64,000 bases of DNA from Cytophagales bacterium (GTDB taxonomy: Bacteria; Bacteroidota; Bacteroidia; Cytophagales; Cyclobacteriaceae), in NCBI GenBank assembly GCA_025359125.1, contig JANYHI010000063.1, forward strand, positions 1-64,000, given 5' to 3'. A model generated the notes under the pieces. The model saw only the letters and a list, made by a program, of their open reading frames with translations, was not told where the DNA came from and did not search any database. Positions 1 through 64,000 of the stretch are shown here, piece after piece; position 1 is the first letter of the stretch; every line of letters begins with the position of its first letter. Both the position numbers and the translations under genes were made by a program.

Positions 1-175
1 CGAAGAAATGACAGAAAACGAAAATTAAAACCAGGCTGTGTTTAACCGAAAACTCGATACATTTTTTTCTCCATTTTGCCAGTTAACTTTTGGTGGTCAC
101 GTTGCAGCGGAAAAGAGTGGTCACATTGCGCGGAATTTCCATTCATATGATGGTCATTTGGTTATTGTATTTTGG
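1..175 (+). mobile_element. Right end of an IS21-like insertion sequence (partial)
   Basis: The first 28 bases read in frame as the last residues of a protein (EEMTENEN, then TAA), as expected for the 3' end of an istB-type ATPase gene. Just downstream the motif GTGGTCAC occurs at 93-100 and 117-124, each followed by RTTGC, and a weaker copy (TGGTCATTTG) starts at 151. Spaced GTGGTCAC-type repeats at the termini are a hallmark of IS21-family elements in Bacteroidota, which is recalled family knowledge. The transposase genes themselves lie outside the window, so the family call rests on the repeats and the short tail. Confidence 0.55.
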
Positions 176-326
176 GGAAGCGGCCTGCCGCTGGGGGTCT
201 CTCCCTTTTTGAAGCGAAGCGGAAAAAACAAGAGAAAACCGTTTCGGTTTTCAATCTTGCCATTACTACGGAAAATATGGATTGCTTTTGTTTTAATCTT
301 CTTAGTCATATTTGAAATAAAATAAA

Positions 327-398
327 GTTGATTGATGCTGTTTGATTCAAATTAATCCAAATTGAACTTGACTGATCTTAATTGATGTTGATTGATTC
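327..398. repeat. Short TTGATTGAT-type repeats
   Basis: The AT-rich stretch between the IS end and the first gene contains repeated variants of GTTGATTGATG/GTTGATTGATT (near 328 and 387) and related TTGATTC and CTTGACTGATC words. No gene is visible here. It may be a junction or protein-binding region, or simple low-complexity DNA. Confidence 0.3.
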
Positions 399-403
399 TC
401 TTT

Positions 404-751
404 TCAAGGATTTTGATTACCCAACCGAAAACTTCCAGGCTTCTTTTCGTGATCAGTCGTAAGTTCATGGGCATCCTTGAATACATATTTCTCTCTCTTT
501 TTCGTATTGATATAATTCGAGTTTTTTAGTTTTATTTCGGGATTCACCCTTTTGAACTTTGAAATTGCCTGTGCAAGACTGAAATAATTTAATTCAATTT
601 TTTCGCCATCTTTTTCCAAATCTTCCTTTATAAGTTCTAAGGCAAGGTTTACTCCAATTCCAATTATATCATCAGCATATTGTTCTACAATAACTTTATA
701 GATACCCCTCCTCCTATTTTTTAAAAATTTTGCGATGTGACTTTTATCCAT
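404..751 (-). CDS. Hypothetical protein (115 aa)
   Basis: I do not recognise this family. The protein is small, soluble and rich in Lys and Glu, with no signal peptide or membrane segment. A basic N-terminus (KNRRRG near residues 11-16) would suit nucleic-acid contact. It is the last gene of a minus-strand run after an HTH_17 protein, a ParA/TraL-like ATPase and a one-TM protein, 61 bases downstream of the latter, so it is probably co-transcribed. An accessory mobilisation or maintenance role is inferred from position only. Confidence 0.55.
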   Translation of the reverse strand: MDKSHIAKFLKNRRRGIYKVIVEQYADDIIGIGVNLALELIKEDLEKDGEKIELNYFSLAQAISKFKRVNPEIKLKNSNYINTKKREKYVFKDAHELTTDHEKKPGSFRLGNQNP

Positions 752-812
752 AACTATCCAAACGATGCTGATGGTTTAAAATATTTATAAATTGAATTAA
801 GCGAAAGGGGAA

Positions 813-1334
813 TTAATCTTGCTTACCGATATAGACACGAACGCTCCCGTCTTTAAATTCTTCGTATTCTGAAAAAAAATTAATGCTGTCACCAAAATGT
901 TTTTCAAAAGGGATATACAAATACCCCTGATCATTCTTTCTAATATTTTCGTGCAAGATTTTAGTAATAGCAGCAGAACCATCTATAATATTCCTCGCCC
1001 TTTCAACATCATGGTGTTGTCTCCACCAAAAATTGCAAATCCAAATAATAATAATTGTGCCTGTGCCAATCACGACCCATTTAATTAACTCTCCAATTTT
1101 GAAAAGCAACGCTTCACCTCGATTATTGAAGTTATAAACAGTAGGGTTTATTTTTGTTAATGCGTCTTGAACACTCTTTGCTAGAGCCTTATTCCCCTCC
1201 TTATTTGCATTAAGCTCTCTATGAATTGTATATAATGAGGGCACAATTGGGTCGTCAGGCGAAAAATCAAAACCATAGTCAGTTAAAACATGGGCGCAGT
1301 ATTTGCGCAACAATTTTAATTCGCTCTCAGTCAT
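813..1334 (-). CDS. Single-pass membrane protein of the element (173 aa)
   Basis: The family is not recognised. One clear hydrophobic segment lies near residues 86-104 (IKWVVIGTG through IWICNFWW), flanked by a soluble N-terminal half of about 80 residues and a soluble C-terminal half. There is no signal peptide, so it is probably a single-span inner-membrane protein. Its ATG overlaps the stop of the upstream ParA/TraL-like ATPase by 4 bases, which implies translational coupling and a joint function. The pairing of a TraL-like ATPase with a small membrane protein recalls accessory transfer genes, but that is an inference. Confidence 0.6.
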   Translation of the reverse strand: MTESELKLLRKYCAHVLTDYGFDFSPDDPIVPSLYTIHRELNANKEGNKALAKSVQDALTKINPTVYNFNNRGEALLFKIGELIKWVVIGTGTIIIIWICNFWWRQHHDVERARNIIDGSAAITKILHENIRKNDQGYLYIPFEKHFGDSINFFSEYEEFKDGSVRVYIGKQD

Positions 1335-2026
1335 AACGTAGGTAAATCTTCAATTGACGTTTTGAAGTAAATTGCCTTAAATGGGCTAAGGCCAGAAATT
1401 CCTTTTCCAGCAAGGAGAACACTTTGGGCTATTCGCAGTGCCATATCACCCTTGTCTGTCAAAAGATCAAACGATATACAGCGAAGTCTATTCTCCTCAA
1501 TAAATATTTCGAAGGTATTCCGCTGTTCTTCTGACATAGGAAAATGTCGATTGTGCGCAACAACAATCTCAAAACATCCATGAGTGGCATTTAAAGTTTT
1601 AAGTAAATATTCCATAGTTGCCTTGAAATTATTCCCACCTCCAACAACGCATATTATTTGAAGATCGATACTATATAAAGTAAGTAATCCTGCAATAACC
1701 TCAGGAGTACTGGTTTCAAAATACATAGGAAGCTGTTCGGCAACGCTAGCACCTAAGTCTGCAATAAAAAATTCGTTATCCGCTTCAGCTATACTTTCCC
1801 AAAGATTATTAAATGCACTACGGTCAATTCTTTCTGTCATTGGATCAAGAAACGATACTAATGATGGGCTGCGATAAGATAATTGTTGTGATGATGTTTT
1901 GGTTGCATCATCTAAATCAAGGATGACGGCATTGCGGTGTTTTTCCGCCATTATAAAAGTTAAGATTGATTTTCCAGCACCACCTTTTGCGGTAGCAATT
2001 AACTTCAATTTTTTAGGTTGTTTCAT
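1331..2026 (-). CDS. ParA/TraL-like P-loop ATPase
   Basis: Residues 11-18 form a deviant Walker A (AKGGAGKS) typical of the ParA/MinD/SIMIBI class, followed by a VILDLDDA segment near residue 35 and IADLG near residue 88 as the Walker B-like strand. At 231 aa it matches small ParA-type ATPases, including TraL-like proteins found in transfer or maintenance modules. Such proteins are ATP-dependent switches that partition DNA or recruit partners at the membrane. The next gene overlaps by 4 bases and encodes a single-pass membrane protein, a plausible partner. Partition and mobilisation cannot be told apart here, and no ParB is visible. Confidence 0.7.
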   Translation of the reverse strand: MKQPKKLKLIATAKGGAGKSILTFIMAEKHRNAVILDLDDATKTSSQQLSYRSPSLVSFLDPMTERIDRSAFNNLWESIAEADNEFFIADLGASVAEQLPMYFETSTPEVIAGLLTLYSIDLQIICVVGGGNNFKATMEYLLKTLNATHGCFEIVVAHNRHFPMSEEQRNTFEIFIEENRLRCISFDLLTDKGDMALRIAQSVLLAGKGISGLSPFKAIYFKTSIEDLPTL

Positions 2027-2060
2027 GAGTAATATTCATTTTAGTTACGAGAAATTGTAT

Positions 2061-2384
2061 TTACAATATGTTTCTGATAGTGCCACCTTTCAAGGTTACT
2101 TGTGAAGCTAGTTGTTGGATTTCTTCAACTGATGATTGTCTGTTGCGCAAAAGCCATGCGTCTAAATCTTCACGCTTGAAATAGATGAGTTTCCCAGTAG
2201 GACGAAAAAAAGGTATTCTATTTGTGCTTGTGAGCTTATAGATGTATGACTCACTTAAACCAATATATTGGCATCCTTCTACGAAATTGAAGATTTGCTT
2301 TTTTTGGAGATTTTGAGCCTCCAGCTTTTGAAGTTTTTCAGAAATCTGGCTGAGGTGCTGTAGTATTTGTTCTTCGTTGCCCAT
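2061..2384 (-). CDS. HTH_17 / excisionase-family DNA-binding protein
   Basis: After a short coiled-coil-like N-terminus (about residues 1-35) comes a MerR/excisionase-type winged helix: a segment reading FVEGCQYIGLSESYIYKL, then IPFFRPTGKLIYFKREDLDAWL. This is the usual HTH_17 pattern of Bacteroidota element proteins that act as excisionases or regulators. It is the first gene of the run leading to the ParA/TraL-like ATPase (34-base gap) and probably shares its promoter. The DNA target is not known; the att site or the transfer genes are the likeliest. Confidence 0.75.
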   Translation of the reverse strand: MGNEEQILQHLSQISEKLQKLEAQNLQKKQIFNFVEGCQYIGLSESYIYKLTSTNRIPFFRPTGKLIYFKREDLDAWLLRNRQSSVEEIQQLASQVTLKGGTIRNIL

Positions 2385-2471
2385 CGTTTTGAGTTAAATG
2401 ATGGCAAATCTGAAGACTAGCTAGTGACCAAATATTGAGTTGTTAAGATTTTACAACAAAATCTTAATAAT

Positions 2472-4202
2472 CTAAATAACTTTCTCTTGCAACTGTTTGA
2501 TAATTTTGTCTATCGATGATTTATCCTTAACATCTTTACCTTTTTTACCTGAATAGAGTGTACCATTTTTGATAGGCTTATCCGCCTTCTTTGGATAAAA
2601 AAGATGACTTTTAAAAACGGTTGTTGGGTTAAGGTTTTTAAAACAGAATCCCATTCTTTCTATTATATAGCCAAACTGCCTAGTTTGACAATCTAAATAG
2701 ATTCTTGGAAGTCCTGAATCTATCTCCTCTGCTATTAAAACTTCCTTTAAATCATTAATAGAAGTTGGGTCTTTTACTAAGCCTATTTTTCTATTCAGAA
2801 GATCTAGGACACTTAATAATTTCTCTTTATCACCATTGAATCCAAACACCAGTTTAGTTTTAATTCGATTCTCACTTTTCATTATTTCTTTTTGATTAGT
2901 GCCTATATTTTTAAGGCTACCTAAACTATTTCTAGTTCCGTATCTCTGGTATGGAATTTTTATTACTGCTTCTAGATGATTATTAACTCTTCTAGGAATC
3001 GATTCTTGATAATTTTCCTTTTCAATGTCTAATAGAGTATTAAGGAATTTGAGCTTCCTCTGTTCGGAACTAATAACTTCAATTCGATGTAACTCTGTAG
3101 TTTCTTTCTCCAAACAATCAACCAAATAATTTTTATAGAGAGAATATATTTTTTCTTGAAATGCAGAAGAAATTAATTCGTCAAAAGAACCTGTTATAAT
3201 CAGTGAGTTATAACCAAACTCATTTATGAAAATCAGGTTCTCTAAAACTTGAATCATCTCTACAAGCTGACTTTTAAGTTGATTCTTTTGTATTAAACCC
3301 AAATGCGGTGAGCTTCTTCCCAAATATCGATCCTTAATTATATCGATTAACCTCTTTGCCTTATCCTTGTTAAATTTCGATTTAGAAATAAATCTCCTAG
3401 TTACCCTCCCATACATATTGGTAACGTATTTTTCTTCGCTCCCCTTTGAGACGTTGTCAAATGGGTATTCTTCGGACAGTTCTTTTATTCCCTTACTCTT
3501 AGTTTCAATATTTTCAATTTCAAAAAAAACCTTTACTTCAGAATAAACCCAGATTAGTATTAATCCTAAAGAACGGAAGGTGTAGTCATTATTCTTTTTT
3601 TGAGTAAACAATTCAAATTCATTTTTAACATCATGGTTAACTCTTCTAATTTGGAAAGCAGCCCCGCAAATTTCATCCTCTAAACTCTTAAAAACGCAAA
3701 TCATTTTTTCCTTTCCCTCCAAACTTCTTGAAGTAAACTCTGCATAAAATGAATTGAGAAATCTAGCTGCGAGGCCGCGAAAAAGAAAATAATAAAACTG
3801 TGTCTTTGGCCTTTCAACAGGGGTAAAATCAGTTTCCAACTTTGGAAGGTCACAATTGGTTAAAATTATAAAGTCTTGTTGGTTAACATTAAAATTATCT
3901 GGTTCTTCTTGAAGCAGTTGGGATTTCCCTTTTAAATAATCTTTAGTGACTTCAACCTTTGTTGAATATGATGAGGATTCGGGAGTAGTCTGCAACAATT
4001 CATTTAAGCGGAGTTCGCAAAATTCTTTTATTGCATCGTAGAACTCTTTTCCAAAGTCCAATTGAGATCCATCTTCTAACTTAAAAGCGGGCGAGAGGTG
4101 ACCAAAATAAAAATCATTCGTGACGAGTATTGGCTCTTCTGAGATCAGGGCTTGCGATGAGAAATAATGCATAAAGCCAATGTATTTGCCATATCCAATC
4201 AT
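2472..4202 (-). CDS. Unrecognised 576-aa protein downstream of an XRE regulator
   Basis: I cannot assign a family. There is no signal peptide, no convincing membrane segment and no obvious Walker motif. The middle (about residues 250-420) is rich in charged helices. The last ~120 residues (after KLVFGFNGD near residue 450) look like a separate domain, with LNRKIGLVKD, an RIYLDC strand, FGYIIERMGFCF and a Lys-rich tail. I recall similar C-terminal blocks in unnamed Bacteroidota proteins near integrases, without a known function. The gene lies 70 bases downstream of an XRE regulator on the same strand. That layout fits an effector under tight control, but function is open. Confidence 0.6.
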   Translation of the reverse strand: MIGYGKYIGFMHYFSSQALISEEPILVTNDFYFGHLSPAFKLEDGSQLDFGKEFYDAIKEFCELRLNELLQTTPESSSYSTKVEVTKDYLKGKSQLLQEEPDNFNVNQQDFIILTNCDLPKLETDFTPVERPKTQFYYFLFRGLAARFLNSFYAEFTSRSLEGKEKMICVFKSLEDEICGAAFQIRRVNHDVKNEFELFTQKKNNDYTFRSLGLILIWVYSEVKVFFEIENIETKSKGIKELSEEYPFDNVSKGSEEKYVTNMYGRVTRRFISKSKFNKDKAKRLIDIIKDRYLGRSSPHLGLIQKNQLKSQLVEMIQVLENLIFINEFGYNSLIITGSFDELISSAFQEKIYSLYKNYLVDCLEKETTELHRIEVISSEQRKLKFLNTLLDIEKENYQESIPRRVNNHLEAVIKIPYQRYGTRNSLGSLKNIGTNQKEIMKSENRIKTKLVFGFNGDKEKLLSVLDLLNRKIGLVKDPTSINDLKEVLIAEEIDSGLPRIYLDCQTRQFGYIIERMGFCFKNLNPTTVFKSHLFYPKKADKPIKNGTLYSGKKGKDVKDKSSIDKIIKQLQEKVI

Positions 4203-4272
4203 AGCTCCCCTCTAACTAGGCCTTTCTTGGTAACAGAAAATTTTGTCAAATCAAACATTTAGCTGCCTCTAT

Positions 4273-4506
4273 TTATTTGTCAACTCGCTGTTCAACTATA
4301 TCCACTAAATAGCCAGCTTTAATTTTCAATTGCTGAGCCAACTTCATAACTGTTTCTAGGGATGGTAGCAGAAGCCCCCTCTCTAGTTCAGAGATGTAAG
4401 CACGATCCATTCCTGTATAATCTGCTAATTGTTGCTGGGTAAGTTCCTTCTTTACCCGAAACTCTTTAAGAACCTCTCCAAATACAATCTTAAGATCACT
4501 TTTCAT
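4273..4506 (-). CDS. XRE-family HTH regulator (C-protein-like size)
   Basis: This 77-aa protein is almost entirely a Cro/C1-type HTH: LTQQQLADYTGMDRAYISEL at residues 22-41, then ERG and PSLETVMKLAQQL. Size and layout resemble controller (C) proteins of restriction-modification systems and small element repressors. It precedes the 576-aa gene on the same strand and is divergent from the decayed gene at 4628. A perfect inverted repeat (TGTAGGC/GCCTACA) lies 36 bases upstream of its start, so autoregulation of both directions is likely. Confidence 0.85.
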   Translation of the reverse strand: MKSDLKIVFGEVLKEFRVKKELTQQQLADYTGMDRAYISELERGLLLPSLETVMKLAQQLKIKAGYLVDIVEQRVDK

Positions 4507-4541
4507 TCTAAAAGCAATCTATCTCAATGACAAACTCGATT

Positions 4542-4559
4542 TGTAGGCTATTGCCTACA
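4542..4559. promoter_or_regulatory. Palindromic operator for the XRE regulator
   Basis: TGTAGGC at 4542-4548 and GCCTACA at 4553-4559 form a perfect 7-bp inverted repeat with a 4-base spacer (TATT). It lies in the 121-base divergent interval between the XRE gene and the gene starting at 4628. Position and symmetry fit the binding site of a dimeric XRE repressor. Binding itself is inferred. Confidence 0.6.
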
Positions 4560-4627
4560 TTTACGTTTTAGAACTATCAGCCATTTAAAATACAGAACCA
4601 AAATCACTACGTATTAACTCTATAGCT

Positions 4628-5770
4628 ATGGAAAAGAACGTTGAGTGTGTCATCTATTTTAAAGAAAAGGGAAGAGCACAAGACACGTTATTTGTGGATT
4701 ATGAATTTATGATCACTGAATTTCTCAAACATATTTATAATAATTACCAGGACAGCTGGGATTATATTGAAAGATTTGATCTTAGACAGGAGAGAAGGCT
4801 TTTCGGCAAACTAATGAATACCGAGGAAACGAAAAGTAAAATCGGTCGTCAACTTGTTGCAAATGACTTTGACTTAAACATTTCTTTCAATTGTATAATC
4901 CGGTGCGAGATGTGGTTGAAAAGTGATGACAGGCCGACCATCTACCGAATTACGAAAAAAGAACTTTTACAAACCTTTATAAAAGATACATACAATCTTT
5001 ATGGCAACGATTGGTATTGCTTTGAAACATTTTTTGATGACACTGGAAATCATGCTTACGGCATAATATACAATGACACAAAACTAAAGCAACGGCAGCA
5101 CCTTACATTCTCTGCGTTAAAAACGAGGCATTACAAATTAAACCGAGAAAAATGGAAAAACGAAAAATTACAATAGGTTGAAAAATTTTACATTTTATCA
5201 TTCAAAAATAAAAACTTTATCAAAATTGGTCATACGTTTAATGGTATAGAATTAAGATTATACAACTATCTATTTCCATCATCTTTTATTGAAATTCAAA
5301 ATTACAAGGACAAGACGATTGACTTTAAAAAATCTTATTTTTAAAAACCGATATCACACTTGGTGAAACGAGGGTAAAAGAAAGAAATGGCTTTGAAAAA
5401 ATCATCAAGCGACAATTCAAAGATTACCGAATTACTGTAGATTCATTCCTTGGTCGTCCTACAGAAATACTTAGTTCGGATTCACTTGCTCCCATTCTTC
5501 AGAAAATAAAACACGCCTGCGAAGAAAATAAAAAATGGAAACTAAAAACTCTTTTTGAATATACGGGGTATACTGATAGTGATGCTATGAGAAAAGCTAA
5601 TCGAGACAATGAAATCATTGAAAACGCTGCGCATTTCTTTAGAAAAGGCTCTGATCCATCGGTAATGCTCAATTGTAAATACAGAAGTATTGACAATGAT
5701 TAGAAAATATGCCAAAGATTCAGAGATAGATTGGATTACACTCGAGAACCGTAAAACTAATGACAATTAG
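4628..5770 (+). pseudogene. Decayed gene with internal duplication and possible T5orf172/GIY-YIG-like remnant
   Basis: The first open stretch (4628-5176, 182 aa) contains two similar halves: a segment with FLKHIYNNYQDSWDYIERF is echoed by FIKDTYNLYGNDWYCFETF. It ends at a TAG, but the same frame continues at once with 50-odd residues including NFIKIGHTFNGIELRLYNYL. That pattern recalls the KIG-T...R core of T5orf172/GIY-YIG-like domains, though this is weak. A second stop near 5342 lies in a T/A homopolymer; a one-base shift restores a long frame to 5703. Another short frame (IRKYAKDSEIDWITLENR) runs to about 5770. I read this as one gene broken by a nonsense change and frameshifts. The intact N-terminal 182-aa product could still be made. 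Confidence 0.55.
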
Positions 5771-5811
5771 CATCTTAAAAATTGGAAATTATATTTTTTG
5801 AGTTGAATAGG

Positions 5812-7044
5812 CTATTGAAAATTTAACAATTGCTTTTGATACGACTGTCGTGTACTATCCTCAAAGCTGCCCAAATAAGTTTCTGTGGTACGCAAATCTT
5901 TATGGCCGAGGCTCTCGCTTATAAATTCTACTGGGGCACCTGATCGTTTAAGAACTGTGGCAAAAGAATGCCTAGCAGTATAAGTAGTGGGATTTATCTG
6001 AATATCTAATTTAACTCCAATACGTTTCATGTATTTATTAATTGTTTTGGTGAACGCTTGAACTTTTTTTAATTCCTTAATGCCATTGTCTGAGTCGTCC
6101 AAAATTCCAAAAACATAATCATCAAGTCGTATTGGCTTAACCCCCCATCTATTAATGATTTCTTTGATTTCTGGTAACAACATTACCAACACAGGTTTTG
6201 AATCTTGCTTTGTTGCTCTTTTGGTTTTGGAACGAATAAAGGTGATGCAAGTGCTATCGATATTTTTGTACTGAAGTCTGGCTATATCCTTTACGTTGGC
6301 ACCATTACACAGGTAACTGAATATCCAAAAATCCCTTGCTCTTCTTTCATTATCTGTTGTAGGCTCATATTGTATAATTGCCTTTATATCACTAAGTGAA
6401 AGAGCTTTCTTTATGTTGCGGCCAGCTGGTATTTGGTATTTCCTTTTTCCAAATGGATAAAATTCTCTCGCTATCGAACCTTCTTCGATGGCTATGTTAA
6501 ACATAGTTCTAAGGCTTCTTAAATATATACCAACGCTGGTCAATGAATTGCCATTATCAAGCATCCATTTTTCGTATTCAGAAAGCCACTCTGTAGTTAT
6601 ATCACCAAAATTTAGCTTCTTCCTATTTTTAGAATGCATGAATTTATTGAATGAATTAATAGCGCATTGGTAGCTCGAAGCAGTTCCAGCCCGATTATCT
6701 GAATTTAGTTGCACTACATAATTCTGAAGATAACTTAATACATCTTTTGATCGGTCAGTCCTTTGGTCAAATTTTCTTTCAAAAGCTTCAAATGAAAAAG
6801 GACTTAAGTACCTGACAATATCAATAGCCTTTTGCTCTATCGTATTAAAATAAAGTTTGTGCACTTTAAATTCGGCACGGGGCTTCTCGGATTGAGTTCT
6901 TTCCCAATCCTCACGAGTTAAATAAACATTTACAGGATAATACTTTTGGTCTCGGTTATGGGTTATCCTAAGTTTTACAGAATAGGTACCATCTTTCCTC
7001 AAAACTCTTACATCAAGAATAATTGCAGTAGTTACTCCTATCAT
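5812..7044 (-). CDS. Tyrosine recombinase (integrase) of the left element
   Basis: The 410-aa protein has the Bacteroidota integrase layout: an arm-type DNA-binding N-terminus (about 5-90), a SAM-like core-binding domain (about 100-200) and a catalytic domain. Visible catalytic residues are R358 in TARHSF, H381 in SLGHKDL and the nucleophile candidate Y390 in TETYLG. The first box-II His is replaced by Tyr, and the box-I Arg position reads GANVKDIA, changes I recall as common in this clade. It sits beside the tRNA-Asn fragment at 7209-7256 and is transcribed away from it, as expected for the enzyme that integrated this element. Confidence 0.93.
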   Translation of the reverse strand: MIGVTTAIILDVRVLRKDGTYSVKLRITHNRDQKYYPVNVYLTREDWERTQSEKPRAEFKVHKLYFNTIEQKAIDIVRYLSPFSFEAFERKFDQRTDRSKDVLSYLQNYVVQLNSDNRAGTASSYQCAINSFNKFMHSKNRKKLNFGDITTEWLSEYEKWMLDNGNSLTSVGIYLRSLRTMFNIAIEEGSIAREFYPFGKRKYQIPAGRNIKKALSLSDIKAIIQYEPTTDNERRARDFWIFSYLCNGANVKDIARLQYKNIDSTCITFIRSKTKRATKQDSKPVLVMLLPEIKEIINRWGVKPIRLDDYVFGILDDSDNGIKELKKVQAFTKTINKYMKRIGVKLDIQINPTTYTARHSFATVLKRSGAPVEFISESLGHKDLRTTETYLGSFEDSTRQSYQKQLLNFQ

Positions 7045-7082
7045 TTTTAAAATTTATTATTCGTCTTTAAGCTGATTATTAT

Positions 7083-7102
7083 ACATACAATTTACATACA
7101 AT
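7083..7102 (-). repeat. Tandem direct repeats upstream of the integrase
   Basis: ACATACAAT occurs at 7083-7091 and again at 7094-7102, a period of 11 bases. On the coding strand this reads as two ATTGTATGT words just upstream of the integrase start at 7044. Spacing of one helical turn suggests protein binding on one DNA face, either a regulator or the integrase arm domain. The second element has an analogous arrangement in front of its own integrase. Confidence 0.55.
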
Positions 7103-7208
7103 CATGGTTAAAAATGGAAAAGAACGGAAAAGGATGGAAATAAAAATGCCTTTATAAAGATATATTGAGCCTTTTTGAAAGGATTAACAACCTAAGGAAA
7201 CTAAAAAA

Positions 7209-7256
7209 TCTGACTGTTAATCAGAGGGTCCCTGGTTCAAGTCCAGGAGGGAGAGC
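7209..7256 (+). other. attR-like site: 3' half of a tRNA-Asn(GTT) gene
   Basis: The sequence holds an anticodon arm (TCTGA 7209-7213 / TCAGA 7221-7225, loop with anticodon GTT 7216-7218) and a T arm (CCTGG 7231-7235, loop TTCAAGT, CCAGG 7243-7247). The 3' acceptor strand AGGGAGA follows (7248-7254). No matching 5' acceptor strand (TCTCCCT) or D arm lies upstream; that side is element DNA. This is a truncated tRNA gene as left by site-specific integration. The full tRNA-Asn should lie at the other end of the element, beyond the window. Confidence 0.85.
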
Positions 7257-7260
7257 AGAA

Positions 7261-7290
7261 AGACAGTTACGAAAGTGACTGTCTTTTTTT
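7261..7290 (+). terminator. Rho-independent terminator of the former tRNA-Asn gene
   Basis: AGACAGTTAC (7261-7270) and GTGACTGTCT (7275-7284) form a long stem around a GAAA tetraloop and run into a T tract (7283-7290). It begins a few bases after the tRNA fragment, so it was the tRNA terminator before integration. Confidence 0.8.
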
Positions 7291-7439
7291 GTTTGAATGC
7301 AAACTAACTTGTTATGCAATAACTGATGCTCTTGTAATGAGAAAAAATTTAAACTCTTCTGATTTACTCTTGTTTTACTTGGTATTGGAATCTTAGGACG
7401 TGAAAAAACAGAAACAAAACTTGAATTAAAATAACTCAT

Positions 7440-7733
7440 ATGGAAACAAAAGGAATCGTAGCTCGAGTAGTAGCTAAAAAAGGAAAAGAACAGGACGTTG
7501 AGAACTTTTTAAAAAGTGCTTTGTCTCTCGCGAATGCAGAGCCAGAGACAATTAGGTGGTACGCACTAAAGTTTAACCACAATACATTTGGAATTTTTGA
7601 TACTTTCCCTTCAGAAGCTGGCCGTACTGCCCATTTATCAGGTGAGATCGCTAATGCAATTATGGCTAATGCAGAGGCTTTGTTAGAGCAACCCCCGATC
7701 ATTGAAACGGTTGATCTCTTAGCTATAAAATAA
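7440..7733 (+). CDS. Antibiotic biosynthesis monooxygenase (ABM) domain protein
   Basis: The 97-aa protein has the single ferredoxin-like ABM/quinol monooxygenase fold. It starts with a strand GIVARVVAKKGKEQDVENFL and continues with IRWYALKFNHNTFGIFDTF and an AHLSGEIANAI helix. Relatives are small dimeric enzymes or heme/quinone-handling proteins related to YgiN. It is the first host gene after the attachment site and stands alone between two terminators. The substrate cannot be predicted. The start ATG is the first codon of the frame. Confidence 0.8.
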   Translation: METKGIVARVVAKKGKEQDVENFLKSALSLANAEPETIRWYALKFNHNTFGIFDTFPSEAGRTAHLSGEIANAIMANAEALLEQPPIIETVDLLAIK

Positions 7734-7800
7734 CCTATAAAATTTTCTTATTCTCTAATAACGTTTGCTTAACGCAACAATTCTAGATTAACCAATAATG

Positions 7801-7824
7801 CAGCTACGAAAGTAGCTGTTTTTT
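7801..7824. terminator. Rho-independent terminator
   Basis: CAGCTAC (7801-7807) and GTAGCTG (7812-7818) pair around a GAAA tetraloop and are followed by TTTTTT. It ends the plus-strand ABM gene and lies just beyond the 3' end of the convergent comM gene, which it could also serve, although the T tract favours the plus strand. Confidence 0.75.
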
Positions 7825-7837
7825 AATTTCGTAAAAT

Positions 7838-9376
7838 TTATCCGGCCCAGCCCTCTCTATCTAAACTTCTGTATTGGATTGCCTCCGCTAGGTGCTCAAT
7901 TTTAATTTCTGTGGAGCCAGTTAAATCGGCAATGGTTCGAGACACTTTTAAGATGCGATCATAGGCACGGGCAGATAATCCCAGCCGCTCCATTGCGGTT
8001 TTTAATAAAATTCTTCCGGCATCATTAATCACACAAATTTCTTTCACCATATTAGATGGCATCATGGCATTGCAATAAATATTTTTTTGATCCTTGAATC
8101 TCTCACTTTGTATCATCCTTGCATTAACAACACGTTCACGTATTTCAGCACTCGTTTCATTTTTTCGCAGCGTTGTCATTTGATCAAAACTTACTGGTAC
8201 CACCTCCACATGCAAATCAATCCGATCTAATAGCGGGCCGCTTACTTTGCTTAGGTATCGCTGAACAACGCCAGGCCCACATACGCATTCCTTTTCGGGA
8301 TGATTGTAATATCCGCAAGGACACGGATTCATGCTAGCCACCAACATAAAATTGGCAGGGTACTCAATAGATATTTTTGCACGCGAAATAGTGACGCGTC
8401 TTTCTTCCATGGGCTGCCGCATTACTTCCAACACAGATCTCTTAAATTCAGGTAGCTCATCTAAAAATAAAACGCCATTGTGCGACAAAGAAATTTCTCC
8501 TGGTTGCGGATTTCCACCTCCACCAACCAACGCAACGTCTGAAATTGTGTGGTGTGGGCTTCTAAACGGACGCGTAGTTAGTAACGCTGCTTCTGCTCCT
8601 ACTTTACCTGCTACAGAATGAATCTTGGTTGTCTCTAGTGCTTCATTTAAAGTAAGTGGCGGCAAAATTGAAGGCAATCGTTTTGCTAACATTGTTTTAC
8701 CCGCACCTGGTGGACCAATCATAATAGCGTTATGTCCACCCGCTGCTGCTATTTCTAGCGCTCGTTTAATATTTTCTTGTCCTTGTACATCTTTAAAATC
8801 CGCATCATAACTATTCACTTTGCTCATGAATACTTCGCGTGTGTCAATAACAAGCGGTTCAATATTCATCTTACCTTCAACAAAATTGATGGCTTCTTGC
8901 AAGCTTGCCACACCAATTACATTTAAATTATTTACGATCGCTGCTTCTTTCGCATTGGCCTTCGGCAAAATAAATCCTTTAAAATTTTCCTTGCGGGATT
9001 GAATCGCTATGGGAAGTACACCTTTAATAGGGCGAAGCTCACCATCCAAAGAAAGCTCGCCCATAATAACATACTGTTCTAAAATTATAGTTTGAATTTG
9101 TGCAGAAGCCGAAAGAATGGCTAACGCAATTGGCAAGTCATACGCAGAGCCTTCTTTGCGAATGTCAGCGGGCGCAAGATTAACCACTACTTTATTGCGC
9201 GGCATAAAATAGTTTAACGTTTTAATGGCTGATTCTATGCGGTGTTGACTTTCTTTAATGGCATTATCAGGCAAGCCCGTGAGAAAAAACTTCTGCCCTT
9301 GAGTAACATCTACTTCTACCGTAATGGTTTTGGCATCTACACCATACACGGCACTACCAAATGTTTTAGCAACCAT
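7838..9376 (-). CDS. comM: ComM/YifB-family AAA+ ATPase
   Basis: The protein (512 aa, full family length) has an N-terminal Lon-protease-like ChlI domain and a central Mg-chelatase-type AAA+ module with Walker A GPPGAGKT. It also contains a C-rich NPCPCGYYNHPEKECVCG segment and a C-terminal Mg_chelatase_C domain. ComM is a hexameric helicase that promotes branch migration during integration of incoming DNA in natural transformation; orthologues occur widely, including in species not known to be competent. It lies at the end of a minus-strand run after gmhA, 66 bases away, and may be separately expressed. Confidence 0.95.
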   Translation of the reverse strand: MVAKTFGSAVYGVDAKTITVEVDVTQGQKFFLTGLPDNAIKESQHRIESAIKTLNYFMPRNKVVVNLAPADIRKEGSAYDLPIALAILSASAQIQTIILEQYVIMGELSLDGELRPIKGVLPIAIQSRKENFKGFILPKANAKEAAIVNNLNVIGVASLQEAINFVEGKMNIEPLVIDTREVFMSKVNSYDADFKDVQGQENIKRALEIAAAGGHNAIMIGPPGAGKTMLAKRLPSILPPLTLNEALETTKIHSVAGKVGAEAALLTTRPFRSPHHTISDVALVGGGGNPQPGEISLSHNGVLFLDELPEFKRSVLEVMRQPMEERRVTISRAKISIEYPANFMLVASMNPCPCGYYNHPEKECVCGPGVVQRYLSKVSGPLLDRIDLHVEVVPVSFDQMTTLRKNETSAEIRERVVNARMIQSERFKDQKNIYCNAMMPSNMVKEICVINDAGRILLKTAMERLGLSARAYDRILKVSRTIADLTGSTEIKIEHLAEAIQYRSLDREGWAG

Positions 9377-9442
9377 CGCCTATACTTTAACTCTTAAATC
9401 TATGAAAAATAAGAAAAACAGAGCAGACTAAATAGGATTTGA

Positions 9443-10021
9443 TTAAGCAAGTTGCTTCTCTACAAGCAACATCAAAATATGAATGATTTTGATATGGACT
9501 TCCTGAATGCGATCGGCATAGCCAAAATGAGGAACCCGCAATTCGATATCGGCAAGTGGCGCCAGTTTACCACCATCTTTTCCGGAAAGTATAATCACTT
9601 TCATTCCTTTCTCCTTTGCTGTTTCTGCTGCTCTGATAATATTAGCTGAATTTCCGCTGGTGCTAATTCCTAATAAAACGTCTCCTTTATTTCCCAACGC
9701 TTCTAAATAGCGAGAAAAAACAAATTCATATCCATAATCATTACTCACGCATGAAATATGACTAGGGTCTGAAATACAAATAGCAGGTATAGCTTTGCGT
9801 GGTTCGCGATATTTTCCGGTAAGTTCTTCAGCAAAGTGCATGGCATCACAGTGAGAGCCGCCATTACCACATGAAATTACTTTGCAGCCAGCCTTTAGAG
9901 ATGTTGCCAATAATTCAGCCGCAGCTTCTATGCTTTGGATGTTTTTTTCATCAGTTGTGAATTTAGTAAGAACAGATGCGGCTTGAGAAAACTCAGCCCG
10001 AATAATTTCCTGAAACCCCAT
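9443..10021 (-). CDS. gmhA: Phosphoheptose isomerase
   Basis: This 192-aa SIS-domain protein matches D-sedoheptulose-7-phosphate isomerase, the first enzyme of the ADP-heptose branch for LPS inner core. The sugar-phosphate loop [17 protein letters not shown], the [10 protein letters not shown] loop and the C-terminal His-rich helix (HIKIIHILM) are all present. It acts in the cytoplasm. It starts 3 bases after a small membrane protein gene and follows an MsbA-like exporter, so the cluster may serve LPS assembly. Some relatives are DnaA-associated DiaA proteins; the metal/substrate loop favours GmhA. Confidence 0.88.
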
Positions 10022-10024
10022 GTA

Positions 10025-10312
10025 TTACTTTTTTGCAGCCTCGGTTAGATCGTACACTTTAGCTTTCAAGGTATTATTCTCATGGCGCATTGCCTCCCTA
10101 TCTTTTTCGGCCTGCTTGCTATCACGCCACGTCCATAAAGCTTCAATCACTAGTAAGGCTAATCCAAATAAAGCCACCCATTTAAAGTCACTGATCTTAT
10201 CAAGCAATTTGAATAAAATAGACTGATCTAAATCCATGTACACTGTAAATCCCAGCGCCACTAAATGATAAGCTCCGAAAACAGAAAGGAAGATGAGTCT
10301 ACGTTTATTCAT
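10025..10312 (-). CDS. Small two-TM membrane protein (95 aa)
   Basis: The family is not recognised. Two hydrophobic segments (about residues 8-25 and 43-60) are followed by a charged helix (about 62-95) likely to form a coiled coil: RDSKQAEKDREAMRHENNTLKAKV reads with heptad-like spacing. The protein is probably inner-membrane with the coiled coil in the cytoplasm. It lies between an MsbA-like exporter and gmhA, only 3 bases from the latter. A role in envelope assembly is guessed from this context. Confidence 0.65.
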   Translation of the reverse strand: MNKRRLIFLSVFGAYHLVALGFTVYMDLDQSILFKLLDKISDFKWVALFGLALLVIEALWTWRDSKQAEKDREAMRHENNTLKAKVYDLTEAAKK

Positions 10313-10410
10313 TTAATTTTTATTTAAAGGTTACAAACTTACCCTTTTTCATTTCACGCAAAAGTGAAATAAGCTATGAAACCTTACTTAAAAGTAATAG
10401 AAAATATTGA

Positions 10411-12237
10411 CTAAACTGTTTTTTGAATATCTACAAGCTTTCGATAGAGTCCATTCTGCATACTTAATTGTTCGTGCGAGCCTCTCTCAGCAATTCTTCC
10501 TTCCTGAATAACTATAATTTCATCTGCATGCTGAATGGTACTCAACCTATGTGCGATCACTATCGAAGTCCGATTTTTCATCAAATTAAAAAGTGCTTCT
10601 TGAACTAACTTTTCCGACTCTGAATCGAGGGCAGAAGTGGCTTCGTCTAAAATAAGAATTGATGGATTCTTTAACACTGCTCGCGCAATGCTGAGCCGCT
10701 GCCGCTGGCCGCCCGAAAGCTTTGATCCTCGTTCACCAATTTTTGTTTGATAACCATTTTCGCTTTGCATAATAAACTCATGTGCATTAGCAATCTTAGC
10801 TGCCTGAATAACTTGTTCTTCATTAATATTGGGCATACCAAAAGCAATATTGTTAAAGATGGTGTCATTAAAAAGAATGGACTCTTGCGTAACCACACCA
10901 ATATGTTTACGAACAGAATCCAATTCGTAATCCCTCAAAGAGATTCCATCAATCTTCACCTCCCCTTCAGTAGGATCATAGAACCGAGGCACTAAATCTG
11001 CAAGGGTAGATTTCCCCCCACCGGAAGGGCCGACTAAAGCAATGGTCTTTCCCTTTTCTACTACCAGATCAATATTTCTTAAAACATGATCGGTATCGTA
11101 GGCGAAGCTTACATTTTGAAACTCGATTTTGGATTGGAATGTATTCAAAGTAATTGCACCGACTTTACTTTTAATTAATGGCTGTTGATCGATCAGTGAA
11201 AAAATTCGAGCTGCGGAAGCCGTGCCGCGTTGCAGAGAAGTAATTCCATTAGAGAAATTTTTTGCCGGCTGAATGATCATTGAGAATACAGCTAAAAAAG
11301 TCATGAAGGCTGCAGGCTCTAAACTCGAATCATTACTCAACACCATATTGCCTCCAAAAAATATTATTCCCGAAATAATCAGTACTCCCAAAATTTCAGA
11401 TACTGGAGAAGCCAGTTCATTTTTATAAGCCATCGACTTACTTACTTTTCTGTAGTTAGCACTTTCCTTTTCAATTCTATCAATCACAAAATCGCGCGCA
11501 TTAAAAGCCTTTATCACTCGCATTCCTGTAAATGTTTCATCTAAAATATTTAAGATTCGGCCCAACGACTCTTGGCTTTCCGTTGCTTGTCTTTTTAGGC
11601 GTTTAATAATTTCCGCTAGCACACCACCCGTTAAAGGCAAAACCAACAGCGTAAACAGCGTGAGTTTGGGCGATATGCTGAAGAGAACAAAAAAGTAAAC
11701 CACAATGGTGATGGGTTCTTTTAATACAGCCTTCAAACTATTCATGACTGCACCTTCTACTTCATTCACATCATTGGTAAATCTAGATATCAAATCTCCC
11801 TTGCGTTCGTTGTTAAAATATCCAATATGCAGTTGCGTAACTTTTTTAAAAATTTCCATCCTCATATTCTTCACTAAGTCGACCTTAATTTTTGTGGCCA
11901 TTACCCGCTCTAAATACCGAAAGATGTTAGCCAGAATTACACAGACTAAAATGAGTGCACAAACAAAAAGAAGTGAGTTTACGGAACCATAATTCAAAAC
12001 GATTTTGCCAAAATAGTGATTGAATAATCCTACCACGTAATTAGTAGAAAATTCAAATTCGGGAATAGAAGGAATTTTGGTAACTGTCTTTTGCTTGAAT
12101 AAAACATTGAGCATGGGCATAACCAACACAATGTTGAAAGCTCCAAAAATGATTCCTAATATAGAATAGCCAAAAAAGAATGATAGCCTGCGCGGAAGGC
12201 GATTAGCATAGGAGAGAATTCTAAAAAAAATCTTCAT
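10411..12237 (-). CDS. MsbA-like ABC exporter (fused TMD-NBD)
   Basis: The 608-aa protein has an ABC transporter type 1 membrane domain (six TM segments, about residues 1-330) and a nucleotide-binding domain. The latter shows Walker A GPSGGGKST, Q-loop TQES, signature LSGGQRQRLS, Walker B ILILDEATS and an H-loop AHRLST. This is the MsbA/lipid A flippase or multidrug half-transporter layout; it would work as a homodimer in the inner membrane. The 9-base gap to the upstream outer-membrane protein gene, and gmhA downstream, favour a role in LPS or polysaccharide export, but the substrate is not certain. Confidence 0.9.
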   Translation of the reverse strand: MKIFFRILSYANRLPRRLSFFFGYSILGIIFGAFNIVLVMPMLNVLFKQKTVTKIPSIPEFEFSTNYVVGLFNHYFGKIVLNYGSVNSLLFVCALILVCVILANIFRYLERVMATKIKVDLVKNMRMEIFKKVTQLHIGYFNNERKGDLISRFTNDVNEVEGAVMNSLKAVLKEPITIVVYFFVLFSISPKLTLFTLLVLPLTGGVLAEIIKRLKRQATESQESLGRILNILDETFTGMRVIKAFNARDFVIDRIEKESANYRKVSKSMAYKNELASPVSEILGVLIISGIIFFGGNMVLSNDSSLEPAAFMTFLAVFSMIIQPAKNFSNGITSLQRGTASAARIFSLIDQQPLIKSKVGAITLNTFQSKIEFQNVSFAYDTDHVLRNIDLVVEKGKTIALVGPSGGGKSTLADLVPRFYDPTEGEVKIDGISLRDYELDSVRKHIGVVTQESILFNDTIFNNIAFGMPNINEEQVIQAAKIANAHEFIMQSENGYQTKIGERGSKLSGGQRQRLSIARAVLKNPSILILDEATSALDSESEKLVQEALFNLMKNRTSIVIAHRLSTIQHADEIIVIQEGRIAERGSHEQLSMQNGLYRKLVDIQKTV

Positions 12238-12246
12238 TATAAAGAA

Positions 12247-13950
12247 TTAAAACTCGTAGGTGCGCGATGGAATATTCCATCGCAAGGCAAAAGACGTAAA
12301 CGAAGTATCATTATTGTATTGTGGTAGGTCGCACTCGCTCTTGCGGATGGTTTGTTTTACCTCTACAAAAAAATTATGCTTCAACATATAAGAGGCGGTA
12401 AAATCCATAAATAAAATAGTATTCTTATGGCCTTGCCCAATGGTATTTCCGTACTCGCTCACTCTGGTAATATAGCTTTTGAGAATATCGCCACCAAAAT
12501 TCTGGTTTGCTCCATCTCTCCCTGCGGTGGCGTAAAAAGTTTTTGCGATCAGATTTAGTTTCGGTATTGGCTGATACCTAACGATAGCAACTACTTCAGA
12601 AAAATTGGCACCTAATGGATGCGCAAGTGGTTGACTATAATTACTGTAACTACTAGAAGTATTATGAGAATATGTAAAAGGTCTTGCGAAATTATATTCT
12701 AATTGAAGATCGAGATTTGAGATGCCGGCTACATCAATATACTTCAACCCCACTTGGGCTGCATATTTATTTCCCCACCAGCCTTTGCCTGCTCTCAGTT
12801 CTGAGAATACAAATTCATCTAATAAAATCTGTCCATATAAAGAAACTCTTTTTACTGCATTCCATTTAAAATCTAACCCCACCAGAGCATTATCGCTACT
12901 TCCATTTTGTTGCTCAATCGGGCGCAAGAAAATAACCGGATTCAAATAGCTTAACTCAAACGAATTTCCATTAACAGAATCTTTAGGTGAGAAAACGATA
13001 GATTCAAAAAATCCCAAATTAAATTTCTTTCCAATATTTATACTGGCATGATGGAAGGCCATAAAGCGATCGGGATATCGTTGATAAGATTTTACGTTCG
13101 CTTTTAATAACGATAGTGGATCATTAGCCGTAAGCCTATTCAACTGAAACAAATAATTGATCTTCCAGATTTTAGCATTGGCGCGCAAGAAAAGATTAGG
13201 AGGTGAATAATCAGAAAAAACCAGAGACCTGTACCCGTTACCAATAAAAGTGCGATCATGCCCAAATTGAAAGTTGATGTGCTTGCTAAGTTTAAAATCA
13301 ATGTAGGCTCTTGCCTGAAAAAAATCTACACCAGAAGTTTTAAACGTTTTCCAAAAACCCTCATGTGGCACCACGCCATATTGCGAAATACCTTGCTCTA
13401 CATAAGATGGCAAAATCATTTGGTTGTCGGTGAGATAAGTGTAGAAGCCAATCTTTTTATCAATCATTCCGCGTATCTCTACGCCTCTGGTATTAATAGT
13501 TGCCAGTTCATTGGTGCGAGAATCTTTGCCAATACCTACATATAAAACAGGGCTTACGTGAAGATCGAAATCTGGCCTATCCACGCAAGCGAAATCGGAT
13601 TTCTTTCGGTATATATTTTCTTTATAAATTTTTCTTAAGAAAGGCTTTTTGCTTGTGCTCGTCTCTGCTTTGCTCCACTCCCAATTATCATTTTGAAAAT
13701 ATTCGTAATTGAATTGATCGGCTCGAGAGGTAAAAACCTGCTCTTTTCTAAGAGAATCTAAAAAGGCGACAATGGCGTCTCTTTTTGCGGGTTTAACAGT
13801 AGTAAACCATTCGGGGGAAATGCGGCCGGCTTTAATCTCGTAGCGGGTAAGCCAGTGGTAATAATCCTCATTAAGCGTAGCATTGGTGCTTTGTGAAAAA
13901 CCTAAATAAGGTATTACGATAAGTAGAATCGCTGAAAACCATTTTTTCAT
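12247..13950 (-). CDS. Wzi/RemB-like outer-membrane beta-barrel protein
   Basis: A signal peptide is clear (MKKWFSAILLIVIPYLGFSQ), and the rest has alternating strands rich in aromatic residues and ends in an aromatic residue (TYEF), as in outer-membrane barrels. The region ISQYGVVPHEGFWKTF followed by FGHDRTFIGNGYRSL resembles the capsule-assembly Wzi fold and the Bacteroidota protein RemB, a gliding-associated surface protein. Length (567 aa) fits both. It starts the minus-strand unit whose next gene is an MsbA-like exporter, which suits a surface-polysaccharide role. Assignment between Wzi and RemB is uncertain. Confidence 0.65.
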   Translation of the reverse strand: MKKWFSAILLIVIPYLGFSQSTNATLNEDYYHWLTRYEIKAGRISPEWFTTVKPAKRDAIVAFLDSLRKEQVFTSRADQFNYEYFQNDNWEWSKAETSTSKKPFLRKIYKENIYRKKSDFACVDRPDFDLHVSPVLYVGIGKDSRTNELATINTRGVEIRGMIDKKIGFYTYLTDNQMILPSYVEQGISQYGVVPHEGFWKTFKTSGVDFFQARAYIDFKLSKHINFQFGHDRTFIGNGYRSLVFSDYSPPNLFLRANAKIWKINYLFQLNRLTANDPLSLLKANVKSYQRYPDRFMAFHHASINIGKKFNLGFFESIVFSPKDSVNGNSFELSYLNPVIFLRPIEQQNGSSDNALVGLDFKWNAVKRVSLYGQILLDEFVFSELRAGKGWWGNKYAAQVGLKYIDVAGISNLDLQLEYNFARPFTYSHNTSSSYSNYSQPLAHPLGANFSEVVAIVRYQPIPKLNLIAKTFYATAGRDGANQNFGGDILKSYITRVSEYGNTIGQGHKNTILFMDFTASYMLKHNFFVEVKQTIRKSECDLPQYNNDTSFTSFALRWNIPSRTYEF

Positions 13951-14020
13951 ATCAGAACCCTTGTTTTATATCACAAAATCAGGGCAAATTACCTGTTTTA
14001 AACAAATTCCAAATCACCCC

Positions 14021-14050
14021 TTGCAAATCGCGCGCAGATCTCTATTTTTG
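14021..14050 (+). promoter_or_regulatory. Bacteroidota sigma-A promoter for rpmE2
   Basis: TTG at 14021-14023 and TATTTTTG at 14043-14050 are separated by 19 bases and match the Bacteroidota consensus (-33 TTG, -7 TAnnTTTG) fully. Transcription should begin near 14057, giving a leader of about 47 bases before the L31 start. Confidence 0.75.
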
Positions 14051-14068
14051 CAGTCCCTTAAGAAAAAA

Positions 14069-14083
14069 AGCCCTTGTTGGGCT
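14069..14083 (+). promoter_or_regulatory. Leader hairpin of the L31 mRNA
   Basis: AGCCC (14069-14073) and GGGCT (14079-14083) form a small stem with loop TTGTT in the predicted rpmE2 leader, 20 bases before the start codon. Ribosomal protein leaders are often autoregulatory; here that is only a suggestion from position. Confidence 0.35.
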
Positions 14084-14103
14084 AACAATTAAAAGAGAAA
14101 AAA

Positions 14104-14361
14104 ATGAAAAAAAGCATTCACCCAGAATATAAAGATGTAATTTTTTGGGATACATCTAGCGATGTGAAATTTTTATCACGTTCAACCTCCATTCCAAAAG
14201 AAACCATTAAGTGGACAGATGGAAAAGATTATCCTGTAATAAAAGTAGAGGTTAGTTCTGCATCGCACCCATTCTTCACCGGCAAGAAGATGTTTGTAGA
14301 TACTGCGGGTCGTGTTGAGAAATTCCAGAAGAAATACGGTAAGAAAGAAGCAGCACAATAA
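14104..14361 (+). CDS. rpmE2: 50S ribosomal protein L31 type B
   Basis: The 85-aa protein is the type B form of L31: [19 protein letters not shown] at the N-terminus and [21 protein letters not shown] in the second half. There is no zinc-binding Cys set, which separates it from type A L31. It binds the large ribosomal subunit near the central protuberance. It forms a single-gene unit with a consensus promoter 60 bases upstream and a strong terminator 20 bases downstream. Type B L31 is often the zinc-sparing paralogue, but in this phylum it is commonly the main form. Confidence 0.97.
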
Positions 14362-14384
14362 TAGCATTGATAGCCATATAAAAG

Positions 14385-14405
14385 AGCCCCGAACAGGGGC
14401 TTTTT
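14385..14405 (+). terminator. Rho-independent terminator after rpmE2
   Basis: AGCCCC (14385-14390) and GGGGCT (14396-14401) pair around GAACA and are followed by TTTTTATTTT. Confidence 0.85.
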
Positions 14406-14454
14406 ATTTTGGTAAAACCGTGGTTTGGCGATTACTTCAATCTAATTTAGCAAC

Positions 14455-15645
14455 ATGAACCTAATCCTATTCGACCATCCAACCATTCGTCAAAACCTAC
14501 TACCCTTTACTTTTACAAGACCCGTAGCAGCTATACGAACCGGAATTTTAACGATTGCCGGAAAATGGGAGAAGCAACTGAATACTAAGGCTTCCTATTC
14601 AACAGAAGGGTACTTATCAAAAAAATTTACGACCACAATTACCGAAGATAATTTTTGGATCAACGGAGCTGTTTGCCCAAATGCTGGGTTAATAAATTTG
14701 ATTCATCAGTTAAACGTGGGTGATGCTATCGTAAAAAACTCAATGATACTCGCTGTTCGCACGCCCGATGATGAAGTGCCTGAAGTAATTCTTGGAAAAA
14801 TAATTGAATTTAAATCTGACATAACCCTGATCGATCAGGTGTGGAAAATTTTTCAATTCAATGGTGCACAAATCAGAAGTGATTTTCAATTGCTTACTAA
14901 CGGAAGAAAATCAGCAGGCATAAAAGATAAATTCACTCACGCTTACGCGGAAGAAAATATTTTTATAGAGTCGGGAGTAAAAATTCAGTCAGCTATTCTT
15001 AATGCTGAAAATGGACCGATCTATATTGGCAAAGATGCAGAAATACAAGAGGGCGCTATGATACGTGGTCCATTTGCATTGGGCGAAAATTCCGTCATCA
15101 ATATGGGAGCCAAAATGAAAGGCGATGTTTCCATTGGACCTGGCTGTAAGGTGGGTGGCGAAGTAAGCACTTCTGTTTTTTTTGGATATAGCAATAAAGC
15201 ACACGATGGATTCTTAGGTTGCTCGGTGGTGGGAGAGTGGTGTAACTTTGGAGCAGATAGCAACACATCAAACCTCAAGAACAATTACGAAAACGTAAAA
15301 ATCTGGAATTACCCCAAAGGTGGATTTGTAGATACTGGTTTAATGTTTTGCGGATTGATGATGGCTGATCAAACCCGGTGCGGCATCAACACTATGTTTA
15401 ACACTGGAACGGTTACAGGTGTAAGTTCAAATATTTTTGGAGATGGATTTCCGCGCAACTTTATTCCTTCTTTTGCTTGGGGAGGTGCATCGGGCTTCGG
15501 CACGTATCAATTTGAAAAAGCGATGGATACTGCTGCCAAAGCCATGGAGAGAAGATCGCTCAAACTTTCTGAAGTAGACAGAGACATTTATAAAACTATA
15601 TTTGAAATGTGCACCCGAGAAAGAGTTTGGGAGAAAATTAAATAA
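14455..15645 (+). CDS. Alternate GlmU-like sugar nucleotidyltransferase/acyltransferase
   Basis: The N-terminal part (MNLILFDHPTIRQNLLPFTFTRPVAAIRTGI) is the divergent nucleotidyltransferase start seen in the Bacteroidota-specific alternate GlmU family. The C-terminal half is a left-handed beta-helix with hexapeptide repeats (GPIYIGKDAEIQEGAMIRGP, then GDVSIGPGC). Family knowledge predicts UDP-GlcNAc synthesis from glucosamine-1-phosphate, feeding peptidoglycan and LPS. The N-terminal domain lacks the canonical LAAGxGTRM loop of classical GlmU, which is normal for this family. It is 396 aa and stands alone between the L31 terminator and holB. Confidence 0.85.
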   Translation: MNLILFDHPTIRQNLLPFTFTRPVAAIRTGILTIAGKWEKQLNTKASYSTEGYLSKKFTTTITEDNFWINGAVCPNAGLINLIHQLNVGDAIVKNSMILAVRTPDDEVPEVILGKIIEFKSDITLIDQVWKIFQFNGAQIRSDFQLLTNGRKSAGIKDKFTHAYAEENIFIESGVKIQSAILNAENGPIYIGKDAEIQEGAMIRGPFALGENSVINMGAKMKGDVSIGPGCKVGGEVSTSVFFGYSNKAHDGFLGCSVVGEWCNFGADSNTSNLKNNYENVKIWNYPKGGFVDTGLMFCGLMMADQTRCGINTMFNTGTVTGVSSNIFGDGFPRNFIPSFAWGGASGFGTYQFEKAMDTAAKAMERRSLKLSEVDRDIYKTIFEMCTRERVWEKIK

Positions 15646-15772
15646 TTTGAGGATTTGAAAATTTCTAAGCTATTAAAATTAACGTTGCTGCAGGCTCTGT
15701 ATGCCCATTCATTGGCCACACGCTTCTCACCAGCAATTCAATTTTCAAATTAACTAATCAACTACTTGATTT

Positions 15773-16894
15773 ATGAAATTCTTCACCATACCCGGGCTAT
15801 CTGAGTTAAAATCAAAGCTGATTGCCGCGGTGCAATCCAACCACATTGCCCACGCTCAACTTTTTGCTGGTAAACCCGGATCACTTAATTTATCATTGGC
15901 ACTTGCCTATGCAAATTTTTTACACTGTCAGAATAAAGGAGAAACAGAAGCTTGTGGCACTTGCCCTGCATGTAGCAAAAGTCTAAAATACATTCATCCA
16001 GATACGAGTTTTGTTTTTCCGCTTGGTAATATTAAAGCAGATAAAGATGAAGATCGTTTTAAGGCAGACATCCTTAAAACCTGGAGGGCCTTTTTAGTAG
16101 AACAACCTTTCGGTGATTTGAGTGATTGGATCAGCTACTATGGCGGAGAAGACAAACTAGCACTTATCTCGCGAGAAGAGAGTAGAGAGATCATTAAAAC
16201 GCTTTCGCTAAAACCATTTGAAAGTCCGTTTAAAGTAATGATCATTTGGCAGCCTGAACTGATGCATCCATCCGCGGCCAACGGTATTCTAAAAATTTTG
16301 GAAGAGCCACCTGCCAACACTTTTTTTATTCTGGTAACAAATGCGGTAGAAAGATTATTGCCAACCATTCTATCGCGAACGCAGATAGTACAAATTCCGC
16401 TTTTGGCAGACGAAGAGATTGATAATTATCTTACCACTAAAGGAGTGCCGGAAAATCGTAAAAATGAAATTATCTCGTTGGCAGATGGAAATTTAAATTT
16501 AGCCATTAAATTAATCGATTCGGAAGAAGATCATTATCAAGATCGCTTTTCAAATTGGATGCGTACGAATTTTAAAAAGGACTATGGCAAGATGGTAGGA
16601 TTGGCGGAAGAATTTCATGAGTTAGACAAACTAGATCAGCGAAATTTTTTACAGTATAGTCTTGGTATGATTCGTGAGACAGTGCTTCAATTTTCCGGAG
16701 CATCTGCCATCAGCCGGGTGAAGGGGAGCGAGGTAAAATTTATTCAAGATTTTAGTAGATTTTTAAATGTACTAAAAGCGGAAAAAATAAATGAACTCAT
16801 CTCGGAAGCATCTTATCATTTAGAAAGAAATGGAAGCCCGAAAATGATTTTTCTGGACTTATCTCTTCAGGTAGCCAAACAATTAAATCCATAG
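15773..16894 (+). CDS. holB: DNA polymerase III delta' subunit
   Basis: The 373-aa protein has the clamp-loader fold: an N-terminal segment HAQLFAGKPGSLNLSLALAYA, a four-Cys zinc module (HC near residue 52, then CGTCPAC), the NGILKILEEPPANTFFILVT region and the SRTQIVQIPLL sensor segment. The phosphate loop lacks the GKT lysine-threonine pair, so it should not bind ATP. That points to delta' rather than the ATPase subunit DnaX. It works in the cytoplasm to load the sliding clamp. The downstream lipoprotein gene starts 48 bases later and may be co-transcribed. Confidence 0.9.
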   Translation: MKFFTIPGLSELKSKLIAAVQSNHIAHAQLFAGKPGSLNLSLALAYANFLHCQNKGETEACGTCPACSKSLKYIHPDTSFVFPLGNIKADKDEDRFKADILKTWRAFLVEQPFGDLSDWISYYGGEDKLALISREESREIIKTLSLKPFESPFKVMIIWQPELMHPSAANGILKILEEPPANTFFILVTNAVERLLPTILSRTQIVQIPLLADEEIDNYLTTKGVPENRKNEIISLADGNLNLAIKLIDSEEDHYQDRFSNWMRTNFKKDYGKMVGLAEEFHELDKLDQRNFLQYSLGMIRETVLQFSGASAISRVKGSEVKFIQDFSRFLNVLKAEKINELISEASYHLERNGSPKMIFLDLSLQVAKQLNP

Positions 16895-16942
16895 CGTAAT
16901 TTTAAATTATTTTACAAACAAATTAAATTTCTTTAATCTATT

Positions 16943-17818
16943 ATGAATAAATCAGTCATCATCATTTTAGTTTTTGTCTTAACGTTAGTTACCGGTTGTG
17001 CGCAAAAAACAGATTATGTTGTCACTATTAAAACCAATCAAGGCGAGATGGTTGCGATCTTATATGACGAAACACCCAAGCACAAAGCGAATTTTATCAA
17101 ACTTGCGAAAGAGTATTACTTTGATAGCTTACTTTTTCACCGGGTGATTGCTGGTTTCATGATTCAAGGAGGAGATCCCAATTCTAAAAAAATAAAAGCA
17201 GGTGACCAATTGGGTAACGGTGGCCCTGGTTACACAGTTGATGCTGAATTTAATCCTCAATTCTTTCACGAAAAAGGTGCACTATCTGCTGCCCGGCTAG
17301 GCGATCAACAAAATCCTACCAAAGCCAGTAGTGGAAGTCAATTTTATATTGTGCAAGGCACCATAGTTCCGCAAGCCAACATGGACGATTTAAAAATTGA
17401 TCAACTACAATTGAACATGGGCTTTCGCCAGATCATGCAAAACCCTGCCAACAAACCGCTGATCGATTCATTGAATCAGGTTTACCTAGCTGGAGATATG
17501 GAAGTTTACAAAAGAAAAATATTTGATTTGGTGCCACGCATCGAAAAAGAAACAGGAATGAAAATAACCAAATTTGTTTCGGCCGATAAAATAAAAGCTT
17601 ACACCACTGTGGGTGGAGCGCCACACTTAGATGGTGAGTACACGGTGTTTGGCAAAGTGATTAAAGGATTAGAAGTGATTGATAAAATTGCTGCTGTACA
17701 AAAAGATGGAGGCGACAGACCGATAGAAGATATTCGCATGTTTGTTACAGTAGAAGAAATGAGCAAGAAGAAGATTACAAAGTTGTATGGATATCAATAT
17801 CCCGAAGTAAAAAAATGA
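16943..17818 (+). CDS. Cyclophilin-type peptidyl-prolyl isomerase lipoprotein
   Basis: A lipoprotein signal ends in a lipobox (LVTGC at residues 15-19). The cyclophilin core is present: FHRVIAGFMIQGGDPN, GPGYTVDAEFN, GSQFYIVQG and, much later, GEYTVFGKVIKGLEVIDKI. About 90 residues (roughly 140-230) are inserted between the FYIVQG strand and the final block, longer than in minimal cyclophilins but familiar in Bacteroidota periplasmic forms. It should fold secreted proteins in the periplasm. Its stop overlaps the next gene's start by 4 bases. Confidence 0.9.
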   Translation: MNKSVIIILVFVLTLVTGCAQKTDYVVTIKTNQGEMVAILYDETPKHKANFIKLAKEYYFDSLLFHRVIAGFMIQGGDPNSKKIKAGDQLGNGGPGYTVDAEFNPQFFHEKGALSAARLGDQQNPTKASSGSQFYIVQGTIVPQANMDDLKIDQLQLNMGFRQIMQNPANKPLIDSLNQVYLAGDMEVYKRKIFDLVPRIEKETGMKITKFVSADKIKAYTTVGGAPHLDGEYTVFGKVIKGLEVIDKIAAVQKDGGDRPIEDIRMFVTVEEMSKKKITKLYGYQYPEVKK

Positions 17819-18711
17819 AAATTTTAGTCACCGGATCGAATGGCCTTCTTGGGCAAAAGTTGGTTGAATTAATTTCAACTAAAAATGATTACCTCATTGC
17901 TACGGCAAAATCAAAATTGGTGATTGATTTGCCAATAGGAGAATTTCATTCATTAGATATTACCAACTTGGCAGAAGTTGAAAAAGTCGTCACCGCTGCT
18001 AAACCAGATGTAATTATCAACACAGCAGCAATGACGCAGGTTGATGAATGCGAAACAGAAAAAGAAAAGTGCTGGAGCAATAACGTAACCGCAGTCGAAA
18101 ATTTAATTAAGGCATGTGAGCAAACAAATACACATCTCATTCACGTTTCTACTGATTTTGTTTTTGATGGAACGCATGGGCCACTAGACGAAACCGAAAA
18201 ACCAAACCCGCTTAGTTATTATGGCGAAAGCAAACTTGCGGCTGAAGTAGCCATTCAAAAAAGTAAATTAGATTGGGCCATCTTACGAACGGTGCTAGTT
18301 TACGGAGTGACCAAAGATATGAGTCGTTCTAACATTGTGTTGTGGGTGAAAAAAAGTTTGGAAGAAGGCAAAACAATTAATGTTGTCAACGACCAATGGC
18401 GCACACCTACGCTGGCAGAAGATTTAGCAATAGGTTGCTATTTAGCTGCCACTAAAAAAGCAAAAGGCATTTACAATATCTCTGGAGAAAAAATGATGAC
18501 GCCCTATGACATCGCTATTCAAACAGCTGAATTTTTCGGGTTGAATAAATCTCTTATCTCTCAAACGGATTCGTCTAAATTCAAACAGCCTGCAGCCCGT
18601 CCACCCAAAACAGGTTTTATTATTGACAAAGCAAAAAGAGAATTGGGGTATCAACCACATTCGTTTACGGAAGGGCTGACTGTAGTAAAAAATCAAGTAA
18701 AGAAAGTTTAG
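17815..18711 (+). CDS. RmlD-like dTDP-4-dehydrorhamnose reductase / SDR
   Basis: An extended-SDR protein of 298 aa with the NAD(P) loop GSNGLLGQKL at residues 7-16, a catalytic YYGESKLAAE (Tyr-x3-Lys) and the HVSTDFVFDGTHG segment typical of RmlD. Known members reduce dTDP-4-keto-6-deoxy-mannose to dTDP-rhamnose in the cytoplasm. No rmlABC genes are nearby, so the true substrate may differ. The start overlaps the cyclophilin stop (ATGA), which implies translational coupling with an apparently unrelated gene. Confidence 0.8.
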   Translation: MKILVTGSNGLLGQKLVELISTKNDYLIATAKSKLVIDLPIGEFHSLDITNLAEVEKVVTAAKPDVIINTAAMTQVDECETEKEKCWSNNVTAVENLIKACEQTNTHLIHVSTDFVFDGTHGPLDETEKPNPLSYYGESKLAAEVAIQKSKLDWAILRTVLVYGVTKDMSRSNIVLWVKKSLEEGKTINVVNDQWRTPTLAEDLAIGCYLAATKKAKGIYNISGEKMMTPYDIAIQTAEFFGLNKSLISQTDSSKFKQPAARPPKTGFIIDKAKRELGYQPHSFTEGLTVVKNQVKKV

Positions 18712-18778
18712 TTGAATATTTCACCCCTGCTGATTGACAGTTGATGAGGGTTTTTTAAATCCTACCTTATCTGGGCTT

Positions 18779-18806
18779 GGGAATTATAAATCTTATTATA
18801 AATCCC
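18779..18806. repeat. Intergenic inverted repeat
   Basis: GGGAATTATAA (18779-18789) and TTATAAATCCC (18796-18806) form an 11-bp arm pair with one mismatch in the 226-base gap before the transporter gene. No T tract follows, so it may be an operator or the remains of a terminator. A poor terminator-like GAGGGTTTTTT lies just upstream, near 18746-18756. Confidence 0.4.
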
Positions 18807-18937
18807 GAAGTGGTTTGGGAAATCTAGCCGATCGAGAAATTCCGAAACAAGTATCACCGTCTTACCTACCATCTCTTTTTATCTTAACACTCTAAACTAT
18901 TTTACTATCTTAATGCATTCAATCTAAAGTAAAAATT

Positions 18938-20317
18938 ATGGCTGGTCGCGAACAATGGGGCTCTAAGTTTGGATTTATTATGGCAGCAGCAGGATCGGCT
19001 GTTGGGCTAGGAAACATCTGGAGGTTCCCCTACCTAACCGGAGAAAATGGTGGCGCTGCTTTCGTGTTGGTTTATATTTTATGTGTGGTGCTGGTAGCGG
19101 TACCTATGCTGATCAACGAAATTGCCATTGGGCGCTTAACCGGAAAAAATCCTGTTGGCGCCATGCAAAAATTAGCAGGCAATAGCAGCGTGGGCAAACT
19201 GTGGATTGGCTTGGTGGGTGGGCTTCCCTTAATTGTAACTTTTGTTGTGCTTAGTTATTATAGCACCATTGCTGGTTGGACAGTCGGTTACATTTTCACT
19301 TCTCTATTTTCTATTAAAACTTCTTTTTCTGAATTCATTGCCAATCCCTCTTATGTAATTCCGCTAGGTGGTTTTGTAATTTTAATGACTGCGTTCATTG
19401 TGCTAGGTGGCGTTGCGGGTGGAATTGAAAAAGCTACTAAAATATTGATGCCCATGCTCTTCATTCTGCTAATTGTGGTAATATTTAGAAGTGTAACCTT
19501 ACCAGGAGCCAGTAAGGGAGTTGAATATTATTTGATACCTGACTTTTCAAAGATTAACGGGCATGTTGTATTAGCTGCATTAACGCAAGCGTTCTTTTCG
19601 TTGGGTGTAGGCTGGGGCATGATGATTACGTATGGATCTTACCTTCCGAAAAATCAAAACATAGTAACATCTAGTTTATGGGTAAGTGCTATGGATACTT
19701 CGGTAGCCCTGCTGGCGGGCTTCATGGTTTTTCCGGCTGTGTTTGCCTTCAATCAGTCGCCAGCAGAAGGGCCCACTTTAGTTTTTAATGTATTGGCAAA
19801 TATTTTTCAAGAGATGCCGCTTGGAAATATTGCGGGTGCGTTGTTTTTCTTGTTGCTATTTTTTGCTGCTATTACTTCTACCATATCTATGTTAGAGGCA
19901 CCTTCGGCTTATTTTATGGATCAGAAAAAATGGAGTCGTAAAAAAGCCGCATGGATTGTTGCCATTGCTGCATTTTTGTTGGGCATACCATCTGCTCTTT
20001 CCACAGGTGCTGTTGAAAGTTTGTCAGTCATGAATGTTAATTTCTTAGGTGTGATTAAAACCGGAGTGATGGACATATTCGATTATGCTTTTGGTAGTTT
20101 ATTAATGATGTTGGTGGTTTTATCTACTTGTGTATTCACCGGTTGGTTTATGAATACAAATGACTTGGTAGATGAAATTGAACAAGGTGTTCCAGCCTTT
20201 AAAACAGGAAGCGTTTTAGGAATTGCTCCTTACAAAATTTGGTTGTTTATGATTCGTTTTGTGTGCCCAATCATTATAGGGATGGTGATCTTAAATATGT
20301 TTGGTGTATTCGGTTAA
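18938..20317 (+). CDS. Sodium-dependent transporter (NSS/SNF family)
   Basis: The protein starts with the family signature GSKFGFIMAAAGSAVGLGNIWRFPYL, and its length (459 aa) and 11-12 hydrophobic segments fit bacterial LeuT-type symporters. These import amino acids or related amines with sodium at the inner membrane. The unwound TM1 region (SAVGLGNIWRF) that forms the substrate and sodium sites is intact. The substrate cannot be read from sequence. A YqcC-like gene follows after 8 bases. Confidence 0.92.
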   Translation: MAGREQWGSKFGFIMAAAGSAVGLGNIWRFPYLTGENGGAAFVLVYILCVVLVAVPMLINEIAIGRLTGKNPVGAMQKLAGNSSVGKLWIGLVGGLPLIVTFVVLSYYSTIAGWTVGYIFTSLFSIKTSFSEFIANPSYVIPLGGFVILMTAFIVLGGVAGGIEKATKILMPMLFILLIVVIFRSVTLPGASKGVEYYLIPDFSKINGHVVLAALTQAFFSLGVGWGMMITYGSYLPKNQNIVTSSLWVSAMDTSVALLAGFMVFPAVFAFNQSPAEGPTLVFNVLANIFQEMPLGNIAGALFFLLLFFAAITSTISMLEAPSAYFMDQKKWSRKKAAWIVAIAAFLLGIPSALSTGAVESLSVMNVNFLGVIKTGVMDIFDYAFGSLLMMLVVLSTCVFTGWFMNTNDLVDEIEQGVPAFKTGSVLGIAPYKIWLFMIRFVCPIIIGMVILNMFGVFG

Positions 20318-20325
20318 AAAAAAGA

Positions 20326-20643
20326 ATGACGCCAGTTACAACTAAAGTAATTGAAAAACTTTCGGCCATTGAAGGTGAGTTGAAAAGATTAGGCCGCTGG
20401 TCTACGTATGAACTTAGCGAGGAGCAATATGAAGATATGGGAGCATTTGGCGTTAATACCATGTCATACGAGCAATGGCTTCAATTCATTTTAATACCAA
20501 CGGTAAAAGATATTATCGAGAGTAAAGAAGAATTTCCTGACGAAAGTAACACAGGTGCCTATGCTGTCCGTTATTTTGATGGAGATCCAGATGCTTTTCA
20601 ATTAATTTCTCTCCTCTGTGAGTTTGATGAACTTTTTAATTAG
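20326..20643 (+). CDS. YqcC-family (DUF446) protein
   Basis: This 105-aa protein starts MTPVTTKVIEKLSAIE and contains the family core MSYEQWLQFILIPTVKDII, with a C-terminal acidic end. I chose the ATG at 20326 because an upstream in-frame start would lie deep inside the transporter gene. Family members are small cytoplasmic proteins of unknown function. It sits 8 bases behind the NSS transporter and overlaps the convergent phosphatase gene by 4 bases at its 3' end. Confidence 0.8.
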   Translation: MTPVTTKVIEKLSAIEGELKRLGRWSTYELSEEQYEDMGAFGVNTMSYEQWLQFILIPTVKDIIESKEEFPDESNTGAYAVRYFDGDPDAFQLISLLCEFDELFN

Positions 20644-22280
20644 TCGATCAACTCGCTAATAGGTTGACCCGTGCAACCACTCGGGAATTTAATTTTTAAT
20701 ATTACCGAAAGAGTAGGAGCAATATCTGTAATAGGATGATATTGAGATGAACTACCTTTTTTAATTCCCTTTCCATAAAACAAAACCGGAACGTGAGTAT
20801 CATACGTATAACCCGATCCATGAGTTGTGCCCTGAGCCGAGCTAGAGCTAATCCAACCGGGCTCTAGTTGAAAGGCAATATCTGCACTGCGTTTAAAATG
20901 GTATCCTCTTACAATCATTCCTTTAATTCCAGTTTCGCTGTAAGATCCTTGCTTCATTACCGACTTCGGAAAAACTTGCGCGACTCCTTCTGTGGCCTGC
21001 AAATAATTTGTAATAAGATCGGTAGCAATCAACAAATCAATACCCGCTATTTTAGGGTCTCCACTAAATAATTCCTGATTTAAAAACACTTGTTCATTGC
21101 TGATTTTTTCAACGATCTTTTTTCCAGGAAAATATTTTTGAAGAAAATCGTTCAGGTTTGCTTCTACGTTAGCGGAATTAAAATTTCCGGAAGGAATGTT
21201 ATTATCTTTCAATGATTGAGGAATATCCGCAATAGCATGATCGGCCGTGAGGAATATTAAATAGTTTCCCTCTCCTACTTCCTGATCTAATTTTTTTAAT
21301 AAGTCTTCTAAATTTTTATCTAATCGTATGTAGGTATCTTCTATCTCAACAGAATTAGGCCCCGTGCTATGCCCTACATAATCAGGCGTGGAATAAGAGA
21401 TGCTAATAAAATCAGTTTCAGTTCCCTTCCCCAACTTTTCTCCCACTAGCGCAGCTTTCGCAAACTCGGTTAAGAAGTCATCACCGAAAGCAACATCCAC
21501 CAACATTTCATAATCTTTGGCACTCTTTCTTATTTCTTTTAGTGGATAAGGAAAAGCCGCCTTCTCCATTCCCTTCATTTTTCTTTCGTAGGGTGAGATA
21601 TCGGGCTGGCTTTCTGTGTATTCCTCAATGGGAAAAGTAGTATTCCAAGTCTGATCTAAATATTTATCTGCAAGCTTCAATGCATTAAAATTTTCTACCC
21701 ACGTGGGTAAAATTGTTTTATAGTATGTACTAGTAATCATCTTGCCAGATTTATAATCTAGCCAATATGCGCCATCGGGTAAGTGCCCTGCAGGCAAAAC
21801 AGCTCCGCGATCTTTCATAGAGATTCCAATAACTTTTGATCGCTTCTGAGAAAATAATTTTAATTCATCAGTAACGGTGGTAGACAGCATCCGCCAAGGA
21901 GAAACATCACCATTTCCATCCATAACACCTACCGATTTATACCGCTCGTCTCCTACACAATTCACGTTTTTTTTAAGGTTCTTATCCCACCAATCATTGC
22001 CAATAATACCGTGAACTGCGGGAGTACCACCAGAGAAAACTGATGCATGACCTGGCCCCGTATAAGTTGGAACATAATTGTAGTGAGCATTGGTAAGCAT
22101 GAAGCCGCCATTGATTAAACGTTTAAAACCACCTTCTCCAAATTTACCTTCAAAGCGATAGAGATATTCTTGGCGCATCTGGTCTACCACCATTCCTACT
22201 ATCAATTTAGGGCGTGCCGACTGAGCAGAGATGATCAAAAAAGAAAGGAGGAAAATAAAAATCAAAAAGCTTTTCTTCAT
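20640..22280 (-). CDS. PafA-like alkaline phosphatase / phosphodiesterase
   Basis: A signal peptide (MKKSFLIFIFLLSFLIISAQ) precedes a full alkaline phosphatase superfamily domain (546 aa). It shows VGMVVDQMRQEYL (metal Asp), NYVPTYTGPGHASVFSG (Thr nucleophile), FLTADHAI and GTTHGSGYTYDTHVPVLFYG (metal Asp/His). This matches PafA, the phosphate-insensitive periplasmic phosphatase of Bacteroidota. It should release phosphate from organic esters in the periplasm. It converges on the YqcC-like gene with a 4-base overlap of coding ends. Confidence 0.9.
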   Translation of the reverse strand: MKKSFLIFIFLLSFLIISAQSARPKLIVGMVVDQMRQEYLYRFEGKFGEGGFKRLINGGFMLTNAHYNYVPTYTGPGHASVFSGGTPAVHGIIGNDWWDKNLKKNVNCVGDERYKSVGVMDGNGDVSPWRMLSTTVTDELKLFSQKRSKVIGISMKDRGAVLPAGHLPDGAYWLDYKSGKMITSTYYKTILPTWVENFNALKLADKYLDQTWNTTFPIEEYTESQPDISPYERKMKGMEKAAFPYPLKEIRKSAKDYEMLVDVAFGDDFLTEFAKAALVGEKLGKGTETDFISISYSTPDYVGHSTGPNSVEIEDTYIRLDKNLEDLLKKLDQEVGEGNYLIFLTADHAIADIPQSLKDNNIPSGNFNSANVEANLNDFLQKYFPGKKIVEKISNEQVFLNQELFSGDPKIAGIDLLIATDLITNYLQATEGVAQVFPKSVMKQGSYSETGIKGMIVRGYHFKRSADIAFQLEPGWISSSSAQGTTHGSGYTYDTHVPVLFYGKGIKKGSSSQYHPITDIAPTLSVILKIKFPSGCTGQPISELID

Positions 22281-22561
22281 AGCGCAAGTATCCTAAATAA
22301 AATTTGAATTAGCTGACAACTCGCATTAAAGTTATGTAAAATAATATTCTAATTTTCTTCACAACAAGACTCGATCAAACTCTCTCTCTTCACACAGTAC
22401 CTTCTTTAAAATACTCGCGATTGTTTGCAGAGACAGAATAAAATATAGTCGTTTAAGCAGCATGATAAATTCAAAAAATAATTCTAATATTCTACAGATA
22501 ATACGAATTTATAATCAATCTACTTTTGAGGTGTTAATTGGTAGAAATTGAAATACTAAGC

Positions 22562-23149
22562 ATGGAATACAAGAGCATTCTTAAAAATATCGCCCGGCAC
22601 ATAACGCTAAACGAAGAGGAGATAGTGTTGTTTACTGCCGTTCTTAAAAAGAAGGAATTAAAGCGCAAAGAAGTTATTCTAAAACCAGAGCAGCCTTGCC
22701 CATTCATTAATTATGTAGATCAAGGAGTTTTGCGCGCTTACTATACCGATAAAAATGGAAACGAGAACATCATCATGTTCGCGGTAAGCGATTGGTGGAT
22801 TACCGACATGCATAGCTTTGCTGGCGAAAAACCTTCTATGTTAACTATTGAGGCCGTAGAAAATTCAATCATCCTTCAACTTCATAAAGTAGATTTAGAG
22901 AAGCTCTTTTTGAAGGTGCCAAAGTTTGAAAGATTTTTTAGAATTATGATGCAGAATGCTTATGTGCGCGAACAACTACGTGCCGTTCAAAATCTTTCTT
23001 TGACATCGGAAGAACGGTATCTCCACTTCACTAAAAAATATCCACAGTTTGCAAATCAAGTACCGCTCAAACAAATCGCTTCTTATTTGGGCATAACACC
23101 CGAGTTCTTAAGCGCCATTCGCAAAAAGCTATCTACGCCAAATTCTTAA
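22562..23149 (+). CDS. Crp/Fnr-family transcription regulator
   Basis: The protein has an N-terminal cyclic-nucleotide-binding-like barrel (about residues 10-120, with YVDQGVLRAYYTDKNGNE) and a C-terminal short HTH (LKQIASYLGITPEFLSAIRKKL). The start at 22562 (MEYKSILKN) fits the family better than the upstream GTG/ATG possibilities. No Fnr-type Cys cluster is visible. Such regulators are abundant in Bacteroidota and their ligands are mostly unknown. The DUF4406 gene follows after 62 bases. Confidence 0.85.
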   Translation: MEYKSILKNIARHITLNEEEIVLFTAVLKKKELKRKEVILKPEQPCPFINYVDQGVLRAYYTDKNGNENIIMFAVSDWWITDMHSFAGEKPSMLTIEAVENSIILQLHKVDLEKLFLKVPKFERFFRIMMQNAYVREQLRAVQNLSLTSEERYLHFTKKYPQFANQVPLKQIASYLGITPEFLSAIRKKLSTPNS

Positions 23150-23211
23150 TCTATCTTAAGAAGAGAGATAAAATTATTCAGTCACTTTGTGTACACTAAA
23201 AACAAATTACC

Positions 23212-23577
23212 ATGATGATTTTAATAGCAGACCCCTACCGAAGTGGCACCAACGATGATCCTGTTTTGATGGAACAAAATTTAAGAAAACTAGAGGCTGT
23301 TTCTCTTCCGTTATTTCGCAGTGGCCACATTCCTTTAATTGGCGAGTGGGTTGCCATGCCATTGATGAGAGAAGCAGGTTCAAAAAAACCAGGCGATGCA
23401 GCTTATAACGAAATTGCTTACCCGGTGGCAGACAGATTATTAACTAAGTGCGATGCGGTGCTTCGGTTGCCAGGAGCTTCCACAGGAGCAGATCAAGATG
23501 TGAAGTTAGCTACAGAACGTGGACTAAAAGTCTTTTATCAATTAGAAGAGATTTTAAAATTGAAGGATATAATTTAG
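23212..23577 (+). CDS. DUF4406 / nucleoside 2-deoxyribosyltransferase-like protein
   Basis: The 121-aa protein begins MMILIADPYRSGTNDDP and has the Rossmann-like pattern of DUF4406 proteins: LFRSGHIPLIGEWVAMPL, CDAVLRLPGASTGADQD and a closing strand VFYQLEEIL. The family is related to nucleoside 2-deoxyribosyltransferases and may act on nucleotides, but no function is established. It follows the Crp-like gene and precedes tRNA-Pro. Confidence 0.75.
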   Translation: MMILIADPYRSGTNDDPVLMEQNLRKLEAVSLPLFRSGHIPLIGEWVAMPLMREAGSKKPGDAAYNEIAYPVADRLLTKCDAVLRLPGASTGADQDVKLATERGLKVFYQLEEILKLKDII

Positions 23578-23631
23578 AATTACTCTTTGCTATTCTTATA
23601 AAATGAATTTTGCTATCATTGCATCTCATTT

Positions 23632-23706
23632 CGAGATGTAGCGCAGCCCGGTTAGCGCATCACGTTAGGGACGTGGAGGCCGGAGGTTCGAATCCTCTCA
23701 TCTCGA
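23632..23706 (+). tRNA. tRNA-Pro, anticodon AGG
   Basis: Acceptor CGAGATG (23632-23638) pairs with CATCTCG (23699-23705). The D arm GCGC/GCGC, T arm GGAGG/CCTCT with loop TTCGAAT, and anticodon stem TCACG/CGTGG are all complete. The seven-base anticodon loop TTAGGGA places AGG at 23667-23669. C1-G72 and G35-G36 are proline identity features. An A at position 34 is uncommon in bacterial tRNA-Pro. Confidence 0.9.
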
Positions 23707-23744
23707 CAACTGGTCTTACATATTAAGACCACTTTGACTAAATA

Positions 23745-23775
23745 AAAAAGACCATCTATGTGGTCTTTTTATTTT
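23745..23775 (+). terminator. Terminator after tRNA-Pro
   Basis: AAAAAGACCA (23745-23754) pairs with TGGTCTTTTT (23761-23770), followed by more T residues. A second hairpin, TGGTCTTA/TAAGACCA (23711-23731), shares the same core word and lies between the tRNA and this terminator. The symmetrical stem may also serve the convergent gene at 23785. Confidence 0.8.
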
Positions 23776-23784
23776 TATCAATTT

Positions 23785-24444
23785 CTACTTTTTCTTTTTC
23801 TTTAAATCGCGAATAAAGCGAGCCCAGTTCAGCGGGTTCAAGAAAGGATTATAAATGGGTCTAAACTTATCGCCTGCCGAGTTAGACCACTGATCAATAT
23901 AATATTTATAATTGCCTGCGCCATCCATCGGTGTAGTGCGAGACATCAGCGCGATCATCTCTGCATTTAAACTTTTCGGATCTAGGTTACTATCATTCAT
24001 CGGAATATTCATAGCCAAAACAGCTTCCTTAAAAAGCTCTTCCGTGGGAATGCCCATTACAACCGCTTCATTCAACAAAGTAATATCTGGCGCCAGTTCA
24101 ATAAATACCGACCACGAATCTTTTGGCAGATCGGGCACGATATAACTTGTTCTTTTATAGCCTACCGAACTAATCACAATGCTATCGCCCACTAAAACTG
24201 GTATTGTAAAAAAACCTGCATGTGTAGAAGTTGTTCCGCGCCCTGCCTTAGGCACATAAATATGCACCCCGGGCAAAACATTAGCGGCAGAGTCCGTCAC
24301 AAATCCTGATAACTGAATAATTCTGCGTTTTGACTGCGAAAAAGCCTGATTTCCTATTGCTAAGAATGCTAAAACAGAAACCATTGCGATGAAGCCCCTC
24401 ATATATCTTGGCAAATGTAACAATTTCATATAGTAATTCTTCAT
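23785..24444 (-). CDS. Secreted carboxypeptidase-regulatory-like domain protein
   Basis: A basic N-terminus and hydrophobic segment (MRGFIAMVSVLAFLAIGNQAFSQ) form a signal peptide. A CarboxypepD_reg-like beta-sandwich follows: IQLSGFVTDSAANVLPGVHIYVP, GFFTIPVLVGDSIVISSVGYK. The remaining ~100 residues form a conserved tail of unknown role. Such proteins sit in the periplasm or envelope of Bacteroidota; the domain is also the plug-side extension of TonB receptors. The start is uncertain among ATGs at 24444, 24429 and 24402; the last would give the cleanest signal peptide. Confidence 0.75.
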   Translation of the reverse strand: MKNYYMKLLHLPRYMRGFIAMVSVLAFLAIGNQAFSQSKRRIIQLSGFVTDSAANVLPGVHIYVPKAGRGTTSTHAGFFTIPVLVGDSIVISSVGYKRTSYIVPDLPKDSWSVFIELAPDITLLNEAVVMGIPTEELFKEAVLAMNIPMNDSNLDPKSLNAEMIALMSRTTPMDGAGNYKYYIDQWSNSAGDKFRPIYNPFLNPLNWARFIRDLKKKKK

Positions 24445-24584
24445 TTTTTGAACCCACCAGCAGGGTAAAATCACAGCCAATTATTACTTCATGCGCACCT
24501 TTCGTGTAAGCTATTATAAGATTAACCAGAAGATTTAAAAGTTTCGACTTTCAACTAAATATTGTCCGTATTTTCGCCTGTCTT

Positions 24585-24974
24585 ATGCGGTTAAAACATT
24601 TTAATATCGAATTAGGGGCTCAAATTTTTCTAGCCAGCTCCGATACATCACGGCTCCGCATTCTCCATCTCATTCTTACCAATGGCGAAATGTGCATTAC
24701 CGATTTAGAAAGAATTCTGGAGTTCACACAAACCAAAACATCGCGTCATCTTTTATATTTAAAAAATTCTGGCATCCTCACTTCCCGTAAAATAAACCAA
24801 TGGGCGTTTTACCAAATTAAAGACGAGGTGTTTGATATCATAAAACAAATCCTTCAGTTCGTTAGCCGAGACCCTGTTATGCAGCAAGATCAATCCGTTT
24901 TTAAAACCATGTATAGCAACCGCGAACTTTCGCTTAATAAATTACAAATAAAGCCAACCAGCCAAACAATTTAA
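24585..24974 (+). CDS. ArsR-family winged-helix regulator
   Basis: The protein (129 aa) has the ArsR core: SDTSRLRILHLILTNGEMCITDLERIL, then FTQTKTSRHLLYLKNSGILTSRK and a wing ending in WAFYQI. A single Cys (in EMCITDL) is present, not the paired metal site of classical ArsR/SmtB sensors, so the signal may be other than metal. No target gene is adjacent on the same strand until the YjjG-like nucleotidase. Confidence 0.85.
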   Translation: MRLKHFNIELGAQIFLASSDTSRLRILHLILTNGEMCITDLERILEFTQTKTSRHLLYLKNSGILTSRKINQWAFYQIKDEVFDIIKQILQFVSRDPVMQQDQSVFKTMYSNRELSLNKLQIKPTSQTI

Positions 24975-25002
24975 TGTTGAATTCTAAATGTCAAATTTTA
25001 AA

Positions 25003-25105
25003 TAATTGGGCGGCCGTGCGCGCTATTCGTTACAAGTCCGCTCTGCGCACATTCAACCCTTGGCGGGCTTTTCACTACTATCGCTGGCCGATAGCAACTA
25101 ATTAA
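25003..25105. repeat. GC-rich intergenic segment, possible interspersed repeat
   Basis: The gap between the ArsR and YjjG genes holds a GC-rich stretch (GGGCGGCCGTGCGCGC near 25009 through GCTGGCCGATAGC near 25095) that differs sharply from the AT-rich spacers around it. It encodes no credible protein. I recall similar GC-rich repeats between genes in Bacteroidota genomes. No second copy is visible in this window. Confidence 0.3.
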
Positions 25106-25133
25106 ATCACCACACACTCCAAACTCATCTGTC

Positions 25134-25826
25134 TTGAAAAAATACAAAAGCATTTTCTTTGATCTTGATCACACCCTGTGGGATTTCGAAACCAACTCGC
25201 GCGAAACACTCATCGAACTTCACGGGCAATATCGGTTAGAAGATTACGGCATTAATATGCCCGAGTTTCTATCCACCTTCAAAAAAATAAATACCGGCCT
25301 TTGGAATCTTTACGATACCGGGCACATCAAACAAGACGTAATTCGCTTGCAACGATTCCATCGTGTTTTTCAAGAGTTTAATGTAGATGAGTACGATCTA
25401 TCGGTGCAGTTCTCAACAGACTATGTTGGCAAATCTCCTAAAAAGAAAAACCTTTTGCCACACGCCAAAGAGGTGTTAGATTATTTAAATCCAAATTATC
25501 CCATGCACATTATTACCAACGGCTTCAGCGAAATTCAATCTACAAAATTATCTAGCTCCGAAATTCTACATTACTTTCAAAGTATTGTTACTTCTGAATT
25601 AGCCGGGCATAAAAAACCTTCCAAAGAAATTTTTGAATATGCTTTACAACAAAATAATTTACAACCGCACGAAGTTGTCATGGTTGGCGACAACCTGATT
25701 ACTGATATGGGCGGTGCTAAAAATGCTTTGCTCGATACGATCTACTTCAATCCCGAAAAAATCCAACACACCGAACAACTAACGCACGAAATCACAAGCT
25801 TGGCCGATCTTAAAAACCTACTTTAA
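25134..25826 (+). CDS. yjjG: YjjG-family pyrimidine nucleotidase (HAD)
   Basis: HAD motifs are clear: FFDLDHTLWDFETNS (motif I, DxDxT), IITNGFSEIQ (motif II), GHKKPSKEIFEYAL (Lys) and VMVGDNLITDMGGAKNA (motif IV). The 230-aa length fits YjjG, which dephosphorylates noncanonical pyrimidine nucleoside monophosphates in the cytoplasm. The start is a TTG at 25134; no ATG lies near enough to keep motif I complete. Confidence 0.88.
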   Translation: MKKYKSIFFDLDHTLWDFETNSRETLIELHGQYRLEDYGINMPEFLSTFKKINTGLWNLYDTGHIKQDVIRLQRFHRVFQEFNVDEYDLSVQFSTDYVGKSPKKKNLLPHAKEVLDYLNPNYPMHIITNGFSEIQSTKLSSSEILHYFQSIVTSELAGHKKPSKEIFEYALQQNNLQPHEVVMVGDNLITDMGGAKNALLDTIYFNPEKIQHTEQLTHEITSLADLKNLL

Positions 25827-25915
25827 CTAAATGCTATTTTAGTAACTTTACCTATTCTATAAATAGATCAATTCATTCATAACTCTACATTCACTAATTT
25901 CATAAATAATTAATT

Positions 25916-27547
25916 ATGTCAACCGGATTTTTTCACATTCCCACTCCCAAAAACGAAACTGTACTTTCTTACGCACCCGGCAGCAAAGAGCGCGCTACTT
26001 TAAAAAAAGCATTGGAAGAAGCACGCGCTCAAGTAATAGACGTACCCATGTACATTGGGGCAGAAGAAGTACGCTCAGGAAATAAAAAACCACTATCACC
26101 TCCGCACGATCATAAACATATCTTAGGTTACTTTCACGAAGGCGATAAAAGCCATGTAGAGCAAGCTATTAATGCAGCAATGGCCGCGAAAGAATTATGG
26201 GCTGGCCTTAGCTGGGAAAACCGCGCCAGTATTTTCTTGAAAGCTGCCGATCTATTAGCCGGGCCATATCGAAATAAAATTAATGCAGCCACCATGTTGG
26301 GGCAATCCAAAAATGCGTATCAAGCAGAGATTGATGCCGCTTGCGAGTTGATAGACTTTCTCCGATTCAATGTTCACTTCATGGGCGAGATCTATAACGA
26401 TCAACCGCAATCTTCTTCAGGGGTATGGAATAGAATTGAATACCGTCCGCTAGAAGGTTTTGTGTTTGCACTTACACCGTTCAACTTCACTGCCATTGCT
26501 GGCAACTTACCAACTAGTGCTGCACTCATGGGCAATACCGTAGTTTGGAAACCAGCTAACTCTCAAATTTATGCTGCCAACGTAATCATGCAAGTATTGA
26601 GAGAAGCCGGCTTGCCTGATGGTGTTATTAATCTTGTTTATGTAACAGGGCCTGATGCAGGCGAGGTGATTTTTAAACACAGAGATTTTGGAGGTATTCA
26701 CTTCACTGGTAGCACTGGTGTATTTCAAAATATCTGGAAAACGATTGGCCAAAATATTCATCTATACAAATCGTACCCACGCATTGTTGGCGAAACAGGT
26801 GGTAAAGATTTTATTGTAGCGCACAAGAGTGCCGATGCAAAACAAGTAGCCACTGCTATTGCTCGGGGTGCGTTTGAATACCAAGGACAAAAATGTTCTG
26901 CCGCTTCTCGTTGTTATATTCCTTCCAATCTTTGGGACGATGTAAAAAAATATTTATTAGAAGATTTGAAGAGCATGAAGATGGGCGGCACCGAAGATTT
27001 TGGAAACTTCATCAATGCGGTAATAGACGAGAAAGCATTTAACTCCATCACAGGTTACATCGAGAAGGCTCGTCAAAATCCGATGAATGAAATTATTACT
27101 GGTGGCAAGTACGACAAATCAAAAGGGTACTTTATCGAACCTACGGTGGTGCTTACTAAAGATGCCTCGTCACTTACCATGTGCGAAGAAATTTTTGGCC
27201 CGGTGATAACCATTTATGTTTACCACGCTGAAAATTTTGAGCAAACATTAGAATTGGTTGATCAAACTTCTCCGTATGCACTTACCGGATCTATCTTAGC
27301 ACGCGATCGTTTCGCAGTTGAACTGGCCACCAAAAAATTAAGTAACGCTGCTGGTAATTTTTATATCAATGATAAACCTACAGGTGCCGTAGTTGGCCAG
27401 CAGCCATTTGGTGGAGCAAGAGGATCGGGCACTAACGATAAAGCCGGGGCAAAAGTGAATTTACTTCGTTGGGTTTCGCTGAGAACAATTAAAGAAACAT
27501 TTGTAACACCTACCGATTACAAATATCCTTTCTTGGATAAAGAATAA
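25916..27547 (+). CDS. pruA: L-glutamate gamma-semialdehyde dehydrogenase (P5C dehydrogenase)
   Basis: The protein is a full-length (543 aa) aldehyde dehydrogenase of the P5CDH type. It shows FALTPFNFTAIAGNLPT, HFTGSTGVF, VGETGGKDFIV (catalytic Glu region) and FEYQGQKCSAASRCY (catalytic Cys). It oxidises glutamate semialdehyde to glutamate with NAD+, the second step of proline catabolism. The proline dehydrogenase partner is not adjacent. A secreted serine hydrolase gene follows in the same direction after about 40 bases. Confidence 0.95.
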   Translation: MSTGFFHIPTPKNETVLSYAPGSKERATLKKALEEARAQVIDVPMYIGAEEVRSGNKKPLSPPHDHKHILGYFHEGDKSHVEQAINAAMAAKELWAGLSWENRASIFLKAADLLAGPYRNKINAATMLGQSKNAYQAEIDAACELIDFLRFNVHFMGEIYNDQPQSSSGVWNRIEYRPLEGFVFALTPFNFTAIAGNLPTSAALMGNTVVWKPANSQIYAANVIMQVLREAGLPDGVINLVYVTGPDAGEVIFKHRDFGGIHFTGSTGVFQNIWKTIGQNIHLYKSYPRIVGETGGKDFIVAHKSADAKQVATAIARGAFEYQGQKCSAASRCYIPSNLWDDVKKYLLEDLKSMKMGGTEDFGNFINAVIDEKAFNSITGYIEKARQNPMNEIITGGKYDKSKGYFIEPTVVLTKDASSLTMCEEIFGPVITIYVYHAENFEQTLELVDQTSPYALTGSILARDRFAVELATKKLSNAAGNFYINDKPTGAVVGQQPFGGARGSGTNDKAGAKVNLLRWVSLRTIKETFVTPTDYKYPFLDKE

Positions 27548-27590
27548 CGCAACAACAAAATCTTACTCCATAAATTCTAAAATTTTGAAT

Positions 27591-29411
27591 ATGAATAAAC
27601 TATTCATTCTCCTCTTGCTAATAAGTAGTGTCGTAGCTACCGCGCAAAAAAAATCGACTGCACCCGATACTCGATTAGCCGGCATTGATGCAAAGCTTCA
27701 ATCATTATTGACTGATTGGAAGGTAGCGGGCTTTGCAGTGGCAGTGGTGGAAAAGAATAAAGTGGTGTATTCAAAAGGCTTTGGCTATCGCGATGTAGAA
27801 AATAAAAAAGCCGTTACACCCAATACGCTGTTTGCCATTGGCAGCTGCTCAAAAGCTTTTACCTCCTCGCTGCTCGGCATGCTACGTCAAGAAAAAAATC
27901 TTTCGTTTGACGAGAAACCTTCACTTTATATTCCTGACTTGAAATTTTTTAATGATGATATGAATGCGGATATCACCATTAAAGATTTAATGTGCCATCG
28001 TACAGGCTTACCACGCCACGATTTTTCTTGGTATTTGTTCAGCTCTCCTTCACGTGATAGTCTGATTAAACGCATTCAATTTCAAGAACCTTCCTTCGGT
28101 GTACGGAAACAATGGCAATACAATAACTTCATGTTTTTAGCTCAGGGGGTAATTAGCGAAAAAATAACTGGTAACAGTTGGGAGAAAAATATTGAAAATA
28201 AAATTTTTCTGCCATTGCGCATGATTACTTCCAATACTTCCATTCAAGAACTTGAGAAAAGTGCCGAACCTTCGTTGGGTTATGAAGTAAAGAAAGAGGC
28301 GATCTCTAAAATGAATTATTATCACATAAGCGGCATGGCGCCTGCCGGCAGTATTAATAGTAATGTGAATGAAATGACTAACTGGCTGAAGACATGGATT
28401 TACGGGGGAAAGTTTGAAGGCAAAGAAATTATTCCAGCTTCATATGTTTCTGAAGCTATGAGTTCACAAATGGTAATTAATGCGGCACTCCCTTCCAAAG
28501 AGCATCCAGATGTGCAGTTTGCCAACTACGGGTATGGTTGGTTCATGACTTCGTACAAAGGTCACTATCGTGTAGAGCATGGTGGAAACATTGATGGTTT
28601 CTCGGCCAGCACCTCTTTTTTTCCAAGCGACAGCTTAGGTATTGTTGTATTGGTTAATCAAAACGGTTCTTCCGTTCCAGCCATTGTTCGCAATATGATT
28701 GCAGACCGAATGCTACGCGTTTCACCAACCGATTGGAGTAAAGAGTTGAAAGATGCTGCTGACAAACGGAAAAAACAGGAAGCTGATGCCACTGGCAAAC
28801 AAAGAGCTACACAAAAAATAGGAACAAAACCTTCACATGTAATTGAAGAATACGAAGGAGCCTATTCGCACTCCGGCTATGGTACCTTTATGCTGACAAC
28901 CAAAAACGATTCACTGTTTGCTTCTTTAGGAAAAAATTATTGGTGGCTGCGACATTTTCATTTTGATCAATTTGAACCTTTTGAAGTGACCAAGAAACAT
29001 AAAATCGATACAGCAGATAAAATCCCTGTTCGCTTTAGTTTTGTTACAGGCTTAATAGGCGAAATTGAAACGGCTCAACTCAGTGGGCTTGAGCCCTCGC
29101 TCTCCAAGCCTTTAAATTTTAGTCGTCAGGCTAAAACAAAAGAAATTACAGCAACAGAATTGAAAAAATATATGGGTGAGTATGAGCTGGGGGGGCTTGC
29201 AGCGAAAGTTTATATTAAAAACGATAAGACGCTATTCTTGTTTGTGCCCGGCCAACCCGAATATGAATTACAATATTTAGGTAGCGACAAATTCTCCATC
29301 AAAAACTTGAACGGCTATAAAGTGGTTTTCGAGAAGGAGGGTAGTGCTGTAAGCAGTTGCTCATTCATTCAACCGAACGGAACATTTAAAGCGAAGAGAA
29401 AGAAGGATTAA
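27591..29411 (+). CDS. Secreted beta-lactamase-family serine hydrolase
   Basis: A signal peptide (MNKLFILLLLISSVVATAQ) leads into a class C beta-lactamase/PBP-type domain. It has SxxK as S85-C-S-K88, YxN in WQYNNF and an HGGNIDGFSAS motif in the KTG position. A C-terminal DUF3471-like beta domain (about residues 415-605) follows. Such enzymes are esterases, peptidases or D-aminopeptidases in the periplasm; true beta-lactamase activity is not implied. I chose ATG 27591 over the in-frame TTG two codons upstream because it begins the signal peptide. Confidence 0.88.
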   Translation: MNKLFILLLLISSVVATAQKKSTAPDTRLAGIDAKLQSLLTDWKVAGFAVAVVEKNKVVYSKGFGYRDVENKKAVTPNTLFAIGSCSKAFTSSLLGMLRQEKNLSFDEKPSLYIPDLKFFNDDMNADITIKDLMCHRTGLPRHDFSWYLFSSPSRDSLIKRIQFQEPSFGVRKQWQYNNFMFLAQGVISEKITGNSWEKNIENKIFLPLRMITSNTSIQELEKSAEPSLGYEVKKEAISKMNYYHISGMAPAGSINSNVNEMTNWLKTWIYGGKFEGKEIIPASYVSEAMSSQMVINAALPSKEHPDVQFANYGYGWFMTSYKGHYRVEHGGNIDGFSASTSFFPSDSLGIVVLVNQNGSSVPAIVRNMIADRMLRVSPTDWSKELKDAADKRKKQEADATGKQRATQKIGTKPSHVIEEYEGAYSHSGYGTFMLTTKNDSLFASLGKNYWWLRHFHFDQFEPFEVTKKHKIDTADKIPVRFSFVTGLIGEIETAQLSGLEPSLSKPLNFSRQAKTKEITATELKKYMGEYELGGLAAKVYIKNDKTLFLFVPGQPEYELQYLGSDKFSIKNLNGYKVVFEKEGSAVSSCSFIQPNGTFKAKRKKD

Positions 29412-29483
29412 AAAAAGATGATTTTTGAGGGTTAAGAATTTGAAAAAATGTTAGTCTCTAATTTCAAAAATTAATGGCATAAA

Positions 29484-29514
29484 AAAAGCCCTGACGTAAT
29501 CGTCAGGGCTTTTT
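29484..29514. terminator. Bidirectional rho-independent terminator
   Basis: AAAAGCCCTGACG and CGTCAGGGCTTTT pair perfectly around TAAT, with an A tract before and a T tract after. It separates the plus-strand hydrolase from the convergent metalloprotease gene and can serve both strands. Confidence 0.9.
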
Positions 29515-29529
29515 ACTTGAGATACAAAA

Positions 29530-30348
29530 TTAATACAAATAAGTTAATGCTGTTTTGTCAGCGGTATTGAAATAACGATTACTGCCATCTGTACAGGCCA
29601 ACATCCAAGACTGTGCAGCTAATGTAGCTGTAGAAGGAGTTCCTGGGATAAGATTAGCACCAACTGTGCTTGCACCTTCATTAGAAGTTGCCCCTCCGCA
29701 GCTGATAGAGCGATCATAATAATCAGTATGACGGAAACCAATGCAATGACCCATTTCATGTGCCATGATAGTGGCAATTCCATCTACAGTTAAATGGTAG
29801 GTAGATTCTAAAACTCCGCTCATTTTAATTACACCGTAAGGATCTCCTGAAGAGGTAGGGAATCCTGAAGATCCTAGAATACCTTGCCTTTCCTGAGACT
29901 TAGTTAAGCGCGAGAAAACGATGCCTACTCCTGTGCTGGAAGTAACGCGTGAGAATTTTATTAAAAGATTTTCAGCATTGTATCTTCTGATGGCTTCGTC
30001 TACAGCCGAGAAGTTAGCCGCGCTAAAAGTAGTAGGCATGTAAACGGTAACGGTTCTTGGCAGAGCTGTTACTAGTTGGTTCGTTGAATATTGCTCCACT
30101 GTAGGTACACGCTTGCCAGCACCCATTGAGGACAAATCTGCTGGTGTTAAATAAATGTCTCCTTCTACCAAGTATCCATCATCAAAACTGATAGGAGGAT
30201 GATTCACCACGTCAAATCCAAGACGGATAAGTTGATTGCGCACATCCGATGGGATAGAATAAGGGTCTACATCTTGCTTGTCTTGACATGAGTAAAACAC
30301 ACCAGAAGCAAATAATAGCAGAAGGAAAAAGGTAAGGGTTTTCTTCAT
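29530..30348 (-). CDS. M57-type dual-action zinc metalloprotease lipoprotein
   Basis: The N-terminus is a lipoprotein signal (MKKTLTFFLLLLFASGVFYSC, lipid Cys about residue 21). The catalytic motif HEMGHCIGFRH (residues 197-207) is the HExxHxxGxxH of metzincin-like peptidases, and the length of 272 aa fits the M57 dual-action HEIGH group of Bacteroidota. It should be anchored in the envelope and degrade proteins outside the cytoplasm. It is divergent from the T9SS subtilase gene, with 150 bases between the starts. Confidence 0.88.
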   Translation of the reverse strand: MKKTLTFFLLLLFASGVFYSCQDKQDVDPYSIPSDVRNQLIRLGFDVVNHPPISFDDGYLVEGDIYLTPADLSSMGAGKRVPTVEQYSTNQLVTALPRTVTVYMPTTFSAANFSAVDEAIRRYNAENLLIKFSRVTSSTGVGIVFSRLTKSQERQGILGSSGFPTSSGDPYGVIKMSGVLESTYHLTVDGIATIMAHEMGHCIGFRHTDYYDRSISCGGATSNEGASTVGANLIPGTPSTATLAAQSWMLACTDGSNRYFNTADKTALTYLY

Positions 30349-30498
30349 AAAAAAATTGTTTAGGTTTAGGTTTGTAATTTAAATTTATTAAAAAGGGAAT
30401 AAATAAACCAACCTTGAATTGAATATTTTTTACCTGCTTTAGAATATTCAATTTTTTTTACCTGTTTTGGTTTGCCCTCTGAATAGCTTTTTAAAGAA

Positions 30499-33075
30499 AT
30501 GTTTAAACACTATTTTTTACTTCATTTTTCAATATGCCTTTTTCTATTAGAATTTGACTGTTTAAGTCAGAATAAACTATCGCCTCACTTAAAAAATGGT
30601 TCTACCAAAATTGAAGAAACCAAAACACTGCTTTCTATTACTACCATAAATGTGCGAAAATTTGAAAGTGATTACAAAGACAAAGTCATTATCAAGTATA
30701 GGCATGATGCAAGCAATAGCTTTGAAATTCTTCTTCTCGAAAAAGATCTGCTTAGCAAATTCGAAAAAGATCCTAACATCCTTTTCATTGACGCCCATAA
30801 TAAAGCCAAAGTAGAAGCAGACTTCGATTATGCCAATTCTGCATTTAACCGCATTTCAAAACTTCACCATTTCAATCCGGAGCTAACTGGGTCAAGTTCT
30901 AAGATTTCTATCAAAGAACTCAGCTTTGACCCTACTAACATTGATATCATCAATCGCAGTTTTACGACTACTGTCACTCCAGCGTCTACCGCGCAACACG
31001 CCACCAACATGGCAATACTAATTGCTGGAGCAGGAAATTCATTTTACAAAACCAAAGGCGTGGCATCCAATGCTTCCATCACTGCTTCAGACTTTGGCAA
31101 TCTGTTTCCAGATAGTCCAACTATTTTTAAAGTGAATAATATAAATATTCAAAATCATAGTTATGGCGTAGCTATTGAAAACTATTATGGCAATGAAGCA
31201 GTCGCTTACGATCAACAGATTTATCAAAACCCAACACAGCTTCATGTTTTTTCTGCCGGCAACAGTGGTAAATTAAAACCGGCTTCTGGCACCTATCAAA
31301 ATATGTTGTTTGCCAACATCACCGGAAATTTTAAACAGGCTAAAAATGTACTGATTGTAAACGCTGTTGACACAACACTATCTATTAATTCGCTCAACTC
31401 ACGCGGGCCAGCATTTGACGGAAGACTTAAGCCAGAACTAACTGCATATGGATCAGGAGGAACTTCTGATGCTGCGGCCTTGGTATCGGGCATCAGCACT
31501 CTGGTTCATGAGAAGTATCAATCCGTCAACCAAAAAATTCCAGATGCTTCTTTAACAAAAGCAATCTTGATTGCTTCGGCAGATGATATTAATGCAATTG
31601 GAATTGATTACCTGAGTGGATACGGAAGCGTTAACGCATATAAAGCGGTGCGGCTTGTTCAAGGCAATCAATATTTGAATGTAGATGTTTCGAGTAACAC
31701 ACAGCAGTCTATTTCCATTTCTGTGCCCACTGGTGTTCGAGAATTAAAAGTGGTGATTGTATGGAGCGATCCTGCTGCAGTAGTTAACTCAAATACAATT
31801 TTGGTAAATGATATTGATAGTTGGATCAACAGCAGTGTGGGCAAAACATTACCGTGGGTGCTAAGTACATTTCCTAAGCCAGATTCTTTAATGGCTCCCG
31901 CCAAAAGAAAAGAAGATCACCTAAACAATGTTGAGTACATAACCATTTCAAATCCTGTGCAGGAAACCGTAACGCTTACGCTGAAGGCAGGAAATCTTAT
32001 TGGTGGCACACAAAAAGTGTCTGTTGCTTATTGGTTCAATCAAAATCAAATTTTTAGCTGGGATTTTCCGCATGCGTCTGATATTTTAGAAGGGAATAAG
32101 AAAAATTTATTAGTATGGGAAGCACCTCAGAATAAAGTAGGCGATTTATTTGTTCAATACAATCAGGGCAGTTGGCTACCTGTTCAATCTAATATCGATT
32201 TAAATAATTATCTCTACTGGAAATGCCCTGATACTTTAGCTACGGCAAAATTAAAGATGGTGGTAGACGCACAAGAATTCTTAACTGATGAATCTATGAT
32301 ATCGCCTTTAATCAAAATGAAAACTGCTTTTAATTGCCCCGATAAAATCGGCTTGACATGGGACAAAGTTAAAGGCACATCTGGCTATGACATCTACAGT
32401 ATGGGCAACCAATACATAACTAAAATTTCAAGCACAACAGATACTTTGATTAGTTTTTTGCCCAATACAAATTTATTTTACTCTGTCACTCCTCTTTTAG
32501 GCGTTAAGGCTGGCCTAAAGAGTGAATTGATTAACTACACATTGCAAGGTTCGTTTTGTTACGTAAACTTTTTCACTGCAACGCGCGCAAGTGCATCAGA
32601 AATTAAAATAGATTTATCGCTCAGCTCATGGTTTGATGTCGATCACATCAACATTACCAAAACTGCAAGGGGCATTTCTTCCCTTCTCAAAAAATTACTG
32701 CCCAGTAATTCTCTTACCATTGAATTGGTAGATTCTGAATTGATTCCCGAAGTAATGAGCTACCAGGCAGAGGTTGTTTTTAAAAACGGAACAAAGATTA
32801 TTTCAGATAAAGTGAATATAGTGCTGGAACCAAAAGGTAAGGCTCTTTTATTTCCCAACCCGGTTACATCTAACGATGACCTGACTATTCTTTCTGCTGG
32901 GGATGATTCAAAATTTCGGATAACAGATCTATTGGGTAGACTGGTATATGAAAAGGAGTTAAAGGAAATTCAGGAGCCGATTGATGTTTTAAATCTCCCA
33001 ACTGGATTTTACCTGTATCAATTAATTTCTTCTTCAGGATCTGTGAATGATTCTGGAAGATTTATTAAAAAATAA
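30499..33075 (+). CDS. S8-family subtilase with T9SS C-terminal domain
   Basis: A signal peptide (about residues 1-23) is followed by a propeptide-like region, then a divergent subtilisin fold with His167 (STAQHATNMA) and Ser323 (GGTSDAAALVSG). The usual DTGxD strand is replaced by IKELSFDPTNIDI, so the catalytic Asp is uncertain. After fibronectin-like regions, the last ~75 residues (LFPNPVTSND to GRFIKK) are a type A T9SS sorting domain. The protein is therefore exported through the outer membrane and cell-surface bound or secreted. The GTSM Met is replaced by Asp, another departure from active subtilases. Confidence 0.85.
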   Translation: MFKHYFLLHFSICLFLLEFDCLSQNKLSPHLKNGSTKIEETKTLLSITTINVRKFESDYKDKVIIKYRHDASNSFEILLLEKDLLSKFEKDPNILFIDAHNKAKVEADFDYANSAFNRISKLHHFNPELTGSSSKISIKELSFDPTNIDIINRSFTTTVTPASTAQHATNMAILIAGAGNSFYKTKGVASNASITASDFGNLFPDSPTIFKVNNINIQNHSYGVAIENYYGNEAVAYDQQIYQNPTQLHVFSAGNSGKLKPASGTYQNMLFANITGNFKQAKNVLIVNAVDTTLSINSLNSRGPAFDGRLKPELTAYGSGGTSDAAALVSGISTLVHEKYQSVNQKIPDASLTKAILIASADDINAIGIDYLSGYGSVNAYKAVRLVQGNQYLNVDVSSNTQQSISISVPTGVRELKVVIVWSDPAAVVNSNTILVNDIDSWINSSVGKTLPWVLSTFPKPDSLMAPAKRKEDHLNNVEYITISNPVQETVTLTLKAGNLIGGTQKVSVAYWFNQNQIFSWDFPHASDILEGNKKNLLVWEAPQNKVGDLFVQYNQGSWLPVQSNIDLNNYLYWKCPDTLATAKLKMVVDAQEFLTDESMISPLIKMKTAFNCPDKIGLTWDKVKGTSGYDIYSMGNQYITKISSTTDTLISFLPNTNLFYSVTPLLGVKAGLKSELINYTLQGSFCYVNFFTATRASASEIKIDLSLSSWFDVDHINITKTARGISSLLKKLLPSNSLTIELVDSELIPEVMSYQAEVVFKNGTKIISDKVNIVLEPKGKALLFPNPVTSNDDLTILSAGDDSKFRITDLLGRLVYEKELKEIQEPIDVLNLPTGFYLYQLISSSGSVNDSGRFIKK

Positions 33076-33110
33076 ATCTTCCAATCCGCGCAAAGAAAAT
33101 GGCGTACTCT

Positions 33111-34382
33111 TTAATTAGATCGTCTCTGTCTATCGTTGCCCCATTTTCTTCCTAAGTTGCCAGAGCACGAAGGTCTCGCGTTATTAGAAGGCCTTCTTCC
33201 CCTGTTCTGCCCAGACTCTTTTGGTTTAGGTACAAAAGGTCTAGAATGATCTAACGGATAGGGGTGATCTTCAACTACAGGTATTGGTTTGCCAATTAGC
33301 TTTTGAATATCTTTTAAAAATTCTTTCTCTTCTGCATCACAAAAGGAAAGTGAAATGCCACTAGCGCCTGCTCGACCTGTTCTTCCAATGCGATGAACAT
33401 ACGTTTCAGGAATATTGGGAAGCTCATAGTTGATTACGGTAGAAAGATCGTCTACATCAATTCCTCGCGCAGCAATATCAGTTGCTACCAACACTCGCGT
33501 ATGTTGTAATTTAAAATTACTAAGCGCACGCTGCCTGGCATTCTGAGATTTATTTCCGTGTATGGCCTCTGCTTTAATACCTGCATGATTCAAATCTTTC
33601 GTTACCCGATCGGCACCGTGCTTTGTGCGTGTAAATACTAACGCAGTAACAATTGACTTATCCTTTAAAAGATTTAGTAAAAGTGCTTTTTTATCTTTTT
33701 TATCTACATAAAACAGAGACTGCTTAATGGTATTGGCTGTGGAAGAAACCGGAGTTACTTCAACGCGGGTTGGATTGGTTAAAATAGAATTAGCCAACGA
33801 TGAAATTTCTTTCGGCATAGTAGCCGAGAAAAAGAGTGTTTGTCTTTTTACAGGAAGCTTGGCGATTACCTTTTTTACATCGTGAATAAAGCCCATATCT
33901 AACATACGATCGGCTTCGTCTAATACAAATATTTTTATATGATCTAATTTCACATATCGTTGGTTCATTAAATCCAACAAACGACCGGGAGTGGCTATTA
34001 AAATATCTACGCCATCGCGCAGCGCATCAGTTTGTGATTTTTGTGATACTCCACCAAAAATTACGGTGTGTTTCAATTTCAAATATCGGCCGTACGCGGC
34101 AAAGCTTTCATGAATTTGTATGGCGAGTTCGCGTGTTGGAGTTAGTATTAGTGCTTGAATGCCTACTGCTTTTTTGTATAATTCTGCTTGGTGAAGCAAT
34201 TGTAAAATAGGAATAGCAAAAGCTGCTGTTTTACCAGTACCAGTTTGCGCGCAACCCAGTAAATCTTTACGTTCTAATAAAATAGGAATAGCTTGTTCTT
34301 GAATGGGAGTAGGCTTGGTGTAGCCCTCGTTTTTTAAAGATTTAAGAATAGGCTCAATGAGGCTTAATTTTTCAAATGACAT
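33111..34382 (-). CDS. DEAD-box RNA helicase (RhlE-like)
   Basis: All main motifs are present: Q motif KPTPIQEQAIP, motif I AQTGTGKT, PTRELAIQ, DEAD in VLDEADRMLDMG, SAT in FFSATMPKE, and HRIGRTGRAGASG. The basic, disordered C-terminal tail (about residues 375-423, rich in Arg, Pro and Ser) binds RNA in relatives. It remodels RNA in ribosome assembly or mRNA decay and is often cold-induced. A -7-like element lies about 100 bases upstream, so the gene has a long leader. Confidence 0.93.
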   Translation of the reverse strand: MSFEKLSLIEPILKSLKNEGYTKPTPIQEQAIPILLERKDLLGCAQTGTGKTAAFAIPILQLLHQAELYKKAVGIQALILTPTRELAIQIHESFAAYGRYLKLKHTVIFGGVSQKSQTDALRDGVDILIATPGRLLDLMNQRYVKLDHIKIFVLDEADRMLDMGFIHDVKKVIAKLPVKRQTLFFSATMPKEISSLANSILTNPTRVEVTPVSSTANTIKQSLFYVDKKDKKALLLNLLKDKSIVTALVFTRTKHGADRVTKDLNHAGIKAEAIHGNKSQNARQRALSNFKLQHTRVLVATDIAARGIDVDDLSTVINYELPNIPETYVHRIGRTGRAGASGISLSFCDAEEKEFLKDIQKLIGKPIPVVEDHPYPLDHSRPFVPKPKESGQNRGRRPSNNARPSCSGNLGRKWGNDRQRRSN

Positions 34383-34478
34383 AATTGATTGTTGTAATAA
34401 GAGACTTGTAATGATCTGACGCCTCTTTGATTAACGCACCGCAGAGCGGTTTTTACGGGAATTGTGAGGAGTATTACG

Positions 34479-34486
34479 CAAAGATA
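34479..34486 (-). promoter_or_regulatory. Putative -7 element for the DEAD-box gene
   Basis: On the minus strand TATCTTTG fits TAnnTTTG; a clear -33 TTG at the normal distance is not seen. It would give a leader of about 90 bases. That leader contains a small hairpin (ACCGC/GCGGT, near 34437-34453), consistent with post-transcriptional control. Confidence 0.45.
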
Positions 34487-34542
34487 ATCAATTAGGAATG
34501 ATTTTGTTGAATTTATTGTTAGCCTGCATTGAAAACAAAAGT

Positions 34543-35079
34543 ATGGTATCTAAAAAAAGAGTGAAAGCAATCTGCGGAAGCACTAGAAAAAAGTCTACTA
34601 ATCTTAATCTTCTGTATGCAATAAAAGAATTGAGCAGAGATTATTTTGATATTACTATTTTCGAATCTATTGATTTGATTCCTCACTTCAATCCTGATTT
34701 GGATAACGAATCGCCACCAACAGAAGTAATCCGCTTCAGAAAAGAACTTCGCGAAGCAAATGCTATTTTAATTTGCACACCAGAATATGCTATGGGCGTG
34801 CCGGGTACTTTAAAGAATGCTATTGATTGGACGGTTTCGTCTATGGAGTTTTCTAAGAAGCCAACGGCACTAATTACTGCATCATCGTTAGGTGAGAAAG
34901 GACACGCATCATTATTGGAAACACTTCAGGTGGTTGAAGCAGACATCACATCCAATACGCAATTGATTATACCGTTTGCCAAAACTAAAATCAATCAAGA
35001 AAATAAAATAACAGATGGCAAGACTCTCGAAGAGGTAGTAAGTTTACTAAAAAGCCTTAATCAAAGACTTAACGGTTAG
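34543..35079 (+). CDS. NAD(P)H-dependent FMN reductase (flavodoxin-like)
   Basis: From MVSKKRVKAICGSTRKKSTN the 178-aa protein follows the NADPH-dependent FMN reductase family: phosphate-binding GSTRKKSTN, an ICTPEYAMGVPGTLKNAIDW segment contacting flavin, and a final TDGKTLEEVVSLL helix. I prefer the start at 34543 over an upstream ATG at 34498, because the extra residues add nothing conserved. It probably reduces FMN or quinones in the cytoplasm. Confidence 0.85.
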   Translation: MVSKKRVKAICGSTRKKSTNLNLLYAIKELSRDYFDITIFESIDLIPHFNPDLDNESPPTEVIRFRKELREANAILICTPEYAMGVPGTLKNAIDWTVSSMEFSKKPTALITASSLGEKGHASLLETLQVVEADITSNTQLIIPFAKTKINQENKITDGKTLEEVVSLLKSLNQRLNG

Positions 35080-35153
35080 ATCTGAGTCATTCCTACGTAA
35101 CGAATTTTACTCGTTAAACTCATCAATACATAAACATACCACATCATAAAAAA

Positions 35154-35174
35154 AGCCCCGCGCTCAGCAGGGCT
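35154..35174 (-). terminator. Terminator of tRNA-Leu
   Basis: On the minus strand AGCCCTGC and GCGGGGCT pair (one G-T pair) around TGAGC and are followed by TTTTTTT. The hairpin starts 5 bases after the tRNA 3' end. Confidence 0.8.
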
Positions 35175-35179
35175 TGTTG

Positions 35180-35261
35180 TACCTAAGGCCGGAATCGAAC
35201 CGGCACACCTTACGGTACACGATTTTGAGTCGTGCGCGTCTACCAATTCCGCCACTCAGGC
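35180..35261 (-). tRNA. tRNA-Leu, anticodon CAA
   Basis: On the minus strand GCCTGAG begins the acceptor and CTTAGGT closes it (with G-T pairs at two positions). The D-loop motif TGGTAGACGC is typical of leucine tRNAs. The anticodon stem CACGA/TCGTG encloses CTCAAAA (CAA at 35225-35227). A variable arm (TACCGTAAGGTG region) and T arm GCCGG/CCGGC complete a class II tRNA. It reads UUG codons. Confidence 0.95.
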
Positions 35262-35349
35262 AAACGGGCTGCAAATATGTTTAAAAGTTTGGAATTTGGC
35301 TAAAAAAGTTTTCAAAAAAACTACAACTTGCGCCATTAACTAACTCAAC

Positions 35350-35820
35350 ATGCAAATAACAAAGCACAAAGTAGCTTCTATTCACTACACCTTAACGGAC
35401 AACGATGGAAAAATTCTTGACTCCAGCGTTGGTCGTGAGCCGCTAACATACATTCAAGGAATTGGCAATTTAATTCCGGGAATGGAAAATGGCCTTGAAG
35501 GAAAAAGCAAAGGAGATAAGTTCAATATTAAAGTGAGCCCCGAAGAAGGCTATGGCGTAAAAGATGAAGCGCTCACGCAAAATGTTCCGCGCTCGGGATT
35601 TGGAAACCAAGATATAAAAGTGGGCATGCAATTTCAAACAGAGCAAGGTGGCGTAGTTACTGTTTCTAAAGTGGGATTGAGCGATATAACAGTTGATGCC
35701 AACCATCCTTTAGCAGGGGTTGAATTAAATTTCGATGTTGAAGTACTTGAAATACGAGGTGCAACTGAAGAGGAGTTGGCTCATGGGCATGTACATGGCC
35801 CAGGTGGACATCATCATTAA
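35350..35820 (+). CDS. SlyD-like FKBP-type peptidyl-prolyl isomerase
   Basis: The 156-aa protein has the FKBP core split by an inserted flap domain. It shows VASIHYTLTDNDGKILDSS, LIPGMENGLEGKSKGDKF, an insert with PEEGYG and VDANHPLAGVELNFDVEVLEI. It ends in a His-rich tail (HGHVHGPGGHHH) typical of SlyD, which binds nickel. It acts as a chaperone and prolyl isomerase, and in some bacteria as a metallochaperone. It is a single-gene unit with its own terminator. Confidence 0.93.
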   Translation: MQITKHKVASIHYTLTDNDGKILDSSVGREPLTYIQGIGNLIPGMENGLEGKSKGDKFNIKVSPEEGYGVKDEALTQNVPRSGFGNQDIKVGMQFQTEQGGVVTVSKVGLSDITVDANHPLAGVELNFDVEVLEIRGATEEELAHGHVHGPGGHHH

Positions 35821-35845
35821 GAAATAGATTTCTATTAAATGAAAA

Positions 35846-35875
35846 GAGTCGCGCCTAGCGCGACTCCTTTTTTTT
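35846..35875 (+). terminator. Terminator after the SlyD-like gene
   Basis: GAGTCGCGC (35846-35854) and GCGCGACTC (35858-35866) form a 9-bp stem with loop CTA, followed by eight T residues. Confidence 0.9.
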
Positions 35876-35891
35876 GAAAAATTAATTATAA

Positions 35892-36842
35892 TTAGTTAGC
35901 CTCTAATATTTTGAAAAGCTCGTCCAGATTTGGTGTAACGATGATTTCCGTCCTTCTATTCTTTTGCTTATTCTGAGCATTATCATTTGCGGCAAGTGGA
36001 GAAAACTCACCTTTGCCTGCGGCAGTAATTTGTTTAGGAGAAATTCCTGCTCCAATCAAAATTTTAGAAATAGAAGTAGCCCGCAACACACTTAAATCCC
36101 AATTGTCTTCCAAGTAAGTTATCTTCTTAGAAATGGGAACATTATCTGTATGCCCTTCAATCATCATCTGAATATCCTTTTGATCTTTCAATGCTTTGGC
36201 TAATTGTTGCAACGCACCCACACCTTTTGAATCAACGTTTATACTTCCTGATCCGAACAATAATTGCTCAGCTAGTGACACGTAAACCTTTCCGTTCTTA
36301 ACCTTCACCGTTAAATCATTCTCTTTAAAATTAAGCAATGCATTGCTGATTTTATTTTTCAGGTTTTGCACAGCTTTATCTTTGTTAGCCAGCACTAGCT
36401 CCAACTCTTTCACTTTCTTTTCACGGTCTTGTAAACTATTACTCAGCGAATCATTTTGTTTTCTGGTTTTATCCAAATTCTCTTGGATGGCTAATAATTG
36501 ATCACGTTGCTGCGCCATATCGCGATTAAGCTTGCCGCTATTCGTTAAAAGATTTTTGTAGTTACCATTGAGTTGATCGTACTCTTTATTTAATAACTCA
36601 GCTTTCTTTTGGTTTGCCCGATAAGATTGTTCTAAGGCAGCGGAATCTGATTTAAGTTTTTTCAACGATTCGCCCAAAGAAGTTAATGAAGCATTTGCTT
36701 TATCTAATTCGTTATTGCGGTCAGCAAGATCGCCTTCTACTTTTACTTTCTGTGCCAGCATATCATCAAACTTCTTTTTGGAAACAACACAAGAAGAAAA
36801 TAGTAGAATAGATGCAAGGATTAAAAAATGGTGTATTCTCAT
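35892..36842 (-). CDS. OmpA-family lipoprotein with coiled coil
   Basis: A lipoprotein signal (SILLFSSC, Cys about residue 18) is followed by a long coiled coil (about 25-165, rich in Leu, Lys, Asn and Asp). A C-terminal OmpA/MotB peptidoglycan-binding domain follows, with IMIEGHTDNVPI, NWDLSVLRATSISKIL and NRRTEIIVTP. It should be anchored in the outer membrane by lipid and bind peptidoglycan at the other end, with the coiled coil as spacer. Similar proteins are common in Bacteroidota. The downstream end lies close to the SlyD terminator. Confidence 0.9.
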   Translation of the reverse strand: MRIHHFLILASILLFSSCVVSKKKFDDMLAQKVKVEGDLADRNNELDKANASLTSLGESLKKLKSDSAALEQSYRANQKKAELLNKEYDQLNGNYKNLLTNSGKLNRDMAQQRDQLLAIQENLDKTRKQNDSLSNSLQDREKKVKELELVLANKDKAVQNLKNKISNALLNFKENDLTVKVKNGKVYVSLAEQLLFGSGSINVDSKGVGALQQLAKALKDQKDIQMMIEGHTDNVPISKKITYLEDNWDLSVLRATSISKILIGAGISPKQITAAGKGEFSPLAANDNAQNKQKNRRTEIIVTPNLDELFKILEAN

Positions 36843-36934
36843 AGCTTAAAAAATTTATGAAACAAATATCTTAAATTAAATACAATTGTTACTTTACATG
36901 AGAATCAAAAATCGCAAATCTTAAATCTACACAC

Positions 36935-37798
36935 ATGGAAGGCATGCTAAAACCAGGATCACTTCAAGGCAAAACGGTTATCATAACCGGTGGCGGCACG
37001 GGTTTGGGAAAATCGATGGGTAAATACATGTTGGAGTTAGGCGCCAATCTGGTTATTACCAGCAGAAAAAAAGAAGTGCTGGACAAAACAGCGGCCGAAC
37101 TGGAACAAGCAACAGGTGGAAAAGTGTTGGCACTAGGATGTGATGTGCGCAAGTACGAAGAGATTGAAAATGTAATTAAGGAAACTGAAAAAAGATTTGG
37201 TCAAATTCACGGAGTGCTAAACAATGCTGCGGGAAATTTCATCAGCCCCACCGAGCGACTATCGCACCGAGCGTTTGATATCATTGTTGACATTGTGTTG
37301 AAAGGAACCTATTACATGACTTTGGCTGCTGGCAAAAATTGGATTCAGCAAAAGCAATCGGGCAATTTTTTAAATATTGTTACCACTTATGCCTGGACGG
37401 GCTCTGGTTATGTTGTGCCTTCTGCTTGCAGCAAAGCTGGCGTGCTTGCACTTACCCGATCACTTGCTGTTGAGTGGGCAAAGTACAAAATTAGAAGTAA
37501 CGCAATTGCGCCCGGCCCTTTCCCTACAGAAGGTGCGTGGAGCAGATTGCTTCCAGGAGACCTCGTTAAAAAATTTGATCCTGCTGCACGCATTCCTTTA
37601 AAGCGAGTTGGTGAACATCAGGAGTTAGCAAACCTTGCCGCATATTTAATGTCTGATTACTCTGCTTATATTAATGGAGAAGTCATTACGATTGATGGAG
37701 GTGAGTGGCTGCGCAACGGAGGTGAGTTCAGTCACCTGGAAACGATACCCGAAGAAATGTGGGATCAATTAGAAAAAACAAAAGGCAAAGGAGCATAA
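36935..37798 (+). CDS. SDR oxidoreductase, 2,4-dienoyl-CoA reductase-like
   Basis: A classical SDR fold: TGGGTGLGKSMGKYMLELGANLVITSRKKE (NADPH type by the Arg after the second strand), LNNAAGNFISPTERL and a Ser/Tyr/Lys region near VVPSACSKAGVLALTRSLAVEW. The catalytic Tyr position appears as VPSACSK, where peroxisomal-type 2,4-dienoyl-CoA reductases also depart from YxxxK. Length 287 aa fits. It would act in unsaturated fatty acid oxidation. bioF begins at the base after its stop codon, so it is probably co-transcribed with the biotin genes. Confidence 0.85.
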   Translation: MEGMLKPGSLQGKTVIITGGGTGLGKSMGKYMLELGANLVITSRKKEVLDKTAAELEQATGGKVLALGCDVRKYEEIENVIKETEKRFGQIHGVLNNAAGNFISPTERLSHRAFDIIVDIVLKGTYYMTLAAGKNWIQQKQSGNFLNIVTTYAWTGSGYVVPSACSKAGVLALTRSLAVEWAKYKIRSNAIAPGPFPTEGAWSRLLPGDLVKKFDPAARIPLKRVGEHQELANLAAYLMSDYSAYINGEVITIDGGEWLRNGGEFSHLETIPEEMWDQLEKTKGKGA

Positions 37799-38959
37799 AT
37801 GGATTTAGAAAGTTGGATAGAGCAGGCGCTGCAATTGCGCAGCGAAAAAGGGACGCTGAGAAATTTATCCATCTCTGAAAATAAAATTGACTTTGTTTCC
37901 AATGATTACTTAGGACTAGCGCAATCAGAAAAACTTTATCAACTAATTGAAGAGAAGTACAAACAACTTCAACTTCATAGAAATGGATCAACGGGTTCTC
38001 GGCTATTGGCTGGCAATAGTGCCTTGGCTGACGAAATTGAATCTTATCTCGCAAAAAAAATATTTAAGTCTGAAAAAACACTTTTATTTAATTCAGGCTA
38101 CACGGCAAATCTCGCTGTGCTTTCGTGTATTCCTCAAAAAGGAGATGTAATTTTTTATGATGAGTTAGTTCATGCGTGCATGCATGATGGCGCAAGACTT
38201 AGTAAAGCCGATCGAATTAGTTTTAAGCACAATGATCTGATTGACCTTGAATCGAAATTTGATAAGCATATTGGCAGAAAATTTATTGCGGTCGAATCCA
38301 TTTACTCAATGGATGGAGATCAATGTCCTTTAGTTGAGTTAGTAGCTCTGGCAAAAAAATACAATGCTTCTATTATTTTAGATGAAGCGCACAGCACCGG
38401 AAGTTATGGAGAGAATGGATCGGGCTTAGCTTGTGCGTTAGGTGTGGCTTCTCAAATTGATATTCGTATTTATACATTTGGCAAGGCAATGGGTGTACAT
38501 GGCGCTTGCGTTGCTGGCTCAGAAGTTCTCACCCATTATCTGATCAATTTTGCAAGGCCGTTTATTTACACAACTGCACCCACGCCACACAGCTTGATTA
38601 GTATCCAATGTGCATTTGAATTTCTGCGGCAAGAAATATCGTTACAGCAAAAACTAAAAAGCAATATCAATTATTTTCTTAATCAGTTTGAAAAACTAAA
38701 ATGGAAAAAATCACCGAGCAACAGTGCTATCCAATCCATTTTAATAAAGGGAAATGAAGAGGTGAAACTGCTCGCTGCTCAATTACAGGATGCAGGATTG
38801 GATTGCCGGGCCATTCGTTCGCCAACTGTAAAAATCGGAACCGAGCGTATTAGAATTTGTTTACATACCTCTAATACGAATGAAGATATTGACAAATTAA
38901 TTTTGAGGTTGCACGAGTATTCTATTTCTAAGTCAGTTATAAAAGAACTTGAACCCTAG
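37799..38959 (+). CDS. bioF: 8-amino-7-oxononanoate synthase
   Basis: A PLP enzyme of the alpha-oxoamine synthase family: FVSNDYLGLAQSEKL, GSTGSRLLAGN, FNSGYTANLAVLS, ILDEAHSTGSYGENGSG and TFGKAMGVHGACVAG (Lys-PLP site). In the series with bioD and bioA downstream, it should join pimeloyl-thioester and alanine to give KAPA. Length of 386 aa is normal. It starts directly after the SDR stop (TAAATG), and its 3' end contains the apparent promoter of bioD. Confidence 0.92.
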   Translation: MDLESWIEQALQLRSEKGTLRNLSISENKIDFVSNDYLGLAQSEKLYQLIEEKYKQLQLHRNGSTGSRLLAGNSALADEIESYLAKKIFKSEKTLLFNSGYTANLAVLSCIPQKGDVIFYDELVHACMHDGARLSKADRISFKHNDLIDLESKFDKHIGRKFIAVESIYSMDGDQCPLVELVALAKKYNASIILDEAHSTGSYGENGSGLACALGVASQIDIRIYTFGKAMGVHGACVAGSEVLTHYLINFARPFIYTTAPTPHSLISIQCAFEFLRQEISLQQKLKSNINYFLNQFEKLKWKKSPSNSAIQSILIKGNEEVKLLAAQLQDAGLDCRAIRSPTVKIGTERIRICLHTSNTNEDIDKLILRLHEYSISKSVIKELEP

Positions 38960-38976
38960 AAATTCTTTTACCTTTG
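38949..38976 (+). promoter_or_regulatory. Promoter for bioD inside the end of bioF
   Basis: TTG at 38949-38951 and TACCTTTG at 38969-38976 are 17 bases apart and match the Bacteroidota consensus. The -7 box ends 5 bases before the chosen bioD start codon at 38982, so a transcript from here would have almost no leader. It gives bioD-bioA expression independent of bioF. Confidence 0.55.
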
Positions 38977-38981
38977 CAATA

Positions 38982-39593
38982 ATGAATAATAAAGTGAATT
39001 ATTTTATTACCGCTATTGGCACCGATTCAGGAAAAACACTAGCCGCAGCAATATTATGTAAAGCGCTTGGAGCCGATTATTGGAAGCCCGTTCAAGCAGG
39101 TTTACCGCGCGATGCAGATACGATTAAAATGCTAATGCCAGGCTGTAAAATTCATCCAGAAACCTATTTACTAACTACACCGGCATCACCTCATGCAGCT
39201 GCTAAGATTGATGGCGTGGAGATCGACCTGAATAAGTTTACTATTCCGACTACAAATAATTCATTGGTGATTGAAGGTGCGGGTGGTTGCCTCGTTCCAC
39301 TCAATGATCGTGATTTTATAATTGATATTCCAAAAAAATTGAAACTGCCGATCGTATTAGTTGCCAATCTTTATTTAGGAAGTATTAACCATACACTATT
39401 AACTATTAATTACTTAAAGCAACATGATCTTGATGTAAAGGGGATTATTATTAACGGCAAATCAAATCCTGAAAGCGAGCGAATCATTCTCAAGCATTCC
39501 GATTATCACGTAATCTGGCATATCAAAGAAGAAGTTGAAATAAATGAAGAGGTAGTTGCCCGTTACGCTGAAAAAATCAGGCAAAAAATTTAA
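38982..39593 (+). CDS. bioD: Dethiobiotin synthetase
   Basis: The 203-aa protein begins MNNKVNYFITAIGTDSGKTLAAAILCKALG, with the ATP loop GTDSGKT, then YWKPVQAGL and VIEGAGGCLVPLNDR. These are the standard BioD sites for DAPA and ATP/CO2 chemistry. I chose ATG 38982 because an earlier in-frame start would add residues overlapping bioF without conservation. It lies between bioF and bioA in the biotin cluster and acts as a cytoplasmic dimer. Confidence 0.92.
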   Translation: MNNKVNYFITAIGTDSGKTLAAAILCKALGADYWKPVQAGLPRDADTIKMLMPGCKIHPETYLLTTPASPHAAAKIDGVEIDLNKFTIPTTNNSLVIEGAGGCLVPLNDRDFIIDIPKKLKLPIVLVANLYLGSINHTLLTINYLKQHDLDVKGIIINGKSNPESERIILKHSDYHVIWHIKEEVEINEEVVARYAEKIRQKI

Positions 39594-39674
39594 TCTGTTA
39601 ATATTTATTTTAATGGTCAGATTGAATGGTCAAAAATTAACAAGTAGTTAAATAAAAAAAATAGTGGTCATTTA

Positions 39675-40955
39675 ATGAATCTTTTAGAGAAAGATCGAAA
39701 ATATATTTGGCATCCTTTTACTCCATTAGAGGTAGAGGAAGATTCGATTCTAATCGAATCTGCTAATGGTATTTATTTACACACTGCCGAGGGAAAAAAA
39801 ATTATTGATGCCGTCTCTTCTTGGTGGGTAAATCTTCATGGCCATAGCCATCCGGTAATCGCGAAAGCCATTGCCGAACAAGCTTTACAACTAGAGCATG
39901 TGATCTTTGCAGGTTTTACACATGCGCCTGCTATTACTCTTGCGGAAAATTTATTGAGCATTCTGCCATCTAATCAATCTAAGATTTTTTTCTCTGATGA
40001 TGGAAGCACCGCAGTAGAAGTAGGTTTAAAAATGGCAATGCAATACTGGTATAATAAAGGTATCAACACAAAAAATAAAATTATTGCACTGGAAGGTGCC
40101 TACCACGGAGATACTTTCGGAGCGATGTCAGTAGGATCGCGTGATTCGTTCAATGTCGCTTTCAATAATTATTTATTTCAAGTAAACTCCTTAGAATTTC
40201 CCACTAAAGAAAATGAAGAGAAAGTAATAGAAGATTTTAAAAATCTAGTGAGTAAAAAAGATGTAGGCGTTTTTATTTTCGAGCCGTTGGTGCAAGGGGC
40301 GGCCGGTATGAGAATGTATTCTGCAGCACTACTCGATAAACTTATTTCTATTGCCAATGAAAATGCAGTTGTATGCTTGGCAGATGAAGTGTTTACCGGC
40401 TTTGGCAGAACCGGAAAATTATTTGCTTCTGATCATCTAAAGAATAAGCCAGACATTATTGCTCTTTCTAAAGGAATAACGGGAGGAAGCATGCCGCTGG
40501 GTGTTACAAGCTGTTCTTCAAAAATTACTACAGCTTTTGAAGCAACCGAAAATTCGAAGACACTGTATCACGGCCATTCTTATACTGCCAATCCGTTAGC
40601 ATGTGCCGCTGCCAATGCAAGTTTTCAAATTCTTACCAGCCAAGATTGTCTGAGGAATATTGACAGGATAAGTAAGAAAATAAAAATCTACGAGAGGGAA
40701 TTAGCAAAACATAAAAACGTAAAAGAAGTGAGGAGCCTGGGAACGATATTGGCAGTAGAACTCTTAACAAAAGATTCTACTTCCTATACCAATCCGGTAA
40801 GAAAAAAAATCTATCACTACTTTTTATCGAGGGGGATTTTGTTGCGGCCTTTAGGAAATGTTATGTACGTTTTGCCTCCGTACATAACATCTGACTCAGA
40901 ACTTGATTTTATATTCACCACAATCGGTGAATTTCTGGATACTCTTGAAACTTAG
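39675..40955 (+). CDS. bioA: Adenosylmethionine-8-amino-7-oxononanoate aminotransferase
   Basis: A class III aminotransferase of 426 aa with the BioA N-terminal signature DRKYIWHPFTPL, DAVSSWWVNLHGHSHP, ALEGAYHGDTFGAMSVG, CLADEVFTGFGRTGKLF and the Lys-PLP site ALSKGITGG. It turns KAPA to DAPA with SAM as amino donor. It follows bioD after 81 bases. bioB, bioC and bioH are not in this window, so the pathway is completed elsewhere or by salvage. Confidence 0.95.
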   Translation: MNLLEKDRKYIWHPFTPLEVEEDSILIESANGIYLHTAEGKKIIDAVSSWWVNLHGHSHPVIAKAIAEQALQLEHVIFAGFTHAPAITLAENLLSILPSNQSKIFFSDDGSTAVEVGLKMAMQYWYNKGINTKNKIIALEGAYHGDTFGAMSVGSRDSFNVAFNNYLFQVNSLEFPTKENEEKVIEDFKNLVSKKDVGVFIFEPLVQGAAGMRMYSAALLDKLISIANENAVVCLADEVFTGFGRTGKLFASDHLKNKPDIIALSKGITGGSMPLGVTSCSSKITTAFEATENSKTLYHGHSYTANPLACAAANASFQILTSQDCLRNIDRISKKIKIYERELAKHKNVKEVRSLGTILAVELLTKDSTSYTNPVRKKIYHYFLSRGILLRPLGNVMYVLPPYITSDSELDFIFTTIGEFLDTLET

Positions 40956-40966
40956 CCTAGAAAAAA

Positions 40967-41188
40967 CTAAACTTTTGTCTTCTTAATCTTCTTTTCTTCT
41001 ACTCTTTTTCCGTTGCGGTGCTCGCCTAAAATGATCACATCTTTAGTTGTTTCATATTGCTTAGCAGCCTGAAACATTGCCACTTCTGTGTCTCGAATTA
41101 GGATCATACCGCTTTTAGCGCCTTTGTTACGCACTTCAATGTACCAGCCGTCTTTTTTTTTCTTCGGCAAAATTGGAGGTCTTCCCAT
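40967..41188 (-). CDS. Small basic conserved protein (73 aa)
   Basis: The family is not named to my knowledge. The protein is short and basic (MGRPPILPKKKKDGWYIEVRN, then a Lys-rich tail KKIKKTKV), with no membrane segment, and could bind nucleic acid. Its reality is supported by a fully consensus promoter on the minus strand (41238-41267) and a hairpin in the leader. It converges on bioA with 11 bases between stops. Confidence 0.7.
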   Translation of the reverse strand: MGRPPILPKKKKDGWYIEVRNKGAKSGMILIRDTEVAMFQAAKQYETTKDVIILGEHRNGKRVEEKKIKKTKV

Positions 41189-41205
41189 GTTTTTTTGTGA
41201 TTTAT

Positions 41206-41225
41206 GGGCTAATTAGCCCGTTTTT
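41206..41225. terminator. Leader hairpin / plus-strand terminator
   Basis: GGGCT (41206-41210) and AGCCC (41215-41219) pair around AATT, followed on the plus strand by GTTTTT. On the plus strand this could end readthrough from bioA. On the minus strand it lies in the leader of the 73-aa gene, 18 bases before its start. Confidence 0.5.
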
Positions 41226-41237
41226 AGAAATGAAGTG

Positions 41238-41267
41238 CAAAGATAATTTTTTTATACCGATGAGCAA
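41238..41267 (-). promoter_or_regulatory. Promoter of the 73-aa gene
   Basis: On the minus strand TTG (41265-41267) and TATCTTTG (41238-41245) are separated by 19 bases, a full match to the Bacteroidota consensus. Transcription should start near 41231, giving a leader of about 43 bases that contains the GGGCT/AGCCC hairpin. Confidence 0.7.
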
Positions 41268-41378
41268 GGCATTTATTCGGTTATATCTGATACCAATGCT
41301 AGCTAATCTTTGTAAATCAACGAGTTAAAGTGCTTAGGCAGTAGTTTCTTTCTGCTGCTTTCGGCATAAGTTGATTGT

Positions 41379-41789
41379 TTAGCTTTTGCGTCTGATCACA
41401 AAGCATTCTTTAAATTGTTCCATTCCAATCTTAGGATAATAATTTACAGCCTTCGGTGCGGCCAGAAGAATAAGCTGTGCATCTTGTTCATTGGCAACTT
41501 CGTGTGTTTTATTAATCAATTCTTTACCAATTCCCTTGTGTTGATAATTTTCATCTACTGCTAAATCTGATAAATAACAACAGAAAGCAAAATCGCTTAA
41601 GGCACGAGAAATACCCACGAGCAAATCTCCATCCCAAGCCGTAATTAAAATATTAGCGTGCATCAACATTTTTTCAATTCGCACATGATCCTGTACTGGC
41701 CGCCTCTCTGCTAATGTAGATCGTTTGAGTAAATCAATAAACTGATCAACTGAAATCTTTCGATCGGTTGAGTAACAAATTAAACTCAT
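41379..41789 (-). CDS. GNAT-family N-acetyltransferase
   Basis: The 136-aa protein has the GNAT acetyl-CoA loop: LSDLAVDENYQHKGIGKELINKTHEVANE (Q/RxxGxG/A as QHKGIG). It ends with the beta-strand arrangement AVNYYPKIGMEQF. The substrate is not predictable. It lies 6 bases behind ilvE on the same strand and may be co-transcribed. Confidence 0.85.
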   Translation of the reverse strand: MSLICYSTDRKISVDQFIDLLKRSTLAERRPVQDHVRIEKMLMHANILITAWDGDLLVGISRALSDFAFCCYLSDLAVDENYQHKGIGKELINKTHEVANEQDAQLILLAAPKAVNYYPKIGMEQFKECFVIRRKS

Positions 41790-41795
41790 GGGTGA

Positions 41796-42869
41796 TTATC
41801 CTCTAACCAAATAATTCCAGCCGTGCACATCGGGCGAAAGACCCATGCGGATTTCATTCAATTTTTTCTTTACGCGAAGTTGAAAACTGTTTACGTCCAC
41901 AGCTGGTAAATTATTATCGACACCATGAATGTGAATCATGGCAATTTGAGAAACCACCGCGGCCGTGCCCACACCAAATGCTTCTGTGATAGTTCCTTTT
42001 TTAAAAGCTTCTTGAAGTTCTGCCACAGAAACTCTTCTCTCCTCTTTTTCGATTTCTAAACTTTTAGAAAGTACAAGAATAGAATCTCGTGTTACACCAT
42101 CTAATAATGAAGTAGATAATTTTGGTGTTATCAGTTTACCATCGATCACAAACATCACGTTCATCGCACCAGATTCATCAATATAGGCGTGGTCTTTTGC
42201 ATCTGTCCACAACACCTGATCGAAACCTTGCTTCTGGGCTAACATGGTTGGATAGAAAGCTCCACCATAATTACCTGCACATTTTGCAAAGCCTGTTCCG
42301 CCTTCAGCAGCACGTACAAATTCTTCTTCTACTTTTACACGAACTGGTTTGGCAAAATAAGGCCCGACCGGGCTAGTGAGAATTATAAATTTATATTCAT
42401 CGGCCACCTTCACACCAAGCTTTGCTTCTGATGCAAATACAAATGGTCTTAAGTATAAAGACGATCCTTCCGTAGTAGGAATCCAATCTGCATCTACTTC
42501 AATGAGTGCGCTCAAGCAATTCAAAAATAATTCTTCTGGCACCGCAGGCATGCACATGCGCTCGAGTGACTTCAATAATCTTTTGTGATGACGCTCGGGT
42601 CGAAAAATAGTAATAACACCTGCATCATTTTTAAACGCCTTCATTCCTTCAAAAACAGATTGACCATAGTGCAACGCAAGCATGGCTGGCGATAAATCTA
42701 AATTTCCATAGGGCTGAATTTTAGGCTCCTTCCATTGGCCGTCTTTGTAGTCAACCACCAACATGTGATCTGAGATGTGCGCGCCAAAACCAAGATTATT
42801 AAAATCAATGCTGGAAAGTCGTGACTTAGCAACTCGCTCTACTTGGATGGATTCTGTTAGTACGGCCAT
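41796..42869 (-). CDS. ilvE: Branched-chain amino acid aminotransferase
   Basis: A class IV PLP aminotransferase of 357 aa with SVFEGMKAFKND, RPERHHKRLLKSLERMCMP, YLRPFVFASE, GGTGFAKCAGNYGGAF (Lys-PLP) and ITEAFGVGTAAVVS. This is the longer (eukaryote-like) BCAT type frequent in Bacteroidota. It performs the last step of Val, Leu and Ile synthesis, and the first step of their breakdown. Confidence 0.95.
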   Translation of the reverse strand: MAVLTESIQVERVAKSRLSSIDFNNLGFGAHISDHMLVVDYKDGQWKEPKIQPYGNLDLSPAMLALHYGQSVFEGMKAFKNDAGVITIFRPERHHKRLLKSLERMCMPAVPEELFLNCLSALIEVDADWIPTTEGSSLYLRPFVFASEAKLGVKVADEYKFIILTSPVGPYFAKPVRVKVEEEFVRAAEGGTGFAKCAGNYGGAFYPTMLAQKQGFDQVLWTDAKDHAYIDESGAMNVMFVIDGKLITPKLSTSLLDGVTRDSILVLSKSLEIEKEERRVSVAELQEAFKKGTITEAFGVGTAAVVSQIAMIHIHGVDNNLPAVDVNSFQLRVKKKLNEIRMGLSPDVHGWNYLVRG

Positions 42870-42939
42870 AGTTTTTGAATTTAATTTATTGGTAAAATTA
42901 CGGAGTTATCACTAATTAAAAATTTATTTCTTTAACAAC

Positions 42940-43566
42940 CTATGAGGGCTTTTCCTTCTTCGCGATGCCATATTTTCTCATTTGAGCAGCTACCGCACCA
43001 GAATTTTCATCACCTCTTTTTTCCAGCTCTGAAATAATGTTTGCGTGATTTTTTTCATCTCGGTTTTGAGATAATTTAAAACTCGCCTCCATGCGATCAA
43101 TAGAAATTTCCAAACCTACTATTCCGCGCATTTCCGTTTCTACATACTTTTTTGACATTTTATCTACTGATACCGGATGCTCAGAATTCTTTTCGTATTT
43201 GTCAGTCAGATGCCTTAATGAATCAAGCAATTCTTCACCTTCAATTATTCGAGGCTTTCCATAAACGTGGACAGCCATATAATTCCAGGTAGGTACATTT
43301 TCGTGATCGTACCACGAGGATGAAATATACGTGTGTGAGCCGGAAAAAATAACCATCACCTCTTCGCTTGGTTTTAACTCTCTTGCTTGCTTATTGCCGC
43401 GACTGATATGACCCACCAATTTGTTATCGGCAGAAAGAATCAATGGAATATGTGTAGCCCACAATTTTCCATCTACCGTATTTACTAAAATGGCAAAACC
43501 ATTTTGACGAATAAAGTCTTTCAACTCTTCATCAGTAAAATTTTTTGCATATGCCGGGCTATACAT
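42940..43566 (-). CDS. PaiB-like FMN-binding protein
   Basis: The 208-aa protein matches the FMN-binding split-barrel family of PaiB: MYSPAYAKNFTDEELKDFI, FAILVNTVDGKLWATHIPL, SHTYISSSWYDHENVPTWNYMAVHVYG, and SFKLSQNRDEKNHANIISEL. In Bacillus PaiB is linked to repression of sporulation and degradative enzymes, but in other phyla it may be a flavoenzyme or stress protein. It starts 4 bases after the DinB-like gene ends, so the two are probably co-transcribed. Confidence 0.88.
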   Translation of the reverse strand: MYSPAYAKNFTDEELKDFIRQNGFAILVNTVDGKLWATHIPLILSADNKLVGHISRGNKQARELKPSEEVMVIFSGSHTYISSSWYDHENVPTWNYMAVHVYGKPRIIEGEELLDSLRHLTDKYEKNSEHPVSVDKMSKKYVETEMRGIVGLEISIDRMEASFKLSQNRDEKNHANIISELEKRGDENSGAVAAQMRKYGIAKKEKPS

Positions 43567-43569
43567 ATT

Positions 43570-44067
43570 TTATTTTTTTAATGATCTCAAATAAACAATA
43601 ATATCTGTACTCTGGATTTTACTAGTTCCAAGTTGATGCAATAAGGTGGTTATTTGGCCGCGATGATACGCTCCATGATTAACAATGTGATAAATTAAAT
43701 CTTCTACTACGTCTTCAAAAGAATCGCCTTTCAAATTCTTATAGCTGATTTTTTCTGTAAGAAAATCACACCCCTTCATGTTGATGAAAGATTGCAAATC
43801 TTTTGACGACTCAACAACACCTTCCAATATCATTTTGCAATCACCATGGAAGTTTTTTGATGGCCAATCCAACAAACTCATTCCTTTCATTCGGTTTAAC
43901 CAGATTACCTCGGCATCCCAAATATGCAACAGTGTTTTTGCGATAGAGGTAAAACTACTTTTTATTTCTCTATTTAAAATTTCTTCATCCAGCTGACTCA
44001 ACGTATCAGTCATTCTGGTAGTAGCCCAAAAAGAATATTCTAAATGCTGATGTACCGTGTATGGCAT
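43570..44067 (-). CDS. DinB-family protein
   Basis: The 165-aa four-helix protein starts MPYTVHQHLEYSFWATTRM (first metal His) and contains LLHIWDAEVIWLNRM (second His) and IYHIVNHGAYHRGQITTLLHQLG (the HxxxH of the last helix). These are the metal ligands of the DinB/YfiT-like group, which includes bacillithiol and other thiol transferases. The name does not imply the DNA polymerase DinB. It lies between a PanE-like and a PaiB-like gene, 6 and 3 bases away. Confidence 0.88.
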   Translation of the reverse strand: MPYTVHQHLEYSFWATTRMTDTLSQLDEEILNREIKSSFTSIAKTLLHIWDAEVIWLNRMKGMSLLDWPSKNFHGDCKMILEGVVESSKDLQSFINMKGCDFLTEKISYKNLKGDSFEDVVEDLIYHIVNHGAYHRGQITTLLHQLGTSKIQSTDIIVYLRSLKK

Positions 44068-44073
44068 ATTTTT

Positions 44074-44994
44074 TTATCTGTACAATTTCGATTTCAACTT
44101 TATCAACTCTCCTAATAATTTAGTTTCCGGCACAGCGTTTTCTTGGCTCAATGATTTTGCCATATCTACTATCGCAAAGTTTAATGTCTCTATTTCGGTT
44201 TGTCTTTTATTTTTAATGTCTTGTAGAGTAGAGATGAGTTGGCCGTCTGATAATTTACTTATTAATAAAAGACTTTCTACTACTTCATCAACACGTAAAG
44301 AAACTCCTTTGGCATTGCAAACTAAGACACACTCGGATATCACTCTTTTTGCCATTTTAAAAGCGGACTCATCACGGTGAAATACGCCATTATCAATTTC
44401 TAAAAGCGGACAGATAGAATTGAAAACACTATTTACGATTGCCTTTTTCCATATTACCTTTTGTATTTCAATCTCAGGCTTAAATGGAAAATAAGGAGTA
44501 CTAATTTGTTCAACAATTTCATTTAATATAAGCTCACTTCCTTTTATCACCCCAACGGGCGACACTGAAACTGGCTTGAAACTTAATTTGTTATTAGAAG
44601 AGTTTTGGCTAGTTACAAAAAGAACACATCGATAGATTTCAGAGAAATCGTGATCAATAAAAATTTGCTCGATACCCAACCCATTTTGCAAAATCACAAT
44701 AGGCGAATTCTTTACCTTATTTTTAAGTTGAAGAGATAAATTTTTATTTCCATATGATTTGTTGGTTAACACAATAATCCCATCCAACCTATCGAAATTA
44801 CTCAGCGTGTTAATCTCAATCTCTGCCTCAATTTCCGTTTTGTCATTTAGAATAATCTGAATTCTTTCAAGATGTTTTGACTGATCGTCAATACTCCCAC
44901 GAAGGATAACGACATCTCTATTTTCGCGTTTCAAAAAAACAGCTAACGCTTTTCCAATGGCACCAGATCCGATGATGAATATTTTTTTCTCCAT
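44074..44994 (-). CDS. Ketopantoate reductase-like (PanE/ApbA) dehydrogenase
   Basis: The protein has the NADPH loop GSGAIGKALAVFL at residues 8-20, VILQNGLGIEQIF and a C-terminal helical domain with WKKAIVNSVFNSICPLLE, where the Lys and Asn are the usual PanE catalytic residues. At 306 aa it fits ApbA/PanE, which reduces ketopantoate to pantoate for coenzyme A. Such paralogues often have other substrates. The neighbouring detoxification-type genes do not settle the matter. Confidence 0.82.
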   Translation of the reverse strand: MEKKIFIIGSGAIGKALAVFLKRENRDVVILRGSIDDQSKHLERIQIILNDKTEIEAEIEINTLSNFDRLDGIIVLTNKSYGNKNLSLQLKNKVKNSPIVILQNGLGIEQIFIDHDFSEIYRCVLFVTSQNSSNNKLSFKPVSVSPVGVIKGSELILNEIVEQISTPYFPFKPEIEIQKVIWKKAIVNSVFNSICPLLEIDNGVFHRDESAFKMAKRVISECVLVCNAKGVSLRVDEVVESLLLISKLSDGQLISTLQDIKNKRQTEIETLNFAIVDMAKSLSQENAVPETKLLGELIKLKSKLYR

Positions 44995-45009
44995 TTGCGC
45001 AATCCTAAG

Positions 45010-45342
45010 TCAATCGACCACAAATAATTTCACTCCCTTCTCACTTCGCGAGCGATGCCTCTCGGCATTGTCTCCTACTTGATAAGACATGCCCTTACTC
45101 AAAACGAATGTCCTTCCATCTTCTAAATCAGTGATCATTTCTCCCTCTATACAAAAAATAACATGACCCTTATCGCACCAATGGTCGGCCAAATAATTTG
45201 CAGAATATTCAACCATTCTCACTCTAATCGCTCCAAATTGTTTTACTCTTCTAGTGGCGTATCCCGTAGTTCCCTCTTGCCTATCAGCAGGAATTTGATC
45301 CCAATCGGTAATACCAAATTTTATTTCAGAATCTATTTTCAC
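45010..45342 (-). CDS. Cupin-fold protein of the DHCW-motif type
   Basis: The 110-aa single-domain cupin contains the segment YSANYLADHWCDKGHVIFCIEGEMITDL, which carries the family's Asp-His-(Cys/Trp) motif, here DHWCDKGH, in permuted order. It then has SKGMSYQVGDNAERHRS with a metal-type His. Function is unknown; small cupins often bind metal and small ligands. Its start overlaps the stop of the PLP decarboxylase gene by 4 bases, so the two are translationally coupled. Confidence 0.82.
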   Translation of the reverse strand: MKIDSEIKFGITDWDQIPADRQEGTTGYATRRVKQFGAIRVRMVEYSANYLADHWCDKGHVIFCIEGEMITDLEDGRTFVLSKGMSYQVGDNAERHRSRSEKGVKLFVVD

Positions 45343-46727
45343 AATCTAATTTCTGTTAGCGCCTGTATTGCAATATCAATATCACGATCTTCCGTTTGCC
45401 AATTTGAAATAGCCGCACGTATGCCGTTTACACCTTTGTAAAAAGTAGGCGTAAAAAAAACGCGACCATCCTCTCGCACTTTAGCAAGGAAATTTTTTAT
45501 ATCCTCAGCAGATACAGATGGATGATTAAGTGTAAAACAAACCACATTCATTCGCACAGGAGCCAGTAGTTTAAACTTAGCTGAAGAGTTAATCCATTCG
45601 CCTAATCTTTTTGCCATCTCGCAATTGCGCTCCACAATTTCCTGATGTCCTTCTTTACCGTAAGCCATAATCGTAAACCACGATGGCAACGCGCGCCAAC
45701 GTCTGGAGTTCTCAGGAGTGTAATGAAAGAAATCCGGACTTTGATTAGGATCTCCCAAATAGGCAGCGCTATTCTGAAATACTTTTAATTGAAGATTTTT
45801 ATGACGAGTAAATTGCATAGCCGCATCGTAAGGAACATTCAGCCATTTGTGCGCATCTATACAAATAGAATCGGCATAATTAATTCCGTTCATTAAATGC
45901 TTGAATTTTTCTGAGAGTGCAGCAAAGCCACCAAAGGCAGCATCTACATGCAACCAAAATTTATACTTAGTTTTTAGTTTGCCAATTGCTTCAAGATCAT
46001 CGAAGTCTACTGTGTTAACAGTACCTGCATTTGCTACAACAATAACAAAAGTTCCGGCATTCTCTTTCAAAAAACTTTCAAGCTTGGCTATATCAATAGC
46101 TTCACGATCAGGCAGGGTATCAATCTTCACAACTGATTTTCTTCCAATGCCTAGCATTGAAAGTGATTTTAAAATGCTTGAGTGAGGGGTTGCGCTTACA
46201 ATTTTTAAACTTGATAAAGCGCTTTGCCCCTCTTCACTTACGTTGATGCCAGTTTGTTCGCCCACCCATTGGCGAGCAATTGCAAGGCTCAACATATTTG
46301 ATATTGTTGCTCCTGTTACAAACGATCCGAAGTATTCCTGATCAAGACCAAAAAGTTGTTTGAAAAAATGAATGGTTTGCCTTTCTAATTGAGGTGCAAT
46401 GCTATCATTACTACCACATGCATTTTGATCGTAAGTGCTCACGAGCCAATCGCCTGCAACTGCAGCCGGTGTTGAACCTCCGGTTACAAATCCAAAATAT
46501 CTGGAGCCTCCGCTGTTTGTAATTTTATCGGCAAGGTTATTTTCAAAATAAGTAAGAGTGGCCTCCGCTCCTATTCCTTTTTGTGGAAGATCAGTAAAAT
46601 CAATATTTGGTATAAACTTACCAGGTGCGAGTGCATCTTGCTTAGAGAAATAATTATTCGCAACCGCCTGCGTCTTTTCTAAAATTCGCCTAATGTTACT
46701 TTTGTCAGTTTGTAAAATTGAGTTCAT
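45339..46727 (-). CDS. PLP-dependent decarboxylase/aminotransferase (group II)
   Basis: A fold-type I PLP enzyme of 462 aa from the pyridoxal-dependent decarboxylase group: GGSRYFGFVTGGSTPAAVAGDW, HSSILKSLSMLGIG, VANAGTVNTVDFDDL, WLHVDAAFGG and SICIDAHKWLNVPYD (Lys-PLP). Relatives decarboxylate glutamate, tyrosine, tryptophan or DOPA, or act as sulfinoalanine decarboxylases. The substrate cannot be read. It is the upstream partner of the cupin gene and lies 13 bases after the OsmC-like gene. Confidence 0.88.
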   Translation of the reverse strand: MNSILQTDKSNIRRILEKTQAVANNYFSKQDALAPGKFIPNIDFTDLPQKGIGAEATLTYFENNLADKITNSGGSRYFGFVTGGSTPAAVAGDWLVSTYDQNACGSNDSIAPQLERQTIHFFKQLFGLDQEYFGSFVTGATISNMLSLAIARQWVGEQTGINVSEEGQSALSSLKIVSATPHSSILKSLSMLGIGRKSVVKIDTLPDREAIDIAKLESFLKENAGTFVIVVANAGTVNTVDFDDLEAIGKLKTKYKFWLHVDAAFGGFAALSEKFKHLMNGINYADSICIDAHKWLNVPYDAAMQFTRHKNLQLKVFQNSAAYLGDPNQSPDFFHYTPENSRRWRALPSWFTIMAYGKEGHQEIVERNCEMAKRLGEWINSSAKFKLLAPVRMNVVCFTLNHPSVSAEDIKNFLAKVREDGRVFFTPTFYKGVNGIRAAISNWQTEDRDIDIAIQALTEIRL

Positions 46728-46740
46728 GATTATTCTTCCA

Positions 46741-47208
46741 TCAATTTAAAATAGTAGGCTCATGATGAACTTTAAAATTTACAGAGCGCGCGATAAAGCA
46801 CATTTTGGCAGCTTCTTCATGAAGTTCAAAAGCTCTGCTTTTCATAGTAGCATCTTTTACTTTCACTATAGGCTTTAGTATTGCTTCTGTAAATTCACCA
46901 CTGCCATCGGCATGCTCTACCATAATTCCTGTTGCTTGATCAAAATATTCTAGCACAACAATTTCATTAACTGCACACAAATGCAAATACCATAACATGT
47001 GGCAAGCAGAAAGAGAGGACATCATTAACTCTTCGGGATTATATCGGGTTGCGTCTCCGCGAAAGCTTGGGTCAGAAGAACCTAAGATAATTGGCTTGCC
47101 CACTACTGAAAGAGAATGGTTGCGCGAATATGATTTGTAATCGTTGGTTCCGTTTCCCAGATTTCCAGTCCACTCCAACTGAGAGGTATAGTGATGTTGC
47201 TTTTTCAT
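46741..47208 (-). CDS. OsmC-family peroxiredoxin-like protein
   Basis: The 155-aa protein has the OsmC/Ohr fold with two Cys in the usual places: MMSSLSACHMLWYLHL (peroxidatic Cys) and AAKMCFIARSVNFKV (resolving Cys), with RYNPEELM as the region preceding the first helix. It should reduce organic hydroperoxides in the cytoplasm. The neighbouring PLP decarboxylase and cupin genes on the same strand form one run. Confidence 0.88.
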   Translation of the reverse strand: MKKQHHYTSQLEWTGNLGNGTNDYKSYSRNHSLSVVGKPIILGSSDPSFRGDATRYNPEELMMSSLSACHMLWYLHLCAVNEIVVLEYFDQATGIMVEHADGSGEFTEAILKPIVKVKDATMKSRAFELHEEAAKMCFIARSVNFKVHHEPTILN

Positions 47209-47251
47209 TCTTAGTTTGATTGAACTAAAATAATCTTATTGAGTTGATTCA

Positions 47252-47698
47252 TTAAATATCCCACGAGTAAAAATTATGGTCACTATCTAACTCAAAGCCA
47301 GCGTGCGGATACAAATTATTTCCAATCATGTTTGTCTTAGCCGTCTCCAGCATCAAGCCGCAAGCATTGGTTTCTCTTGCCAACTCTTTGGCTTTATCAA
47401 TCAACTGCAGGGAAATACCTTTTCCTCTGTAGTCAGGGCTTACAAATAAATCATTCAGTAACCATAGTCTTTTCATTCGGGTAGAAGAAAAGAGTGGGTA
47501 CAATTGAACAAAGCCAACTAAAATTTTATTTGCTGCTTGGGCCACAAATATTTCAGACTCTTGATTTTGAAATCGTTGTATTAAAAAATCTTGTGCGGCT
47601 ATAACATCCGATTGCTTTTGATAGAATACCCGATAAGCATCAAATAACTCTGCTACACTATCAACGTCACTTATTAACGCTTTTCGGATTGTTATCAT
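47252..47698 (-). CDS. GNAT-family N-acetyltransferase
   Basis: The 148-aa GNAT enzyme has LLNDLFVSPDYRGKGISLQLIDKAKELARETN (RGKGIS acetyl-CoA loop) and closing segments GLMLETAKTNMIGNNLYPHAGFELD. It looks like the spermidine/aminoglycoside-type small-molecule acetyltransferases, but the substrate is unknown. It lies between the OsmC-like and EamA genes on the same strand. Confidence 0.87.
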   Translation of the reverse strand: MITIRKALISDVDSVAELFDAYRVFYQKQSDVIAAQDFLIQRFQNQESEIFVAQAANKILVGFVQLYPLFSSTRMKRLWLLNDLFVSPDYRGKGISLQLIDKAKELARETNACGLMLETAKTNMIGNNLYPHAGFELDSDHNFYSWDI

Positions 47699-47716
47699 CT
47701 TAAATAAAATTAAACA

Positions 47717-48676
47717 TTAGCTAGCCTTCAGTTTAAATCTGCCTAATAAATTCTTAATAGAAAAAGAAGTTGAAGCACCTGATGTTTTAAGTTGATATCC
47801 TCTATTTACAATGTACACGCCCGCAACAGTTACCAAAATAGCCAATCCAATTCTTGTATTTAATTTCTCATCCAAAACCATCCAACCTAAAATAACCGCC
47901 ACAATCGGATTGATGTAGGCATACAAAGAGGCAATGGTCATGGGCAATTTTTTTATTGCATATGAATAAAATGCATATGCCGTTACTGAGCCTACCAACG
48001 ACATGTAAGCCAATGAGTAAATTAAAGAATTGCCCCACTGAATTTTAGAATAATCATCAAGTACTAAACTAATGGGTATTAGAAATATTCCACCAAACAA
48101 CATTTGCAATCCTGCATTGAGAAATGCATTACTGTTTTGGTTTTTCTTTTTGATCCAGATACTTCCTATGGCCCAACAAAGGTTAGCAGCAAACGTGAGA
48201 ATGATTCCCGTTAGGTAATTTGAATTTGAAAATTCAGAAAGGTGTTCACCAAAAATCATCACAATTCCTGTTAAGCCAGTAATGAGACCCAATACGATCA
48301 ACCAATTTGGTTTCTCATCTTTGGTAACGAACACATTAATCAACACACTCCAAATCGGCATCATCGAACAAATGATGGCTGCCACCCCGCTTGAAATATA
48401 AACTTCGGCCCAGCCCACCACGCTAATACCTAGTGTTACCATAAATAATCCACCGATGGCTTGATTGATTAAGACTGATCTGTCTGGCCACTTGGCTTTA
48501 CCAATGGTCATCATTATTAAAATTAGAATTGGGCCTGCCGTTAAAAAACGAATGATTGAAAATAAGAAAGGTGGAAATTGTGTTACGCCAATCCTCAACC
48601 CTAAGTAAGTTGTTCCCCATATTACACATACTGCCGCAAGTGCCAGATAAGCCAGCAGGTTTTTATTTTTTTCCAT
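47717..48676 (-). CDS. EamA/DMT-family transporter
   Basis: Ten hydrophobic segments in two EamA repeats (about residues 8-145 and 155-295) mark a drug/metabolite transporter. VCVIWGTTYLGLRIGVTQFPP is the typical first segment, and LMLINPIV-type residues occur in TM9. Length 319 aa is standard. Such proteins export metabolites or amino acids at the inner membrane; the nearest well-known relatives are YedA/RhaT-like. It is the most upstream gene of the run that ends at 41379 and the last clear core gene before the second element. Confidence 0.88.
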   Translation of the reverse strand: MEKNKNLLAYLALAAVCVIWGTTYLGLRIGVTQFPPFLFSIIRFLTAGPILILIMMTIGKAKWPDRSVLINQAIGGLFMVTLGISVVGWAEVYISSGVAAIICSMMPIWSVLINVFVTKDEKPNWLIVLGLITGLTGIVMIFGEHLSEFSNSNYLTGIILTFAANLCWAIGSIWIKKKNQNSNAFLNAGLQMLFGGIFLIPISLVLDDYSKIQWGNSLIYSLAYMSLVGSVTAYAFYSYAIKKLPMTIASLYAYINPIVAVILGWMVLDEKLNTRIGLAILVTVAGVYIVNRGYQLKTSGASTSFSIKNLLGRFKLKAS

Positions 48677-48691
48677 ATACCGAATCTAAGA

Positions 48692-48847
48692 TTAAAACCT
48701 AAATGGATTACGTTCAATTGATTTACTTTTCTTAGCCACTACAATATTGGCTTTGCCGGGAAAGCAACAAACTAAACTTTGCTGCTTAATAGCAACTTGA
48801 AAAACAAAAAGCCTACGAAGGAATGCAAAATCAAATTGAATAGTCAT
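48692..48847 (-). CDS. Possible small protein (51 aa)
   Basis: A short frame on the minus strand starts MTIQFDFAFLRRLFVFQVA and ends RNPFRF, 16 bases before the EamA start. It includes a Cys-Cys pair (SLVCCFPGK). No family is recognised, and a frame of this length can occur by chance. It is listed because the gap between the EamA gene and the second element is otherwise empty. Confidence 0.25.
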   Translation of the reverse strand: MTIQFDFAFLRRLFVFQVAIKQQSLVCCFPGKANIVVAKKSKSIERNPFRF

Positions 48848-48853
48848 AGTTAT

Positions 48854-48931
48854 CTATTTAAAACTTAAAAACCAGGCAACCATTCCAACTATAATTCCCA
48901 ACACAATTATAATTTTTCTTCTTGTTCTCAT
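48854..48931 (-). CDS. Possible 25-aa single-TM peptide
   Basis: A very short frame reads MRTRRKIIIVLGIIVGMVAWF with a basic start and one hydrophobic helix, ending in LSFK. It follows the positive-inside pattern of a small membrane peptide. It sits 6 bases before the 51-aa frame on the same strand. No family is known to me, so it may be chance. Confidence 0.3.
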   Translation of the reverse strand: MRTRRKIIIVLGIIVGMVAWFLSFK

Positions 48932-49123
48932 TCTATTTCAATCTGGAGCACAAAGTTGACGTTTATACGCAAATAAAACAGTTTCAGTTTCAGGATGTTT
49001 GACCATATCAGTTTATAGAAGACACCATTGACTTCTTAGGTTCATCCAAGAGTGAAACGAGTGATTTTTTTTAGACTACTATGAACCTCATTAGACTGTG
49101 ATGGACTAGATAAAACCTTCGTT

Positions 49124-49142
49124 TTTGTACCAAATTTGTACC
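49124..49142 (+). repeat. Tandem TTTGTACC repeats upstream of the integrase
   Basis: TTTGTACC occurs at 49124-49131 and 49135-49142, an 11-base period, 66-84 bases upstream of the integrase start. The same architecture, with a different word, is found upstream of the first integrase (7083-7102). It is likely a binding site for a regulator or the integrase itself. Confidence 0.55.
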
Positions 49143-49207
49143 TTTTTCGTGGGTTAGGTCTAATTTTGTAATTCGATATTTGAACTAAATCAGATTGAAA
49201 AAGAATT

Positions 49208-50653
49208 ATGAAATTATCAAAATTAACTTACCACAATGGAGCTGTAAAGGTAGAAGTTTATCAGAAAGGTCAGGATAGAAAAAGATGGAATACTGGTGTA
49301 AGGGTAAACAAGACACTCCTTAACAAAGACAAATTTATAAAGCCGAATGATCTAATCGATTGGCAGGATTTAAATATCAAAATTGGTGAGGAGAAGGAGA
49401 GAGTGGATAGAGCGGTAAGGCAGGTTTATAAGGAGGAAAAATATGTCGATGTTCTGAAAGTTTTTGAAATCCTAAACGAACATGAGGCGAATGTAAAAGC
49501 CACAATCGAAGCCAACCGGAGTAGAGCTCTTTTGAAGAACGGTAATGTGAGAAAGAGACTTGGTGGTGCTATCACCGAACTAAGAAGCGGCATTAAATTG
49601 AATGGGGTTAAAAAAGGGAATGTAGCTAAATATGCAACCGGAGAAACACAAACTGAAGAACATCAACTTAAGCTCGATAACGTTAAGCGAGGGCAATTTA
49701 TAAATGAATTGCGCCAATATTTGTTAAAGGAAAGTTTGGTCACTTCTCAAGCAACAATTGCAAAGCATTTTGTTGATTACCTTGAAGAAGGCACTTCGAT
49801 TGTATATTCAGGGCTTATTAGGCATTATCACATTTTCGAATACATGATCGAAAATCCCATTCTTATAGAGGACATTACCGATGGTTGGGTTTCGAAATTA
49901 CAGGCTTGGTTAAAAAAAGGTGTTAAGGGAAAGGAAATTAACGGTAACACATCTGACTGGATGTTTGGTCGGTTCCAATGCTTTTGGACGTGGGCTTTAA
50001 ATAGCAATCTTGTAAACAAAAGATTCCATTGGAAAAGGTTTAAGAGACAAACTTATAAATCGGGCTTTGTTTGGTTAACGGAGGAACGAATCGGTCAGCT
50101 TGCAAGAAAGAAATTTACTGATGAGCAAACAGAGTACAGTAGGATGGCCTACTTAGTGTTAAGTTTAACAGGACTTAGGCATTCGGATTTTCATAGCTTA
50201 ATTCCTAGTGAGGTTGTTTTTGAAAATGGTAAATATTTCATACACAAATCAAATAGAAAGACTAAGTCTGCCTTTAAAACAGCAGTTCACCATTTAATCC
50301 TGAACTGGGTTCGCAGCGAAAGCTGCCTTAGGAAAATGAAGTTGAGCGTTAATCGTGGCATTTCTAATACGAGGCTAAATAAAAGTATTCGTGAAATCGG
50401 TAAAGAGATGGGGTGGACGGAGCAAGTACGATTACAGAAAGGTTTCGATAAGTGGGTATCAAAGCCGTTTTACAAATGGATGAATTGCCATAGCGCACGA
50501 CATACTGCTGTGAGTGTTTGGTTAGCCCAAAGAATTGATCCTACAACTATAAAAAAATGGATTGGATGGAAGGGTAGCAAAATGATTGATTATTATGCGG
50601 ATATTTTGAATATTGACACTAAGGTGAACATCAACGATGTAATTAAATTATAA
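49208..50653 (+). CDS. Tyrosine recombinase (integrase) of the second element
   Basis: This 481-aa protein has an arm-binding N-terminus, an extended linker (about residues 90-160) and a C-terminal catalytic domain. It shows the box-I Arg in LTGLRHSDFHSL, H428 and R431 in HSARHTAV, W454 in place of the last His (IGWKGSK) and Tyr462/463 as nucleophile (IDYYAD). The Trp substitution is also found in Cre-like enzymes, so activity is possible. It is longer than the first integrase (410 aa) and only distantly similar. It reads into the element toward the small genes. Confidence 0.92.
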   Translation: MKLSKLTYHNGAVKVEVYQKGQDRKRWNTGVRVNKTLLNKDKFIKPNDLIDWQDLNIKIGEEKERVDRAVRQVYKEEKYVDVLKVFEILNEHEANVKATIEANRSRALLKNGNVRKRLGGAITELRSGIKLNGVKKGNVAKYATGETQTEEHQLKLDNVKRGQFINELRQYLLKESLVTSQATIAKHFVDYLEEGTSIVYSGLIRHYHIFEYMIENPILIEDITDGWVSKLQAWLKKGVKGKEINGNTSDWMFGRFQCFWTWALNSNLVNKRFHWKRFKRQTYKSGFVWLTEERIGQLARKKFTDEQTEYSRMAYLVLSLTGLRHSDFHSLIPSEVVFENGKYFIHKSNRKTKSAFKTAVHHLILNWVRSESCLRKMKLSVNRGISNTRLNKSIREIGKEMGWTEQVRLQKGFDKWVSKPFYKWMNCHSARHTAVSVWLAQRIDPTTIKKWIGWKGSKMIDYYADILNIDTKVNINDVIKL

Positions 50654-50663
50654 ATCACACCCA

Positions 50664-51116
50664 ATGCCACGACACGAGACAATTGAGGCTAACCTTCTTG
50701 ATATTTTTTCAAGGCATAAGAAATTCTTTGATGATCTTGCCCAAGCAGAGCAGATGGATGCTTATAAGAATGCGTTTATTGGTTTGCACGATAAGGGCTT
50801 TGATTTAAAGCATCTGGAAGAATGTTTTGAAAGTTTACGGCAAGCAAGTCAAGAAGCTAATTTTCATTTAACAAAATATTACTCGCAACCTGAGAAAGTC
50901 AGCGAGCAACGAGTTGAAGTTGATACTTTCATTGGTGGTGAAAGTGAACTCAGGGTGGCTCTAAACAATCGGATGAATCCGAAGACTGTGGCAAGAGCTA
51001 CGCTTTACAATTATCTTGAAGATTTGGGTATTCGTAAAGCAGTCTATACATCGAAAGATTTAGACAAAGTACTTGAGCACATCAAGAGCCTAAAGACCAC
51101 CCGGAAGAAAAGCTAA
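50664..51116 (+). CDS. Hypothetical protein (150 aa)
   Basis: The family is not recognised. The N-terminal two thirds are helical and acidic (LLDIFSRHKKFFDDLAQAEQ). The last third has MNPKTVARATLYNYLEDLGIRK, which could be an HTH-like or small DNA-contact helix pair. It starts 11 bases after the integrase stop and is probably co-transcribed with it, as an accessory or directionality gene might be. Confidence 0.6.
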   Translation: MPRHETIEANLLDIFSRHKKFFDDLAQAEQMDAYKNAFIGLHDKGFDLKHLEECFESLRQASQEANFHLTKYYSQPEKVSEQRVEVDTFIGGESELRVALNNRMNPKTVARATLYNYLEDLGIRKAVYTSKDLDKVLEHIKSLKTTRKKS

Positions 51117-51268
51117 GTCTTTTTTCGCCAGCCAGTGAACCGGGTAAATAAGTTCAGGTCTTTTTGTGAAAACCTGCACCCCAATTTTTCCCGGTCAAAA
51201 CCCCATATTATTTTAGCCATCGTTAGCTAACTGCTGGTAGGAATTTTTGTAAGCATACTGTCTTTTGA

Positions 51269-51661
51269 ATGGTTCCAGTTAATCAAAAACCATTGAAAAT
51301 GAAAGTAGCCAGAATTGGAAAATCCAGTTCGTTCGACTTCTATAACAAAAACCAAAAACAAATGAAAAGCTTGAGTGTACTACTAGCTCTTAAAAAGGAG
51401 AGACATGAACATGTAATGCTCGGTGAAGGTGGTATTTATACAGGCATGACTACTGGCTCTAAAGGCATAGTTAAATCTACCGATGAAGCTATTGCCCATG
51501 AATTGTTTGGTGAGCATCCTCTTTCTGAAGAGAACTTTGCCAATTTTCGATTGCTCTTAAAGATGAAATTACCAAAGGTTAAAAAACCCAAAGAGCAAAA
51601 AGGCGAATTAGCAAAAACAGGAAGCAACCCAACTGATTCTAAAAAGCAGATTGGAAAGTAG
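51269..51661 (+). CDS. Hypothetical protein (130 aa)
   Basis: The family is not recognised. It is a soluble protein with a basic, Lys/Pro-rich C-terminal tail (LPKVKKPKEQKGELAKTG) and no signal peptide. A start at 51299 (MKVARIGKS) is also possible. The 152-base gap upstream holds two nested short inverted repeats (ACCGGG/CCCGGT and CAGGT/ACCTG), which may be a leader structure or weak terminator of the integrase unit. Confidence 0.5.
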   Translation: MVPVNQKPLKMKVARIGKSSSFDFYNKNQKQMKSLSVLLALKKERHEHVMLGEGGIYTGMTTGSKGIVKSTDEAIAHELFGEHPLSEENFANFRLLLKMKLPKVKKPKEQKGELAKTGSNPTDSKKQIGK

Positions 51662-51688
51662 TAGGGCACGGTAACAAATCTAGATAAG

Positions 51689-51716
51689 AAAAGGCTGACG
51701 TAATTGTTGGCCTTTT
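51689..51716 (+). terminator. Weak hairpin terminator
   Basis: AAAAGGC (51689-51695) and GCCTTTT (51710-51716) can pair over a 14-base loop, ending in a short T run. It separates the 130-aa gene from the 93-aa gene. Confidence 0.4.
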
Positions 51717-51738
51717 GCTTTAACCATTTTCCTAATCT

Positions 51739-52020
51739 ATGGGTAAAAAATCAACACTAGGAAAGAATAAAAGAGAATCAAAGCGTAATAAGAAGCCTGC
51801 TCATCGGGGTTTAACTAATGAGCTAATTGAAGAGTTCAAATATTTTACAGAGTACCATCCTACAGAACGATTTAGTCAAAATCTTAGAAAGATGCTTATT
51901 GAATTTCTGCTTTATGATGGAGCAACCGAAGCCGTATATTTAAATGATTTACTTTTTGATTTGGAGGGATTATTTCACCTCTTGGATGAAATTCAAAACT
52001 ATAAAAAAGGCACTACTTAA
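51739..52020 (+). CDS. Hypothetical protein (93 aa)
   Basis: A small protein with a basic N-terminus (MGKKSTLGKNKRESKRNKK) and an acidic C-terminal half with YHPTERFSQNLRKMLIEFL and DLLFDLEGLFHLLDEI. I recall similar small genes beside integrases in Bacteroidota, without a function. It converges on the DUF5131 gene, 30 bases apart. Confidence 0.6.
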   Translation: MGKKSTLGKNKRESKRNKKPAHRGLTNELIEEFKYFTEYHPTERFSQNLRKMLIEFLLYDGATEAVYLNDLLFDLEGLFHLLDEIQNYKKGTT

Positions 52021-52050
52021 ATTTGAATGTAGTTGCACTGATTAATAGCT

Positions 52051-52797
52051 TTAAAAAAGTTTTCTGTTTCCGTGAGTGGGTTCAACCACACTGGGCATTT
52101 CATCGTAAGTTTTGCCGTTTAGCAAGCGACCAGTTTTTTTCTTATTAGTGCCTCCCCATTGTTTAAAAAAGAAAGCAACATCGGATTCATCACATTGTTC
52201 CTTAATATCCAAAACCCAATCAACATTCATAGGTCTTGGTTTTCTGCCACTTTCACCTCCAACTATTACCCAATCAATTTTGGTAAGATTCATTTTACCA
52301 ATAGGGCCGATCAAAGGTTCACATGACAAAAATTTAACTTTGGCTTTTGATTTTGACAATAACTTGATTCTATCTTTAACGCGGTCATCTTCTACACTAA
52401 CACCCATCCAAATGTTATGTGTCCATTTTAGCTGCTTTGCCTGATCGTACTCAAGTAATATATCAGCTCGTTTGGTGAGGATTTGGAACACGTGTTGCGG
52501 ATTTTCATTCATTACTGTAAAGACATTCTGTATAAATTCTACCGGTACATTTTTTTGAAACAAATCACTCATAGAATTTACGAAAACAATTTTCGGGTGC
52601 TTCCATGTATACGGTTCAGCCAATACATTTTCATGAAGTGCTAACTTAAAACCATTCTGATACTTTTCAACACCCATTGCTTTTAGTCTTTTCGACATGA
52701 CTTCAGCGTAACAAAATTTACAACCCGCTGAAATTTTGGTACAACCAGTTATTGGATTCCATGTTAACTCTGTCCATTCGATTTTTGACTGCTTCAT
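52051..52797 (-). CDS. DUF5131 / phage Gp37-Gp68-family protein (three-Cys motif)
   Basis: The 248-aa protein starts MKQSKIEWTELTWNPITGC and has three Cys (C19, C26, C29) in a CxxxxxxCxxC pattern, the defining motif of the DUF5131 (Gp37/Gp68) family. The Cys spacing recalls radical-SAM-like or metal-binding clusters, but the family's chemistry is not settled. Later blocks include KIVFVNSMSDLFQKNVP and DWVIVGGESGRKPRPMN. Its ATG overlaps the TcmP stop by 4 bases, and TcmP is the known genomic partner of this family. The pair is translationally coupled and probably one functional unit. Confidence 0.9.
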   Translation of the reverse strand: MKQSKIEWTELTWNPITGCTKISAGCKFCYAEVMSKRLKAMGVEKYQNGFKLALHENVLAEPYTWKHPKIVFVNSMSDLFQKNVPVEFIQNVFTVMNENPQHVFQILTKRADILLEYDQAKQLKWTHNIWMGVSVEDDRVKDRIKLLSKSKAKVKFLSCEPLIGPIGKMNLTKIDWVIVGGESGRKPRPMNVDWVLDIKEQCDESDVAFFFKQWGGTNKKKTGRLLNGKTYDEMPSVVEPTHGNRKLF

Positions 52798-53906
52798 TTT
52801 TTAATCCATTTAATTAATACTGTGGATGTATTCTTATCCATTAAAGCCTCAAAGGTAATTTTCGGGCTCCTTCCATCGTAATCTACCTTCTTGTCTTTTT
52901 TTAAATTCCTTAAGTGATCGGCAGCGTGTTTTGGCGGGTGTCCTAATTCCAATGTATACAAAAAGAGATCGTGGTTACTTACTTCATTAGCTGATTTGAG
53001 TTTTACCTCGATCTTTTGCTGGAATACCTCAATTTTTGTTGGCTTCTTTTCACCGAAGAGAGGATATTGTATTTTACTTGGAGAGTGATCGTTGTCAATG
53101 TCGAAATTCGCCTCTCCATTTGTTCCATTCTTAGCCCATGCTATCGAAAGAAATTTCTCCACTGCTCTTGGGCTTTTTGCTCCAAAAATAATGCCATGCA
53201 GGTTCGATCCTTTTTTTAAACTAAACGGGTATAATTTTAAGTCTGATCCAACAGGCAGATTATTCTTTAGTTGCTTAATAAGACTACGATGTATAAAAGA
53301 ATATGGGTCTTTCTTCGCCTCTTCTATGTCAAAAGAAAAATGCTTTTTGAATTCCTCACTATCGCCAAATCTTAAAAAATAGGAAGAGGATACGAAGTAT
53401 AGGAAGTCCGTCTTTGTGGTTTGTTCTAGTGCATGGAAGTATTTGTTCGAAAGGAATTTAATTCCGTTTTGATCCAAAAAAACTAAGCAAGGATGTTTTT
53501 TAATTTCAGGCAACCATTCAGTAAATCGTTTGTCGAAATCATCTTTTTTTAAATCTAGTTCAATTAAACCGGCTACATCTGAATTTTCTGACAAGTATTC
53601 AGCACAGGCTTTTGACAGTGCATCAAACTTATCTTTTTTATATTCATTGAAATAGATTTTTACTTTAGTTCCCTTGGTTGAGATAATGTCGACAAATTTC
53701 TTAATAACGCGAAGAATTCGAATAGGACTACCTGCAACCTTGCTTTTGTCGTATCCAGTTCCCGAAAAAAAATCAAAAATACAAATGGTTGGTTCTTTTA
53801 GCATGACAAAAGTAGGCAACCAAGCTTCAACGTAAGCTTCGAATATATCGAGCTTTGCAATAGTTGAGTCATCAAATGGTTTATCATGTAAATCTTTTGC
53901 AGGCAT
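52794..53906 (-). CDS. tcmP: TcmP (three-Cys-motif partner) protein
   Basis: The protein (370 aa from the ATG at 53906) has a Rossmann methyltransferase-like N-terminal part. FDFFSGTGYD at about residues 44-53 resembles the SAM-binding motif I, and FLDQNG at about 143-148 sits where relatives have a DPxG-like motif. A C-terminal winged helix (ELGHPPKHAADHLRNLKKDKKV) matches the GMT-like wHTH of TcmP. An upstream in-frame TTG at 53915 is less likely. It is coupled to DUF5131 and follows the type I R-M genes on the same strand by 118 bases. Activity is unknown; a modification or sensing role is inferred. Confidence 0.88.
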   Translation of the reverse strand: MPAKDLHDKPFDDSTIAKLDIFEAYVEAWLPTFVMLKEPTICIFDFFSGTGYDKSKVAGSPIRILRVIKKFVDIISTKGTKVKIYFNEYKKDKFDALSKACAEYLSENSDVAGLIELDLKKDDFDKRFTEWLPEIKKHPCLVFLDQNGIKFLSNKYFHALEQTTKTDFLYFVSSSYFLRFGDSEEFKKHFSFDIEEAKKDPYSFIHRSLIKQLKNNLPVGSDLKLYPFSLKKGSNLHGIIFGAKSPRAVEKFLSIAWAKNGTNGEANFDIDNDHSPSKIQYPLFGEKKPTKIEVFQQKIEVKLKSANEVSNHDLFLYTLELGHPPKHAADHLRNLKKDKKVDYDGRSPKITFEALMDKNTSTVLIKWIKK

Positions 53907-54024
53907 GGCATTCAACCCTTCCGGGGAAAAAAATTATGCAATACTAATATAATGATATTTTTCAGCATTAATGGTCTTTCGTCTTTAACTGCTTCTGATT
54001 TTCAGAATTCTCTTTTTGTAGCAA

Positions 54025-54648
54025 TTAATTCAACTCATTCGCCAATAACTTAGCCTGTTCAATTACAGTTTCCGTTGCTTTGGCTTCCATGTCTGGTGGA
54101 TAGCCGTGTTTTCTTAATATCTTCTTCACAGCAATTCGCATTTTTGCTTGCACGTTTTCACGTACCGTCCAATCAATACTTGTGTTGTTCTTTACGGTGT
54201 CAACAAGTTCACGCGCGATATGCCTAAGCACTTCATCGCCTAAAATAGAAACGGCACTATCGCTCACTTCTAATGCAGTGTAGAAGGCATACTCCCTAAA
54301 ATCCAACCCCAGGTCTGCACCTTTGCGGTCTGCCTCTTTAATGTCTTTGGCGAGAGTGATTAATTCTTCGATGACTTGGGCGGATGTGATTAGGTTGTTC
54401 TGATATTTCTTAACCGCTATTTCCAACATTTCGGAAAACTTCTTTGACTGTACCAAATTCACAGTTTGCCTTGCTTTGATTTCGTCAGCTAATAATTTCT
54501 TCAAAAGCTCTAAGGCAAGGTTTTTATGTTGCATCCCCTTTACCTCAGCAAGAAACTCGTCTGATAGAATTGAAATATCCGGTTTCTTCAATCCGGCTGC
54601 ATCGAAGATGTCCACGACTTCATCCGAAACGATAGCATCGGAAATAAT
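54025..54648 (-). pseudogene. C-terminal fragment of HsdR after an in-frame stop
   Basis: The frame directly after the hsdR TAA continues as [39 protein letters not shown]..., the typical C-terminal domain of HindI-type HsdR subunits (DUF3387-like), and ends in an ordinary stop. A GTG at 54615 could restart translation and make a 196-aa fragment. Because no frameshift is involved, one base change (most simply CAA to TAA, as many relatives have Gln near here, recalled from memory) would explain the break. The fragment is intact otherwise. Confidence 0.85.
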
Positions 54649-57174
54649 TTATTTGATGGCGGTTTCTAGTTCTTCATCCGATTTTGTCTTACTGCTTTCG
54701 CTAACCTTTACTATCCTGGCTTTGATAGCTTGAAATAATCCTACTTCATCGCGTATATCAATCGTGAATGTATGAGGTACGGAAATAGCAAAGGCTTTTG
54801 TTAATGAAGTAACAGCATTAGTATATCGTTCCTTTCCATTCTCCAATCCTAAGATGAAGTTAGCGGCATGGATGGGGAAGTATAGTTTTTCCTTTGGAGT
54901 TAGTCCAAAGAAGTTTTTATAATTGAATCCTTTGGACAATGACTTATCGTGAGGTTGTTCGGAGAATAGCTGAACGACCACTTCGTATTTTCCCATCATT
55001 ACATTGGCGGCCTCTTCCTGATCGAAAGCTGGTTTGCCCTTACCACCGCTTTCTGTATAAACGGATAAAGCCTTTTTCAAATCAGTGGCAATGCCGATAT
55101 AATCAACTACTAAACCACCTTCTTTGTCTTTGTAAACCCGGTTAACTCTTGCGATGGCTTGCATGAGGTTATGTCCTCTCATTGGCTTATCTACATATAG
55201 CGTATGTAAGCAAGGGGCATCAAAGCCAGTCAGCCACATGTCGCGAACAATAACCAATTTAAGCTTGTCTTTGGGGTCTTTCAATCGGTCGCCAATAGCT
55301 TTGTTCTTGAGTTTGTTTCTTACGTGTTGTTGAAAATCTAATGGGTCGGCTGATGATCCAGTCATCACTACTTTTATCGCTCCATCTGTATCATCTTCAC
55401 TATGCCATTCTGGTTTTAGATTGGTTATCTCTTTGTAAAGCTCCACACAAATTCTTCGGCTCATGCACACAATCATGGCCTTACCTTCCAGTATTTGTCT
55501 TGCTTCAAAGTGTTTGACAATATCCTTCGCAATGAGTTGTAGTCTTTGTGGATTACCTACAATGGCTTCAAGCCTTGCCCATCTTGATTTACTTGTTTCT
55601 AAGCGATTGCTGATTCCTTCTTCCTGCTCACCATAATCTTCGAGCTCTTCCGCAACTAGGGAAAGTTGTTCGTCTATTTCGTATTTCTTTTCTTCCAGTA
55701 GTTGAACTTTCGCTAATCTGTTCTCATAGAATATCCGAACGGTGGCTCCATCTTCAACTGCTTGCTGTATGTCGTACACATCTATGTAATCACCAAAAAC
55801 AGCTTGAGTATTCTTGTCGTTATTTTCAATGGGCGTTCCTGTAAAACCTATGAAGGAAGCATTCGGTAAGGCATCTCTCATGTGTTTGGCAAAGCCATCC
55901 ATGAAATCATATTGACTACGATGGGCTTCATCAGCAATCACTACAATGTTCCGTCTATCTGATAACATTTCGTATTGCCCGATAACTCCTTTGGTTTTAC
56001 CACCACCAATATCGATTCGCTCAATAACTTCCGGTAGAAACTTTTGAATGGTGGTAAATACGATACCACCTGATGAAACGGCTAATAGTTTTTTCAACTC
56101 GTCCCGGTTTCCGGCTTGTGTTGGTGTTTGTCTCAATAAATCCTGACTGGAAGAGAATGTATCGAAAAGTTGATCATCTAAATCATTACGATCTGTTAAA
56201 ACAACAAGGGTAGGATTATTGAGTGCCAGCACTAATTTGCCAGCATAGAAAACCATGCTTAGACTTTTGCCTGAACCTTGCGTATGCCAGATAACGCCAG
56301 CCCGTTTATCTCCATTTTCAGATGTTGCTCGTTTGGTAGTTTCAACAGCCTTGTTAACAGCAAAGTATTGATGGTAACGAGGAACGACTTTCGTAATCTG
56401 ATCTTTGTTAACGTGGAAGATTATAAAGTGCCTAATAAGATCAGGCAGTACTTTTTTGTTAAGCAAACCTTTAGCCATCACTTCCATTTGAGGAATGGTT
56501 TCATCTGCCAATCCTTTTCCATCAATTGACTTCCACGGCAAAAAGAATTGCTTCGGTGAGGTTAACGAACCAAACACTGCCTCCCACCCATCAGAGGCAA
56601 TAAGCAATGCGTTGTACTGAAATAAGGATGGTATTGTTTTCTTGTAGGTTTGCAGTTGATTGAATGCTGCACCAATATCAGCACCTTCATTAGCAGCATT
56701 TTTTAATTCAATTACTACCAAAGGCAAACCGTTTACAAAAAGAATGAGGTCAGGTCTTTTATTGGTGTTGCCCTCAATGATGGTAAATTGATTGACGACT
56801 AAAAATTCATTTTGTTCTGGTCTCTCATAATTAATGAGCCAGACTTTATCTCCAACAATCCGATCTCCTTTTCTGTATTCTACATCCACTCCATCGGTAA
56901 GGTATTTGTGAAACTGGTAGTTGTTTTGAAAAAGGTTGGGGCTATCACTACGCAATATCTTTCGTATAGCTTCTTCCTGTGTCTCGCTTGAAACTTTTGG
57001 ATTGAAAGTAGAAATGGCTTGTTGTAACCGTTGTTTTAATACTACTTCATTAAACTCCCTTTCCTGAGCAATACCATCTGGTGAAATATCAGCACCATTA
57101 ATGTATTGATAGCCCAGGGAAATGAATTCCTGAATGACAACTTGCTCGATATGGTCTTCGGAGATAACTGCCAT
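54649..57174 (-). CDS. hsdR: Type I restriction HsdR subunit, C-terminally truncated by a TAA
   Basis: The 841-aa product has the HsdR N-terminal nuclease domain ([22 protein letters not shown]-ExK type) and a superfamily 2 translocase. The translocase shows Walker [31 protein letters not shown] and later [12 protein letters not shown]. It lacks the last ~200 residues, which follow in frame after TAA at 54649-54651. Those residues normally contact the M2S methylase. The start is the ATG overlapping the hsdS stop (TGATG). In an intact enzyme HsdR cuts DNA after translocation; here the restriction activity is in doubt. Confidence 0.93.
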
Positions 57175-58418
57175 CACATAACTTTTTCAGCTAGTTTTTC
57201 TGATACTTTTAATTTACCTGAAATTAGGTCTGGTAGTATAATATCACGCAACTCGCTTAGATATCTAGTCTCTTCAAGGTTACATTGAATTTGATCAAGG
57301 ATTGGCATGGAGAACGATGCAAATAGCTTAAGGACATCATCCGGTGGACGTGACTGAACTTGCTCTTTTAAATCTTTTACAGTGACGTGCCCAAGCCCTG
57401 TTGTTTGTTTGTCTTTGGCAATGGCAATAAATTTCGGTTTCCAATATTTTAACATCGAATATACAAAAGCTCTTTCTTCGATAGATTGACACACAATTTT
57501 GAAAATATGCTGATTGAGCCATGCTTCTCCGTAAACCCAAAGAAATGTATCAATAGATGTTTCTGGACTACCTGACCACGAAAACAATATATCACCCGTA
57601 TCAATTTTATACTTATCACCTAAATTGGTGTTAGTGTATTTCGTACTATCAGTAATGCCAGACTTCAACTCAACAATTTTTATTACAGGTAAAGAATCTG
57701 GAGATTCTGTAAAGTACATATCCTTATAGGCAGCACCATTTATGTATGACGCAAAGTCAAATAAGCATCTTTGAGTCCAACCTGTAGGAATCTCACCCAA
57801 CTCACTCTCTATCATTTCACCTCCAGATGATTTGTAGGGTTGACCATCTTCATTGGGGAATTCAAAATCAACAAACCATTGCTTAAACAAAGCTTGTGCT
57901 AAAGCTTCTAAGTTTTTATTGATTTTGTTGTTGAGTTCTATTTTGTCATCGAGGGAAGAAAGAATTTCGGCAATGGCGATTTGGTTGGTGAGGTCGGGAA
58001 TACTCCAACGAGTTTCACTAAGGTGTTTCCAATCTGCTCTAGGCATCCGTGTTCCGGTACTCCCAGAGTTTGCCAAGGTTGTAAAATCATCTGTTGCAAT
58101 TAAGTAGAAAAGGAACTTTGGATTAATGCCTCTCTTGGATTTAATGACATAAATATCTGTAGAGCAAACACCAACAAATTGAGGTGAATAGACTTTTTTA
58201 AAGTATGGTCTTAGTTTTCCATACAAAATATCATCTGGGTAGAATTTTGCTTTTTGGCTAGTTACATCAGATGATTTTCCAATTCCATTCAAACGCAGCC
58301 CCGCTGGTTCAATATGCTCTAATCCTATATAAGGAAGAATAGTTTCTTCATTGGGAATGAAACCTTCACGCCTTATTTCTGCGATCTCTCCTAAACTATA
58401 TTCATTCCAAGTGGTCAT
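57174..58418 (-). CDS. hsdS: Type I R-M specificity subunit HsdS
   Basis: The protein (414 aa from [15 protein letters not shown]) has two target recognition domains separated by conserved helical spacers: [38 protein letters not shown] for the first and [16 protein letters not shown] near the end. Each TRD reads half of a split DNA target. It overlaps the preceding RloC/PrrC-like gene's end only slightly and the next gene by one base (TGATG). The stop of the upstream gene lies 3 bases from this start. Confidence 0.93.
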
Positions 58419-58420
58419 AT

Positions 58421-60700
58421 TTATTTTGAGCAAACCTTAACCATGTTTTTATAATGAGTATCGTCTACTTTTTCAATAATCTTAAAAACAGTTTCAATTA
58501 CTGACACACCTTCAGCTTCAATGTTCTCAAGCGTATTTTCAAATGACTCAATACGATCTAAGTGGCTATACTTATTCACATAATAAAACACCTTGTCCGT
58601 ATCTAGTTTATCAATCCCAACACCATTAGCCATTTGCAGAATGCCATTGAACCCGGAAGTATCTTGTGTTTTGAATGAGTTGAAAGATTCTAAGAGCCTT
58701 CGAGAATAATTGGCAATGGTATAAGCATCGTCCAATGTCAGGGTGTGTTTACTCAGTTTCAAAAGACTATCAAAGATGTAGTGATATTCTGAGTGGTAAT
58801 TCACTAAAGTGCTTTCCGCATTCTTTAAGGAACCCTTTCGAATGGTATAAAAATGACCAACAAGAGTAGCATTGTCTTTTCTCTTTTTTTCATTCTTTCG
58901 ATTTGCCCAATCTCTTACTAGTTTGAAAAACCAGAAATTGTGAGTTAGGAAAAATATTTGTTCTGCCAGCTCACACTTATTGGTAATGTAGGCACTTGCA
59001 CTGAATAAGTGATTGCTATCAAAACTGGAGATAGGATCGTCAAAAACGAGAATGTTCTTTTTTATATCATTTCCCTTTTCAAATAACTTTACGATGAAGT
59101 ACACCAATGCTATTGCCGTTTTCTCACCCTCACTTAGGTTCTCAGCGATTGAATCATTTCTTTTGATTAAGTAGCCTCCTTCTCCTGAAGAATTTTTCTC
59201 AAGCGTTATGTCGTTTCTTGATAGAAACTTATGTAGGTCTTTGTTAATATCATCAATTGCAATTTGATCATCTAACAATTGTCGTCTTTTATCTTCGATT
59301 TCTTTGGTAGTAGCAGCGATGGATGATTCAATTTCTTTGATTTTAGCACTGGATTGTTCGATGTCAACTGTTGTATCGTTTAAGCTCTCAAGAATAGCTT
59401 TGGACGCAACAATATGTTTGAATATTGAGCCCTTGTGTTCGTTGGCTTTATTTTCAAAATCAGCAACTAATTTATTGTGCTTTGTAATATTTGCCTTTAG
59501 TTCGTTTAAATAGTGGTTATAAAGATTAATGGTTTCGGCACTGCCAATTGAAGATATTTGAAATGACAACTTTAAGGGATTACTATGCTTCTCCTCAAGT
59601 GATGAAATCCATTTTGATACTTCGTTATTGATTTCTGATCTCTTTTCTTCAGCAAACTGGAAAAATTCTATCGATTTATCTTTTAGTTCGGGAAACCAGT
59701 TTTCGTGATCTATTGTAACAGATGAGATTTGAAATGATTTTAATTCAGTAATTTTTTCGCTTATCCTTTTTTGAAATTGTATGAAAGCATCGTTGAAATG
59801 GTCCGCGAGTGCGGCCTCACGTTGTGGCTCAATCCCATTTCCACAATATTCACATTTAAGACTATTATGTTTCTTATGCAATCTTATCCCTGTCTGAATC
59901 CATGCAGCCAAATCCGGGTTATCCTTTAATCGTTGGATACTATTGTTGACAGGATTTTCTTCCAAAAGTTTCCTCACTGAATTGAAGTGACCATCACATT
60001 CCTCATTTTCAACGTTGCGGAAGTTATTTCTAAAGGCACTTCTTTTTACACCTTGAGCAATAAACGATCTTTTGTGCTCTTCGTCTTGCTGAAGTAAAAC
60101 AAAATCTTGCAGTGAGTTTCCGGTTTGTATTTCATTCCAAATTTGTTCAGCCCCAGTTTTATCAAAGTTAGGTAACTGAAAGATGGTTGATAAAGAGTAC
60201 GTTTTAATGATTTGCCCTGCGTTAGTAAAGAAATCCTCTTTTACTTTTTTTAAGGACTTAAGCCGTTCCTTTTCAGTTTGTAATTCCAATTTTTTTCCAC
60301 CCTTTCCATCTGCACCAGAATGCTGTCTTGTCAGTTCGTCAATTGCTTTTTTAAGTTCATTATTATCCTTGCCAATATATAGCAGTGCGTTGGTCTTACC
60401 ACGCTCAAGGTTAGTGTTGTCGTTTATGAAGTCCTTATTAAATACTTTTATTTGCGGTGGTTCATTGTCGAAAGTCTCATCAATATTTACGGTATCTGTT
60501 TCGATTTTAAATTTGGCTTTCGGAAAAAACTTTTTTTCCTTTGGCAATTCAAGGGTTCTAAATAACCTTCCTAAAGTTGTTTTCCCACTACCGTTCCAAC
60601 CATATATCACGTTGTATTTAGCAAAGGAAGATAAACCATCTTCTTGTTTATAGTTTTCAAATATGCCAAAGTCTTTTATGTCTGTAAGTTTGGTTATCAT
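58421..60700 (-). CDS. RloC/PrrC-like AAA_13 ATPase, candidate anticodon nuclease
   Basis: The 759-aa protein is an AAA_13-type SMC/ABC-like ATPase. It has Walker A GWNGSGKT (34-41), a long coiled region with a zinc-hook-like C283-x-x-C286, the signature LSEGEKT (522-528), Walker B VFDDP (552-556) and H587 (FLTHN). The C-terminus carries R667-x3-E671 (RRLLE) and later H713 (NKYSH), the Arg-Glu...His arrangement of PrrC/RloC anticodon nucleases. PrrC guards a type I R-M system and cuts tRNA-Lys when the system is disabled by phage. RloC is related, with a zinc hook. The gene sits between hsdM (4-base overlap) and hsdS. The nuclease call is inferred; plain AAA_13 proteins are the alternative. 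Confidence 0.72.
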
Positions 60701-62211
60701 AAATCAATACCAATTTTTTTGAGATTGTTTTTGATTCTTGTTTGCAGCTCATTTGATTGATGAAATTGTATTTTAAGCTCACTTGTTATCAAGGAGACTT
60801 TTTCATCAAAACTAACCCCGTCATCTTCGATTTCTTCAGTACCTACATATCGACCCGGGGTTAATACAAAGTTGTTTGCTTCAATCTCTTTTTGAGTAGC
60901 CGCTTTACAGAAGCCTTGTATGTCTTGGTATTTACTTCCCTTATTTCTCCAATTATGATAAGCTCCGGCTATACGAGCAATATCATCGTCAGTAAGTATG
61001 CGGTTCTTTCGGCTCGTCATTACACCCAACTTACGAGCATCAATGAAAAGAATTTCATTGCTTCTATCTCGGAACTTATGGTTCTTTCTATTACGTGCCA
61101 GAAACCAAAGGCAAGCTGGGATTTGAGTGTTATAAAAAAGTTGGGTTGGAAGAGCTACCATACAATCAACCAAGCCTTCTTGTATCATTGCCTTGCGGAT
61201 TTCATTTTCCGTTCCTGAATTGGTAGTCATCGAACCATTGGCTAATACTATGCCACCAGTTCCAGTAGGACTGAGTTTATTTGCGAATAATTGTAACCAG
61301 CCATAGTTTGCATTACCAGAAGGTGGAATACCATATTTCCACAAATGACTATCCAGTAATTGCTCACCACCCCAATCCGAAATATTGAAAGGTGGGTTGG
61401 CCATGATGAAGTCAACCTTTAAATCCTTATGCCTGTCATTGTGGAAAGTATCCCCCAATTCAATTTTTGCATCGATACCCCTAATGGCCAGATTCATTTT
61501 AGCCAATTTATAAGTAGTTGGGTTACTCTCTTGCCCGTAAACAGCAATGTCGCCAATCTTACCACCGTGAGCTTCCAAAAATTTTTCACTTTGCACAAAC
61601 ATTCCACCCGATCCACAACAGCCGTCATAAATTCTACCGCTATATGGTTCGAGCATTTCAACCAACAACTTCACAATGCTTTCAGGTGTATAGAATTGGC
61701 CGCCCCGTTTGCCTTCTGCATCTGCAAACATGCCTAGGAAGTACTCATACACTTTTCCTAATAAGTCTTTACTGTTGTGTCCTTTCTGGTTGAAGCCAAC
61801 GTTTCCGATAAGGTCTATTAGTTCACCCAATCTCTTCTTATCCAAAGCAGGTCGTGCATAGTCTTTCGGTAACACACCTTTCAGGCTTGGGTTGTCTTTT
61901 TCAATAGCATCCATTGCATCGTCAATGTCTTTGCCGATGGTGGGAAGCTTCGCCCGTTGATGTTGAAGGAAACTCCACCGGGCGGATGGGGGAACATAGA
62001 ATACGTTCTCAGCTAAGTACTCATCTTTGTCTTCAGCATCGGAGTGTTTGTCGGTTTTTAGCTTCTGGTATAGCTCATCGAAAGCATCGGAGATGTATTT
62101 CAAAAAAATGAGCCCAAGCACCACGTGCTTGTACTCAGCCGCGTCCATGTTATTGCGAAGTTTGTCAGCCGTAGCCCAAAGGGTTTTTTCTAAGTCTTTA
62201 ATGTCGGTCAT
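60697..62211 (-). CDS. hsdM: Type I R-M methyltransferase subunit HsdM
   Basis: A full HsdM of 504 aa with the N-terminal HsdM_N helices (about 1-150), [16 protein letters not shown], the SAM-binding motif [10 protein letters not shown] (196-205) and catalytic NPPF (272-275), an N6-adenine methylase pair. With HsdS it methylates the recognition site. It is the first gene of the operon, so the upstream interval at 62212-62812 should hold the promoter. Its stop overlaps the start of the RloC/PrrC-like gene (ATGA). Confidence 0.96.
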
Positions 62212-62317
62212 TGAAAAAATTTAAAGCCAAGTTGTGAAGGGAATTCACCGGACTGGATGACTAAAAATAGGCCAAAAAACCACTTTATTCAAATAATTTT
62301 TTTTACCCCAAAATGAT

Positions 62318-62522
62318 GGCTTTTTTTGGGAAAGCCTCCCTGAATGTCTTTGGGGCTTACATTGAGTTCGGGATGATATTTATATTAGCCATAAGCCAGA
62401 GTTGAGCTGGTGTCACCCGGTTGTTTCTGGTGACTTGTTGGCTTGGAAGTAAGCCTTGCAAACCAACTCAGATGAGTGATAAAACAAGTTATGTTTTATC
62501 ACTTTGTGCACTCTGGCTTGTT
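62318..62522. repeat. Multi-hairpin structured segment
   Basis: An outer stem AAGCCAGAGT (62393-62402) pairs with ACTCTGGCTT (62510-62519) and can extend by two weaker pairs. Inside it lie GTCACC/GGTGAC (62412-62417/62429-62434), GGCTT/AAGCC (62440-62444/62451-62455) and the 11-bp palindrome at 62476-62502. To its left a separate hairpin GGCTTT/AAAGCC (62318-62323/62331-62336) shares the same word. The layout is a closed multibranch fold on either strand. It looks more like a structured RNA or single-strand DNA recognition site than a spacer. Confidence 0.55.
62476..62502. promoter_or_regulatory. 11-bp perfect palindrome
   Basis: GTGATAAAACA (62476-62486) is mirrored exactly by TGTTTTATCAC (62492-62502) with a 5-base centre. 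There is no T tract, so it is not a typical terminator. It could be an operator for hsdM or vapE, or the terminal hairpin of the structured segment. Confidence 0.6.
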
Positions 62523-62685
62523 GAAAGCATTTTTTTGATGGCTTGGGTACAATTGATGGTACAAGTTCCTAACTCTGCCTTGGTCTGGGTACAAGGGTTT
62601 CTTGCGATAACGGGTGTGCTTTAAGTCCCTGTCATCACAAGAATTGGTTGGTGCGATTGGAAATGAGTGAGTTAGCTAGTAAGGT

Positions 62686-62788
62686 TACAGGGATACAGGG
62701 AATTATTATTAATTATGAAGATTTTTTTTCCATTTACAACAAGCAAATTATTCTTTGCGTCAAGTTTAGATGTTCACTGTTCCCTGTA
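62686..62788. repeat. TACAGGGA repeats around an AT-rich core
   Basis: TACAGGGA occurs twice in tandem (62686-62693, 62694-62701) and once inverted (TCCCTGTA at 62781-62788), with a partial copy TCCCTGTC near 62626-62633. The 77-base stretch between the second and the inverted copy is AT-rich. The arrangement resembles iterons or an operator flanking a melting region. Confidence 0.5.
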
Positions 62789-62812
62789 GCCGAGCCGAGT
62801 CTTAGGCAAATC

Positions 62813-64000
62813 TTATGAACGTGGTACAAGCCTGTACTTATCCATGTTTTGGTAGTTTAATTCGGAATCGAGTAGCCCCGTTGCATTTGGTGGACATAAA
62901 TTAACCTCGCTCAAGGGTTCGAGGAAATCTGCCGCCTCAACCGCTAAGGCTTTTATTGACTTCTCTTCCTTCAAAAAACTTTCGCGTTCGGTGTGGTATC
63001 GTTGTGTGAAGATTTCTGAATTTGGCTCTAGAACATTGACTTTATAAAAGCGGCCGTGCTTATTATGCACGAATCTATCACCAAAATGTTTTTTTAGCAT
63101 ACGCCCAAAGTTTCCCGCTCCGCATTTAATGACATCATGCGATATTGCGTTGATAGCCATCATAATTTGAGTGGCTGTCATTAGCTTTAGGTCAGATGGC
63201 ACTACGCATAAACGAATCAACTCTTCTTCTGCTTTCACCATTTCAAATTCTGGCAGATAGGTTTCGTTTAATTCTTTGATTTCTTCTGATGAGAGGTAAT
63301 GCCTTTCACCTGAGTTCATCAAGTGCCAAGCCTGGGCGAAGACTTGAGGAATGTTTACACTGTGATCTTGGTTGATTTGTCCAACTGGGATAATCCAAAA
63401 TCTCCTGTTCCCGGTTGAGTCGGCTAGGAACTGGGACTCATTGACAGTAGCTATAACGCTGGCGTACCGCCTGAAATCTTCGCTGTGCCTGCCGTAAGGC
63501 TTCCTGATCGTTTGAGCCGTGGCACTCATCATGTTTTTAAATGCTTCAATATCAGCCTTGCTATTAACAACACTGTTCATCTCATCAAAAAATACTACAA
63601 AGGAAGTGCATAGGAGTAGCAAGTCATCTTTGTTCTCTGGGTTGATTTGCTTTTGCTTAAAGTAGCGTTCGCTCTCTAAACCAAATGATGTGAATGCTTC
63701 AGAAAAAATTCTTCTTATCCATCTGGTCTTTCCATCACCTTGTCCACCCTGAAGAATCAAAACGTTTTCGTTATAGAGTTCGGGCACTGTTAGTCCTGCA
63801 AGCAGTCCAACTAACCATTTTCTAAGGAAGATTAATGGCCATTTACCATCCTTGCAATTGAGGGAGTTACATAGGTCGGATAAATGATCGTGCCCATCCC
63901 ACGTTGGCATTGATTCCTTGAGCCGCTTGATTGGATTGTACTCTGGAGAAATCAGGTTAATTGTTTCCTGCACATTGTTTCTTAGGTATTGATGACTGAA
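62813..64000 (-). CDS. VapE-like P-loop ATPase, cut by the window edge
   Basis: The visible C-terminal ~395 residues match the VapE/primase-associated ATPase family (DUF3987/PF05272-like). They show WDGHDHL, Walker A GGQGDGKT, Walker B FVVFFDEM, an ATVNESQFLADSTGNRRFWIIPV segment and a C-terminal domain. An apparent GTG start at 63973 is not the true start, since the same frame runs to the edge (FSHQYLRNN...). In staphylococcal pathogenicity islands and phages such ATPases act in replication initiation as helicases. Here it probably replicates the element. Confidence 0.88.
   Translation of the reverse strand, partial: FSHQYLRNNVQETINLISPEYNPIKRLKESMPTWDGHDHLSDLCNSLNCKDGKWPLIFLRKWLVGLLAGLTVPELYNENVLILQGGQGDGKTRWIRRIFSEAFTSFGLESERYFKQKQINPENKDDLLLLCTSFVVFFDEMNSVVNSKADIEAFKNMMSATAQTIRKPYGRHSEDFRRYASVIATVNESQFLADSTGNRRFWIIPVGQINQDHSVNIPQVFAQAWHLMNSGERHYLSSEEIKELNETYLPEFEMVKAEEELIRLCVVPSDLKLMTATQIMMAINAISHDVIKCGAGNFGRMLKKHFGDRFVHNKHGRFYKVNVLEPNSEIFTQRYHTERESFLKEEKSIKALAVEAADFLEPLSEVNLCPPNATGLLDSELNYQNMDKYRLVPRS

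Follow-up and report, generated by a model that had tools for sequence, protein, structure and literature searches.

Does a type I restriction-modification operon whose hsdR frame holds a single in-frame TAA still produce a restriction enzyme and, if it does not, how did the stop come about? The question is raised by an operon in the window, by which we mean the whole 64,000-nucleotide stretch of DNA that was analysed (contig JANYHI010000063.1, from a Cytophagales bacterium). We consider it probable that hsdR was recently hit by a nonsense mutation, at a codon where Gln is nearly invariant, and that this removed the C-terminal region of the protein. Restriction has likely been lost and methylation kept. 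On its own the case is an ordinary one, a routine loss of restriction by an hsdR nonsense allele, or an error, in an operon of known kind, and there is a small remaining chance that the stop is programmed.

The operon and the hsdR reading frame

The operon runs on the minus strand in the order hsdM, rloC-like gene, hsdS and hsdR, with the following features.

60697..62211, minus strand: hsdM, open, from sequence-family matches and defence-system annotation
58421..60700, minus strand: RloC-like AAA_13 gene (PADLOC PDC-S06), with Walker A, LSEGE, C283-x2-C286, R667-x3-E671 and S712-H713
57174..58433, minus strand: hsdS, open, with two Methylase_S stretches
54025..57174, minus strand: hsdR frame, 1050 codons including the internal stop, with ATG at 57174 and an alternative GTG at 57177
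54652..57174, minus strand: HsdR residues 1-841, covering the nuclease domain, the motor domain and a portion of the helical region
54649..54651, minus strand: in-frame TAA, hsdR codon 842 of 1050, from frame reading and orthologue alignment
54025..54648, minus strand: remaining 207 codons of the HsdR C-terminal region, past the stop, from the T1RH-like_C match and constraint comparison

The adjacent hsdM and hsdS are both open, as a sequence-only reading of this DNA had implied and as a type I operon should have them. The hsdR frame is interrupted at codon 842, and we therefore do not class it as a working restriction enzyme. The interruption is also as that reading gave it, one TAA (54651..54649) with the same frame continuing beyond: the residues ...EELETAIK precede the stop, no base is gained or lost in the frame around codon 842, and a second TAA terminates it. 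Family profiles place HSDR_N, SWI2/SNF2, T1R_D3-like and T1RH-like_C along the frame, together with TIGR00348 hsdR; the nuclease, the SWI2/SNF2 motor and the T1RH-like C-terminal region are all present, with most of the last lying past the stop. The C-terminal family is also what bears out the suggested likeness to HindI-type HsdR. Homology extends across the junction, as had been expected: positions 1-123 of the Pfam T1RH-like_C profile align upstream of the stop and positions 125-328 downstream, a single position being absent, which indicates that one codon was replaced and that there is no frameshift. Taken alone, the part after the stop matches the same profile with E = 5.7e-91, so its homology is not due to chance. 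The front part of hsdR has a single matching place in the source genome (3.68 Mb, 87 contigs). In a 50-row HsdR alignment D142/E156/K158, G300/G302/K303/S304 and D415-H418 are invariant, and we take these residues to be the catalytic signatures of the nuclease and the motor.

The RloC-like neighbour

The product of the gene between hsdM and hsdS matches AAA_13 (E = 6.1e-123), with Walker A at 34 and LSEGE at 522. It has one CXXC in mid-protein (C283-x2-C286), and R667 and E671 are followed, after 41 residues, by H713, with S712 directly before it. The sections of PMC2610378 that describe RloC give as its marks a Rad50-like zinc hook (CXXC in a coiled-coil insert) and the motif Arg-x3-Glu-x36-52-His, in which Ser often precedes the His. 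Since the CXXC is found besides R-x3-E and SH, the neighbour is by its motifs RloC-like rather than PrrC-like, and a candidate anticodon nuclease. The proposal that an intact candidate anticodon nuclease lies beside hsdR thus stands as far as the motifs go, with RloC-like being the more exact name. A PDB sequence search with this protein returned no match.

How does the locus compare with systems already described? According to the sections of PMC2610378 on gene linkage, RloC is rarely linked to type I restriction-modification (8 of 72 mapped to type I or another system), and the rloC of Geobacillus kaustophilus adjoins an hsdR relic. With the RloC-linked type I loci (Campylobacter jejuni rlo and G. 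kaustophilus, in the corresponding parts of PMC2610378 and PMC5183652) the window shares an ABC ATPase with CXXC and R-x3-E...SH in an hsd locus, and an earlier instance of damage to an hsdR next to rloC is known there (PMC2610378). However, the G. kaustophilus hsdR is a fragment, whereas that of the window contains one nonsense codon in an otherwise open frame. EcoprrI with PrrC, a type IC system as outlined in part of PMC3874165, likewise has an anticodon-nuclease-like gene inside the hsd operon, but the window protein carries CXXC and is RloC-like, and the window hsdR is interrupted. Spontaneous hsd nulls have also been published: Table 1 of PMC8084154 includes an hsdR of 992 codons in group A Streptococcus that stops prematurely at codon 794, late in the gene like the stop of the window, although that stop arose by a 4-nucleotide insertion.

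Stops among hsdR orthologues

Gln had been named as common near the position of the stop, and at codon 842 it is indeed the usual residue, present in 157 of 170 distinct orthologues (stop 2, Lys 4, Asn 3, Met 2, Arg 2). This set consists of sequences at least 40% identical that cover the codon, and it draws on more genomes and viral contigs, with the best 30 loci from each of two further searches and six regions; sequences below 40% identity, loci short of codon 842 and duplicates with identical post-codon residues were left out. By this count Gln is nearly, though not fully, invariant. The two stops are those of the window and of L099/L270, the former of these labels standing for contig MGXG01000005.1 of the MAG 'Gammaproteobacteria bacterium GWE2_37_16', where hsdR has TAA at codon 842 too and an open tail. 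In the first locus set, 17 of the 111 loci end short of the codon and the 94 alignments that span it show Gln in 87, a stop in 3 (two of them the window itself), Glu in 2, Gly in 1 and a gap in 1. Among 26 hsdR-like loci spanning the codon in viral contigs, 17 have Gln and none has a stop. A DNA-level search of a plasmid collection found no relative, and the relatives found there at the protein level are all less than 60% identical.

Twelve in-frame stops occur in 11 of the 170 orthologues, window and L099 included, a fraction that is somewhat inflated because the stop-bearing L163 and L164 were fetched on account of a stop shown in a table. They lie at scattered codons, those of the other orthologues at aligned codons 38, 470, 497, 531, 761 together with 776, 803, 834, 995 and 1040. 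Losses by in-frame stop are therefore not rare in hsdR, and caution is called for: one such stop is no ground for proposing a two-part or readthrough enzyme. In a genome of the same genus (G029) the hsdR orthologue occupies two overlapping frames (L167, 4109-7295), with the break at about codons 862-865, near the same domain boundary as the window stop.

Origin of the stop

If the tail had long been out of use it might be expected to have decayed, and we compared it with the front part in the window and in its nine closest relatives (78-82% identity). In all nine pairings with the window synonymous changes have reached saturation, so the comparison is limited to replacement rates and invariant columns. 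Tail/front dN ratios come to 0.81 in pairs with the window and 0.85 between relatives, and where the relatives are invariant the window has changed 2 of 106 tail columns and 26 of 545 front columns. Judged from these substitutions, the tail appears to have been constrained as in its relatives for nearly all of the window's separate history, which is what a young stop would show. Constraint of this kind would be seen alike after a very recent mutation, with a base-call error, or if the tail were still in use.

Among the origins that the sequence-only reading had listed, a recent nonsense mutation fits best, although by sequence alone a sequencing error would look the same. The stop is the only one in a frame with family homology on both sides, it replaces a residue that is Gln in most orthologues, and it lies within the part that can be aligned to EcoR124I HsdR; all of this supports a nonsense mutation. 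This explanation is weakened by the L099 hsdR, 55.7% identical to that of the window, with TAA at the same codon near an RloC-like gene, by the low model confidence around the stop (pLDDT <50 at 826-868), where a split might be tolerated in a poorly ordered stretch, and by the fact that a tail still in use would look equally intact and constrained. A nonsense mutation at Gln codon 842 of hsdR in the hsdM/rloC-like/hsdS/hsdR operon would leave an HsdR of 841 residues in which the nuclease and motor motifs are retained but the helical region is cut short and everything beyond it is missing. Such a protein would presumably carry out no DNA restriction, HsdM and HsdS would keep methylating, the RloC-like protein would stay as a separate defence, and the C-terminal frame would be a relic too young for decay. 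If hsdR were intact and the stop a base-call or assembly error, this would agree with the single affected codon and the fully constrained tail, but hsdM, hsdS and the rloC-like gene alongside are open and hsdR stops are not rare among genomes, even if some of these are perhaps errors themselves; we consider an error unlikely.

Could the C-terminal region still be produced? Leaky readthrough of the TAA, which would yield a little full-length HsdR and thereby limit restriction, would suit a stop that has replaced a Gln codon ahead of a constrained tail, and the L099 stop falls at the same codon with ATT after it, as in the window. On the other hand, no stop-reading anticodon was seen among 34 tRNA matches in the genome, a list which looks incomplete, since scoring covered 150 of the 231 first-look candidates and no match was named as tRNA-Ile; the RNA at the junction shows no structure out of the ordinary (z -0.37). 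As a stop codon TAA is commonplace here: it closes 34 of the 54 large open frames within the 81 kb examined, the hsdR front included. Readthrough, which had been among the earlier suggestions, gains no positive support from these results, and we give it very little credence. It is also highly improbable that HsdR is a two-part enzyme, in which the 841-residue front is joined by a C-terminal piece with a start of its own. The intact, constrained tail would suit such an arrangement, as would a GTG at the 12th codon past the stop, and in an AlphaFold2 model of the readthrough HsdR (mean pLDDT 75.2, pTM 0.59) the stretch with pLDDT below 50, residues 826-868, surrounds the stop and joins the helical region to the C-terminal helices, so that given this poor local confidence a split protein may be structurally possible. 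However, the same model puts codon 842 within a predicted helix, 833-850, itself of low confidence. The restart at GTG 54615 that had been proposed finds no backing in promoter sites either: sigma-70-type sites around the stop number 3 on both strands against a shuffle mean of 3.5, with one weak promoter-like site on the coding strand (sigma-70 type only), and the window and L099 have no start site in common, the first start codon past the stop in L099 being a TTG at the 33rd codon (8587). The model aligns to EcoR124I HsdR (2w00_B) with Z 26.9 and rmsd 5.8 over 575 residues, the last aligned pair being model 854 and EcoR124I 824, and the stop is thus inside the aligned part. The EcoR124I row of VIA-align was used for this, the remaining rows matching the motor part only; past model residue 854 no row matches, and the C-terminal domain has no structural match in that alignment. 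As a separate observation on the tRNA genes, ARAGORN places a tRNA-Pro with anticodon AGG at 23632-23707 of the window, and tRNA-Pro UGG is found elsewhere in the genome.

A possible linkage of the stop to RloC

More questions arise from L099, whose locus also carries an AAA_13 gene, 29% identical to that of the window. Is a stop at codon 842 perhaps selected in RloC-linked operons, the shortened HsdR serving the control of RloC and not DNA cutting? Both TAA cases are RloC-linked, and an eighth RloC-linked locus, L112 (G162), lacks most of hsdR, which is reduced to about its first 98 residues (10006-10302). But in the seven RloC-linked hsdR genes readable at codon 842, TAA is found in two and Gln in five (L087, where hsdR and the RloC-like gene are about 4 kb apart, L113, L114, L177 and L190). 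The gene order also differs between the two TAA cases: the rloC-like gene of the window lies between hsdM and hsdS, and the AAA_13 gene of L099 follows hsdS, with two further genes before hsdR. As the window is the case that raised the question, Fisher tests of stop against RloC linkage were run with and without it. Against 78 other loci of the first set (one with a stop), among which L108 ends short of codon 842 and some flanks are short enough for a more distant RloC gene to escape, p = 0.017 when the window is counted and 0.14 when it is omitted; if the comparison is with all 163 other orthologues (9 of them carrying stops), the values are p = 0.067 and 0.31. In simulations one or more of the 11 other stops fell on codon 842 with P = 0.024-0.086 (transition weights 1-8), and any codon was shared among the 12 stops with P = 0.18-0.35. 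Selection of the stop for RloC control seems to us extremely improbable, and there is a very faint chance that it recurs under selection in rloC operons, where the short HsdR, or else a small amount of readthrough product, would sense for or restrain a tRNA-cutting RloC. An association of the stop with RloC was rejected, being not significant once the window is omitted and with Gln in five of the seven linked genes; from the sequences compared, the RloC linkage of the codon-842 stop is a lead and not a result. If the stop were shown to recur with rloC, type I restriction could be tested directly for a link to the control of RloC.

RloC-like genes are mostly found without an adjacent hsdR of the window's kind. 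Of 17 genome regions with an RloC-like gene, three have a close hsdR (L112-L114), one has a distant one (L121, 29% identity) and 13 have none. No hsdR of this kind was found at three plasmid RloC-like loci or in L271-L274.

Surroundings of the operon

A 17-bp direct repeat is present at 48974-48990 of the window and at 72818-72834 of contig C31 (L269), and a repeat this long appeared in 0 of 300 mononucleotide shuffles. The two copies flank an integrase gene (49208-50653), a TcmP-like pair, the hsd/rloC operon and a VapE-like gene, and may mark the ends of an integrative element, about 24 kb long, with the defence genes as its cargo. At 52051-53915 of the window, a TcmP gene (TIGR04474, above cut-off) adjoins a DUF5131 gene that resembles radical SAM mobile pair A at a score under the cut-off, and PADLOC lists the pair as candidate defence PDC-M30.
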